Assembly (NCBI GenBank): GCA_021904315.1
Contig: CM038923.1
Location: 3,224,001 to 3,288,000, forward strand
Reading direction: 5' to 3'
Length of the DNA stretch: 64,000 bases
Source of the DNA: Sphagnum magellanicum
Lineage: Eukaryota > Streptophyta > Sphagnopsida > Sphagnales > Sphagnaceae
Shown one piece after another: positions 1 through 64,000 of the stretch; the stretch's first letter is position 1; each line of letters opens with the position of its first letter. Both the position numbers and the translations under genes were made by a program. The notes under the pieces were generated by a model. It saw only the letters and a program-made list of their open reading frames with translations. It was not told the DNA's origin and did not search any database.

Positions 1-3000
1 CTGAATGGATGTCTGTGCCTCCATAATGGAGGTACACAAATGTCAACAATGTGGAATCATTGACTTGTCGAGAATATACTATGATTTCAGTTTGAGTTAC
101 AATACCTTCTCAATGAGATCCAGACATTCTTGATTGTCTTCAAAGTCAACTCTTGTCCAATCAATGTTCTCTGATGTGTACTCCTGCAACACAAAAACAG
201 GATTACGGACTGGAATAGTACAAGGATAGATAGGCCTACAAATCTTGGAAATCACAAGGAAAGCAGAGTGGAACAGTGAGGCCTGTGACTCAAGCATAGA
301 CGAATTGACTAATCCCAACTATAACACGCATGCAGATTGCGCCTGCTCTTCAGTGTGAACAAACCTCTTGTTCAAGCTTGAAAAGATGGCGGTTAAAGTG
401 CTGTTGCAGTCTCTCATTTGCATAGTTGATACACAACTGCTCAAAACTATTCCTCTGCATGGACATCATACATAAAGTGCCAGCTGATAAGAAATTTCCT
501 CTTGTGACACAGATGACATCTGCTTCTTACTGTGCTGTGCCACAATTTGCTGAGCAGAGCATGGAAAGAATCATAAAATTTCAAGCGTCACAATAACAAA
601 TGATGCACACTTGAGAGGCAAATAAACAGTCAATGTTCTTTACCTTAAATGACTCAAAACCGTAAATGTCCAAGATGCTAATTGACCGGCCAGTGCGTCT
701 CTTGCCAACTTCCAGTGACTTGTTGATACGATCTACCAACCAATCAAATAAGCTAGCATAGATAGCTTTGGCAAGAGCATCTCGTGAATCAGTTGCCTAC
801 ATACAACAGGCACTATTTCAACAACTGCTAATTCATATCACTATATTGACATTGCTCCACAAGAAGTTGCATACATGTTTTTCAAGCTGACCTCCAATAA
901 AAGAAACAACACCAAATGGTGTTTGCACCTACTTTGAGTACCTAGTCATTAAATCCAAGGAAAAGCTTTTTAAAAAATGGTTTATTAAATAAGGTTTATT
1001 ACAAGTAGCACACCTGTTCATATGTTAGTCGTTGTACAATATCATCACCCCCTGCATGGATCTTGCGTGTTGAGAGTGCTGCCACTAGCTCATGAATCTC
1101 ACAGTGAAGTAATCCTGCTGCTACCTTGACCGCTGCAAAAAGAGGCCTCACAGTCAATTGCTATCCAGTCACTAAACCAGATTGTACCATGTACATTGTT
1201 TGCATTCTGTCTTATGAGAAACAATGTCTCATACAAGCAAAGCTGATTACTGTTTACCCAAACCCATTGTTCAAATAATTGCATCACATGTTGGCACACA
1301 GCACAGCTAGGAAATACCTAGCTTACCCTCATTCTCATCAACAATCACATTGTCATGGTCCACTATGTGAAAGGTGATATTCCCAATCCAAAGCACAGCT
1401 GAAAGCATTTCAAAAGCTTGCTCCTGATCCTCATTGCTGATTTGCACTACATTCATGGCCCTCTGCAACCCCCATGTTCACAAGAGACACCACCTCAGTC
1501 TGATACACCCGGCAAACCATCTCCAGAAAAGAAGACACATTACAAATACAGGTTCAAGCTAAATCACTATCTTTGCTGATTAAGAACTTGTATTACTTTG
1601 TTCGCCCTTCTTTCTGTCACCATTAAATGTCTTTCAGTCCACTACAGTCAGTCACTCTCCAAAAAACAACCACTCTTGGTGCAGATCTTTCAGCACAGTA
1701 CATTCAAAAGTACCAATACACATAATTTAAGTCAACCTGAGAATAACTGAAAGGTGATGATAACAATGTTATGGATATTTCAGATATGACAAAATAACAG
1801 CAACCCAATCAGCAAGCATAAAAAAGAGGAAACTCAAGCCTAGAGAAAAGAGAAACCATATTTTGACATATGTTCTTGAACTCATAGTTCTATAAGAACC
1901 AAACTGACTTCATATGAACTTATATGGTTTATTTTGACAGGGTTCAAGACATGTTCATATGTGGAGGGTATTTAGGGTTAGGGTTTAGGGTTTATTTTGA
2001 CATGAGACCAAACTGACTTCATCTCTTGCTTTTTGAAATGCAAGCCACTAGATTAACATACCCTCAAGAGATAAAACTGCTCTGCATCGTCAACTTTGTC
2101 AATTGATAAACAGTCGCTGTGATTCAGATAGTGATACTCCTGAGCAGGTCTCACTTTTACACGCTCTGTAGCATCATAAACAAACAGAAAAACAGTTGCC
2201 TTTATCTGAATAGGGATACTTTTGAGCAGGTTTCACCTTCACACAATCTATAGCATCACAAACAATTTGCAAAACAGTAACATCGATTCAGATAGCAGTA
2301 CTCAAGCGATCTTACTCTCTGTAATCAAATTTTGCATGACATTTTCACAAACAGCCTTTTACTTCAGTTTCCTACTGATGTATGAACTCTCCTATACTCA
2401 AGGGTGCTGTTTTCATATCAATGTACAACTGTAAACAACAGCATGCAGATTGACTCAAAATATACCTCGCAAACCAGGATCAGCTCCAGCACAGAGCTGG
2501 TAGAAGACATGATAGGATCTTTCACCGCCTGCCTGTTGTACAACTCTAGACTGAAGCCAAAACAGAAACTTGACAGTCAGCTCAAAAATGTCGAATCAAT
2601 GTAAGCACACTCAACCATAATCTGGCATGAAGGTGAAATTGCAAGACACCACTTGGAAGGCTGAAAAAAACCTCGGTACCATGCCACTTGCTAACATCTT
2701 TTGCAAAACTAGCCAGCTTACTTAAGCCTTTTGGCACACAACTCTGTAAAGGCAGGTCAAATTTGTAGTGTTCAATGGATGTGACGAAATGGAATTAAAG
2801 ATACCCAAAAAAAATTCCAAAAGAGGCATACACACCTTTTCAAGTAGATCTTATCATAGATAAATTCCATGAGCAGGTTGGCCGAGCACAGGGCAACAAG
2901 AAATGAGGTTAGAGTAAAAGATGTTGAACAAAAAGCTTAATCATAACACAATTGATCCATTCCTTGGCCCTTTATCTCAGACAAACCCCAACATGTAAAT

Positions 3001-5663
3001 CGCAAGGCAGCAGAGAAATGGCAGATGGCTTACAAGTCTGAATCTTCGCCCCACAAATCTTTCCAGAATTATCAAAATGTATGTCAATCAATTTCCCCTG
3101 TGAAAACAAGAATAAAATCACACCCAACTCTTCACAAACATCTCCATGATTGTCCCCAAAAGAAATCTTGCTGACAGCCTACAATACTTTACATGTTATT
3201 CTACATCTAGTCTTTGTAGTTAGGGTTCCAAACACACAGAGACAATTATGCTTCCACTAGTGATTTTGACATTGCAAAACTTGGTCATTGCATTGCTCCT
3301 CCAGAATCCAATCTTGCCCACAATTTGATGATTGGTTTAATTGAGCATGGTCATTCAAAAAGAAAATGCTAACTGTTGACAAAAGGTCAAAAGAATGGCC
3401 CATCAAAACATGCTCTAAGAGGAAGCGCACTGCTTACAAAGCGGCTTGAGTTGTCATTTCTGAGAGTCTTGGCATTGCCAAATGCCTCAAGGATTGGATT
3501 GGTCTGCAAAATCTCATCTTCTAGCCCACCACCGCCTCCAAGAGCAGCCAAATACTGCATGGCAATCTTAGCAGTTTCTGTCTTCCCTGCTCCACTCTCC
3601 CCACTGAAGAAATATTTGTAAGCCTCTTTCCTTAGCATTCAAGCACACAGAATCACAATAACTGGAGCTAGTAGATTGTCAACTTGTGATAAAATCACAA
3701 GCTATAGCTTGAGAAAGAAACTGTAGCAATGATAAACATCACAATGCATCTCCTAATCACAAACCACTGTGATAAGAATAATTGCAGGACAGCTGTGGCA
3801 GAAAATTGCAAGGACAGAATTGACAGTCACCCATTACCTAATGATGATGGACTGGTTGATTCCCTCTGCAAGTTCCAATAACAATTATAGTTAAAAGCAA
3901 GGAAAATCTTTTTGGCTACATAACAGAAGTTAAAGTGGCAAGGGCTGCCTTTACTAAAGAGCAGCTAAACAGAATACATCAAAATGATCAATTGTGTCTC
4001 AACCCTCTTAATGGTGTCTAGATCTTTCAAAATATCTTCACACAACAGTTACAGGAACAATTCATACCTCTGACCATTGCTCCAAAAGCAGCATCTGCAG
4101 TCATATACACATGTGGGTGCAAGCTTGACCCTGTCTTCTTCCGATAAGCTTGAATGAAGTCTGCAGTATAGATGGGCACCTTCTTAAAAGGGTTGACCGC
4201 TATCAGAACAGGACCTGCCCTAGTCTGCATGACCAATTACAATGTTGGTTAGCATTCTAGAATCTCTGTCCTGACAGACAATTAGACAGCTGCTAAAATG
4301 TGCTCAGCTAGCCAGAACTCAGAGAAACCTCCACAATTGGGCCCTTTCTACATGGATCATAGATCATATGATTTTGGACGCAGGAACAGGCCTCACATAT
4401 ATCATGTCCCTTGAATATCTGTAAGTCAAATCATGAAGAACAGCAGGCTCATTAAGGTAGCTGAGCTTGATGAGGTCATCCACTCCCTCCAATATGTCAG
4501 GATTTGCAGGTTGCAGCATCCCTGAACTTGCTGTGACAATCTGCAAACAAAAGCACTCTTCAGACATGGATCTCATTAGACATTCTGGAAAGGCCTTCAA
4601 GACATCCTGCAGGAAACAGAATTCAAGTTGAAGCTCTCACTTGACAGTCTGAAGTGCGAATGACAGCCTGTGTGTCTTGTATTGATACAACCACCCCAGA
4701 AATCCAGATGTTTTCATTTGTTAGACACCACACACGAATGTTCTGCAAAAAAACCAAGGCATTAAAGATGCTTTAACATCATCTGATACCTTTCCAATCA
4801 ATCACCTGCAGATCAGTTTGTCTTACAAACTAAAGAATCCATTCACAGGAAGCAGATGCAAGCAAGTAGTACTGGGAAATGAAAACTGTTCAGAAGAGCT
4901 GACAACTCTAATTTGCAGCTTAGCTCATTACAGAGCTGCTTGATATATGAGATACCTTTCTCAAGCAGGGAATGCCATCATCCTTCCACTTCTTGCCCCC
5001 TGTAGATGGAGAGATAACTGGAGCAGGAGGTTCCTGTGATGTGCAAAAACTGAAGCTAGAGTTTACAGAATCTTCTGTAAGAAAACCAGCAGATGAGCTC
5101 CTTTGAATCTGGGTGGCAGTCTCCACAGCATCCCCATGAATGCCATTTTCCCTACCTTCTATTTGTTCTATCTGTATACTCATGTCAATAGCAGGTATGA
5201 AGGTAGGGGACCCCACATACACAGGACCACCCACCTCACCTTTGAATGTGGCCACACTGTCAACGAGAGGCCTACAACTACTGCTGAGTGCAGTGGAAGT
5301 ATCAGAAACTTCCATCAGCTGACATTCCTCTGAATTGTTGGAGCTCTTGACAGAACCAACTGAATCATCACTGGGCATAGAGGCCGCTTGCACAGTTGAG
5401 CTCCCCCCAGAGACATCAGCATTCCCATTGAACAATGCACTGGATTCTTTGCTGGGGAGGCCAAGATTCTCCAGAGTCACACCTAGACATTTCCTAGCTC
5501 GTAGAGTGGATGGCAAACGAGCTCGGGATGTTGGTCTTGGCGGTAGAGCAGGTAGCATGTCTTTCTGGTTTTCATCAAGCACGGCATCCCCATCATCCAC
5601 CATTTTGATCGAGTCCAGCATTTCCTCCAGAGTACTCCGGACAGGGCTCCTTGTAAAATTCAT
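1..5663 (-). CDS. Myo8: Class VIII myosin heavy chain, 5' part (partial, runs off window start)
   Basis: Actin-based motor of the plant class VIII type, a family acting at the cell cortex, plasmodesmata and division plane. Fifteen coding exons join without phase conflict: 4956-5663 (ATG), 4641-4742, 4397-4540, 4068-4224, 3838-3865, 3438-3603, 3034-3097, 2836-2849, 2466-2550, 2062-2165, 1327-1462, 1014-1132, 644-796, 365-454, 106-183; 2,148 nt, 716 residues. The class VIII N-terminal extension (about 236 aa) carries the signature [14 protein letters not shown]. The motor follows with [21 protein letters not shown]-loop GESGAGKT, switch I NDNSSRF-GK, switch II DIYGFE, and [21 protein letters not shown]. 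The last exon visible is [14 protein letters not shown]. The rest of the motor, IQ motifs, coiled coil and tail lie beyond position 1. No stop or frameshift is seen, so it looks functional. Class assignment is firm; the 14-nt exon is the least certain. Confidence 0.93.
1896..2022. repeat. Telomere-type repeats inside a short intron duplication
   Basis: Positions 1971-1994 read TTTAGGG, TTAGGG, TTTAGGG, TTTA, the plant telomere motif with one shortened unit. They lie between duplicated intron blocks: ACCAAACTGACTTCAT near 1897 and 2007, and GGTTTATTTTGACA at 1926-1939 and 1989-2002. This sits in the myosin intron between exons 2062-2165 and 1327-1462. Confidence 0.75.
2186..2325 (-). repeat. 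Two decayed copies of a myosin exon fragment inside an intron
   Basis: The intron just upstream (in gene sense) of exon 2062-2165 contains two degenerate copies of that exon's acceptor and first ~50-60 nt. Copy 2 (about 2207-2273) reads on the minus strand as a TATAG acceptor followed by [14 protein letters not shown], matching exon residues [15 protein letters not shown]. Copy 3 (about 2284-2325) still gives LEYCYLNR. Neither has a usable donor in register, so they are probably relics of local tandem duplication and not alternative exons. Confidence 0.7.
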
Positions 5664-5852
5664 TGTGACCTACTGGATGGATGCCACCCTTGACTTTTAT
5701 GGCAAATAAACCAAGGATCTACCAGGCTCCATTTAAAGTTCTGGAATGATTCAGCACTCAGGCAGCAGATGCATTTCCAACCCTCTCTGACAATTCATCC
5801 CATGGAAGAGGGTAACAAATCTCAAAGTGGGTCTGATCCTGATAGCCACCAA

Positions 5853-6366
5853 CTGCAGACAAAAAAATGAGCTCTCCAGTTAAGGACTGTCATCTCATAC
5901 AGAAAACTCTCATGTTACAAACCTGCTGCTTGTCTTGCTAGCAAAGTAAAATTGTGTTCTTTGATCAACAAACCATAAAACACTTGATATTGAAATTGGA
6001 AAAAAATACACTGAATGCATTAATTGATGTCTACAGCTTGGGTACTTTCAGAATGTCTAACCAAGTAAATTGGATTTAGTTGTCAACATTTGGAAAGGGA
6101 GGCTTTGATTAAATGCACTACACATAGAGCTGCGTGAGCACTCCATGATTAAACAGGCTAAGATAAAAGCTCAGTAATGCTAAATTGGTGATTAGTTAGC
6201 TGAGACAGCATTGAATGCTGTACCATACTTTGTACTACAGTGGTAGTGAAGCTCCTAGAACAATTCGAGTTCCAAAGAGATTGAGAGAAAAGCTGAGAAC
6301 TTTGACACATGATGTTTTCAGAAATTCGTCGTCTTCTCGTTATCTTTCACAGGAAGGGCAGCTTAC
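5853..6366 (-). other. Possible intron in the myosin 5' leader
   Basis: On the minus strand, TGAG|GTAAGC gives a good donor at 6366/6365. A pyrimidine-rich TTTTTTTGTCTGCAG gives a good acceptor ending at 5853. Splicing would leave a leader exon 5664-5852 before the ATG. Long leader introns are common in plant cytoskeletal genes. Inferred from splice consensus only. Confidence 0.4.
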
Positions 6367-7167
6367 CTCACTGGGGACCTTGTATTTTCTCTACCATACT
6401 ACCGGTTCCCTTCTGTGAATCAAAAAGTCTGGACCCTCTCCAACACATACGGAAGCACGACAGGGTTTGGTTCTAAAGCCCCGTTATACTAAGTCCCATT
6501 CCAATTTTCTACCCGCGCTGGCATCGCGCTACCTTCCTCCCCGCGATGACATACCCGCCTATTACACTTCACCGGTTCCCGGTGATATCATCCTAATCAC
6601 GGCTGAGAAATATTGTACCAGATGCCGCAATGGCTGTGGTGAAACCGCGAACCATGCGTTGTAAGGAGAAGCTTTGTATCGAGAGGGAATTGGAATATAA
6701 AAAAATCCCCGATTTTTCATGAAAAGTGCACGGGTTGTGTACAAGGAAGAGATCAATCAGCAGGCACAAGACATGAGAAGGAAGAAGAACACGAGGTCAA
6801 AAGTCAATGGTAAAACGTAACCTAACATGTTCCTTCCCGGTTTCCGCGACATGGATTGCGAGAAGAAGCTCGTTTCTACAAAGACGAACCAACGGCGTTT
6901 CAAAAGGTAGAAAGAGAACTTCAAAAACGACCACAAGTGGTCGCAAAGAACAGCGCAGAGTGCGCAAACATGTAGACAGAGAAGCACAAGGCCAGAAAAG
7001 AAAAGAAAAAGGAGAGCGAACAAAACGAAAGAGCGATTACAAAAGCTCGCAAAGAGAGATAGGTAGCTAATGCAAGAAGGCAATACTTCGGAAAACAATA
7101 CAGCGCAAAAAAGAAAAAAAGAAACAACCTAGCTCTCACTCCCTCAATCACCAGAAACATCATCAGA

Positions 7168-7480
7168 GAGCTTCATCGTCATCATTATCGTCCACCGCAA
7201 AGAGAGAAAGAAAAATTTGGAAACAAAACAGAAAATCGGATCAAAAGAAAGAAAAGATATCGCAACGAAGAAAGAAAGAAGACAAGGTAAGTAAGGAGGA
7301 GACTATCTGATCGGTTACCGAAAAACAAAACGCGTCCAGCAGCAGCAGAAGTCATCATTGAGGAGCCCCACGATCGCCCCCCGCAAACAGAGAAAGCAAA
7401 ATTTGAAAACAAAATAGAAATAGAATCAAAAGGAAGAAGACAAAGTGATAAGGAGAACTAACTTCGTTACCGAGGAAAAA
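7168..7480. repeat. Imperfect tandem duplication in the promoter island
   Basis: Two diverged copies stand head to tail: CCGCAAAGAGAGAAAG at 7195 and CCGCAAACAGAGAAAG at 7381 (offset 186), and GTTACCG at 7314 and 7466 (offset 152, so copy 2 has lost about 34 bp). Copy 1 contains a plus-strand consensus donor AAG|GTAAGT at 7287 that has decayed in copy 2. Confidence 0.7.
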
Positions 7481-7714
7481 AAACCACCTGTGGAATTGAT
7501 TGCTCGTTTGCGCGTGCGTGCGGATTTACTTCGAGTTCTCCTCCGAGTGTGCGTCTGTTCTCTCTCCATCTCCGTGTGTCTTCGTCTCTACCCTTTCTTC
7601 CCCTCTCTCTTCGGTTCGTGTCTCCCGCGCGGTGGACCGTGCGGTCATCGTTTCGAAGTTCAAATAATTCCCTAAAATAATGGCCTCCTCCAAACCGAGT
7701 TTTACTCGACCGTT

Positions 7715-7765
7715 CAACTTTTGGGGGCGGGGGAGCGGGAGGCCGGTTTGGGGGGGGGGGGGGGG
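7715..7765. repeat. G-rich tract ending in a 16-G run
   Basis: Several short G blocks (five, five, three) lead into an uninterrupted G run at 7750-7765. The block could form a G-quadruplex on the plus strand. It marks the edge between the CpG-containing promoter block and AT-rich tandem repeats. Confidence 0.85.
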
Positions 7766-7789
7766 AGTGTTTGTTACTACCTAATTACC

Positions 7790-8662
7790 TATTAAGATAT
7801 ATTTGTGTTGTCAAAAAAAAAAAAAAAAACAGAAAATTTTGGGTAGTTGGAATTTTATTTGAAATTTGAGTATGCAAACCTATTTCCCACAAAAATTTAA
7901 ATAATTTGTACCATTAATGGAATTAGAACTCATTTATGCCAAGGCCATTATTTTCAGGCTTTGCCATGGTATGGGCTAATGGAGATGATGTTGTCATTGG
8001 AGTCATTAGAAGTAACATGATTCACTCACATTTATGTCACTTTTCTAATTTTCTTTTTTCGTATAATTGTTAAAATAAATTGGTGTTGTTCAAAGAAAGA
8101 AACAAAAGATTTGGTTGAAATTGTCTAACATTTCAAAATTAGGCATGTCACAACTTCGCCGCACATTATAGAATATTTTATAATTAATGAAATATAGAAC
8201 TCATTTATGCCAAGGCATTATTATTTTAAGGTTTTGTCATGTGAAACACTATTGGTGATGATGTTGTCATTAGAAGTAAGTAACATCATTCATTCACATT
8301 TATGTCAAGTTTTTTTTTGCCCTTTTTTTACATAATTATCAAAATAAACTTGTGCTATTGAAAGAAGCAAACAAAATTTGTGTGGTTGGAATTGTGTAAC
8401 ATTTAAAAAATTTGAGCATGTAAACTTTGCTACACGGTATAAAATAATCTGTAATTAATGAAATATAGAACTCATTAATGGCAAGGCATGATTATTAAAG
8501 CTTTGCCATGCTACATACTAGTGGTGATGATGCTATCATTGGAATCATTACAAATAACATCATTCATTCACATTTATGTCAAGTTTATTTTCATTATTTA
8601 AATTTTTTATTTGAAAAAAAAACAAATTTATTGGTTGGAATAGAGTAGCATTTAAAATTAGG
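7790..8662. repeat. Tandem repeat, ~271-bp unit, about 3.3 copies
   Basis: The phrase AGAACTCATTTATGCCAAGG recurs near 7924, 8196 and 8467 (last copy slightly changed), giving offsets of about 272 and 271 bp. Each unit also carries ATCATTCATTCACATTTATG and a NTTGGTTGGAATTG-like block. A partial unit precedes the first full one. Copies are about 75-85% alike by eye. No ORF is conserved between them. Confidence 0.85.
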
Positions 8663-11600
8663 AATTATTTATTTTATTTTATTTTCCAATCATGCAGTGA
8701 CTGAAACTTGCAATAATGAGCGTCCAAATATCAACCAATGGGAAGGTGTGAATGCCCCCACAAATGGTTGGTATGACAAGGTAAAGTACCAGGGTGGGGG
8801 GCCTTCCCAAAAGAAAGAGCCTAGTACGAGGTGAGAGGTAGCGGAGTGAGTGTGGCCAGGCATTTAAGGAATGTCTGTCCCTCACCCATGGGTCGTGTGC
8901 CATTGTGAAACGGGCCAAGGTGAAAGTTATCATGAACCCTAAACATGCATAAACCAAGCTATAGGGTTTATTAGGGTGTTGAAGCTATAAATGCCCTCCA
9001 AATAGGTGCAATAAGAAATTTCTCAAGTGCTTTTTTTTTTAACCTTTGAGATAGGTGGCAATCACATTAAACAATCCCACAAAAAGGCCTAGTATGGACA
9101 AAGCAAATACACGCAATGTATGTAATGCCTTGGACGCATGAGTGTTTTGAACATACTACCACTCACATTCTACATTGACATGAATTGGTGTCTCTCTCTA
9201 GAACAAGTGTTACAAACTTTCTGTGTTGTGTGGTTCTCTCTTCCATGTGAATTTTTTTATTTTGTGCCAAAAAGAATTTAAATAAAAATAAAAATAACAC
9301 CCTTAATCAGTCCATCTTTGGGTACCATCCAAATTCTTTTTCCATAAGGTAGGGGATATTTCTTCTCCTCCTTGTGGACTTTGTGATCCAGTGTGTCCCA
9401 CCTCCCCTCACCCACCCCAACCCCCAATCATTTTTCCTTTCACGTAAGAGTTATTTGGCAAAGCACCTGAAACTGGGGCTGGGACAAATTTGGATGGGGG
9501 GACCAAGTCAGAAGTGATGATGAAAGAAGAGGTAGGTACACAAGATAAAAGAGGGCATTAAATTATTTTTCTCACTTAAATTGGTCAGTTTTTTAATTAG
9601 CTCTGCCCCTAGAGAAGAGACTAGGTATGAATTAGTGTAAGATTTGAGCATAAAAATTTGGCTAGAAATTGACCCAATGTGTGAGTGACATTTAAAATAC
9701 TATGTATGCATATGATGGAGGAGCATGTTTGAGGGGAGTGCATGCTCCTAGATGAGAAGCACTAGGTGATTCAAATAAGGGAAGTTTTGAGTTTGAAGTT
9801 TGAACCTGCCATAAAGCTCAGGGTCGTTATGCAATGACCTGCTTGTTTTAGGTTACACTTTTGCTGTTCCTAGTACTCTTCTTCAATGAATCAAATCTTG
9901 TCAGATCCATATCCTTCAAACATGGTGAAATGATACCTGATTTCATTAGATGGTACTCAATTTTGCTCACCTTTTTTTTTTTAATCCAATACAATCCAAT
10001 TGGGGATGAAGCAGGGATTTCAAGGTCAAACTAGGGGCCGAAGACTGGATGACTTTCAGGATGACACTCATGTAATGAAACTTTCCAGCTGGGGAAAAAG
10101 GGATCAAACCTGACTCACATCATTAGGAAATTTGGGAATTGTTCCTAAGTTATTGTTTCATAGTTGGGGCTAATAACTGCAAACATCCCATCACCTTACA
10201 CCCCGCGTGTTATACACCACATTGATGGGGGACTTCATGGAGAAAGATGTTCTCTGAGGAAAATTTTCAAGTTTTTGAAATCCTAGGTAAGAAGCCAAAC
10301 TAGGGTGCGGTGCAACACAAGTATACCACACACCCTAGTTCCCCATTCAAACCTAAGACTCAAAACCCGTGAACCATCTTGTCCTTGTTCTTTAACGTAC
10401 ACGTAGGTTAGGTTCGTGCATGTATCCATATATATCTTATGGTATACTGGTGGCTCATGGTTCACTCTGGCTTATACAATTGGCCATAGCATTCAAATTC
10501 CATGTGGTGGGATTTCGAGGCCAGGTCTAACCCCCACTACATGATCCCGGGGCAGGCTAATTCTGCAGCGTTCCCATGAGTTCCCCTGCAGTTCCCTTGG
10601 CTTTAACATACACGGCCAAGTACTATCTATCCCCATACCCCTTGAAAGCATATGAGTTTGTCCTAACAGGCACGCCCATGAGTTTTGATTGATTCGACAA
10701 CACCCAGGCCGTCGTCATCGAGTACAAGAAGTTCAACAGCATAACGACTTCTCTGCTGGGTCACAGAGTGCAGAAATTTGTTGTTGTGGTGAGGCCCCAG
10801 GCAATGATAATAATCACAATCTATGCATTCAAAATGGTGCTCATTGTTCAGAGAACAAGCAAGATAGAGAGAGAGAGAGAGCTGCTGCTGCATCTAACAG
10901 GGGGCTGGCTGCACATGACTGAGAGTGAGAGCCTCTCTCTTCTTCCCTCTGAAAAAACAGATTCAAAACCTGAGCTTTGTTGGCAGGTTGGAGATTCAAA
11001 CCTGCTGAACAAGTGATCATGAAGCAGAAGATGTACAAATTGATACAAAAATGCACCCCACTACTTCCATTCAAAAACTGAAACCTGGCAAGCTGCTGCA
11101 CTGACACCCATTGGACTTCCTCCTCTTGTCCTTGACTGACACGACCCCAAGTCCCATTTTGTTCAGTCTTTTTCTAATGTTTTCTTGGCAAATCACCAAC
11201 TAAGATGATGATGAAACCCTGCCAAACGTCCAAGAAGACAAAAGAACCACCTAAGAGGGGGAACCACAACTCGAACATCAAGTTCCCAAACCCCCTCCTA
11301 TTGTGAGAAGCATATCAAATAAGGAAAGGGGAGGATCGCCTGAAAGGACCCCTAGCCTAGATCTCCATCCGTTTCAATAAAATTTCCTAAACTAGGTGGA
11401 GATTTCTGTCCTACTCTAGGGTTGTTTGACCAATTTTTACTCACGAAAATTAATTTTTCTAAAATTTCAGTTTGCAACTTACATCTCCTAAGATTAATAT
11501 GTCCTTGTGCTAAAGAAAAAATAAAATTCTACTTCAATTTGTGATCCAACAATACTTAAGACTTGTCAGGCAAAGAAAACAATAGTTGGAAACATTGTTT

Positions 11601-12469
11601 CATATTTCTCCCACCATTGAAGAGGACATTTGATGTTTTAAATATTTACTTGGTAATGTCTAAAAATTGACAACTCCATTTTCACAAGTTTTTTTGTTGG
11701 TTGACTTGTATTTGCAATTTGCTAAAAAATATTCAAATTGCAATCTTGATTTTTAAAAAAATCTTGATAAACAGAACTTCTCACATAAGGATGCAAATGT
11801 TCATGACATTTTACCAACATAGGATATAAAGATTTCTTATCATATTTTTACACAACAACTTCTTAATCCTTTCCAACAAATGAGGATATTATATGAAGGC
11901 TTTTAAACTTGGGATCGAACGTCAAGGAAACCATGTTGTGTGTTTTCTTTTCTTCATATTTCCTTAGGAATGAAAGGAAAAAATTAATACATCACAAACC
12001 TCTTTTCTAATGTTAGAAGCTAATAAAGTTAATTCATTAACAAAACTTAATTCATCTTCTAGTAAGCTTTGAAAAGAAGGCAAAAGTTCATTATTTAAAA
12101 TTTTAAAAAAACGCAAGAAAATTGTAAAATGTAATGCATCATTAAATAACCAATGTTCACGAAATTGGTTTAAAACACAAACAATGACAATGGGAGAAAG
12201 ATAGCCCTTAATAATTTGATAAATATGCCACGTTATAGGGGTGGCACTCATCTAATAACTCTCACAACAATGTGTTTGCTATGGCAAAATACAATAGATG
12301 CTTGAAACTGTAATGTTTTTAGGAACATCATTATTTTATTAACAAACCTACAAAACAATAACAAAAATAATAATAATAGAAATTAATTATAGTATAAAAA
12401 AGACAAGTAATCTTTTTTTTTAATCTAAAACTAAATAATTTAATTTTTTTCATTGGTGTGTTTAGTTTT
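8663..12469. other. Intergenic DNA, no gene recognised
   Basis: AT-rich sequence with short ORFs only. A block at about 10,680-11,110 has balanced composition and a short (GA)n tract at 10,866-10,882. Its overlapping ORFs on both strands (10,663-11,107) resemble no family I know and differ in every frame, so I do not call them genes. A minus-strand ORF at 11,964-12,251 may be the downstream remainder of the adjacent hAT element but is not itself recognisable. Confidence 0.5.
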
Positions 12470-13050
12470 CTGGGCATAAATATATCATAGGCCCCTTTGG
12501 ACAATCAAAGATCAAACAAAACTAACGATTGAATAATGACATTCAATTAATGCTAAAAGAACATAAAGTTGTTTTGTTTTTTCCACTAACCCTAGTAATA
12601 TGTCTTATGAAAACTATTTTTTGAAAGAAAAATTAACTCTTGGATAGAAATGCAAAACCAAATGCTTTAGCCACATACTATCAACAAACATCATTGGTAA
12701 ATTATTTTTCACAACCAAAATACCAAGATCTTCCAAAAATTGCATTTGCCACAAATCATCCTTTTTAAAAGGATCTTTCACAAAAAAAATTTGGGGACCA
12801 AATTTCCAAACAAATTTGACCTTTTTTATAATTTTTTTTCCACTTTTCCTTTTAACAAATTGTTTACTTCCTTTCCAAAAAGATTTAGACTGTGATTTGC
12901 ATCAACATGTTTTTTTAAAATGTTATTCCATTTGTCTTAAACTAGCTTGTGCTCTTGGATTTATGGCATTAATTAAATTTTTGTGACAAAGTACAAAACA
13001 CATTATTTGTGGATTCTTAAGATCCACATTTGTATTATCATTTACACAAT
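12470..13050 (-). mobile_element. hAT-family transposase remains (BED zinc finger and N-terminal core)
   Basis: Minus-strand translation is broken by stops and at least one frameshift, yet runs in the order of plant hAT transposases. About 13,046-12,900 reads CHKNLINAINPRAQASLRQM then HFKKHVDANH, a BED-type CxxC..HxxxxH finger with degenerate cysteine spacing. About 12,800-12,560 reads FLEDLGILVVKNNLPMMFVD, SMWLKHLVLHFYPRV and ECHYSIVSF. After a frameshift, KGAYDIFMP follows at about 12,500, matching the family's SFDLWMSKGAHDIF stretch. The C-terminal dimerisation domain and terminal repeats were not found. The family call rests on remembered patterns, not a search. Confidence 0.55.
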
Positions 13051-13790
13051 AAAATGCTTAACATAACAACGTTCTTCCATGAAGCTGTTTGCAAGATTTT
13101 CTTTGAACATGCAAGCTTTTTATGTTATTTTGCATTATATCTTATTCATTTTGACCTTTTGGATTTTTGTTTATTTTAGCTTGCACATTTGGGTTCTCTT
13201 CAAATGTTTCTTCCATTCTATCATTCATATAAATTTCACATGTTTCATTTGCACTGATTCTATTTTGATTCTCAAAAATTGATTCATTAACAATTTTCAC
13301 AAGATTATTATCAAGTAAGATGAAGAAAAAAACAAAATTTTATTCTACTAAATAATATAAAAATAAATCAAACAATAATATCAAAAGAGGAAAGCAAGTG
13401 AGAAAACATTTACAAACAATTATAAAGAAAAGAAAAGAACATTTATAAATAAGAGAATTAAGGTAAGAGGTTTGGGCTTGAGGGTTTAGAAAAGTAATTC
13501 AAAATTTCACTCATTTTTTCTCATCAAATGTTATACAATAGGAAAGGTTTGAAGTTTGGTTATCGTGTAAGCTTTTTTTTAAATTTGATTAACTATATAA
13601 TTATATCAATTTCCAAAGTTCTTTCAAACACATAAATAACAAACTTACTTAAACAAAATTTTGGAAAAAAAAAAAAAAAAACCATAAAAACCATAAAAAA
13701 TTAAAAGACAAACTTGAAAAAATAATCATAAAAAAATCAAAAAAAGAATTAAAAAAAACTTACCAAAACTATTATGGAGCTCTTAACATT
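13051..13790. other. AT-rich intergenic DNA
   Basis: Poly-A-rich sequence with an A tract near 13,664-13,681. The only ORF (13,079-13,282, plus) is a Phe/Ile-rich translation of AT-rich DNA with no family resemblance. Confidence 0.5.
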
Positions 13791-13849
13791 CAAATGTTCC
13801 ACACTCCCCCACTTGCACACCCAAGAAGGGGAAGGGGGAAATGCCAATA

Positions 13850-14890
13850 TTTCAAGAACCAAAATGAACGATGAGTCACAACAAGTGGCAAAAGTAAATG
13901 ATGAATAACAACAAAGGGGGAATGGGTAGTTGGTATATGAGAAGAAGGCAGTGACGAAAAAACAAGCGATGCAAGCAAGTGGTGGTAGTGAACAATGAAC
14001 AACAACATGCAACAAGCAACAACAAACAACAATAGGTGATGAGTAGTAGTAGTTAGCAATGAGTAATAGCAAGCAACAAATGGTAACATGCAACAAACAA
14101 CACATCACAAATTTAAAAGGTGATAAATTAATAATGAAAATTGTGTGAAGGTCATTCTTCATAGGTTTGTACATTTTACACAAATATCATGCATTGAAAA
14201 CATGTTTGACACATGAATAAATGCGTTGACAAATAAAATACAAACCTATGAATGAACAAATGGGTACATTCACAAATAAAGAGTCGGGGGTGCATCCTTA
14301 GTAAGGATTTCAATGACAATTTATTTTGAAAGATTTTTTGTATATATTAAGAATATTCCATTTGTAAGTTGTAAAAAGTCATAAGAATGTCCTTTTGACT
14401 CAAAAATATGTTACATAATACTCTTAAGTGAATATGTGTTTGAAGAGTTTCTCCAAAATTATGTCATTTTCAAGTCCTTTAAGAGTCATTTATGAGTTTT
14501 TTCAAGCAATAAAAACATTATAAAACATTGGTTACAATTCCTATGGCTCTTATCATTGTGAATGTATCCAAATGTCACATGAATTTTGCATCTTTTTATA
14601 AGTTCATGTCTCAAATGTGTTTTTTATTCATGATATCAAAATGTGAAACGTATGAATTATGAATGAACAAATTTTGCACAATTTCCATCATTAAATTGTG
14701 AGATGTTAAGTTTGTGATGTAAGCAACAACAAGCAACGAGCAATAACAAGTGATGAAGAATGACAAATGGCATAAATGAACGATTATGAGTAACAAGCGT
14801 GATGAAAACAAGTGATGAACAACAATTATGGCAAAAGTAAGTTATGAATAACACTAACTAACGAAAGCAAATGGCTAACAACAAGTGAAT
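13850..14890. repeat. Two CAA-rich cryptic repeat blocks
   Basis: Blocks at about 13,850-14,110 and 14,715-14,890 consist of shuffled short units (CAACAAG, AACAACAA, GTGATGAA, GAATAACA). They share longer stretches such as GGCAAAAGTAA followed by ATGAATAACA, so they are likely related copies. The 600 bp between them holds no recognisable gene. Minus-strand ORFs across them are Leu/His/Cys-rich products of the low-complexity DNA. Confidence 0.6.
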
Positions 14891-15019
14891 TTTTTTTTCA
14901 AATGGGTCCACCCAAGATGGGTGGTCCTTTTTTTCCTTGGAGGGTAGAACATAAAACGTTGTTACAAATCCAACATCACCCATAACCCTAAACATAAACT
15001 CAATTTAGGAAAAAGAATA

Positions 15020-15049
15020 CCCCCCACCCCCCCCCCCCCCCCCCCCCCC
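15020..15049. repeat. Poly-C tract
   Basis: Six C, one A, then an uninterrupted run of about 23 C. Confidence 0.95.
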
Positions 15050-17639
15050 AAGCCTAAAAATTGGACATAGGGGAAAAAAAATTGACCTTTCGAATCTTAG
15101 CATTTGGAAGGGGATCAAATTTCACTAGATCTCACCATCACTAATTTTCATTTGTGTAAGAACTAGTGATTAGGGCATTAATATAGGTATCATAAAGTTA
15201 ATGCATGGAAGGGATCAGATTGGAATATTCGAGTGATTTTTTTATACCCAACCAACATTTGTTTAGGGATCCAAGGTAAATGGGTTAGCTTGGCAAAAAT
15301 GCCCATGGCCTTGCAAAAATTTCATGAGACTCTACAAAAGTGTGTAAATTTGTGGAAAGTTGTAGATTTTGGTTTATACATTGCATGAGGGTTTTGATTA
15401 AAGGTGACAACTTGATAACAAAGGCTTTGACTAAAGGTGTGAGTGTTGGCGCAAAGGAACACATCACCAAAAAACCTTTATGTGAAGGAGCAACAATTTT
15501 GCAAAAGTTTTTTGGCTATTTCTCAAATCCAATCATGGACAATGTCCAAAAATCATTATGTTTTGGGATCGCATACGTGCATCACTCCAAACATAAGTCA
15601 AAATGTGGATGAAATCAACCTACACAAAAATTTTAAATGAAGTGAAGAATCATTAAGCACAATGTAACAAAATTTGTGCATTGATGTGGACAAGTGTTTA
15701 CATTGAATGAACTTGGAACTTTGCTTGAGGATCTATTATAATGGACCGCCTTGGATCTCTACAAGCTCAAGCACCCTAAAGGTGCATTGCACAACTTGGG
15801 CACTTTTGAGTTGAGCATTTCATCTAGTTGTTCTTTGAAAATCTCAAGCATAGTTTTTCATAGTAATTATCCTCAACCTTTCGAGCAATTTGTGCATTCT
15901 AGTCATCTCTTTAAGTTTTGCTCTTCAAATTAATAGAAGTTCAAGTGTTGCACATTGTTTGGAAGAAGGCCTACAACATAAACTCAAATGTTTGCACTTT
16001 GTTGTGTTTACATAGAAATTCAAGTGTTTATGTGATGTTTTGTGTTTACAAGGAATTGGAACTTTTGAATCCAATGACCATGGACTAAAGGTGAAAAATT
16101 AAAGATACAAGGTATCTTTGTATTGTTTATGTTGGGGCACATTGCTCACTACAACAACACTCCAACATGGGCCCTTTCAAGTGATCTTCATAGGTCGAAT
16201 CTATAGTAAAATCTTTTGGACATGGATTAATTGTTGCCTAATGGCTTCACTTGCCCCTTATGGCAAGTTCAAATGAGTGTTGGGTTGGTATTTGATTTTT
16301 ACAATATGAATTGGTCAAGTTATGAAAGAAAATCCACACAAGTCTGAGTTTTAGAATTTTAAAAATTTAAACAATCACTTGAAGGTGGGTGTAAAAAAAA
16401 AAAAATTTCCAAAATATGGAAAGGGGGTGATTTTCTTTTTAAGGCAAGTATTTTGCAAGGCTCTTTAATAAATATCTTGTCAACGTTATCTCAAGGTTAT
16501 GTACCAAATATCCTATTTTCAAGGTCCCCAATTCTTTAAATTGAAAATCAAACAAAAATTTATTAGAATTTTTACACATTAACATTGGGGTTGTATACTT
16601 CTAGATATGTTGTACACACAAGAACAATGAGGAAGTTGTGGAATAAAATGAAAATCAATAGTCAAATACGCAATAAAGCTAGATCACTAAATGATGTAAT
16701 TTATAGTGTCATGCCCCCATGAAGTTTTATTGGGACATCCACAAAAATTATTCAAAGCATGAAAGGCCTAACACTTTGCTAAAAAAACATTATTTTTGCT
16801 AAATGGAAAGGTGAAATGATCATAAATCAAAATTAAGTAATTTTGTCAAATATTGTTCATTTTTTACCCTAATAATTATTCATGTCATCATTTATAGGTC
16901 ACCTCATATTAGTATCACCTATGGTAGATTATAAAACACACACAACATCACCACCATATAAACCCTAAACCCTTTGAGGTTTGATAATCATTCATGCCCC
17001 CGCATGACTAACTTAAACCAATTGCAAATGAAGAACTTGAATTGAGATACAAATAGATTTTGGAATTGGAAAATACTTCAATCACAAATTGCTTTGCACA
17101 TTGCAAGAAAAGGAAATAATTTATAACACCCAAAAGCCAAGAGTTCTTGAATCACCCCAAGTCCCCATTACAAAGCTTGAAAGCATTTAGAAATTAACAT
17201 GCATAAATTTGGATTCCAAATTAGGAATTGTAATTTGCAATTCAAAAGTGGCAAGGTTGAAGCATGAAAGTACTACGTAGTTCATAATGCACACACATAG
17301 AAGCACATTGAACAACTTGCAAATGAAATATTAAAACAAAAGTTATGGTTAGAAATTTAATCTATATTTTCGAATTGAAAATGCTACAAATCATGCTAAT
17401 CCCAATCATCATTTCATCTAGTGAAGCATTTTGACCTTGATCTTCCAAATTTTGAACCAATGATGAGATGAAGTTCCACATTAATGAATCCCTTAAACAA
17501 CTCAATGGCAAAAATTAAGGGAATTATTTTTGGCATTAACATCATAATGACTACAGGATGATGATTTCAATTAAAAGTGCATAGTCAACAATGGTGAACT
17601 CCCCTTTTATAATTGACAATAACAAGCAACAAAAGATGT
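15050..17639. other. Intergenic DNA, no gene recognised
   Basis: AT-rich. ORFs at 15,340-15,640 and 15,751-15,933 (plus) resemble no protein family. A short TGTTGGGGC...CTCCAACA inverted pair at 16,130-16,166 is far too small to be an LTR. Confidence 0.5.
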
Positions 17640-18165
17640 ACAACATATGCCACCTCTATGGTGAAAGAAGAAGGTGATGCAAAAAAATTAGTGATATTGA
17701 ATAACAAAATGACACCATCTTGTGGAATACCAACTATTTAGGTTTTTTTCCAAGTTCATTTTGCCAAATTGTGAAATCCACATTGTTATTTCCCTATTCA
17801 ACTATTTTTCCAAATTCACTTTTCTTGTTTGCTTATTTGAACTTTGCAAAATTGCAAAATCCACATTGCCTGAATTTATTGTTCATGTTTGCCAATTCCA
17901 CTTTACCAAATTGTGAGGTCAACATTGCTAATTAATTTTCAAATCAACGTTGCCAATTCCACATTCCCAAGTTGCTAACTCCATTTGCCAAATTGCCAAA
18001 TCCATTTCCTGTCATTGTGTACCATCCAAATAAATTTCAAGTTGCCCACAGATTTCAAAATTTATGGGCTATCCTTGAGGCTTGAGTGTTTTTCTTGGGG
18101 TAAATATTTTTTCTTGGGCCCCTTTTTTTAGTTTTTTTTGCATAGGTTGCTTAAGGCATGGACCC

Positions 18166-18196
<31 letters not shown>

Positions 18197-20700
18197 TTAC
18201 ACTTGATGGGTCTTTAACGCTTGAAAAAAACCCTTTCAAAATTCAAACTAACCCATAATTTTATTTTAAACATATTTAGAGCAAATTGAGAAGTTTTGAC
18301 TTCAAATTTCATGTTTTTAAATCCATTTTTGTCAATGATCATGTGGATTTGAAGCCATCTTAACAAGATGGAAGTCCATCCATGAATATTCATAAAATTT
18401 CATAATGAAATAAAGTTCATCCAAAAAACATAATTTAAAAAAATCATCCTTGAAATGTACTACATGCCACATGTGGATTAATATTGTTGAACTAATTGAT
18501 TAACATGTGGTAAACCTCCTTAACACAACCTGGGTTTTTTTCTCTCTAATATGTAAATGGATATTTGATAGCTTCCTAAAAACCATGATATTTGTGAACA
18601 CAAATCCGTAGGATATCCATAGGCAAAAGATGTCCCTTTTAGTTATGTTAATTTCATGGATGAACTTTTGATCAAACTTTAATTTTCTTGCATATATAAA
18701 ATTGTGTTCATAAAATTGCATCAAGAAACATTCATCCATCCCCCCATTGGAAATCCACAAATGATATTTTTAAAGGCATGTTCATATATGGAATTTGGAT
18801 GACTTTTAATGAAAAATAAAATAAATTTGTGAATAAATTGCACTTCATGGATGAAGTAAAATTGCATATTTTATTTCTTGGATGAACTATATTTCATCTC
18901 AAGATTTCATGAATTTTCATGGATGGATTTCCATTGTGATAAGAAATGAGGGGATGAGAATTTTTTATGGGAAGGATGATGATTTAATGAAAATGTTAGG
19001 GTTTCAAAGGGTGAAAGTGGTGAACATAATTGGATATGGTTATAGAAGAAACAATGTGTTAAATATAAAAGGTGACTTATCCTTTTAGCAAAACGACAAC
19101 AATGAATGGCCCAATTAACATTAAAATATATAGGTTTTGGGATGTTGTGAGACTATACGAGGAAACTACAACTACTACATGTGGATGGTAAGTGGATTGG
19201 TTATTTTGTAAATGATTATGTATGAAGAAACAACATTTTGGGGTAGATCACATGTAATTTTTTGTTTCAAGGTGATATTTATCTTTTTCATGGTGGTGAC
19301 ATTTATGTTGGTAATGTTGTTTTGTAGGAGTGTGATATTTGCCTTTGTTGAATGTGTGGTGCTTATTTGGTTATTAATGGAGCTTGAAGTTAATTGTAGA
19401 GGATGGAGCATCTTGGGTGGATAAAAAGGGCAACTAGCCTATCATATGGGCACCTTTGGAAAATTAACTACAAGTTTTTCTTTTGGGAGAAGTGTGATTG
19501 TTTAATGAATGGTCAATGTTGTTGTAGAAGAGATGTTGGAGACTCTAATATAGGTAGTAAATGTTTATCATAGGTTGTTGTAGAGACTTGTCTTGGTGGT
19601 GGTCTTCATTGGAAAATAATTTCATCATGCTTTAGTGATGAATTCTACTTAAGTTAAACATGTAGCTATCAAAGTAATGAAGCATTATTTGAGACCCATA
19701 GTTTGAAAATCAATTTGTTTTGTGGTGGTTTTTTTTAAGTTATGGGATTAAGGCAACAACCAATTTTTTTTTAATGCACAAAATAATAGTTAATGTGGAG
19801 TTTGTTGAATAGATGGAATGGTGTGTTTATAATCTTTAGCAAATTGCTAATGTTATAAATTTGTATTATAACATGTTCATGGACATTTAGTATCATGGGA
19901 TTTCATAGAACATGTCACTAGGGTATCTTGATAAAAATTAATGCATTTTTTTGGGTTACTTAACATGGCTTCAAATCTACATCACTCACAAGCATGAATT
20001 ACAAAATAATAATTTGAGGTCAAAACCTTTCAATTTGTTTTCAATATGTTCAAAAAGAATAATGGGTGTTTGAATGTTGAAAGGGTTCCTTTCAAGTTTC
20101 AAAGGCCCATCAAGTGTAAAAACAAGGAAGAGAAAAAAAGGAAAAGAAAGGTTCCCAACTTTAAACAACTTGTGCACAAGAAAACAAAAAAAGATCCCAA
20201 CTTGAATTTTTAGGGTAAATGTTTGGGTAGACTAGGAAAAAATTCAAACCTTGGAGAATCCATAAATTAAAAAATTTCTTGTGGGTTTGGGTAGTTTAAA
20301 AAGTGGAGTGGGATTGGAAATTTGGCAAATTAATAATGAAATATTGATGTGGAGTTGGCAACTTGAGAATGTGGACTTGCCAATGATGACCTAAGAATTA
20401 AACATTTATTAAGCAATTTGTCAACCTCGGAATTTTGCAAAGTGGAGTTGACAATTAAAAAAAATCAACTTGGGCAAGTTGGAGTCCACAATTAGGCAAA
20501 GTGGAATTGGTAAACATGAAAAATCAACTTGACAAAATAGTCAAATAGGAAAATAACAATGTGAACTTCGCAAATTGGCAAAACCAAGTTGACAAATTAG
20601 AAAAGTGAACAATATCATTTGGTATTCCCTAAGGTTTGGATTTTCACAAGTAACACCAAACTTTGTTGGCCCACCTAATCATCTTTTTCTCCCCTCTTCC
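17640..20700. mobile_element. Long inverted-repeat element (foldback/MULE-like), non-coding
   Basis: Two arms of about 0.7 kb face each other: 17,640-18,372 and 19,960-20,700. The inner ends match best. TTTTACACTTGATGGG at 18,195-18,210 faces its complement at 20,106-20,121, and GATTTGAAGCCAT-TTAA at 18,346-18,363 faces 19,960-19,977, with continuous similarity between. The outer halves hold imperfect tandem units like TTGCCAACTCCACATTG on one arm and their complement on the other. The ~1.6-kb interior has no recognisable transposase. Long internally repetitive arms suit foldback or Mutator-like elements; no target-site duplication was identified, so class is open. Confidence 0.65.
18163..18197. 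repeat. (TTTC)n microsatellite
   Basis: About eight TTTC units inside the left arm of the inverted repeat. The right arm lacks a matching tract, so it expanded after the arms formed. Confidence 0.9.
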
Positions 20701-23700
20701 TATTACACCATTATATTTTACTTACAACAACTAATATACACCCACAGACATGCATCTTGCCAACAACCCCCCTAACTATTTATACTACATGCTCACAACC
20801 TCTTTCCCCATGCTTTATTTCAACAAAAAAATGCAAGAGTTTCAACTCCAAAAGCATCAAAATCCAATGTTAGAACATTCCCAAAGTTTGTTTCAACTAA
20901 TCCACAAAAAAATTCATAATTTCTCTCAAACAACAATTAATTGACCCCCACCTCTTTCTCCTACCTTCCCCCATGTTGCTCCATTTGTTTTCTTGTTGTT
21001 TCTTTTTTTCACAACATGGGTTTCCATCCCTCCCTTACATTCTTTGACAAATAGTAGTACCCAAAAAAATTACAAATGTCATTCTACTAAAGCATACATA
21101 CATGAACTCTATTTTTCCGTCAACAAAGGTTCCATCATCCTTCACCATTGTCTTGCAACACTACCTTTTCTCAAATCTTGAAATAATTCCAATCCCCCAA
21201 CTAAAAAGCTTTTTCCAAATCTTTTAAATGAAGCCTCCCATATCATCTTTTTATGTGATGGTCTTTAGTTTTTCTCCCTTGGTAATCTTCTATTTATTGT
21301 TGATGAAAGTCTAATTAGGTTAAGCTAATGGTCAAGATTAACATATACTTTAACCAACTTTTGAAAGTTTTTAACATGTAACCAACATGGGTTTTCTTTT
21401 ATTCCCATGAATGAAAGATGGAAATAAGAAAAGGTTTTAGCATTTGAACAAACTTGATCTCCAAGAAAATAATCAGCAATTAAACAAGGCTTCTATTCAT
21501 AATAGGTAGAGGATGTAAGATATAATAATTAAATGGAAAATAATACAAGAGTTTTTGAGTTTGAAACTTAGGATTAATCTATTATGAAAACCTACTAACA
21601 ATTAATACTTAAAATGTTTTATACACATGTTATATATATTCAAGTGAAAGCATGAAATAAGGAGCCATAAAGTGTGTGGACATTCCATAAAAAGTGTTTT
21701 TTGAATTTTGAAAAATCACCATGGTAACATTATATATCAAAAAATTAATTAAAATTTCGAACTAAATTTTTATACTTTCAAAGTTGCAATTACAAAATTT
21801 TCATGAAAATTCACTGTGTTTTAAGAGTCATTTTATATGTTTAAAACATTCAAAAAAACATGTGGACAAGTGATTTTTTGTTTCAAAAGTTTTTTTTCCT
21901 TATTAAATGTTCACCAAATCATTTCAAAAAAATTATGAACTTTAATATATTCCACAAGAAGGGATTCATATGTTCAAAACATTCCAAAAAAAAAAAAAAA
22001 ACCCTATACCCTTTTAGATTTTGATACTCAAACTTCTTTAAGCACTATTAGGGTGAAAACATGGTAAAGTATACACAAAAAGTAGTGTAAGCAACAAAAT
22101 ATTAGGGCCTCTATATAAAATGATTAACAAGTAGATGATTTTATGATGATTTAATAATATTAATTTTTGGGTACATTATTTTTTAAGTTTTGTTTTTATG
22201 AACTTCAAAAGTTAAATTGTTATAATCATGTTTTTTTACATTACTTGCAAGTACTTGAATTGGACTAAAATTTATGGCAATTTGAAAAATAAAGTTCAAG
22301 TACTTGAAAGTAGGTGAAATGTTTTTGCAAGTATTTGATTTTTTTCTCATGCACCTCAATATTGATAAGGTGAATGTTCCAATATAATTTTTTTGGTTAA
22401 TAATTTTTTTTCCATAACTAAAATCATCTTCAAGCCTTGAAAAATTATGAAATTATTGGGGATACATTTGGGGTATTTTTCAAATTCAAATGATATGACA
22501 CAAATTGCTTTGACAAGCTAGAAGGAAACTAGAGATGCCCATGGAAGAAACTAAAAGTTTCATTTGTTTTGAAATGCTAGAGGAAGATTATAAATTTTTT
22601 AAATTGTTTTTTTGATGTTTTCAAGTAAAAAATAAGGTAGCATGTACAAAATAACTTGCTTGCACCCATTATGGTTTTGAATTTGTAATCATGATTCAAA
22701 GTAAAGTTATAGATTTGATTATAATGCAAGGTTTGATGCAAAACAAATTGAGTTTTTATCATGTTATGTCATATTTGGCCTCAAATTTGATATTCAGTTT
22801 GAAAAATTGTGTGAAAAATGTAGTCCTTGGAAAGGACTTTAACCTTGGTGCGATTGCTTTTTATTTCATGCTTTCACCCATTCATTTTTTAAAAAAATAC
22901 TATGGATTACCACATACCTTATACTAATTATATACTAAATTTCAAAATAAACATAGCCTTATTATACAACTAATTAAATTATAATTTTTACTTAACATCC
23001 AACATATGCGACCTTATATTTTACTTACATATATTTTAAATTCAAAGAAAAATGTTCCCACCTAGGATCTCCAACTTACCCAAATACATACCAATGCCTA
23101 ACAAAGGTTATTAAACAATAAATCAAATGCAATCAAATTTGAATTAATGTTGGATAATGGATTCTTAAAATTTTGGGTTTGAAATTGGTTAGATCAATAT
23201 GTAGTTAAGTTTTCACTTTTTCTTGGGTTGACTTTCATTGGACAACCCAAGTTATGTTTTTTCCACCATAAATACTAGTTTAGAATCTTTTTTTTTAGTG
23301 TTTATTACATGAACAAATTACTTGTGTATTTATTTTTGCACAATTTTTAAATTTTGCATGTGTTAATGACCAACAAATGTGTTAGATGAAATAGATAATG
23401 TCTACACATTAAATAGGTTTGTTAGATTTGACATATAACATTTGTATTCTATAATTGTTTGCACGTATTGATTTGAAAAAATGATCAATGTATAGTTTGG
23501 AATTACATATGAAGGTGAGGTGTTGAAAACCATCATAATTATTGTAAGTTATAATTTGAATAATTTCACTCCATATGACAATATCATAGTATTTCATGAA
23601 ATAATAATAATTTCAATTCATTAAAAAAATTAATTATTTTTAAAAATATATTCATTTTGTTGATGTGGCATGTGGAAATTGAGCCTAGGCTATGGTAATA

Positions 23701-25436
23701 CATATTAGTCCACACAACTTTGAATGTGTTTGTTATTTTCATTTGTCAATAATCAAAGTTAATTAACCTTAATGATTTTCATCTTTGTTGTAATAGAATT
23801 ATAAAATGGCCAATTGACTTTGAATATTCACAAAGGCCACAATGGAAAAACAAATTAAGATGCACACGTGATCAAAAGAGCCACCAAATGGGGTGGATTA
23901 TATTTATGTATTTTTGACAAATCACAAGGGTAGTGCAATAATTTGGATTTCCAAGTTTTTTTCAAGGGAATAAATCTTATTACTTGTAAAGTTTCAATGT
24001 TCAAAATTTGATTCAAATTTATGATGTTTCAAAAGGTTAAAAACATATAAGGTCTTAATTATATGCTTAACAATTTGTTTTTCCAAATCTCTTTCTTCCT
24101 TATCAAATGCGTAGTACCATTGCTTTTCAAAATTGGAACAATTTCAATGTGTCATAAAATTAATTTTGCCAATTTCAAGTTTATGTTTTTGGTCCTCAAA
24201 ATTTTGAATTTTGAAAATGTGTATGTAGCAAAGAAAGTCATTTTTACATGATAAAGAACATGGATGCATAATATACATGATATATTCCATCAAAATGTAA
24301 TAAAATTATTTAAATCTGCCACAAAATTATAAGCTAGGTTTAAAAATTACAAAATTTTGAATACCATCACATAAATGTTACATATATGCATGTCAAATGT
24401 AGGTCCTTGCAAAAATATTTTTATTTTGGCACCCCTAGCTCTTTTGATTATGTCTACACCCATCAATATCATGTGGCATCAAGACCTAGGGTGGTTGCAA
24501 ACTAAGGTGGCTTATTTTGGATGGATACACCACTTTTTAAAAGTTCATACAATAGTGTTAAAATGATAATCTATTATGATATCATTAGTTAAACAAGAAA
24601 TGACATGGTGGTTAATGGATTAAAAAAGTTCATTTGAGAGAAGCAATTTTAGATTTTTTTTTTAACATACGTGTTAAGAGGGAAAAAATTGAAATCCATT
24701 AAAAGATGATTATGATACAAACTTATGAAAATACATATGACCCATTGTAATCCATTCCAAACTTCATAACTTTTTTTAATTAAGGTTTTTCTAGCAATAG
24801 TATTGCAATTATGTTCCTACTATTTTAATATGTCATACATTAAGTCCTTATAAGATATCCCAAGTAAAAACCATACACAAAAATGCATGTATAAAAAACA
24901 TGGATAAAAAGTCATTTTTAAATTTCAAAATATCATTATTATATATTTGGTGCATGTACATTATAATATTTTTAAATAGATGTCTTCTTATTTAAATAAA
25001 ATATTTTAATTTAATCACAAATTTGGCATATTGTTGATTTTGTGGTATCTTAATAACATGTAAATACATGAAAATTTGCAAAAAATTGCATTGTGACAAA
25101 AAAATGCATTGCCCCATCTTACAACCACCCTTTAACACTTAAAAGAAGTATTTACTTTTGAAGAAACAATAATGTGATGAAAACAACACTCTTTTGAATT
25201 TCCACCATGTAAATTATCACCTTTATATGATGTTTTTAAAACAAAAATCAATTGATGTGAAATTTAATAAAATTGAAGACAAAGATGATGATACTACCAA
25301 TGGACTTATGTAACCATGAGGATTAGGCACGTGGATATATATATTTAAAAATCATCCATATTTTTAATTTTTTAAAAATGGTAAAAGAAAAATGGGTTTC
25401 ATTATTATTTACAAGATGACTATATATATACTTGTT
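20701..25436. other. AT-rich intergenic DNA, no gene recognised
   Basis: Long AT-rich sequence with oligo-A and oligo-T tracts (for example about 21,989-22,003). ORFs are all under 80 codons and low in complexity. No terminal repeats, tRNA-like hairpins or transposon domains were recognised on either strand. Confidence 0.5.
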
Positions 25437-26360
25437 GTGATGTTCAAGGTAAACGAATGCCCTTGATTCTACCAAGTCTTTGTTCCTCGCAGATTTTAAC
25501 ATTAAGGGCCTTTCCCATTATTAAGAATAGGTAGGGAGCGAGTGGGCATCCTTGCTAAACGCCCCTCTTAATCACCAAAGCCTTGGAAGCTTTTCCATTC
25601 CTTACTATGTTTGCAATTAGCCCCTTAGGAAAACACTTTTGTCATCTTGAGAAACTCAAATGGAATCCCAAGCTTGTCTGTATAATCAAAAAAAAAACTC
25701 CAATATACTTTGTCATAAGCCTTGGAGAAATCCAATTTAAGGAAAACTAGAGGTTATTTAGATTTTTTAGCCAACAATCATGAGTTTCATGAGTCAACAA
25801 AATGTGGTTCAAGATAAATTTGAAAGGAAGGAACGTTGATTGATCCTGACTCATGGCTTCCATTAGCACTAGTTGCATCCACATTTGGAGTGCCTTCACA
25901 AAAATCTTGTATGTAACATAACATTGAACAGTGTGATGGGCCTCCAATTAAAGAGTTATTTTTTCTCTCCCCCTTTATGCAAGAGTGTTATCAACCCTCT
26001 CATAACCCTAGGAGGGAAACTGCTGTTCATGATAAAGTCTTCGACCATCTTTGTATAATTTTTACCTATGATTGGCCACATACAAAAGAAAAATTCCACT
26101 ATTACCCCATCAGGCCTAAGGGCTTTGCCTTTACCATAGCCTTTAGAGCAGACCATAACTATTCTTCTATTATGGGTGCAACCGGCCTCCTTTTCATCAA
26201 CACTAGAATTTTGTCTTTCATGCAACTCAAAAAAACCTCCATGGCTTCTTTGTTGTTATCTCTAGGAGCTCGCCTAACATATAGTCTAACATAAAATTCT
26301 CTGCACTGTTCACCTATTTTAGCAATTGAATAAATGTTTTGACCTTGGTCATCTTCCAAT
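25437..26360 (-). pseudogene. LINE reverse transcriptase, broken
   Basis: Fragments in order: LRPDGVIVEFFFCMWPIIGK (family KSPGPDGLPVEFYK...), then SSFPPRVMRGLITLLHKGG; NVTYKIFVKALQ then QDQSTFLPFKFILNHILLTH; LDFSKAYDKVYWSFFF at about 25,700-25,738, which contains the first catalytic Asp; and QGCPLAPYLF at 25,524-25,553. The codon just before that QGCP is a TAG stop where the family has Arg. The YxDD catalytic box is absent because the element stops first. It cannot encode an active enzyme. Confidence 0.85.
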
Positions 26361-26599
26361 TTTATGATTCATGAACGAGGCCCACATTCTTTAAATGTAA
26401 CAAAAAATTCTTTAGTGACTTCAGGCCTTTTTTTAGCATTTTTCCCTTGACCTCCTATTGAGGTCATAAATTTTCTTTTCCTCAAACTCCTTTAATTGAT
26501 CTATTGTTTTATCTATTGCTACCTTATTTTCTTCAATGTTTGGGTCTGCCTATAACTCCCTTTGTGCAACATCAAACTGAGATATCACTGAATTCTCCA

Positions 26600-26930
26600 A
26601 CATCCTCACTTCGAACACCACTTCCTCTTATAGAACATTTTATAGTACCCCATTGTTTTGCGTAATTTGGAGAAGAAAGGCAAAGTTTCTTTCAGCCCAT
26701 TCCAAAGTCTAGTCATTTTGGCAATGGCTACTAAATTATTCAAATGCTTCTTGTTCGTATGAAAAATGCCTCTTCTAACACTATTTGGTTCCCCCATCCT
26801 ACAACAAAAGAAAATTGGGCAATGATTGAACACCCCACAATCCCCTTTGATTTCATAACTCATGATGGACCCATCTCGCCATGCTCCCATGCCTTTAGGT
26901 GCATAGAATCTATTTAACCTTGCCAAAACC
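26600..26930 (-). pseudogene. LINE endonuclease C-terminal remnant
   Basis: Minus-strand ARLNRFYAPKG, then DCGVFNHCPIFF, corresponds to the C-terminal ARLDRFY...SDHCPI part of the APE-type endonuclease of plant LINEs. The Asp of the SDH motif is read here as Asn (FNHCP). The N-terminal catalytic part was not found in the 300 bp upstream. Confidence 0.65.
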
Positions 26931-27539
26931 CTAACCTCGTCACAATCAATGGATGGTTTATGATTTGCAACTTTCTTGGTTTTGAAAGTTTTGCTCGAGG
27001 ACTAAATCATCTCCCTTTCATCCAACAACAACTTTCCTTCAACTTGTTAACCTTCTTTAGTGGTAGCAATTCGATCCTCTCCACTTCCCCTAGAATCCAT
27101 CTTGGCTACCTTCCTAGCTACATACTCCTTCTCAATTCCACTAACCATAATAACATGATCTTGAGCACTTTCCTTTTGTGTTTTCCTTCTAGACCTAGTG
27201 CCATCACTTTGGTGTAGTGCATCTAAAGCAATCGGCATGTTGTTGTTCATTGGGACCCAAATAGGCATGGGCCTATCTTTCCTTGGCTTATTTTTTTTAC
27301 AACTAATGAACATGACAAAATAGTTAGAGTCCTTCCCATTTTGTTTTCCTTCTTCATGAATAGGTGAAAATTATTTTTTTGATGAGCCAATCTTGGGATC
27401 TTCGAGCATAAGATGGTCAACCCCATCTTTGTGAGTGTCTCCACCTGCCACTCTTGTTCCTTCCCCTTGAATGGCAACATTTTTATTTCTTCATTTGCAA
27501 GTTTCCCCCATTTTCATGGACTTCACCTTCAAACTAACC

Positions 27540-28280
27540 AAGTTTAGATAATCCTTCACTTGATGAAATGATTTTAAACAAAATTTGCATCAAATGGGTA
27601 AGAAATCAAAATCAATCAGCATTGTCATTGCTTCACCCATGGCTTCATTTTCCACCACCAATGATGTCTCCCATCCATCCCTAGCCTCTAATGTAACACA
27701 AAATTGTTGTTTAGTTGTTTGGATGGTTACTTTATCAAACTTTAACATAGTACGCAACCTAGCCGTGATTTCCCCACCTATGCTCCAAAATTCCGCCAAG
27801 AGCTTCCTTAAGGTGATCTAAGTTGGGATTCTCATACCTTTTGGGTTATCGCCATTGAAACTTGGAACCCACTCTTGAAAAATAGCAAATTCCCAACTTG
27901 TCTTGAAAGGTGTTAGCATTACAACTTTTTCACCGTGACAGGTCCATCTAATTTTAGCATGAAAACCCTTTGCCAAGAGAACATTCAAACAACACCTTAC
28001 CCCCAACTTTTTGATTAAGGAAAGCAAGCTAAGCATTGAATGCATTAGGGGAAGGTTTATCTCCAATAAAGCTTACAATGACTATGTGGTCATGCAAATA
28101 TGCCATTTTTGCTTTGACAACATCTTGGTTAATTCATACCACATGCTTGCTTCCTTCAAAAGGAAACCAATGTAACTACGAGAGTAACCTTGTGGCAAAA
28201 TCTCTCTAGGTGACACCCTTATAATGTTGAGCGTCAATTTTCTAGTTCGTTGAACCAAAATGTCACATTTGTTCTTCAAC
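27540..28280 (-). pseudogene. LINE ORF1 (DUF4283-type RNA-binding region and zinc knuckle), broken
   Basis: Three minus-strand fragments (28,279-28,082; 28,066-27,818; 27,799-27,560) give EWVPSFNGDNPKGMRIPTWV, LLAEFWSIGGEITARL and then CKFCLKSFHQVKDY. The first two match the WxPxFDPxNP..VPxWVRLxNLPxEFW pattern of ORF1 proteins. The last has CxxC...H spacing of a CCHC knuckle, with the final Cys replaced by Tyr. Confidence 0.65.
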
Positions 28281-29190
28281 TAAATCCCCCATCACAATAA
28301 ACATCGACACATCATTGAAGCCATCCTTGGATTGATGCACATAATCAACAGAAGATATACCTCCCACCAAAACTTGGGCCATTTGCTATCCAACCTCATT
28401 AGTAAGCCATTCTTTGACTCCAAAATGCAACCTCATTGTTTCATGCTACTAAACAATTGCATCCTTGCAAAAACCACCCCTTCCTCCATGCACCATTGGT
28501 GTTGCAACCTTAAACCAAGCACAAAGTAAATTTGCAGCAGACACAACCAAAGTAGAACTCAAGGACACTAAAGCAATGCCTATCAAGCAAGATTGTGCTA
28601 AATTAAAACTTAGAAATAATGGTTAGCTCCTATGCCATGCTCTAGAAATTGGAAACATGTCCATGATTCCCTTTTCCATTGTTTCCTAAGCTCCAGTGCC
28701 CCCTCAATTTGTCAAAGAATTTGAGTTTGAAGGATTCAAGATTCCAAAAGGATGTAAGGTAATATTTGTGTGGGCTTTAGAAATTGGATCTAGTCCCTAG
28801 TCATAAACCCATTGGCCATTTTTCCAACACTAGGAGGAGTATGATTTATAAAACGAAATTTCCCTTGGGGGCGGGGTGGGAGTTTTGTTTCTTTGTCAAG
28901 TGTTTTGGTTGTTTATAAAGCATTATGTGAATTCATGTTAGTTTCATTAGGCATTTTGTGGATTCATTGAACAATTCATGCCCAATCATTCATTGGGCTT
29001 TATGTGGGGTAATTCCCTAAGAGTGGAGAGTTCCTAAAATAACCGCCCCTGAGGTGGAATAACCAACATTGGTTAATGATTCATGGGCAATTATTTCACA
29101 AACTCCTTGCTTTGGGGTAGTTACTTGACAAAAAAATGTTTTAAGGTTTCAAAGTTTATGAATATGAGACCTCCTTCATAATGTAAGGCC
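28281..29190. other. Intergenic DNA flanking the LINE
   Basis: About 28,281-28,560 may be the 5' end of the LINE: a minus-strand reading with several stops continues, but no domain is recognisable. A G-rich stretch lies at 28,867-28,882. Nothing else seen. Confidence 0.4.
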
Positions 29191-29191
29191 A

Positions 29192-29433
29192 ATTTTACAT
29201 TAGGAGTCTAGCCAAACAAGCTTGGGGCCAACTTTGAGCATTTTGGCTTCATCTTTGGCCCCAAGTTACTAGTAAATGCTACAAACATTGATGCCAAGAT
29301 ATTAATAAATGCTAGACCAATGGCCCCAAGGGTTGCTAATTGGCTCCCCAAATTTGATGGTTTAACATTTATTAGTAACTTGGGATTGATTGAATTTATT
29401 TTTTCTATTTCAACCTTGACTCTTAATGTAAAA
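29192..29433. mobile_element. Small inverted-repeat (MITE-like) element
   Basis: TTTTACATTAGGAGTC at 29,192-29,207 faces GACTCTTAATGTAAAA at 29,418-29,433 (15 of 16 pairs). Inside is a second palindrome, TTGGGGCCA...TGGCCCCAA. The left half is shared with 51,925-52,071, just before the MAPKKK pseudogene, showing this is a dispersed family. No target duplication was resolved. Confidence 0.6.
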
Positions 29434-32400
29434 CACTTGGGGCTGATTTCAACTTTTACACCAATAGGATATGCTTGATTGGAGTTGAACATTCACCTTG
29501 AGTCCTTGTGTGAAGTGAGCCTAATTAAAAACCCAAAATGAAGATGAAACCCTACTAATCATAAATAAACCAAAACATCCAAAAAAGGAGGAATACAAGG
29601 AAACCCAAAAACAAGGGAAAAATAACTTATCTCATGTGTTCTCCATACATAATCTCTTCTAATTCTATGGGTACGTTTTAAAGGTCCATTCAACAACTAC
29701 TAACTATTACACTATCCCATTTCATGCACTCAATTTCAATTCTTACCACTTATCCCATGATGGTTTGTAATTCAAGTCCCAATACCACTTCTTTCTTTTT
29801 TAAGGCTAATGATCACCCTCCTATTCCTCTATGTGGCCAATATTTTGGTCAATATGACGGCCTCACATGTTACCATAAATTTTCCTTAATCCCACAGAAT
29901 TTGATCCATCCAAGTTTGAACAAGGATCGCCACCTTTCACCTTTGTACTATTTGGAGGTGGACCACATGTTATGTGTATTGGCAACAAGTTTGCAAAAAC
30001 TAAAATCATGGTTTTCTTGCACCACCTAGTCCTCAATTACGAATGGTTAGTTGTTCACCCAAATGAGAAAATTTCCTATTATCCAATGCCTATTTTCGAA
30101 AAGGGACTACCACTCAAAGTTCATAAAAAAGCTTAGTAGTTAGGTACAAGTGTAGATGGAAATGCCAACAAGGTTAGGTGGATGTTTACCCAATCAACAC
30201 ATGGGAACTCAAGGGCAAACACAACCACATGAACAGATTCTTGTCACTATGTGCTACATGTACATTACTAATAAAATGATATTTATGAAGCTTTTTCTCT
30301 TACACATCAACTTGAAAACTTGGAAGCTTTTTGGCTTGTCTTGATAAAGAGGTTTTATGTCATATACCAACTCTAATACCTTGTAACCTTGGAAAGAAAT
30401 ATTAAGTGGGAATACTCAGTTTCATATATGAAATGTTTGTTTTGAGGTGCTTACATAGCTACACATAATTGATGGGAAGAGTTATTGATGTAACCTTAAG
30501 CACTTGGATGGTCAATGGATGATATGTGAAATTTACACCTCAAGGCTAGCTATGTATTGATATATCAAAGTGACTATCGATATGTAATTAGAGTTTTAAA
30601 ATATTACTATGAACCTAAAGCATGCCTAGCGGAAGCCCCATTTTGAGATCCTTGCCTTCTCCAATTGAATCAATTTTATTTTTTTTGTCATTTTTTTGTA
30701 ATTATTTCATGGTTCATCATTCATACCTCCTTTGCTTCTTTTTCCTTTCTCTTTGACCTAAAATGTTAATCGTTTCCCATATTTTCAAATTTGATTATTT
30801 TAAAACGCTTAATACCATCTTTTGTCATGTCAATTTTAACCTTATGTGTGATGCCACAATTATAACACTAGATGAATTGTTGTGTATCCCAAAATGATAT
30901 CATCAATTTCACCCTTTTGAACTCTTTATTAAATCCTATTTGTGTATATGACTATGTATTTGAACCTTTTTGTTTTTGGTTATTACATGAAAAAAGTTCA
31001 TAACTAGGAGTTTAACATTTAAACATTTTGTGAGTAAATTTTTTTTCTTACATGAGATTTCATATGAGCCCTAAATTAGTTACATAACAAATTTTTTGTA
31101 CAAGATAGTGACAATCCAACAATCAACCCCAAGCGTCTATGAAGATTAACAATTTTTTAATCAATTCAACCATAGAAATGCATGAATTTACAATCATTGA
31201 ATTATCACCTTGAAATAAAGTCAAAAAAATATAATAAAAAGTTGAATCTTCTTTTATTGTTTTGCACATATGTTATTGTTCCTTTCTTTTAGTCAACATC
31301 ATTGAGCATGGCTCCTTTACAACTTCCCCAAAACTTCAAGTTTCATTGCTTTCTTTTTCAAAAATGAATTGATAACCAATGAAACATCCTCTAGCAACCA
31401 ACATGTCACCTTTTCTTGAGCCTCTTTCTAATGTAGATCTTGGATCTCTATTGAAAAAAAAAAGAGGAAATGGGAGGAGTATGAACATAATAGGGTGTTT
31501 CAAGATGTGTGGAATCCAAAACTTCCATGGGTAAAGTTGGTGGTGGATGTACATTGGAATGTGCATCAATTCAAACACAAGATATGTACCAAAAGAAAGG
31601 GGAAAGAAAAGTTGTTAACACCTAAATTGTATAGCCTTTGGATACATGATGGTAGGAAAAAAATCTGATGAGTTTGCAAAGTTAGTGAATACTATATGAA
31701 CAAAAAAATTATCCATGCCAAGAATGAACATTCATATGCAACAACTACGAAGGATATAGTTATTAATCATGTCTACCTTATTGTTATTGGAAAAAGGAAT
31801 AATATATTGGTCAATTTTTTTGTTTATTTCTTCATGTTTTGTGACAATAAACCTATGATTGATTATGAGACTATGAATAAGCTAATGCATTTCCTTGATT
31901 TCAAAAAATTTCCAAAAATAAATTCATCAAACACAATTGGTTAGGAGATGACATCTTACATAGGGTACACAATAAAATGAACCAAACCCAACTCCTTTGT
32001 TCCTTTCAAAAAGGTAAGGACTTGAAATTGGAAATTGAGATGGCATGCAACCATTACATAGAATTTATGGTTTAATCACATATTTGACTTGTACAATATA
32101 TTTTTATAGTAAAATTTAGTTTCTTTGAATTTTATAACTTATATTTATATTTATCCAAGAGTTATTGGAAAGAAAATTGTAGATTCTGAATTTTAAAATT
32201 TATATATATTAATTCCAATGATGATCCAAAACCATGTGAAGTTTAATAGTTATTCAATCTACATGAATATGAATTTTTTTCAAACAAACCTAGATTAATT
32301 TTGATAATTCTTATGTGACTTACTCATGACCTCAACATTGGTTACAAGTGTTTAATTAGTCCTTTTTCACCATCAAATGTTGATATAATTGATTCATATT

Positions 32401-35400
32401 TATATATATCATTTTTGAATGTATATTACATCACATTATGTAGATTACACTAAAAACATTCAATCCTAAGTGAAGTTAAAATTGATAATAGTGTTATACA
32501 ATAGTGGTTACACTTATAATGGCTCATTATATTGTAGACCTACCCCACATGCATGAGTTGGTTGTCAACAAAACCCTAACTTTGGTTAAAAATGTTAGGT
32601 TCATCTCCATCTTGTGTACTGAAGTCATGACTTATGATCAACAATCATAGGTTTTCATTCATGCATGGGTTCATTTGTGTTAAAAGCAACCATAGGCACC
32701 TCCTTGATCACCATGTGACATTGCTATGATAATGTAAAAACAGAATGCTTAGACACTACTTAATAATTGTTTACACTATCTCATTGTGTTTTTAATGCAT
32801 GACAAGAAAATGTTACAAACTTTAAAAAATGTTTGAAGATATTTTACATTTATTGGACTACTTTGAAACTTATCTAAATGTTAGATTAATGTATTAGAAA
32901 AGTGCTCACACAAATATAACACAGAATTCCAACATTATTTTAATTTATGAATCTTGTAAAAAAATATTCATTACGGTGTAAGGTGGCTCCTTAAAGAGAT
33001 AATACTTTGCCTATGCGGTGGAAGATTGGAACCAAGCTCCTTTGTTGTCATCCTTGCAATAGGTCATTGATAGGGCCACTTTTAATAATTTAGTATGATT
33101 TTTGGGGAATGCCATGGTGTGTTTTGGTGATTTGACATAGGAAACAATTACGTTTATATTAATCACATTTGGAGCTAATGGGGTGAATGTGTTTTAAGGT
33201 ATCAAAACAAATGTGACAATGCAATTGAAAGATCAAAATACAACATTCATGATTAATGTACATTGTATGAACCACCACATAAATCTAGTGTTCTAAACTT
33301 TTTTTTAAGTTGAGCATTATAGGAAAGATTAAAAATGTGTTGTAGAGCTTGTATGTATACTTCTCTCACACTCCAAAAAGAACTTACAAGTTATTGAATT
33401 AATTAACATTGTGGAAACAAGGGGTAACCAAATTTTGATGAACATCAAAATTCTTTGGACTACAATGTTGTTCATGGCTAAAAGAATGTTGTTTAAGTAA
33501 CACACTCTGATTTTGAAAATACATCGAGATGCCAACACTATTATGCACTTGCTACCCATAATTTGGAACTTTTTTGTAGCTTGGGGCTAATTTTCAAAGC
33601 TTTCGGATATCATACCCATGATTAAAGTTTTGAATGTGTTAATCAAATCCTTTTAACTTGAATCGTGTTTTGTGTGTAATTTTGTTGCTATAAAATCGTG
33701 GCAAATTGATTTCTATTGTTGGTACAATGGCCTTTAAATTACTTACATAAAAACATGTTGAATGGACCTACCAAAACTTGTTGGATGGGACACATAATGT
33801 GGTGGTGCAAGAATGGGCACCTGACTTAAATATAAGTTTGTAAAACTTTGATTTTTGAAATTGTTGGCACTTCCATTAATATGCATTATTATTGTCCTTA
33901 TACCTCACTTTATGTGTTTGTGACTTGCAATATCTTCCAACAAACCATCATTCATGGTCAAAAGCAATGTTTTAAAATAACAAGCAAGGTCAATCATGAA
34001 CTTGAAAAACAATTTCCTCCCCAAGATGTGACACATGCCCTATGTATGATTTACCCACAATACTAGCCAAAATTTTCATGTGAGCCAACCTTCAATGTTC
34101 ATATGGCTATTTTGAAAGGGTTTTATTATCAACACAAAACACTTAGATCCTAACAATATTTGATGTGAATATTTTGGACTTATAGTACTTTTCTTTCAAG
34201 ATCATAATGATGTCCAATGTTCAATGGGTGATGGACAAACCATATATTTCAATCCAATGTCTAGATTTTGGAAAAATATTTTCTCTAATGCATTATAATT
34301 ATGTGTTTAACAAGTTATGAATTCAAGAATGTGGCAGAACCTTGAAACTTAATTTCCATCCCAAGCCCCAAACCTTGATTTTCATATTGTAAACTTTGGG
34401 CATTCTTAGTTCATTTTCTAACATAAATATGTTTTGCTGCAAGGTAAGGGTGGATGTAAGTGAAAGTGAATCATTTTTTGTCTTGCATTGCAATTTTCTT
34501 AAGGTACAATTTATTGAAATGCAATAAACATTTAATAATATCATCAATATATGCCACATTTTCAAGTAGTTTTAAATTGTGAACTTAAAATTGAACACAT
34601 ATGTTATAATATTATGGCACAAATATACACCAAACATACAAAAATGGACTTTTGAAGTAACTACATATCAACAATTATGGTATTTTGCACTTTCATATAA
34701 AAACATTTTTGTTTATTGATTTCATTCCAACAAACACATTATAGGGACTCAATATATGATACTGTGAAGAAAAAAAACTTATACCCAAAGACCAAATGTT
34801 TAAAAAAAAATAACAAAAAAAATCTTTATTCACCAAAAATTATCCACCTTAATTACCTTGTTGCATCAAGGTCAATAATATTTAATCTTCCCTTTGACAC
34901 TATCCATTTGTTGATGTATGGGTTCTCTTAGGAATTTTACCAATGTGTTACAAGTTAACTTAGTTTTAAATTTGGGCTAAATATGATTAGTTCCTAAGAA
35001 TTTCTTGTGATGATTATGTGAATGAGGTCTAAGAGTTAGTTGAACTTTGCCACAAATAACCTTTAGTTTCCACCATGTTGACCAATTTGAACTCTGGTTA
35101 AATTTCTACTACCCTCCCATGATCTAGTTGATTTTCTTTGTATCACTAAAACTAATGTGTGGTTTGTAAGTCAAAGTCATGTGCTGCCATAGGGTGTAGT
35201 GTCCTTGGGACAAGGTTCAACTCCCTTGCATGTCAATTTGTCAATTTTATTTTTATTCATTGTTCATGTGGTTCTAGTTTTTGTCTTGCGTTTTATGGAT
35301 TAGTACAAATTGCTTGTGTTTAATACTTGTTATTTATATGCAATACTAGTTTTAAGTTGTAACTCAAACAATTTAAGCTAGTGGCCAAATTTTTTTTCAC

Positions 35401-35574
35401 CAATTTTTTTCATTTCAATTTTCAAATACTTGCCAAAAGGCTCCATAAATTGTTCTATTATAGCCTAAATTCAAACACAATGCAATCTACAATTACCATA
35501 CAATACCCCACCAAAGGGAAAAGATAATTTTTTTTTAAATAAAAAAATCAATCAAAAGATAACTATGCATGTAA
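29434..35574. other. AT-rich intergenic DNA, no gene recognised
   Basis: Short ORFs only. The largest (29,724-30,029, plus) has no family resemblance and a composition expected of AT-rich DNA. No terminal repeats, transposase or RT motifs recognised. Confidence 0.5.
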
Positions 35575-37763
35575 TTAGTATTACAAAAACATGGCTTTTA
35601 CAATATAGTCAATATCTAGAACACATTAGTAGTTTGAAGTAACTAAATGTGTCCATCATGACTAAGACCAAAAGTAGCAATGTCCATCATGACTAAAAAA
35701 TCTAGCATTATAATCAAAACAAACAATATGTCACACACATGCTAAGTGCGGATGCCCATGTGGATTTGTTTATGTTGACTAATACAATTAACATGACTAG
35801 AATTAGTCATAAAATATGACACACATGATTATAATGTTATTTTTAATGACATGGTATTAATAAATACCATGTTCTCATTTTTAAAAACTTCAACATGAAA
35901 AAAAAATGAAAGATATAATTATCATGGTTTCAATTAATATTCGTAATTATTCAAATAAATAAATAATTTACAAGGGGGAAATTTTGAAAAAAACAATAAT
36001 GAGAAATTGGAGTATTAATTTAATTTTAAAAGTTTTTTTTTTCAAATTTATAGAAAATAAATCATAATAATTAACTAACTGTACATGCTAATCTTGAATT
36101 ATTCAAATTTCATGTTCAATTTGCATTTGTAATGAATCAATTGAATGCATATATATGTCCAAATTAAATTACTTCCAAATTAAACCATCTATTTATTTAT
36201 TTATGATCAAATGACATAAGTAAAATGGAATAATAAAATAAAGTAACTTCTTTTAATTTCATAAAAATAGAATAAGACTAATGTACATCTCATTTAAATT
36301 TGAATTTAAAAAAATTAAAAAATTATAATAAATCCATTGTTACTACAAAACATTGTAACATTTAATTCAATTTTTAAACTTTTATTACAAAAATTGATAT
36401 AAGGTTGAAGACATACAAATTTTAATACCATTAATTCAAAAGTGAATTTTTTTGGTTGTGATATTTTAAAGATATTTTGTTGAAACATTAATGTTTGATA
36501 AATATGTGGCATAAATCAAAATATGTAAATTAATGGAATGTTTAAAACTTTGGATTTAAAATAATATAAAATTGAAGTCAATGATGAAAATAAGGAAACC
36601 AAATGTACTCAAATCATTATATGCGAAATTTCTAACACACACAAAAAAAACATTGTTTGAATTTTTGAAAAGAATATTGAAAACATTTTGAAATTGAAAG
36701 GAATCATAAAGTTCAATATGATTATGATAATAAATTATTTTTACCAAAATAGTTATAGATTATAATTCACTCAAAGATTTAATGCATCATATATGAATTT
36801 TTAAATTAAGCGATTTAATTATTTGTTCACATTTTGAAACTAAAGAAATTAAAATTTTAATGTAATTGTTAAAGTAAGTATTTTATTGAAATAATTATAT
36901 TTCAGACATTACACATGAATTTTTAAATAAATATTTAAAAGTATCTTAGTTGTTGTACATTTTGAAATGGAAAAAAATCACAAAGTTTCATGAAAGTTAA
37001 TAAATTAGATGTGTTTAAATAAATTTGAATATATAACTCAATTCAAAGTTTCAAATGATGCATTTGAATTTGTTAATTAATGACTATTTAGAATAATTAT
37101 GATTTACATATATTTTTGGATTAAAAAATTAAAAAATTCTATGTAATAATAAATCTACCAAATCAATTAAATGAAATAGTGATATTATTTTTTTTTTTTA
37201 AATTTTGTTCAAAATATGTGTTTATATATTTTGTGATGTCATTTTTTGTCATCATATGAGGTGATGGCTTAGTCATTAAAACCTTGGAATGTGGTTGAGA
37301 AGGTTGTGGGATCAAATTTTGGAACACTCATCATTAAAAAAAATCTTAAGTTGGGGAATTCAAAGGCTTATGAAGTTGGCCAACGCAATTTGCCAATAAG
37401 TCAGATTGAAAAAATAAAAAAATAAAAAAATAATAAACTTTTTTTTTCCAACGTTGAATCATCACATATCAAGGGTGATAACATTTTGGATTCACCTATA
37501 ATCCAAAAATATTAAAGTTCGATAATGTCATTATATATGAAGATATAAATAATATAGTTTAAAATTTTTTAATCAAATAAAAAATGCCACATCAACTAAT
37601 AGCCTTAGTCATGTTAATCATATATTTTTAGTCACATTTGTGTCAAAAACAATTAGTCTACTATGATTACAACCAATTTTGTCCATTTTCTGATGTGACT
37701 AAAAATATGACTAAATTTAACTTGAAAAAAACTAGCTTAAAAACACATATTTGTAATAGTGGA
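35575..37763. mobile_element. CACTA-like non-autonomous element (tentative)
   Basis: The right end, read on the minus strand, begins CACTATTACAAA; the left end near 35,577 reads AGTATTACAAA followed by similar sequence. Both ends carry clusters of a GACTAA / TTAGTC motif, which suits transposase-binding subterminal repeats of CACTA elements. The interior is extremely AT-rich and has no recognisable transposase. The short terminal match makes this tentative. Confidence 0.35.
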
Positions 37764-40700
37764 TGTTGCCATTTGAGTTATTAATTGAAACTCATAGTGG
37801 CCACTAAGGCAACTTTGAAAAATCCCTTAAAAAACACTAGTGGGAAACATTTCCAAAATGTGGGGCAACACTCATTTGTCACCTCACTCCTTTTATTTTG
37901 AAAATGCACCTTGGGGCTTTACCCTGCACTAAAAGAACACAAAGTTAAAATGACTATTATTTCATTTTATAGGATTTTTTTTGATTTGTTTTTGGGGACA
38001 CATATGGAAAGTATGAATAATGCAACAAGATGTGTCATGGTTTGGGAGGCTTCAATGGGACAAATAGATATATCATAATTTTTTTGTGTCTTCCTTAATA
38101 TAGACAGATATGATAAAAGAAAAGCATACAATTTGTCTATTTTGGGGCAAATGTCAAAAGATTGCATTTTTTCCCCTTGTGATATATATGGAACAATAAA
38201 AAAACCCCCATCAAGGAAGACACAATTTATAGCTTTGTGGTATAATTTGAATCACATATATCACACCAATTATAGTTTGTTCAATTATGGCCAAATGCCA
38301 AAGACATGGCCTATTTTGGACCTCACCTTGTTTTTATCCAAATTTTTAAATTCAATAATGCTAGTTGCAAAAATGTGGTTGTGGAAGACATTTGGGTATA
38401 GGACCGAAACTATGTATTGTTATTACATAGTTATGGAAATATATGTTTTTGTTACACAAATATCTATTCACATATTTATTTTTAATGTACAACTATTATG
38501 GCAAAACCATCCTCTTACCATGGATTTTACACACTTGCAAACTATGCCAAAACCTTTCAAAACAAAACTTTCATTTCCTTTTACAAATATATTCTATGAA
38601 ACTTCCCATTTATAACAAGTTATTTTTATCAAATGAAAGTGTTTCCAAAGGACCCAAACATGCATTTATATACTAAATGAAAAGAAACAAAATAAGAAAA
38701 TTTCTAAAATCTTACACATTGCATGGCTTACCATGTGATTCAACATGCACATTAATTTGTAGCATGACTTTTTTAGTGAGTCATCATACTTGAATCATGT
38801 GCATTAATTGAAATCACGACTAATTAATAACGACTCATCAAACCATTGTTAAATTATAAAACCTCATCATTTAATAAGTTACCAAAATCAATCCCTAAGT
38901 AATTATATAAGTAACAAACAATTGACATCAAATTGTATGGCCACCTACCTACCCAACCTTGAAACTAACTCCCACACCCTTTCGGTATATCGTCAAGTAG
39001 GACAACAAAAACCATGGCTTGTAGAAAAAAAGGTTTTTGTACCCATTGTTTGATGGTAATGCAAATAAACTTGAATGTTGCCAATGAACCACCTATCACA
39101 TTTCAACCCCCCTAAACCTTTGAACCACCCATGAACAAACATGGTTTTTAATACTACCTTGCCCGACACTATCTTGAGAGGGGTTGGGAATTAGTGCAAA
39201 AGCATGCCTAGGTTTAACCTATTGAAAGAAAACATTTGGGGGTGGAATTACAATAATGCATACCATAGCAAATGTAATGCTTGTTTGGTTTTTTCATGTT
39301 TTAAAGTCATAAATGAATTTGATGTTAAAATTGTAAGATTTGTCTATAAAGTTGTATTTTAAATATATCATGGGTACATGTGAATTCATTTCAAATTAAT
39401 CCAATGAGTCAAAAATTAATAAAATCACTCATTAAATTAATTGAAAAAATGTTTAGCCTACATGAACCTTCACTTATAATAACACACCTCAAAATAAAGG
39501 TTGTATATGTTCACTGCTATGCCATCGACACCCTCTACATGTAAAATGAAGGCGAAACTTTAATAACATAAAAATATGTTACTCTTAAATTGAGTAAGGT
39601 TCCAATCCCCTTCCTAACATCACAAATTTATAGGCTTCATGGGTTTGTTCCAAATCCGTGCGAAATTTAATATTTCATGGGTTTGTATGGTTTAAACACG
39701 AATGTCATGCATTATTTAAACATGAAAGTTGTGTGCACGACTTTCATGTGTAAACAATACGAATAAACATACAACATCCATGTTTAAACAATACGAACTT
39801 GCATATGACATTCATGTCTAAACAATGCATATAACATCATTGTTCGAATGATACAAATAGATGAATGACATCTGTGTCTATTCCATTCAAACCTATGAAA
39901 AACAAATTTCACATAACTATTATTGCCAAATCATGACCCATGAAGTTTGTGATGAAGGTAAGTTTCATTTTTCATACCTAGATTTTGTGAAAATTTTTGC
40001 CTTTGCTTTTGATGAAAGATTCTAATTCAAATGTACTCATGTAACCTATGTCATTGATCTGAATGTGAATTGGTTATCCATTTTTTCTTTCCAAAGCCAT
40101 CTTTTTAGTAATTTATTTGAATTTCGAACTAAGAAAACTACTCAAAATTCATTTTTTTTGGAAATGCTACTGGATTTCTACAAATCCAAACACCTTCATT
40201 AAATCCTATGCATTGAAATTTTTCTAACAATACCAAGAGTGTGCCCAAATTCCATTATATATATATTATTTAAATGAATTTTCAATGAAAAAATTGTTTT
40301 CAATAACTTCTTCACTAAAAGTTGGAACATTATGAAACCAACTTGATACACCTTTATTCATTGAAAACTTTCCAACAACACCAAAAACATGACAAGATGC
40401 ACCATCACTTGGGAGATTTTGATGTGACAAACAAATCAAATGAACTACCTCTTTTCATAGATAAATATTGGAGGTTTTCAAAAACCATAAGTGAAGAAAA
40501 AACTTAATGAAAATCACCATTCTAATATTTGATTTTGAGTTTGTAATTACAAATAATAATAAATGATTAAAGATTTGTACTTTATATTTGATTTTTAGCC
40601 AAATTTGGCTAAATCTTCTTAGGGATGATAATTTTTTTAAAAATTACAAACAAAAATTTCTAAAAAGGAACAATGATATATATTGGCACCTTCATTTTTT

Positions 40701-43290
40701 AGGGTGAAACCTTTTATTATAGAAACTCCACATATGCATCACACACCAAATTTTAGATGAAATATAGCCAATATATGCATTGTTGAGGCATTTGGGCCAA
40801 TAAACTAGGTTTGACTTGGTAAATGATCACATGATTCAATAGTTGAAATGGGTGTGTCATTGCTCCATGTGCAAGTCTTCAAGAATTATCGCTAGTTTGT
40901 TGAAACATACTCACATGCAACATTGGAAAGCTTGTCATGATTTCTTGTGTTTATGCCAATTGGGAATGAATGTTTCACCTATTGATGAATGTGGTAAGAG
41001 TTCATGAAACATTACCCTACCATTTTCTTTTTTGCCACGAATTGTTGTGCTTTGTTTTGGTAAGACGTTGATCAAGTCTTGTACAACCTTGAAGACAAAT
41101 GGTGAAACATTTTTAATGCCAAAACTTTCTATTGTATTTCCAATGATGTTTCTTACTATCCTTACCAATACAATGATAAAAAATGGAATGAATTTTCCTC
41201 AATATAGGACATAATGTTGTTAGTCTAGGATTCACACTCTTGATGTAAGATTAAAAATGAAATATAATACTTAATTAAACTCAATATGAAAAATTCGGTT
41301 TCATAAAACAAAAGTGGAGTTGTAACCCAAGAATCCAATTCCTAACACAAGATTGCATGTCTTAATAAATAATTGAGGATCCAAAATCATGGATCCATTT
41401 TATAAAAGTTATTAGGTAATAAATGTTCCTACAATATCAAAGACTTGTATTCCCAATTCAAAAGGATTTAATTTGTTTCCTTCCAAAATTCCCTACATTT
41501 TGGAAAATTATAAGGTCTTGTACTAAGACTTATTATGGATTTTAAATTCTTGAAACCACACCTTGGTTCCTAAAAAAACTAATGGTTTGACACCTCTTGT
41601 GACAAAAATTAGGAAGGTGCACTAATTGATCTTGACCATGTGTATGTAAGAAATTCATTAAGGATGATATTGAAAGCAAAACTAAGACTCGATGAACTAG
41701 ACTTATTCATGTGCATTAGGATTAAGGAATAAAAGAGAACAATGGAAAATTGATTTTTGAAGACCATAGATCTTGAAACAAAACACACAAATGAATGGAA
41801 ATAGATAACATAAACATGTAGATAACAAAATGTATTCAAAATTATGTTTCACATGTTTGAAAATGAAATGTTGGGTGTTTCCATTGGGAATGATTGTACC
41901 ATATTCGCTTATATTTTCATACTCACCCTTCCTTGAACATCCTTGGAATCTAGTTTTAAAACCCAAGTTGCACACCTATTTGTAGTAAAGATGGTGTCAC
42001 AAAAAGGAACAACACAACGGGACAAAGTTGTGTGTATTTTCCTATACATCAAGGGTGATAGGTATGTTCAAAAGATGTTATCAATAAATTATTGCAACTA
42101 AATCACAATTCACAAAGATGACATGTGGGTTATTATAATTGCAATAATTAATTTTGATTATTGTAAAAATATGAATAATTAATGTGAATATTTTGTATTT
42201 CTAATAATTATTAAGTGTAAATAAGTAATTTTAAGTTATAAATACAAAAATTTACAAACATTACATTCATTACTCTAATTATAGCGTAATTATTTTAAAA
42301 AAGAGATCCCAATTTAATTATAATTTATAACATATAAATAGATTAAATATTATATAATTATTTATGATAATAAAGTTAAATAAATATATAATTATTGTAA
42401 ATAAGATGTTTTTATAATAAATAATTTGATTATAAATTTTATAAATTTTTAATTGTTGTGTAAAAATATTTTTTAAATGTAAAAATTAATGTTTTAAGTA
42501 ATGATTATTCACTTTCAATAAAATATATTATAAGTTTTACATACAATAATTTAATATAATTGAATTATTTTTTCCCACCATTTATCATGGAACCTCAGAT
42601 TCGAATTTTTTTAACAAATCATTAATTAATTCGATAGTTTTCAAAATCTAACTATTGGGGTCTTTCAAAGAGAAGGAACATATTTTCATCATTGTGGCTT
42701 TGTTCGCTTTGAAAACCTCAATAATTGTTTTAAAAAAAAACTAGAACCATGCATACCAATGTTTGTAGAGCATGGCACAATGGTTGTTGTGATGTTTACG
42801 AAGTAGCACTTGCAATTAAGGTGTTGACATAATATGTAAGAGTGCCCAACATTCATTTTTTGCCTTTCAACTTGTAGTTGTAGTTGAAAGATAATCATGC
42901 CGTGCACTTGCAACAAAGACATTAATCCTAATCTCAATGTCATCCATCCATGTGTGATTTGTCATGCATCACTATGTTTTGTAATTAACCAAAATAGTTG
43001 AATATGGGACTTTTTTAGTTGACACACCACCTTGGGAGGCTTGATTATAGAGTGTGTAATTTTCCAAGTCAACATTTCAACTAGAATTCAATTGTAGACC
43101 ATGTGGGTGCTAAGAATATTCCATGAACTCCAAAATAGTTGGGATTCGCCTTCATTTGTCCACTAGAAGAGTAGGCAACTCAATTTACTTGGCAATTGTG
43201 AATAATGTTTTTAAATATTCAAAAAATTACAATTGAAATGTAGTTGAAGATGACGTCAAGTCAAAGGTGGGTTGGTTGAAAAAGAGGGGT
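37764..43290. other. AT-rich intergenic DNA with one long ORF of doubtful reality
   Basis: The longest ORF (38,133-38,615, plus, 160 aa) has no recognisable domain and a Phe/Ile/Leu/Asn/Tyr-rich composition expected by chance. A minus-strand ORF at 40,935-41,168 (FGIKNVSPFVFKVVQDLINV) looks more protein-like and may be a transposase fragment, but I cannot name it. 42,120-42,570 is almost pure A/T. Confidence 0.45.
39690..39855. repeat. Short tandem repeat containing a 40-bp palindrome
   Basis: TTTAAACATGAAAGTTGTG faces CACGACTTTCATGTGTAAA at 39,715-39,754, so a 40-bp near-perfect hairpin is possible. It sits in about four degenerate ~36-bp units marked by TAAACAATACGAA (39,751 and 39,787) and TAAACAATGCAT (39,822). 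Confidence 0.7.
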
Positions 43291-44330
43291 TTTGTACTAG
43301 TGATTTAGTTGGCAATAGATGAAGGTAATTCTTTCAAATTGAAACACCTTAACAAATTAAATTCCTTGAATGCATTAAATTGGCCAACGAACGTAAGTAA
43401 TTCCTACAAGTTTGTACATTCCCATAACAAAAACTTTTGGAGTGCATTTAATTGGCCAATGTAAATGTAAGTAATTTGTGCAAGTTGAAGCATTCACACA
43501 AATTAAGATTTTCAAATGCATTCAATGACCAATAAATGAAAGTAGTTATTTCAAATTGGAACGCCTTGACAAATGAAGCTTTTGGATTGTACTCAATTGG
43601 CCAATAGAGGAAAATAGTTATCTCAAGTTGGAACATTTTTCGTAAATGAAACACTTTGAATGCATTTAATTGGCCTATAGATGAATGTATTTATTTCATG
43701 ATGCTTTCAAATTAAAGAAGTTTTATAAATAAAGATTTTGGATTGCATTGAATTGGTCAATAGATGAAGGTAGTCTTTTCAAGTTGGAACACCCTTTCAA
43801 GTCAAGCTTTTGGAGTGCATTTAATTGGCCAATAGATGAAGGTAGTTCTTTCAAGTTGGAACACTCTTACAAATCAAGTTGTTGGAGTGCATTCAATTGG
43901 CCAATAGATGAAGGTAGTTTTTTCAAGTTGGAACACCCTGACAAATCAAGTTGTTGGAGTGCATTCAATTGGCCAATAGATGAAGATAGTTCTTTCAAGT
44001 TGGAACACCCTTTCAAATCAAACTTTTGGAGTGCATTCAATTGGCCAATAGATGAAGGTAGTTCTTTCAAGTTGGAACACCCTGACAAATCAAGTTGTTG
44101 GAGTGCATTCAATTGGCCAATAGATGAAGGTAGTTTTTTCAAGTTGGAACACCTTGACAAATCAAGTTGTTGGAGTGCTTTCAACTGGCCAATAGATGAA
44201 AGTAGTTTTTTCAAGTTGGAACACCCTGACAAATCAAGTTCTTGAAGTGCTTTCAATTGGCCAATAGATGAAGGTAGTTCATCCAAACTTTGGCATTGTG
44301 CCAAATCAAGTACTTGTAATTGTAAATAAT
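43290..44330 (-). repeat. 72-bp tandem array encoding 24-residue LRRs
   Basis: About 14 units, recognised by TTGGCCAATAGATGAAGGTA (plus strand) every 72 bp. In minus sense each unit encodes a repeat of the form LDLSGCSNLKKLPSSIGQLNALQ. Units at 43,740-44,290 are nearly identical. Those at 43,290-43,740 are progressively degenerate, with indels and stops. The array straddles the end of the HNL reading frame at 43,869. Confidence 0.9.
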
Positions 44331-47300
44331 AAAATAAATTATTTGGCAACTTTCGAATCATGCAATTTTTGAGGCACAACCACTTAACATTATTCAAATT
44401 TCGCCCTTGGATGCAATTTTCCACTATAGTTGATGAAGCTTCTGTTAGGTCAACCAACCTAAGGTTGCGAAATCCCTTTGAGCCGATTTGGGACAATGTA
44501 GGCAAATTGACACATGTTTTCAATGAGATGCCTTCTAAATTTTCCACCACCTATCACATGAATGAAAACAAAAGGATTGTCAATTTAAAACAACATTTCA
44601 TCCTAATGCCAATTTTTACTAGAAAAACATGTATTTATAAAATCAAGATTCAAAGTTAAAACATTCAGTTCTGGACATAAAAAAAATTCATAGGAAATCA
44701 AAATAAAATTATAGGATTGAAATAATATGGTGACAACCTCATCCTTTTGTAAAAAGAAATTTGACTTATTTGATTTCCATATAAATCGATTCATAATTGG
44801 AAGTTCCATTGCAATATTTTGACCCATGTCTCGTAATTGTTCATGTATGTACAAGATTCCATCTTCTGCCCATTGGACTAAAGATTTATCTTGTAAATTT
44901 TGTAATCCAAACTTTGGGTTTAAATAATCTCCACTCCACACTCGACAAATTGTACTTATTTTCAAACCACCCAAAAAACAAGCAATATCCAAAAACATGT
45001 TTTGATGTTGTTGATCCAAGTTTTCATAAAAAATTTTCAATTTACTCCAAAACTCTTCATTATCATTGCCCACGACAAAACTTTGCCCACTTTTTAATTT
45101 GCTCAATGCACCTTCCCAGATTTCCAATTCTTTAATATTGCACAAAAAAGAACCCAATAATTTAAGACTTAAAGGGAGCCCCCCACAAGCTTTTATAATC
45201 TTCATACATATATCTTTGAAATCTTTTGTTGGAACATGATTTGCATTACCAAATGCATGGAACATAAATAGTTCCCTTGCTTGCTCTTCTTCCAAACATT
45301 TCATGACCACTTTTCCATCCTCATTCACATGAGATTTTAGAATTTGCCAATTTTGACAATTCACAAGCACTTTGCTTTTAGAAGTTGCATTCTTGGCACC
45401 CTTATCAATGAAAATTTGCAAGGATGTAAGGTCCTCTGCCTTACCAACATCATCCACCACGACCAACACTTTCTCCGATATCATACACTGCCTAATTTGG
45501 TCAAGGTCTTCTTGATTCACATTTTCATCCTTGCATAACCTTTTGCCACACAAGTCATGTAGGAGTTGTCTTATGACATCATTGATATTGTCTTTGGATT
45601 TCACATCCTCCAAAAAACTAGATTTGTCATATTGGTTGTGGAACAACTGATAGAATTTTTTGCACAAAGTGGTCTTCCCAATCCCACCCATTCCAACCAA
45701 ACCAACAATATATTCCTTTTGTAACAAGATGTTTATGTCTTTTGCTTTGTCAATCAACGCCACCTCATGACATGGCAAAGGTGGAAGCAATATATTTTTC
45801 TGTCAAAATTCACAAAATATAGGTCATTTATATGTTATCTTTTTTATTTGATAATCAATATATATGACATTACATATGCGATACACATCAAGTGTGCTAT
45901 GACCTAATGTGTATCAAATTACATGAACATATATGAAATCAAAAGACTTAGATTTGATGTTTTTACCTCTATACATATTTTCAAACATTTTAACAATAAA
46001 GAATAGCTTGGATGATCTTTGTTTGGTGGCTTGCAAATTGTCAAGTGATTAGCATCCTCAATTTTGTAATGGTTGTTGTTTGATAACTGAATAGTTGAAG
46101 CATATGGCACTAAAATTCCTTGCATTTGCAAAGCATTAAATTAGTGGAACTCATTGACTTGTTTGGTCACTTATGCTTTAACTTATAAGTAACATTGTAA
46201 TTCCAAATGGTGGTGGAAATTAAGCTTAATAATTATTGATGTTTGAATCAGAATGAAGTATTTTGTGTTAAAGTAATTTCTTTCAACCTTTTGGCAAGCA
46301 AACTATATAGATACATCACAAATTTATTGGTTTTTAATCTCATTAATCTTACATGTTTTAATGATGTTATGATTTTCCTTACAAATATTTATATGGAATT
46401 GATTTAAAACCTATTTTTTGATGTTTGAAATTATTCAAATTTCCTTTCCATCAATAGTAATTCATGAAACAAAGTTCATAAAACACATGACCCATTCACC
46501 ACACTAATATATTTAGAAGTATTGAGTCCTTGATCCCATACAAGTTTTGACAATACAAAAAAAATGTTCAATTGATGAACCAAGTGGAATAACTTTCAAT
46601 GTGGTGAAATGAAAATCTTACCCAATTTTCGTCTAGTGGTAATCCTTCGCCAAATGCATAAATGTTGAGGTCTTCATGAGTGGCATTTTTTAAATCCATT
46701 GAAAGGTGTTCCATTTGTGGGTCGAAAGATTTTAAATTTTTTAAAAAACTAGATTGAGTTACATACTTGCTCAATGTGTTGATTTGTTGATGTTGCCAAG
46801 TAAAATAATTTGATAAAGATTGGGTACCACCAACATATGGTACACTATAAAATATTACACCTTTAACATTGTTCAAAAATGTTTTACAACATTTGTGTAC
46901 TTCATCATCAAAATCATTTCTTAGCCTTTGATGTATGTGTTTGTGAGCTTCTACCACCAAGCTTTTGAGTACAAGACCTCCAAAACTATAAGCAATTAAT
47001 GCCACGGGTCCATCCCAAAGGGATTGATAACTACAAAATATTCAACAATGCAACAATATTTTGTTATCAACATTGTATTAGCATGTACAAATTTATCCTA
47101 TTATACTTGGGGCAATTTTTCAATTCACATAAGCCATAAGTTCATAATTGTTTTGCTTGTCATTTTTCATTTATTGACTCATTAATCTACCCAAAAAATG
47201 TGACAACCATGTTTTGGTAAAATTATTATTATGTACAAGTATGTAGGTGTTTACATTCTTGTGTTAATGTACAATTCATCTTTTATGTATTACTTTGGAA

Positions 47301-49236
47301 ATATCGTTGAAATAAAAAGAAATTTAAATTAAAAATATATATATATACCTTTTTTTGGAAATAATTTTTTTGCAATGAAATTGATGCAAATTTTCTACAC
47401 ATGTAATAATGTAATATAATATAATTCAATTACATTACTAAAGATAAAGCTTCAAAAAACGCGAACTAAAAATTGCCATCAAAACCAAACTAGTTGTACC
47501 ATGAACTTAGAATATGAACATAGACTTTGCTGTTATCTTCAAACAAGAACATTTGCATTTTAGCCCCATTTTATGTTCTTCTACATGAATCTAACAATTC
47601 AAATAAATTGAAATTTGTTGGTGTGTATCACAATATTAACACACATGAACAATTAACTTGTGTAAAACATTTAAGAAATTCTAAAGCTGCAAACAATTAT
47701 CTTTAACATACACAAGGAGTAGTAATTAATGTGTCCATAAATAGAGGAGATTGTCACACCTTGAATTTGTAACCAAACTTTGAATGACGTTTTTACTAAT
47801 TTTAGTCACATCATTGTGAACACTTGCCACAATGTTAGAATCATAAGACAATGATAAAATTCGAACATTGTTGTTCAAGTATTCGGGTAGCCACTTTTCT
47901 GGCCAACATATGCACTCTTCTCTATTGTTGGTGGGGCATGTTGTCCAAGTTTCCTTCCATTCTTCATTTGTGCCAAAAGCAATCCCATGAAAAAAAACGA
48001 TGGTCAAGTTTGGATTATTGGAATTGCAAGTGGGATTTAAATCGTGCACTAGATATTTCTGCAAAGAAAATGAAAACGAATCAACACAATTTTTCAAGAG
48101 TCTCTTGGAAATTATTTGACTATACACGAAGTAAGAGAACTGCAATATACAAATTATAGTAGTTAGATAAAGGTAATAATTAATTGAAAAGGTTAAGTTT
48201 AACAAGAAAACAATAATAGATGAATTGGACGATACCAAATTTATCTTGCACAACTAACAAATGAAGATCATTCACTTGTGTCATAGACCTCAAAGTTTCA
48301 AAAAATAGTTCAATTAAGTAAATATTGTTACATAGTAGGTGGAATGTGTGCCAATCAATAAAGGTAATGCTAAGAATTAATTTCTTTCAAGTTTGGGTTG
48401 ATTAACTTAGCCATCTAGTTTGGTTCATTTGTATTTCATGACATTTTCCCCAACATTTGGGCCATTAAGGCCTCCAACACCTAAGGAATTGGGACACAAA
48501 CCCAATAAGAATGTCCAAGAGCATTTTAATAATTTGTTTTAATTTGTTGGATTAAGACTACACATTGAACTTAACTCATAATCTATAATGACAGTTCCAA
48601 TCCTTACAAATTCAATATATTCTTAGTCAATGCCAATTGACAAATTTCCCTTTCACCAATTCTACTTGTTATAGCAACTGAGTCGCTAGCCTAATGTAAG
48701 AGGCTATAATGAAGACTCCATTTCCTATTGTTTTAAACATCATTTCATATTTTTTTATCTAAACAAACAAACTGGAAAGTAGGCAAAGTGAAAAGGTATG
48801 ACAAGGAAGCTTGTAAATGATTGCGAACATTCAGGTACCCTGGTGGCTAAAGGGTATGGTTGTGAAGCTACTGGTTGGGAGTTCAAATTTGAACTAGACC
48901 TCCTTCTCTTGATGCTTTGTGAGGACAATAAGCTATCATGGTTGTAAGGGTAAAGGAAAATTGTCAACACCCAAATTTTTTTTTAAAAAGTAAAGAAAAA
49001 TCAAACTTCAACATGTAACTTGGGAAAGCCCAAGAAAAAACTGCGTAAAGAAAGCTCATGATAAGATCAAGAAGAAGCACCACCTTGCTGTGCCATCCAG
49101 AGCTTGAAGGAGCATTTTCAGCGGGGACCAAAGGTGTCTCAATCACAGTAGGAATCTGCACAACATCTTTCTTTCTTTTTTGTGGCCCTTGTGAAAGATC
49201 AACTCCTTTTCCCTTGAGGCCATATGAACTTGCCAT
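43867..49236 (-). CDS. Hydrolase-NB-ARC-LRR (HNL) immune receptor-like gene, possibly decaying
   Basis: NLR with an alpha/beta-hydrolase N-terminus, a class described in liverworts; such proteins are thought to sense pathogens in the cytoplasm. Proposed exons: 49084-49236 (ATG, 51 aa, PQKRKK cluster), 47760-48058, 46622-47030, about 45967-46118, 44738-45799, 43867-44550. The hydrolase resembles SERAC1-type folds: VFFHGIAFG oxyanion loop, WPEKWLPEYL, nucleophile elbow AYSFGG (usually GHSFGG) and ANHLTICKP with the His. NB-ARC has P-loop GMGGIGKTT, kinase-2 VLVVVDDV, GGLPLSLKLLG, MFLDIACF and an MHD-like YIHEQLRDMG. About eight 24-residue LRRs follow. Total about 920 aa. Exons 1/2, 2/3, 4/5 and 5/6 join in phase. 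Exon 3/4 does not: exon 3 ends in phase 0, and the in-phase acceptor position before 46,118 reads CAA, not CAG. The LRR frame ends at TAA (43,867-43,869) although homologous repeats continue. Domain calls are firm; functionality and exon 1 are uncertain. Confidence 0.8.
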
Positions 49237-50060
49237 ATTTCGCACTACTGAAATTCCTTTCGCTCACTGCTCTCATAAATATTTTTCTTTTAACCTTTTG
49301 GTCTCATACAACCTGCTACAAATCCTTTGCCATCCCAATACCATACACAGGGTATGATGGGTGTCCCTCACATCACAGATTCCCACAAGCTAAGCTGATC
49401 TTTCCACTAGATCTCCCCAAAAAACATCAACCCCTTTCCTCTTCACGACCTCCCCGGAATTCTCACACTCTTCTCTCACTCCTTTTCGACTTTTCTTGCA
49501 GATGTTTCTTCTTCTTCATTTTCTCCTTGCCAGAAACTTCTAGAAGGGTTTTGCCGTGACTCTTCAGACTGTAGCATACGCGCTTTACCGATTTCTTGGC
49601 CACTGAACAATTCATTACTTTCTTTTGTGGAACACGTGTCTCTATTTTCTACTCATAATTGAGGATGGAATACGCAATGTCAACTTGAGACTTGTGAAAC
49701 GCGCTTTACTTTTTCCCTCTGGCCTCCTCCATTACTATCATCATGACTTTTGTTCACATCCACACACTGACCTTTCTTTTACCAAAAAACTATAGCGGAA
49801 AAAAAGCTAAGTCATAAATGTCAAAAAGTGCTAAAATCAATTTGGAGCGTACCGGGTTTTCCGCACTGTTGGGACAAGGGACATTCTCTTGTCCACCGCA
49901 CCAAAAGTGGAACCGGCTGAAGTTTTTGAGATTCTCAATAGCCGAAATTCAACCAAATTCAAAGAAAAATCGTCAGATTTCCTTACATGGTTTTCAAGTA
50001 GGTAGCCAAAAATAAGAGAAATATGTTTAAAATTTTCTAATGCCATATTTAGCTCATAGC
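49237..50060 (-). promoter_or_regulatory. Presumed HNL leader/promoter
   Basis: Directly upstream of the proposed HNL ATG, composition shifts to more GC with scattered CpG. In gene sense there are GA-rich runs, matching the style of the myosin leader. No defined TATA box or start site was assigned. A pseudo-ORF pair at 49,837-50,046 shows no family. Confidence 0.35.
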
Positions 50061-50240
50061 TTAATCTTCCTACCGATGATAGCCACTTGGGCTAATATCT
50101 CAAAACCGATCCATATTTCGCCTCACGTTTCCTGCTGTTGGCTGATTTCACCCAGAGCATTATTGAAGCGCTCTGCCAGAGCTCATGTTGCAGGCAATGG
50201 ATGATTAATTGGGCCTTGGGCGAACCGGCTAGGATGAATC

Positions 50241-50431
50241 GACCCCCACATTGGGATCACTGTAAAAACCCCCAAAACCCATTTAATTGCCGTATTAGGC
50301 CCCAAAATTTATAGATTTGGACTTTGGGACCCTGATTTAGTCTAGGGAAATGATATTTATAAATATTTAGAATATTTACGAGCAATTTAAATGAGCTTTG
50401 TGAATTTTACCATGATCCCAATGTGGGGGTC
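50241..50431. mobile_element. MITE-like element, 191 bp
   Basis: GACCCCCACATTGGGATCA at 50,241-50,259 faces its exact complement at 50,413-50,431, and similarity continues inward (CTGTAAAA / ATGGTAAAA). No ORF; no clear target duplication. Confidence 0.75.
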
Positions 50432-50537
50432 AGTTTGCCTTGGTTGGGTGAACCTGGCCTACACCAGAGCCACCGTGAAAATCCGAAAGTTTTTGGGGGC
50501 AGCTTCAAAACATTATAGACATATGTAGTGTCCTTAG

Positions 50538-50830
50538 AGCATCTCCACCCCACACCTGCAAACACCCCTTTTCATTAAATCTTGCAGGGGGATAGGGTAA
50601 CTCATGCTCTTCTCCAGTATTTATGTCAATTTGCAGGGTTATTTTAACCCCTTTAAAAGCTACTATGGATTTGGATGGTGACTACTAATGGTCCATATGT
50701 AAAGACATAAATGGTCTTTGAGTGTTTAAAGGGACTCTTATGACGTTTGTGGGTGGGGACGCTGATCATTAAAAACTATTTTATTTTAACATAAAGCAGT
50801 TTTTAGCAGTTTTTGGGGTGGAGCTGATCT
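50538..50830. mobile_element. MITE-like element with GAGCATCTCC-type ends, ~293 bp
   Basis: The left end GAGCATCTCCACCCCA faces GATCAGCTCCACCCCA (minus strand) at the right. This terminus type recalls plant PIF/Harbinger-derived MITEs. TTA precedes the left end and TTG follows the right, so a 3-bp target duplication is possible but imperfect. Confidence 0.6.
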
Positions 50831-50956
50831 TGGACAAAATCAGGGTCTCTAAATCGACAAAGACGGCCTCTACGAGGCCTCACTGAAGAAGGTGAGTGTA
50901 CCAGTGTAGGTGCTGGTTCGCCCTGGCCAGTGGCTATGATTGGAGCAGCCTGGGGG
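50829..50956 (-). pseudogene. Exon-like segment A, unrecognised protein
   Basis: A strong acceptor (CTTCTCCCCCCAG) precedes a minus-strand reading AAPIIATGQGEPAPTLVHSP, then SSVRPRRGRLCRFRDPDFVQ, which runs into the neighbouring MITE and stops there. Codon-like composition and a protein-level match to the segment at 51,800-51,950 (opposite strand) argue for real coding ancestry. I do not recognise the family. Probably a gene fragment stranded among transposons. Confidence 0.4.
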
Positions 50957-51263
50957 GAGAAGGAAAAATTACATGGACGGTCATAGCAAAGAAATCCAGA
51001 GTGGCAAAACAAAAGAAATTCTGTACAGAGGAATGATTTTTCTTGCTGGATTTTCGCACTGCGGCTACAAAGAAAATTTGAAGAAATTGGGAAAATTCGT
51101 TTTAATAGTGTGAATTCCAGAAAAAATGCACATAAAATGGAAAAAATCGACAAAGTTTACAAACCACAAAATTGAAAAAAGAAGGAAGGGAAAAAAAACA
51201 CTGGTACAGAGGTATATATGTGTGCACCCTAAATAAATATGGAAAAACATGTTGTGAAACTAA

Positions 51264-51590
51264 GGGCGACTTTAGACGAGGGTCCAAGGTCCAGGGACCA
51301 ATGAATTCAAGCAATCTTATTGGTCGAAAGCTTTAAATTGGTCCCTATGCCTTTAGAGGAGGGTCCAAGACCAAAAAGTGACAAATTGAGGCTAATATGG
51401 CACCTGTTTTGGAGGGAAAATGAATTGGTTCAGACCAAAAGACAGTGCTAAAAGGAGAGCTCCTGATTTGGAGAACCAAGAATCAGGCTAGGGACCGAGG
51501 TACACTCCAACTCAAGGATTCAATTTGCTTCACACGAGTCCAAATTGGTTCCTAGGAAATTGGACCCTGGACCCTCGTCTAAAGTGGGCC
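51264..51590. mobile_element. MITE-like element, ~327 bp
   Basis: CGACTTTAGACGAGGGTCCA near the left end (from 51,267) faces its near-complement ending CTCGTCTAAAGTGGGCC at 51,590. Terminal repeats are about 30 bp, with GGGACCAAT/ATTGG continuing inward. The interior carries further GGTCC and ATTGGT motifs. Class not determined; flanking duplication unclear. Confidence 0.75.
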
Positions 51591-51799
51591 GAATGGTGTT
51601 TTACTGCAAGACCCTTTTGACTCCTTAAGTGGAGAACCACAATCAGCACGATTGACATATGGTGTAAAGTGCAAACATGTTGGATCCAAGATCTGAGGCC
51701 TTAGCCTAGTGAAAGCCAGTAAGTTTTTGTTCATATTTGGTTTTCTGACTTGCTTTTTGTTATGGTGCCCACAACCAAGTCTGTTGTTTGTGAAGGAAT

Positions 51800-51955
51800 T
51801 AGGGGAACTTGTAATTAATAGCCAGGCCGAACCTGCAGCTACACTAATACATTCAACTTCTTGAATGAGCCCTTTCCCCATGATAACTCCAAGACGCATC
51901 AGAGAAATGTTAAATTTGAACTCAGAGACCCTGATTTAGTCCAAGGCCCGGCTTT
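51800..51955 (+). pseudogene. Exon-like segment B, inverted and diverged copy of segment A
   Basis: The plus strand reads NSQAEPAATLIHSTS then a stop. After a frame change ELRDPDLVQG follows, aligning with segment A's TGQGEPAPTLVHSPSS and FRDPDFVQ. DNA similarity includes ATAGCCA..GGCC-GAACC and AGAGACCCTGATTTAGTCCAAG (20 of 22 with segment A). The copy is clearly inactivated. Confidence 0.4.
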
Positions 51956-52071
51956 ACACTAGGAGTCAGGGCTGAAAAAACTTGGGGCCAACATTGAGCA
52001 TTTTTGGCTTTTTGTCTGGCCCCAAGTTACTAATAAATGCTACAACATTGGGCACAAGGGTTGCAAATTGG
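51925..52071. mobile_element. Truncated copy of the 29.2-kb MITE family
   Basis: Sequence from TTTACACTAGGAGTC to GGGTTGCAAATTGG matches the left part of the element at 29,192 (TTTTACATTAGGAGTC ... GGGTTGCTAATTGG), including the TTGGGGCCA/TGGCCCCAA palindrome. Similarity stops exactly where the MAPKKK reading begins at 52,072. Confidence 0.7.
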
Positions 52072-53568
52072 CATCGTGACATCAAAGGGGCAAACATCCT
52101 GGCTGATAACAGGGGATGTATCCAGCTTGCAGACTTTCGTGCATCCAAAAAAGTTGTTAAACTTGGAACGATTTCTGAAGCCAAGTCCATGAAAGGCACT
52201 CCTTACTTGATGGCTCCTGAGGTCATTCGTCAGACGGGTAATAACTGGCAAGCTGATATGTCGAGTGTTGGCTGCACTGTGATTGAAATGGCGACTGGTA
52301 AACGTCCCTGGAGCCAGCAGTTCCAAGAGGTAGTTGCATTGTTCCACATTGGAACTACAAACTCACACCCTCCCATCCCTGAGCATCTTTCTCATCCAGG
52401 CAAGGATTTTCTCCTCAAGTGTCTCCAGAGGGAGCCCACACTGAGGCCTAGTGCAACTGAGCTTCTGAAGCATCCCCTTGTTCTCACCTGTGACATTCAA
52501 GGAGGATTAGATGGATTTGAGGACATACAACAACAAGCAGCAGCTGATGGTCATTTGCAGCAGCAGCGGGCAAATAGGGGAAACACGGAATTGCGATCTG
52601 TGAAAGGTGCACGGAGACAGATTGGCCAGGACAGCTGGAAGCCAACTGGGGTGCTTGGGAAGGGTTCCTCCTTTTCTTTCAGAGGCTCCCCATACTCCGT
52701 GAAGAATTCTGATGACATCAACTGGGCTTCCAGAAGGGTTGAGAATTCAGACATGGACGACCTTAATTGTTCTGTGAGGTTGGACTCTGTAAGGTTCGAT
52801 TCTATCCAATATGATACTTGGAATGAAAGCTATAACCCGATGTTAGAGCCATCATTTGTGGATGGCAACAACTGGAGGCTTAATCTGACTGTGAATGGAG
52901 GATTCTCTGTAGGAGGACCTGTTGCTAATGGAGATCTTGCAATCATGGGGACCCCAGAATGTGAGCATAGTCTGGGGGAGAGGGGATGGTCTCTGCAGCA
53001 GCAGGAGGAAGATGAAGTGACAGAATCCAAGATTCGTGTCTTCTTGGATGAGAAGGCTTTGGAGCTCAAAAGGCTCTAGACACCAATCCAGGAGGAACTT
53101 TATGAGACCTCAATGAGTAGCTCAGAAATTCCTGCATCAACTAGGCCTGCAGAGAGCTTTATTGCACCTTTGAACCCTGCTATTGCGAAACAACAAACGC
53201 ACAGCCCCAGCAAATCACCGGGCAGTCTCAGTGGAAGGTCAATTGGAATCAGAAGCAGCCAAGAGAGTGAGACGAGTGTGAGTTCTGGGAGCCCCAGTGG
53301 AACTGGAGCACCTTCTCCCAGTGTCAATTGTTCCCCTCTTTTGGAAATTCCGTCAGCAAGGTTGAATGAATAGAAAGGTCCACAGCAACCACTACCAAGC
53401 CCTAGTCTGAGTTCTAGTGAGCGTCAAAGGTTGTGGAAAGAGGAGCTTCAGCAGGAGCTTAGAATGAAGCGAGAGGAGAAACGGAAACAATTGGCTAAAC
53501 AGGGCTCTCCAATGTCTCCACCCAACTCCAAGGGGCTTCAACGATCTGGCTACTCCTTCCAAATTTAG
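52072..53568 (+). pseudogene. ANP/NPK1-type MAPKKK, 5'-truncated intronless pseudogene
   Basis: Similarity to plant MAPKKKs of cytokinesis and stress signalling (ANP/NPK1 group) starts in the catalytic loop, HRDIKGANIL, and runs in one frame to a C-terminal stop at 53,566-53,568. Kinase landmarks: ADFRASKKV (family ADFGASKKV; the DFG Gly is Arg), MKGTPYLMAPEVI (usual Trp is Leu), DMSSVGCTVIEMATGKRPW (usual D-I-W-S), ALFHIGTTNSHPPIPEHLS, LKCLQREPTLRPSA. Then come a Ser-rich tail and a basic coiled segment ERQRLWKEELQQELRMKREE. Two in-frame TAG codons (53,077-53,079 and 53,371-53,373) stand where Gln is expected, both explained by C-to-T changes. There are no frameshifts and no introns over 1.5 kb. 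It lacks the whole N-lobe, so it is inactive. Intron loss plus 5' truncation suggests a retrocopy, though no poly-A tail or target duplication was found. Confidence 0.9.
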
Positions 53569-53890
53569 CAGCTATCTCATCTGAGGGATTTGACCCGATA
53601 CCCTATTGTATAGTCTTCCCCCCATTCTAGTCCATGGTGATGGGCTGCCCCTGGTTATGAACTTCCCTTCTGCGGGGTGCAAGGTCCTTCTCTCCCTCTC
53701 TGTCTGTTCTGTTTCTTTCTCTGTGGCTTTTTATGTTTGTGATCTCCTGTATAGCCTCTTAGACTCTCATTTGGTAAGCAAGATCAGTTACCAACTCCAA
53801 CCTGACAGTGGGTCACCTTGGCCCCCATCTTTGGCTTTTTTATCCTGTATCTTTTAGTTAATAAAATTAGGGTGTTTTGTGCACTTGTGA
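53569..53890 (+). other. Retained 3' UTR of the MAPKKK copy
   Basis: GC-balanced, pyrimidine-rich sequence follows the stop without break and contains AATAAA at 53,860-53,865. No poly-A run follows at the expected 15-30 bp. An A8 run at about 54,099-54,106 could mark a later site. Confidence 0.4.
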
Positions 53891-54169
53891 ATGAGACAGC
53901 TTATAGTTGTGGAAGGTTTTCAAATTTTGTGGTTTGATTTTTGGCTTATTACTACATTCTGCTTAAAGTCTTCTGAAGGTTGGCATTCCTGCACAGATTG
54001 TGAAGTTATTATTGTCTTTCCTTTTTGCTGTCTATCTCCTATCACACAGGTATTCATAATTGGAGCGTTCCTCATGCTGTGTGTTCATGTCATCTCTTGA
54101 AAAAAAATAGGTTGAGCACAGATAACAGGGACTGTAGACAATATTTTGTTCGCCGAAAATGAAGTAGTT

Positions 54170-54335
54170 TCAGTACGGGTGGTAGGACATCCTGAGACAG
54201 TCATGCATTTGTGGGTGCTTTAGCTCCACCAGGTTATATACATCTCCAGGAACTCTAGCAATAGGAAACTCATCTGCAAGTTGACAAAATTGTGTCTCTT
54301 TCAGGGGTTCAGGGCCAGGCATGGATCCAGGTACT
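54170..54335 (-). pseudogene. Exon-like C-terminal segment, unrecognised
   Basis: Minus-strand acceptor TTTCTTTGCTCAG precedes an open reading VPGSMPGPEPLKETQFCQL, then PIARVPGDVYNLVELKHPQM and a stop after MSYHPY. Amino-acid use is protein-like and unlike the AT-rich background ORFs. A second minus ORF upstream (54,414-54,656) might belong to it, but no family is recognised and no full gene could be built. Confidence 0.3.
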
Positions 54336-54339
54336 CTGA

Positions 54340-55134
54340 GCAAAGAAATGAGTTTTTTGCTGGACATCAATTTAGAGCCTCAGGGGACTTTAATCGTTGA
54401 TCATCTGTCATGATCAATGATTGGCTGGTGGATGGGTGATTGAGATCAGCTCACTGATGGATGGGGTTTCTCCTCTCTTTACTCCTGCCATTGTTGCGCT
54501 ACTGTTCTTGCTGTGTTGGTCTATGACACAAGCAAGTAAACCTATGGCTAATATGCATGCATGTACTTGAGGATACAGGTTCTTCACCTTCACTTTTAGT
54601 TTATCCATTATGGTTACTCTTCCTTTTAAGATTGGAAGTGGGAATATGTTGGCCACTTGGGTGTAATCACAAGAATTGGAGGATGGATTTTTAGAGTTAC
54701 TGGGGTTGCTAACACTAGCCTTCGGGGAATGTGGAGTTCCATTGATTGGTGTTCTGGATGTGGGGGGGTTTGGGGATCATTTGAGCTTAGTGTCGTTCCA
54801 GTAAATTGCAGTGCTGATTCTCCAGAAAAAGTTAGTAATTATATTTCAACTTAAAATTTGAAATGTTGGCGGGTAACGTTTAAGCAAGTGACACATGGCA
54901 ATATATCAATAGATTTGCCCTAATCAATCAATGACATTTATGCGCTTATGTTTATTGTCAAGAAATTCAAGGTGAACTTAAAAAAAATAAAATTCTATTC
55001 AAACATTTTGTGTATTTTTTAATATTTTGGTGATGCAATTTTCATATCTTGTGTTATAATTAAAATTATTTTTGTTTGTTTAGTTTATAACTAAAGCTAA
55101 AAGGTTGTTTTAAATTATATCATTTATTTGAATA
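54340..55134. other. Transition from GC-balanced block to AT-rich DNA
   Basis: Up to about 54,850 composition remains balanced; beyond it the AT-rich background resumes. Short ORFs on both strands (54,414-54,656 minus; 54,657-54,854 plus) are not recognised. Confidence 0.35.
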
Positions 55135-55590
55135 ACTTGGAGATTAAAGGTTTTTGTTTTTTTATTTTGGAGGTTGAAGGTTCTTATTCTTATTCTTTCA
55201 AAGGTTGAAGGTTTTCTTTTTCTCTTGAAGGTTGAAGGTTCTTGTTTTTACTCTTAAAGAGGTTAAAGACTTTTGTTTTTGCTCTTGGAGGTTGAAGGTT
55301 CTTGTTCTTGCTTTCAAAGAGGTTGAAGACTTTTGTTTTTACTCTTAGAGGTTGAAGGTTCTTGTCTTTGCTTTTAGGTTGAAAGTTTTTACTCTTGCTT
55401 TTGAATGTTGAAATTTTTTGTTGTTTCTTTTGAATGTTGAAGGTTCTTGCTCATACTTTTGGATGTTGAAGGTTCTTATTTTTACTTTTTGATGTTAAAG
55501 GTTATTGTTCTTATTCTTGAATGTTCAAAGTTCTTACTTTTGGTTTTAGATGTTGAAAGTTCTTGCTCTTACTTTTGTTATTTTTATGTT
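55135..55590. repeat. Minisatellite of GGTTGAAGGTTCTTG units
   Basis: About 13 units of roughly 30-36 bp, each built as GAGGTTGAAGGTTCTTG followed by TTTTTGCTCTT or similar. Alternating variants (GAAGGTTCTTG versus GAAGACTTTTG) suggest a higher-order two-unit period in the middle of the array. Confidence 0.85.
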
Positions 55591-56454
55591 ATAAGGTCGA
55601 ACTTTCATTGTGTTTCAATCCATCAACATCAAAATTATGTATACAAGGTAATTTTTTTCAAAATTATTTAAAATTATAATTCAATTTACCTAATTGTAAG
55701 CATAATATTTGATTCTATTTGTAAGTGTACAAATTATAATTTCGTTTGTATCAATGTTCTATACGTTGCATTTTAGTGACAAATAAGTTGCATGTTAGTG
55801 GCAGTATAATTATAAATTAGTTTTATTCAAGTTGAAGGGATCATTTACATATTTTTGATATTACAATGTTATGATATTTTATTGATTTCATTTCACATGG
55901 GGAACTAAATATCATAACATGGCATATTTCAAGTAAATAAGGTGCATTGAAGAATTGTATGGTTCAAGCTCCATTTTAACAAAAATAGAAGAAAACATTC
56001 ATTTATGAAACATAATGTTTAAATGACAATATTTGATTGTTGTGGGTCATCATTTTTATGGTTTGACCTTTTTTTTAAATAGAGAAAAATGTTTGTTATA
56101 TATAACTTGGGCATTACATTTAGATTCATAGTTAAATTATTTTTTGATAAATTTTTTTTTAAAATTTTTTTGTAATGTATTCTTCAACATGGAATGTAAA
56201 TGTATTTAAATTTTCAAATCCATTTCATGTTTATAAATAATGATGTCCAATGCAATTCAAAATTACATATTATAATTAGGACAACATGATAATCGTTGTG
56301 TGAAGTCTAAATAATTGCATTGTAAATTTTAATTTAGTATTACTAAAATCAATTACCATACAATTGTTTTGAAACCCAAATTTAAACATCTAATTGCAAA
56401 TTAGTTAATAAATCCTTTATTTTCATTTCATTTTTAGTTGTAAGTTGTTGCAAA

Positions 56455-56765
56455 GGATACGAACAAAATTCATTGCTCAAATGGATGAATGAAAGAATTA
56501 AAGAGTATATATGTTAGACTAGTTATAAAATAGTTGTAAATAAGTTGCAAAAGATAAGGATATTTAGAATCCATTTGTCAAATGGATGAATGAAATAATG
56601 GAAGAATATATTTGTTGAACTAGTTATAAAATAATTGTAGATAAGTTATAAAATATAAGAATAGAATGTATTCATCAAATGGATGAATGAAATAATTAAA
56701 GATTATACTTGTCAAACTAATTGTAAAATAGTTGTAAATAAGTTCCAAAAGGTATTAACATATGT
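56455..56765. repeat. Three tandem copies of a ~100-bp unit
   Basis: CAAATGGATGAATGAAA recurs near 56,478, 56,579 and 56,675, each followed by an A-rich stretch and ACTAGTTATAAAATAGTTGTA. A partial fourth copy (CAAATGGATGAAATG) ends the array. Confidence 0.75.
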
Positions 56766-58560
56766 CATTCATCAACAAATGGATGAAATGCCACATTTGC
56801 ATTTCGTTTACCACCTTGGAATGTGTGTGAGAATTTGACATAAAGATTAGTTGTAAAGAAGTTGCATATAGTTGCATGTGAATTACACCATATATATGAT
56901 ATTGTATATGACATAGGGTGTCCATTGCAAGTAGAAAACCTAGTTGCAAGCCCAATTGTAAAACCCTATATTTTTTCATAGTGAATGATTTGAAAAAAAA
57001 ATTAAATCTAAAAAACTTGATTATCTAATATTAGTTTATTCCATTATTTGCACCATTATATTCACATATTAATACAATTTTTGAATCCATGATCCCAATT
57101 TTGGTTCAAAATTAGATTAAAAGGATTTTTTGTTTGTTTGTGCATTGAAGTTGATAAAAAAGTGCATGGTGAGTCAATTTGTCCCTTCCAATTTGGAGTT
57201 CTTGCCCCCAATTTTAAGCATTTGTTTGTGCAAACATTTGTTATGATTGACAACAAGCATACATGGAATTTATATTGCATTTAACATATTATTTAGATAT
57301 ATTGTAGGAGTTGGGCAACTTCCACATAAATTAAATTATTTTCAACTTTTCTGAAATTTTCAAAATAAAATTTAGACCTTTTTGTTGAAATTAAAAAAAA
57401 TACATTCAAAGTTGCCAACCAATTTTGAACCAAGGTCTTGCTAGACCAAATCAATTACTTTACATCCATATGACCATTAATGTAGTGAAATATCTTAAAG
57501 TTATTATTGAATTTTATTACATATATTACACATATGCCAATATTTTCAAAATTAAAAAGGTAATTATCGAACCAAAAATTATGGATTAAAAATTAATTAT
57601 TCAATAAAGAATTGTCAAAGCCACCCAAGTACTACATTAACCATTTCGAGAATGACATATTCTACTTGTTGCCTACTTGTTGCAAGAAAAATACATTAAT
57701 GTTGATGTGCTTAAAAAATTCACTATGTTAAGAAGTAATAGTTAAAACTCATTTACATGCTGGAGGTTGAACAAAAGCAATGTAACCAACAATTCAATAA
57801 ATAAAGGAAAAATGAACTCTATACTTTATGTAATTGCCATTAAAAGAGAATGGGGTTTTTTCACACAAAAAAAACACATGTGTTAGGTAAACTTTGTGGT
57901 TTTTTCCATTATAATGTACAAGCTTTGGTGTTCGTTGTGGTATATAGTATATAAACACGACAATTTGACATTAGGTAATGGGCCATATTACATTTGTGCC
58001 ATATGTGTAATTATTTAGTTTCAAATTGCCATTTTAATGTAATATATGCTGCAATAAACACCAAATTTTCTTGTAATGTGCCATTGGAAATGTTATGTAA
58101 TTGGTGAGTTGCATGTGGCCTAATTTCACATAGATAGTTGGCCACTTAATGCAATTTATGTTTAAGAAGAAACAACTCTATTGAAAACCCTTTCAATCTA
58201 TTTGAAATTTACAAGCAAGATGATAATCAAATATGGTGGAACTATTGCAAAGAATGTTGGCATGAACTACCTATAAAAGGGATGGACAAATGCAAATTGA
58301 ACCTAAGAGAACCAAATTTAGAAAGATATATTATTGAATGGTGGGTCATTTCTTGGCAAAGTAAAAGAAAAGCTTTTATTATTCATATCTTCCACAAAGT
58401 TAAATTACATTACTAATATATTAATGTTGAGTCCATCACTATGAGAAATTGTGTCCATGGAGACCACATTACCTTGCAACTAGAGTTCAAAAACATTACA
58501 AGACAACTATGTTGCAACTATTATTTTGATAGTGCAACTCCTTTACAATTACACCTTATA
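56766..58560. other. AT-rich intergenic DNA, no gene recognised
   Basis: Only low-complexity ORFs under 80 codons. No transposon domain or terminal repeat recognised. Confidence 0.5.
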
Positions 58561-58563
58561 AAT

Positions 58564-58985
58564 ACCACTACTAAAAATCATGGTTAGTTAAGAGGTTCAA
58601 ATTGACTAATTTGCCATTTTGAGTAATGGACATGTACATTTTGACTAAAAGCTAGGGGTTTGAATGAGACATGTACTGTTTGATTGATCAATTTGAATAT
58701 AATGGTTAATTTGATTAAATGCATATAATCAAGTTGTACAACCTTAGTAAAAATGACCAATGGTCTTTAGTCAAATTGAACATTTAATCAAGTTGGCCAA
58801 TGATTTTTAATCAAATTGAACATTTTGTCAAAATGACCAATGATATTTAATCAAGATGACCAATGGCCTTTAGTCAAATGGAACATTTAGTCAAGATGGC
58901 CAATGATTTTTCGTCAAAATGACCATTGGTCTTTAATCAAGTGGAACATCTAGTTAATATGACCAATGATTTTTAATCAAATGTG
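58564..58985. repeat. CACTA-type terminus with subterminal minisatellite (one end only)
   Basis: CACTACTAAAAATCATGG at 58,565 resembles a plant CACTA terminus. From about 58,740 to 58,985 a degenerate ~38-bp unit (AGTCAAATTGAACATTTAAT then CAAGTTGGCCAATGATTTTT) repeats six to seven times, as subterminal repeats do. No matching opposite end was found before 64,000. Confidence 0.45.
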
Positions 58986-59004
58986 AAAGGGTCTATTACT
59001 TTAT

Positions 59005-59205
59005 GTATATGCCTCCTACCTATTCACCCACCTATTTACCTAATTGGCTACTTACCTACTCATTACCCATCCACCTACCTATTTACTATTTACCTCCTAG
59101 CTACTTACTAGCTAGCTACCTATTTACTTATACCTTCTCACCTACCTATTTACCTACCCACCTACATGCATATTATTTACGTCATACCCACCCATTTACC
59201 TACCT
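59005..59205. repeat. CTACC/TTACC simple-sequence block
   Basis: Irregular run of CCTACCTATTTACC units. Its complement motif (GTAGGTAGG, AAATAAGTAG) forms a block at about 61,600-61,755. Confidence 0.85.
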
Positions 59206-59890
59206 AAGTTTAACCACTAGGTGTAGCCATTAGATTTAACCATTATGTTTAGTCATTAGATTTAACCATTAGGTTTACCAAAAATTTAAGCAAATTTTAA
59301 TAATTAAATTTAGCTTAAATTTAACCATTAGGTTTAGCCGCTATGTTTAGGCACTGTATTTGACATTAAGTTTAATTTAAATTGAACCATTAGATTTGGC
59401 CACTAGGTATAGCCTAAATTTAGGCTCAAGGTATAACCATTAGGTATAAATTAAGTTAAACCATTATATTAAATCATTAGATTTACCCATTAAGATTAAC
59501 CTAAATTTAGCCATTATGTTTAACTAATAGGTCTAATATATTTTTAACCATTATGTTTAGCCGAGTTTTAATCAATATGTTTAGCCACTAAATTTAGCCA
59601 TTTGGTTTAACCTATGTTTAACAAAGGTTTAGTCATTATACTTAACCATTAGATTTAACCACTAGGTTTAGGTTAAGTTTGACCATTATATTTAGCCACT
59701 AGGTTCAGGTTAAGTTTGGCAATTATATTTAATCACTAGGTTTAGGTTAAATTTGGCCATTATATTTAGCCAAAGTTTAACCATCAAGTTTATCAACTGG
59801 GTTTAACCACTATGTTTAGCCAAGGTTTAATCATTATGTTTAGCCACTAGATTTAGCCATTAGGTTTAACCAAAGTTTAACCATTAACAC
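59206..59890. repeat. Degenerate minisatellite of AACCATTAGGTTTAGCC units
   Basis: More than 25 variants of a 16-20-bp unit alternating AACCATTAGG/TTTAACC and TTTAGCCACTAGG. Units vary at the same few positions (ATT/ACT; AGG/ATG/AGA), giving a near-periodic array of about 680 bp without an ORF. Confidence 0.85.
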
Positions 59891-61077
59891 ATATTTAATT
59901 AATTTTGGACTTTGAAAAAGTTTAAAAATAAAAAAATTAATTTTGAAAATTTAAATAAATAAAATAACATCTTCAACCTGGTGGGCATCAAATAAAGTGT
60001 TGAAATGACAAATTTTCATAAGAAATTTTTTTCACCATTAGAATAATTAACATACATGATAATAGATAAACCTGGTGGCCACCAAAATTTAAAAACTAAA
60101 AGACCATAACAAAAACATTGCATAACATCATCAAGTAAATAATTCAGTGGCAAAATTTAAAAACACAATTTGAAATATCTATTAAATTTTATGTCATTGA
60201 ATCTTGCAGAGTATCAACAAATAAATTTATAATACCTAAAGTTATTGTATCTCATAAACCATTGGTGGACCATTGAATAGAAAACTTTGGGGGGCACTGA
60301 GCATTTGAAAAAAATTATTTATTAGAAAATAAAATCATCTAGTGGCCACCAATGGGTATAATAGTCTTAGTTTAAAACATACTAAGACATATACATTGAA
60401 CATTTAACCTTGAGTAAGAAGAAATTTGCTTATTATGAAATATGAAATATGAATTTCACCTTCTAGAATTGACAACCAAAGTAAATATCAAGTGCACGAA
60501 AAACAATGATTATTAATTTATTGATTTCATACAAATACATTGAGTATCAAAAACAATCTCGCCATTCATATAGGAATTCAGAATATGAGCTATTGAAATT
60601 GAAATTCCATTCTATAAGCAACCAAAAATTGAGGAATTATCTAACCTTTTAGACTAAAAGTCAAATATGCAACTCATCCATCACCTTTTTAAATAGAAAA
60701 CCCAGTTGATAGCATGATTTTCTACCAGTTATAATTGCAAACAAAGACTAGAATCCACTACAAACATAAATGAATAATTGAAATTTCCCCAAACTACAAA
60801 CCTCTAATTCACAAAATGTAAAATAAAAACAAATAATTGAACCAACATGAAATAAAAGACATGGAAAACATAACTGAAACAAGGGTTTAGGGTTTACTTA
60901 GGACGTCACTTAAAGGAAGTTGCATTAGTACCATATCTTTGCTCGAATTTTTTTCAAATTGCATGATGATTACAAAATATGCATAAATAGTGTTTACAAA
61001 GGGCAAACCCTTTAATGTCAGCCACAACTAAAATGCAAGGTCTAACCATTGTACCTAGTTTTTGGAGCACCAGTAAA
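59891..61077. other. AT-rich DNA between repeat blocks
   Basis: No ORF of note. CTAGTGGCCACCA-like and CTGGTGGCCACCA-like words recur at about 59,978, 60,071 and 60,337, hinting at old duplications. Confidence 0.4.
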
Positions 61078-61110
61078 CCCCCCCTCCCCCCCCCCCCCCC
61101 CCCCCCCCCC
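61078..61110. repeat. Poly-C tract
   Basis: Seven C, one T, then about 25 uninterrupted C, directly followed by a T7 run. Confidence 0.95.
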
Positions 61111-61569
61111 TTTTTTTCCAATTATGTGTTTCAACTTTGGCTCAATTACATTATAGTTGAAAATGACCTTTTTGACTACAATCTATTTTTTTTTATTGTT
61201 GACCACAAGAGTCAACAAGTACAAGTTGAGCCCAAAATTGTAGTTGAAAGTGATGGCCACATGTCAACACCACAACAATAGCCACTTTTGACCATTTGAG
61301 TTGGAAAAAATTCCACCAATAAAGTTGAAGTTGTTTTTGACTATAATTTCCCATTGGATGAACTTCATCCATTAATAAACCATGACGTCATCAAAGAATG
61401 AGTTGAAATTTCAACTACATTTTAACTAAATCATCAAATTGTAATTTTGATTATGTTACAACTAAACCAATCAAAGAGTCTAACCAATAGTTTGTTGCCT
61501 TGTGGCCCTATTCATAATTATGTATAGGCAAAGAATTCAAATAATAGTTTGTTGACATGTGTCCTTATT

Positions 61570-61755
61570 TAAAGTTATGTGTAGGCTTAGGTTTAGGTAT
61601 TTAGGTCCACCTAGAAATAAGTAAGTAGGTATTTACCTATTAGGCCTACCTATTTATATATACCTTCCTACTTAAGCCTAGGTAGGTAGGTAGGTAGGTA
61701 GTTAGGTCTAGGTAAATAAGTAGACCATAGTTACTTAGGCTTAAGGTAGATAAGT
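61570..61755. repeat. GTAGG-type simple-sequence block
   Basis: Units of TAGGTAGG and AGTAAGTAGG; also includes a complementary stretch (CCTACCTATTTATAT), so a local hairpin is possible. Opposite in orientation to the block at 59,005. Confidence 0.8.
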
Positions 61756-61929
61756 AGGTTTTAGATAATGCTTTTTTTCACCACATGACCTTTAAGGTCA
61801 AACCTTTCTTATTAGTTTGTCCTAGGTGCTAACTTCACCTTTGGAAAACACTTAATGCACCAATTTCATTATGTAGTTTACAAACTTGGACAAATAATAT
61901 GGGACAAAGATTATAGTTGCACTCTAGTT

Positions 61930-62515
61930 GATATTTTGTTTCAAATGTTTTGAAAAAAATCTTTTAAACCCTCTCTAATTTGAAACCCCATATCTTTTTC
62001 ATTTTAAATCCATTTTGAGTGATCTAAAAAGTTACGAGTGCACCAGCTAGTGATTTTTAAGACTTTTTAAACTCCAAATGCAAAAAAGCAATGAAAAAAA
62101 ATTTACTTTCAAAATTTGAAACTATGATATTTTGTTTCAAATGTTTTGAAAAAAAAACTTTAAACCTTTCTAGTTTGAAACCCCATATCTTTTTCATTTT
62201 AGGTCCATTTTGAGTGATCTAAAAAACTATGGGTATGTTAATTAACGATCTACAATACCTTTTTGAACTTTAAATGTTGCAAAACAATGAGAAAAAAAAA
62301 AAATCTCAAAATTTGAAACTGTCATATTTTGTTTGAAATGTTTTGAAAAAAACTTTAAACCTTTATGGTTTGAAACCCAATATCTTTTTCATTTTAAGTT
62401 CATTTTGAGAGATTAAAAAAGCTATGGGTGTGGCAACTAACGATCTACAAGACTTCTTTGAAATTCAAATGTAATTAAACAATGACAAAATAATTTAATC
62501 TCAAAATCCAAAATT
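61930..62515. repeat. Three tandem copies of a ~196-bp unit
   Basis: Units begin at 61,930, 62,126 and 62,323 with ATATTTTGTTTCAAATGTTT. Each holds TTTGAAACCCCATATCTTTT, then TCATTTTGAGTGATCTAAAAA, and ends TCAAAATTTGAAACT. By eye 80-85% identical. Confidence 0.85.
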
Positions 62516-62829
62516 CTTTTAACAAATTTATCACCAAGCATAAACCCCTTTACACAAAACAACCCATATCCTCTTTGTTTTTTGTAGCATTGGAAGTGCT
62601 AAATGGGAAGCTACAAAATTTATTTTAACAAAAAAAAGGAGCAATGCGTAAGAAGTCGACTTCCTTTGAAATCTCAATGTATGGTCGTAGGCTTATTTAC
62701 CCTAGTTGAAATTAAGTTATAATTTTGGATTTAAAGATTTTCTTTTGTCATTTTTTTGTTGCATTTGGATTTGAAAGAAGTTTTGTAAATATTTAGTTAA
62801 TACACCCATAGGTTTTCAATCATTCAAAA

Positions 62830-63262
62830 GAGACTAAAAATGAAAAGATATGGGGTTTGAAATTAGAAAGGGTTTTAAGTTTTTTTTTCAAAACATTTGA
62901 AACAAAATATCAATTAAATTGCATTTGCAATTTTTATTACATGGTGCTTAGGCTTCATTAAACTAGGGCTAACCATCTGAAATTAATTAAATGTCTAACA
63001 TCAACTATAATGCAACTATAATGCACCATAGGTCTACTTGTAATTTTTTTTCAAAAAAATTGAAACAAAATATCACAATTTCGAATGTTGAGATAATTTT
63101 GTTGTTGATGTTTTGTTGTATTGGGAGGACAAAAAGGTTTTGTATATTCGTAGTCATAGGTTCTTAGATCAATTAAAATTGACTAAAAATGACAAAGATA
63201 TGGGGTTTGAAAATAAAGAAAGTTATAGTTCTTCAAAAAAATTGGTACAAAATATCACAAAT
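62830..63262. repeat. Inverted partial copies of the 196-bp unit
   Basis: GATATGGGGTTTGAAA near 62,848 and 63,193, and TTGAAACAAAATATCA near 62,898 and 63,059, are the reverse complement of the array at 61,930. At least two partial units stand in opposite orientation, interrupted by unrelated sequence. Confidence 0.75.
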
Positions 63263-63832
63263 GTTTTCTTCTTCCTCTTCATGTTTTCTTTTTTGCTCTT
63301 TTGCTTTTGGTGTTTAGAGAAAATTTGTTCGATTTGCATTTCTAATGACATAAAGATCGTTATTGATTTGGTTAAGGAATGAAGAAAATATTAAAATTTG
63401 CAATGGTATGTAAGCTTGTGTTCAATGTTGGGTGGTTCAAAGTACCTAATATCTAATTATTAATTGACTAAAACAACAACTTCCTATAATAATTAACTAG
63501 TAATGATCTTCATAAAAAGATTAGATTTCATTTATTGTAATGATATTAATAAAATTAATAGATTAATTATTTGAAGATTACATTAACCATAAAGATTGGG
63601 ACAAATACATACATTAATTTAATAAAATTATTATTTTCAAGTGTTAAATTATAATTAATTCTAAGCTAGGCTAGTTATATTTTTATAATTTTTATAATTA
63701 GTAATATTATAATATGATCCTAATTTACGCTAATAATCAGTAGTTAATTCCCACTAATTAATTTAGCATACATGGTGCTTAAGCTTGGTTAAATTAAGGC
63801 TAATCATCTCAAATTAAATAAATGTCTAATGT
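62938..63832. repeat. Direct repeat pair ~830 bp apart
   Basis: ACATGGTGCTTAGGCTTCAT near 62,940 and ACATGGTGCTTAAGCTTGGT near 63,769, each followed by AATTAAATAAATGTCTAA-like sequence, match over about 65 bp. Could be ends of an element or duplicated flanks. Sequence after 63,262 contains no gene. Confidence 0.55.
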
Positions 63833-64000
63833 GACACTTAAAGTACACTTAAAGCTAAGCCATGAGGCACTTAAGCTAGAACTAATTGGACCATGTTTAA
63901 ACCTTTGGTGCATGCCATTTGTGCAAGTACGTAATATTTCAAAAAACATCATTTAATATTTAATTAATTAATAAGTTCACAATTCAAATTAATGAATAAT

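Follow-up and report, generated by a model that had tools for sequence, protein, structure and literature searches.

The minus strand of the DNA stretch analysed here (the window: 64,000 nucleotides of the Sphagnum magellanicum genome, C17:3224001-3288000) very likely carries a recently damaged member of a large peat-moss family of HNL (hydrolase-NBS-LRR) immune receptors, the intact members of which would act as NLRs with a hydrolase output and a homogenised LRR-minisatellite sensor. Among bryophyte receptors, NLRs with a hydrolase head form a major class. For the intact members, which are most likely NLRs, we infer that a ligand would be read by the concave face of the LRR solenoid, that the NB-ARC and winged-helix (WHD) domains would switch from the ADP to the ATP state before oligomerisation, and that the clustered alpha/beta-hydrolase heads would serve as the output enzyme, starting cell death through Ser-Glu-His chemistry of an esterase- or lipase-like kind. 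The sensor of such a receptor would be the homogenised LRR minisatellite, whose concave residues stay diverse.

Gene model and lesions of the window copy

The gene model comprises six exons (Table 1), and exons 1 to 5 of the window copy contain no stops. All three hydrolase motifs named in the original prediction (VFFHGIAFG, AYSFGG, and NHLTICKP) are present upstream of the NB-ARC exon and on the same strand, which is the minus strand, and the predicted hydrolase-NB-ARC-LRR architecture of the HNL class was recovered as matches to DUF676, NB-ARC, WHD_ROQ1, and LRR families. In the profile search that had been proposed as a check, the joined hydrolase exons, with an X placed at the out-of-frame junction of the window copy, matched DUF676 at 22.5 bits (cut-off 20.3); exon 3 alone reached 17.3 bits, which is below the cut-off. 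Exon 5 matched NB-ARC (PF00931, E=5e-31) and WHD_ROQ1 (9.5e-13), and exon 6 matched LRR families in Pfam, the LRR being short in the window copy. Four of the five junctions are in frame, and the intron between the hydrolase and the NB-ARC is in phase 0 (GAG/GTAAAA ... CAG/AAA in the window copy). Compatible phase at most junctions had been predicted and holds to this extent; what the prediction missed is that the misfit, which lies at intron 3 (from the AYSFGG exon to the NHLTICKP exon), is private to the window copy.

The nearest PDB match of the NB-ARC/winged-helix exon was Roq1 (7jlu/7jlv, E=9e-39), a TIR-NLR that shares this module with the window copy and differs from the moss HNLs in its TIR head and irregular LRRs. 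Judged by this match, by WHD_ROQ1, and by a kinase-2 motif that ends in DDVG and not DDVW, the window NB-ARC belongs with the TNL/PNL/HNL group and not with the CNLs. The locus as a whole is, by its domains, a true HNL gene of a class already known. Within intron 1, positions 48835-48900 resemble tRNA boxes A and B in a SINE-like manner when read from the letters; ARAGORN and Rfam (at gathering thresholds) found nothing there or elsewhere in the window.

Table 1. Exons, motifs, and repeat array of the HNL locus in the window.
Feature	Positions	Strand	Basis
Exon 1 (proposed): begins with ATG, codes for an N-terminal leader of 51 aa, ends in phase 0	49084..49236	-	Gene model and protein-level relatives
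Exon 2: first part of hydrolase with FHG motif, ends in phase 2	47760..48058	-	Gene model, alignment
Exon 3: AYSFGG at the nucleophile elbow, Glu of F.EG (invariant), donor TGG/GTAAGA	46622..47030	-	Gene model, alignment
Exon 4: end of hydrolase, His of NHLTICKP (invariant); in the window copy, acceptor out of register and frame lost	45967..46118	-	
Exon 5: NB-ARC and winged helix, Roq1-like	44738..45799	-	Pfam, PDB
Exon 6: LRR exon, open for 227 aa, TAA stop inside the repeat array	43867..44550	-	
72-bp coding minisatellite (LRR units), 13.3 copies; below 43867 decayed repeats with stops	43309..44279	-	TRF
VFFHGIAFG motif, hydrolase	47972-47998	-	
AYSFGG motif, hydrolase elbow	46976-46993	-	
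NHLTICKP motif, hydrolase	46027-46050	-	
P-loop, NB-ARC (exon 5)	45668-45694	-	
Kinase-2, NB-ARC (exon 5)	45443-45469	-	
RNBS-B, NB-ARC (exon 5), Arg lost, reads VLVNCQNW	45347-45370	-	
GLPL, NB-ARC (exon 5)	45161-45187	-	
MHD-like IHE, NB-ARC (exon 5)	44822-44848	-	

One lesion concerns intron 3, whose two splice sites have phase 0 in all 18 HNL relatives and in a further copy, L031; in L007, where the acceptor alone was placed, this site has the same register. All 20 relatives (the 18 HNLs, L007, and L031) keep the acceptor in register, and in the window copy it is one base off. When the canonical sites are used, the window copy meets a stop after two further codons. In addition, the Arg of RNBS-B is kept in all 18 HNL relatives (as CRNW, CRDW, and similar) and is Gln in the window copy only. 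Neither this lost Arg nor the LRR minisatellite of the window copy figured in the original prediction. The MHD-like IHE is, from the alignment, no defect, as Glu is also found in 14 of the 18 relatives and Asp in the other four. Short open LRR frames also occur in three relatives (L023, L024, and L027), so the stop in the LRR exon is by itself weak evidence of damage.

We compared the window copy with L023, its nearest full-length relative among the fetched loci, and found a dN/dS of 0.40 for the hydrolase and 0.33 for the NB-ARC. The window branch carries 24-26 nonsynonymous and 19-20 synonymous changes, depending on the outgroup, and that of L023 carries 12-18 and 11-12; the window branch is longer, without a clear relaxation of selection. 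Since dN/dS is still low and no clear relaxation is seen, the damage is either young or tolerated.

We consider it unlikely that the window copy is functional, with a short LRR array and a non-canonical intron-3 splice, in which either the acceptor would not be AG or the donor would be a weaker, in-phase site further downstream within the open frame of exon 3. A phase-compatible GT is indeed present in that frame, and the stop-free exons 1 to 5, the short LRR frames of the three relatives, and the pattern of selection would all fit a working copy. However, the family donor GTAAGA is intact and leads with the nearest AG to an early stop, the acceptor is in register in all 20 relatives, and the loss of the RNBS-B Arg is confined to this copy. 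We conclude that the window copy is probably a young pseudogene and that the full receptor is probably not made from it.

Conservation of the hydrolase head

In an alignment of 19 copies (the window copy with 18 relatives), FHG, YSFGG, one Glu (F.EG), and one His (ED..H.TIC.P) are invariant, and the residue before the Tyr at the elbow is either Ala or Gly. On this alignment the Tyr before the Ser is the family norm and no defect of the window copy. Active lipases, Bacillus subtilis LipA among them, can carry Ala at the first elbow position. The hydrolase region is under purifying selection: the median dN/dS among the 18 relatives was 0.34 (153 of 153 pairs), and that of the NB-ARC was 0.42 (144 of 153 pairs within the dS limits).

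The original prediction had read the Ala-Tyr elbow as a sign of altered catalysis and of a possible decoy, a reading that these data do not support. Because Y-S-F-G-G is common to all 19 copies, the elbow does not speak for a decoy, and we dropped this interpretation in view of the family-wide elbow and the conserved triad. A catalytically dead head acting as a decoy or scaffold is, in our judgement, quite unlikely: Ala replaces the first Gly of GxSxG in the window copy and in many relatives, and NLRs with decoy domains exist (PMC11218826), but the presumed Ser, Glu, and His never vary, the domain is selectively constrained, it sits N-terminally in the position of output domains, and Marchantia heads alone cause cell death, two of them giving HR-like responses in N. 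benthamiana (PMC11218826, in the passages compared). An active output enzyme is the reading that we retain. The conserved Ser, Glu, and His, whose roles were assigned by motif and invariance, would form its active site; since they are invariant, the enzyme hypothesis can be put to a direct test with intact copies.

All nine joined hydrolase heads that were scanned, the window copy included, matched DUF676 (E<=1), while Cutinase and PGAP1 were each weakly matched by two of the nine. A search of PDB sequences with the hydrolase gave no relatives, with one chance match for the single sequence and six for the profile (best E 0.31). Likewise, one scan of prokaryotic contigs with the 19-row hydrolase-exon alignment gave 225 pattern stretches and no relative by tblastn, and the hydrolase-exon search of viral contigs gave six stretches and no relative.

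The HNL family in the moss genome and in other bryophytes

Our searches of the moss's own genome covered 438,994,042 bases in 31 contigs. With exon 3 as the query we obtained at least 150 scored matches (335 candidates), the window included, and 116 of the 150 are stop-free. It is very improbable that the displaced intron-3 acceptor is an assembly error in the long-read genome: one single site is concerned, but the stretch before exon 4 of the window copy differs from that of close relatives by substitutions only, with no change in length, and the nearest copy by exon 3 (L031, 153 kb away) keeps the family form of the acceptor, though with a stop in its own exon 3.

A hydrolase exon was found within 4 kb upstream and on the same strand in at least 59 of 125 scored NB-ARC matches (380 candidates; the window's own match is excluded), and the distance between the two in these 59 pairs is 937-2474 bases. 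None of the 125 NB-ARC matches listed has a hydrolase exon within 4 kb downstream, and none has one on the opposite strand. In 18 of 20 fetched NB-ARC loci, which we chose from the 125 mainly because their NB-ARC frame measures about 350-400 aa and which are thereby enriched for the HNL type, hydrolase exons 2-4 and NB-ARC exon 5 are colinear. The exon 1 leader has protein-level matches in 12 of these 18 HNL relatives (52-88% identical) and was not found in the other six. The exon-4 donor GT falls at the same codon in all 18; the exon-5 acceptor AG lies at the projected phase-0 site in 13, and in the other five the projected start is not on an AG. A single stop occurs within exon 5 of L010; in L013, L014, L016, and L017 a stop stands one residue from where exon 5 is projected to end and probably lies beyond the exon.

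Taken together, the colinear exons, the hydrolase exon that is found upstream only (59 of 125), and the leader in 12 of 18 relatives are strong evidence for a real family of fused genes, in agreement with the prediction that hydrolase and NLR are likely one gene. That they are two separate genes, merely adjacent, is scarcely credible, for while each domain does sit on its own exons, the one-sided placement of the hydrolase exon, the constant exon-4 donor codon, the phase-0 exon-5 acceptor in 13 of 18 relatives, and a Marchantia hydrolase-NLR fusion seen by 5'-RACE (PMC3352924) speak against it, and we dropped this possibility on the colinearity across loci.

HNLs were named from Marchantia by Xue et al. 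2012 (PMC3352924), who in the passages compared describe one phase-0 intron inside the hydrolase and another before the NB-ARC. The Marchantia polymorpha HNLs share with the moss family the N-terminal hydrolase, the NB-ARC, the LRR, an intron after the NB-ARC, and an NB-ARC nearer to TNLs than to CNLs (PMC3352924). By phase, both introns fit the moss relatives, and in the window copy the acceptor of the hydrolase-internal one is displaced. Compared with what is described for Marchantia in these passages, the moss model has an extra phase-2 intron inside the hydrolase, an upstream leader exon, and a long homogenised LRR array.

The original prediction described HNLs as known from liverworts, which is true of liverworts but too narrow, since Chia et al. 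2024 (PMC11218826) report Hyd-NLRs in mosses including Sphagnum and a 2023 review (PMC10952240) also names mosses including Sphagnum for hydrolase-NLRs, as far as the passages compared go. The Sphagnum hydrolase-NLRs of Chia et al. are from the same genus as the family described here, and most bryophyte hydrolase-NLRs in that account have an NB-ARC near bryophyte TIR-NLRs (PMC11218826). One fetched locus, L007 (C9:2123313-2127041), combines a CNL-like NB-ARC (LVLDDVW) with a divergent hydrolase head in front of it (GHSFGG) and, from these motifs, apparently represents a separate origin of hydrolase-NLRs in the moss genome; it fits the second, CC-clade group of Sphagnum hydrolase-NLRs in Chia et al. 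(PMC11218826, passages compared). L007 is one of eight loci (L001-L008) that were seen with only 1.5 kb of flank, in which the LRRs, and any hydrolase further upstream, are covered in part. In two other loci, L011 and L012, the NB-ARC is preceded on the same strand by an open frame that looks like a kinase (HRDLKPGN, read from the letters), and these loci look like the PNL class.

LRR minisatellites and other features of the window

The LRR arrays are the more unusual part of the moss HNL family. Arrays of the 72-bp unit were found in all 18 HNL relatives, with 11.6 to 53.7 copies seen and most arrays cut by the end of the locus; the short-flanked L001-L008, of which only L007 has a hydrolase, show at most 4.9 copies. 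The LRR exon of L018 is open for 1,321 aa and about 50 units. Coding minisatellites with diversity at the concave positions were noted in the window, in L018 (with L029), and in L016 (with L030). Homogenised LRR arrays of another unit, 141 bp, occur in the kinase-headed-looking L011 (7964-9901) and L012 (8005-9901), with 9.6 and 9.3 copies.

We took the concave-face positions to be those of the LxxLxLxx pattern of LRR structure and counted codon states among the distinct units of 17 genes, a set that drops the window (4 units) and L024 (3 units). For the five concave codons, a set fixed after the diversity table had been seen, the count was 249 additional amino-acid states and 50 additional synonymous codons; for the other 19 codons of the unit it was 219 and 183. 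Per codon, the synonymous variety is similar (10.0 concave versus 9.6 other), whereas the amino-acid variety is 4.3 times higher at the concave codons. The regular expression used to find the units fixes several consensus positions and thereby makes them look conserved, so the fair contrast is with the 10 other non-consensus codons. Here the difference is 2.5-fold, with 49.8 amino-acid states and 10.0 synonymous extras per concave codon versus 20.2 and 8.1. All 17 genes show more amino-acid states at the concave codons than elsewhere, and 8 of the 17 show more synonymous codons there. As the units of an array and the related genes are non-independent, Fisher and Wilcoxon values for these contrasts are not probabilities.

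When the concave codons were taken as a set of four, pN exceeded pS in 10 of 16 arrays, and when they were taken as a set of six, in 5 of 16; both sets were picked from the diversity table. In an entropy test, the concave positions of three of 16 arrays (L028, L009, and L014) were not outstanding among non-consensus positions, with fractions of 0.10, 0.21, and 0.15. Positive selection at the concave codons is at most suggested by these data. At the DNA level, the identity of units within a gene is 0.80-0.92, which is above the mean of 0.69-0.78 to other genes. The closest relative, however, gives about the same value as the gene itself, which makes exchange between members of a subfamily no less likely than exchange within single genes.

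Judged from the repeats, this tandem-repeat sensor looks suited to rapid change of recognition. A known parallel is found in fungal NLRs with highly conserved repeats, whose evolution involves the exchange of units and selection acting on the codons of the interface (PMC1805685, PMC4986451, and PMC12222747, in the passages compared); such repeats are rare in plants for ANK, TPR, and WD according to the passages of Dyrka et al. that were compared. Like the fungal NLRs described there (HET-D/E, NWD family), the moss genes have similar tandem sensor units, a copy number that varies between genes, and diversity on the interaction face, the last being a trait of fungal HIC repeats that appears here as the excess of amino-acid states in all 17 genes; the moss arrays were compared between genes of one genome. 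The fungal units, in contrast, are WD40, TPR, or ANK, and those of the moss are LRRs joined to a plant NB-ARC. The fungal HIC threshold also lies higher (units >85% identical over >=100 aa): the mean protein identity between moss units is 72-85% and exceeds 85% in one of 17 genes, on an identity measure that may differ from the published one.

We put forward tentatively, as a reading that may or may not prove correct, that the LRR sensors of moss HNLs, and of kinase-headed NLRs in the same genome, are coding minisatellites of dozens of similar 24-aa units that are homogenised at the DNA level while selection keeps their concave residues diverse, with unequal exchange making new specificities. 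They would then represent an LRR-based equivalent, in a plant, of the repeat-shuffling NLRs of fungi, coupled to a hydrolase as output enzyme. We rate this reading lower because unit identity is under the fungal threshold in 16 of the 17 genes. If the LRR arrays do generate diversity by repeat shuffling, the strategy of fungal NLRs would exist in plants too, with a different repeat fold. Intragenic LRR duplication occurs in angiosperm NLRs. In a partial literature search we recognised no description of LRR minisatellites in moss NLRs, and a prior description is possible; LRR arrays are absent from the account of Chia et al. 2024 in the passages compared (PMC11218826).

Two further open frames were noted in the window. 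A 249-aa frame at 4920-5669 on the minus strand has no Pfam match, and it seems to resemble the N-terminus of a plant class VIII myosin. On the plus strand, a protein-kinase frame at 51976-53373 (Pkinase, 8.5e-30) starts abruptly near the HRD motif and may be a partial copy; it presumably resembles the C-terminal half of an ANP/NPK1-type MAPKKK.
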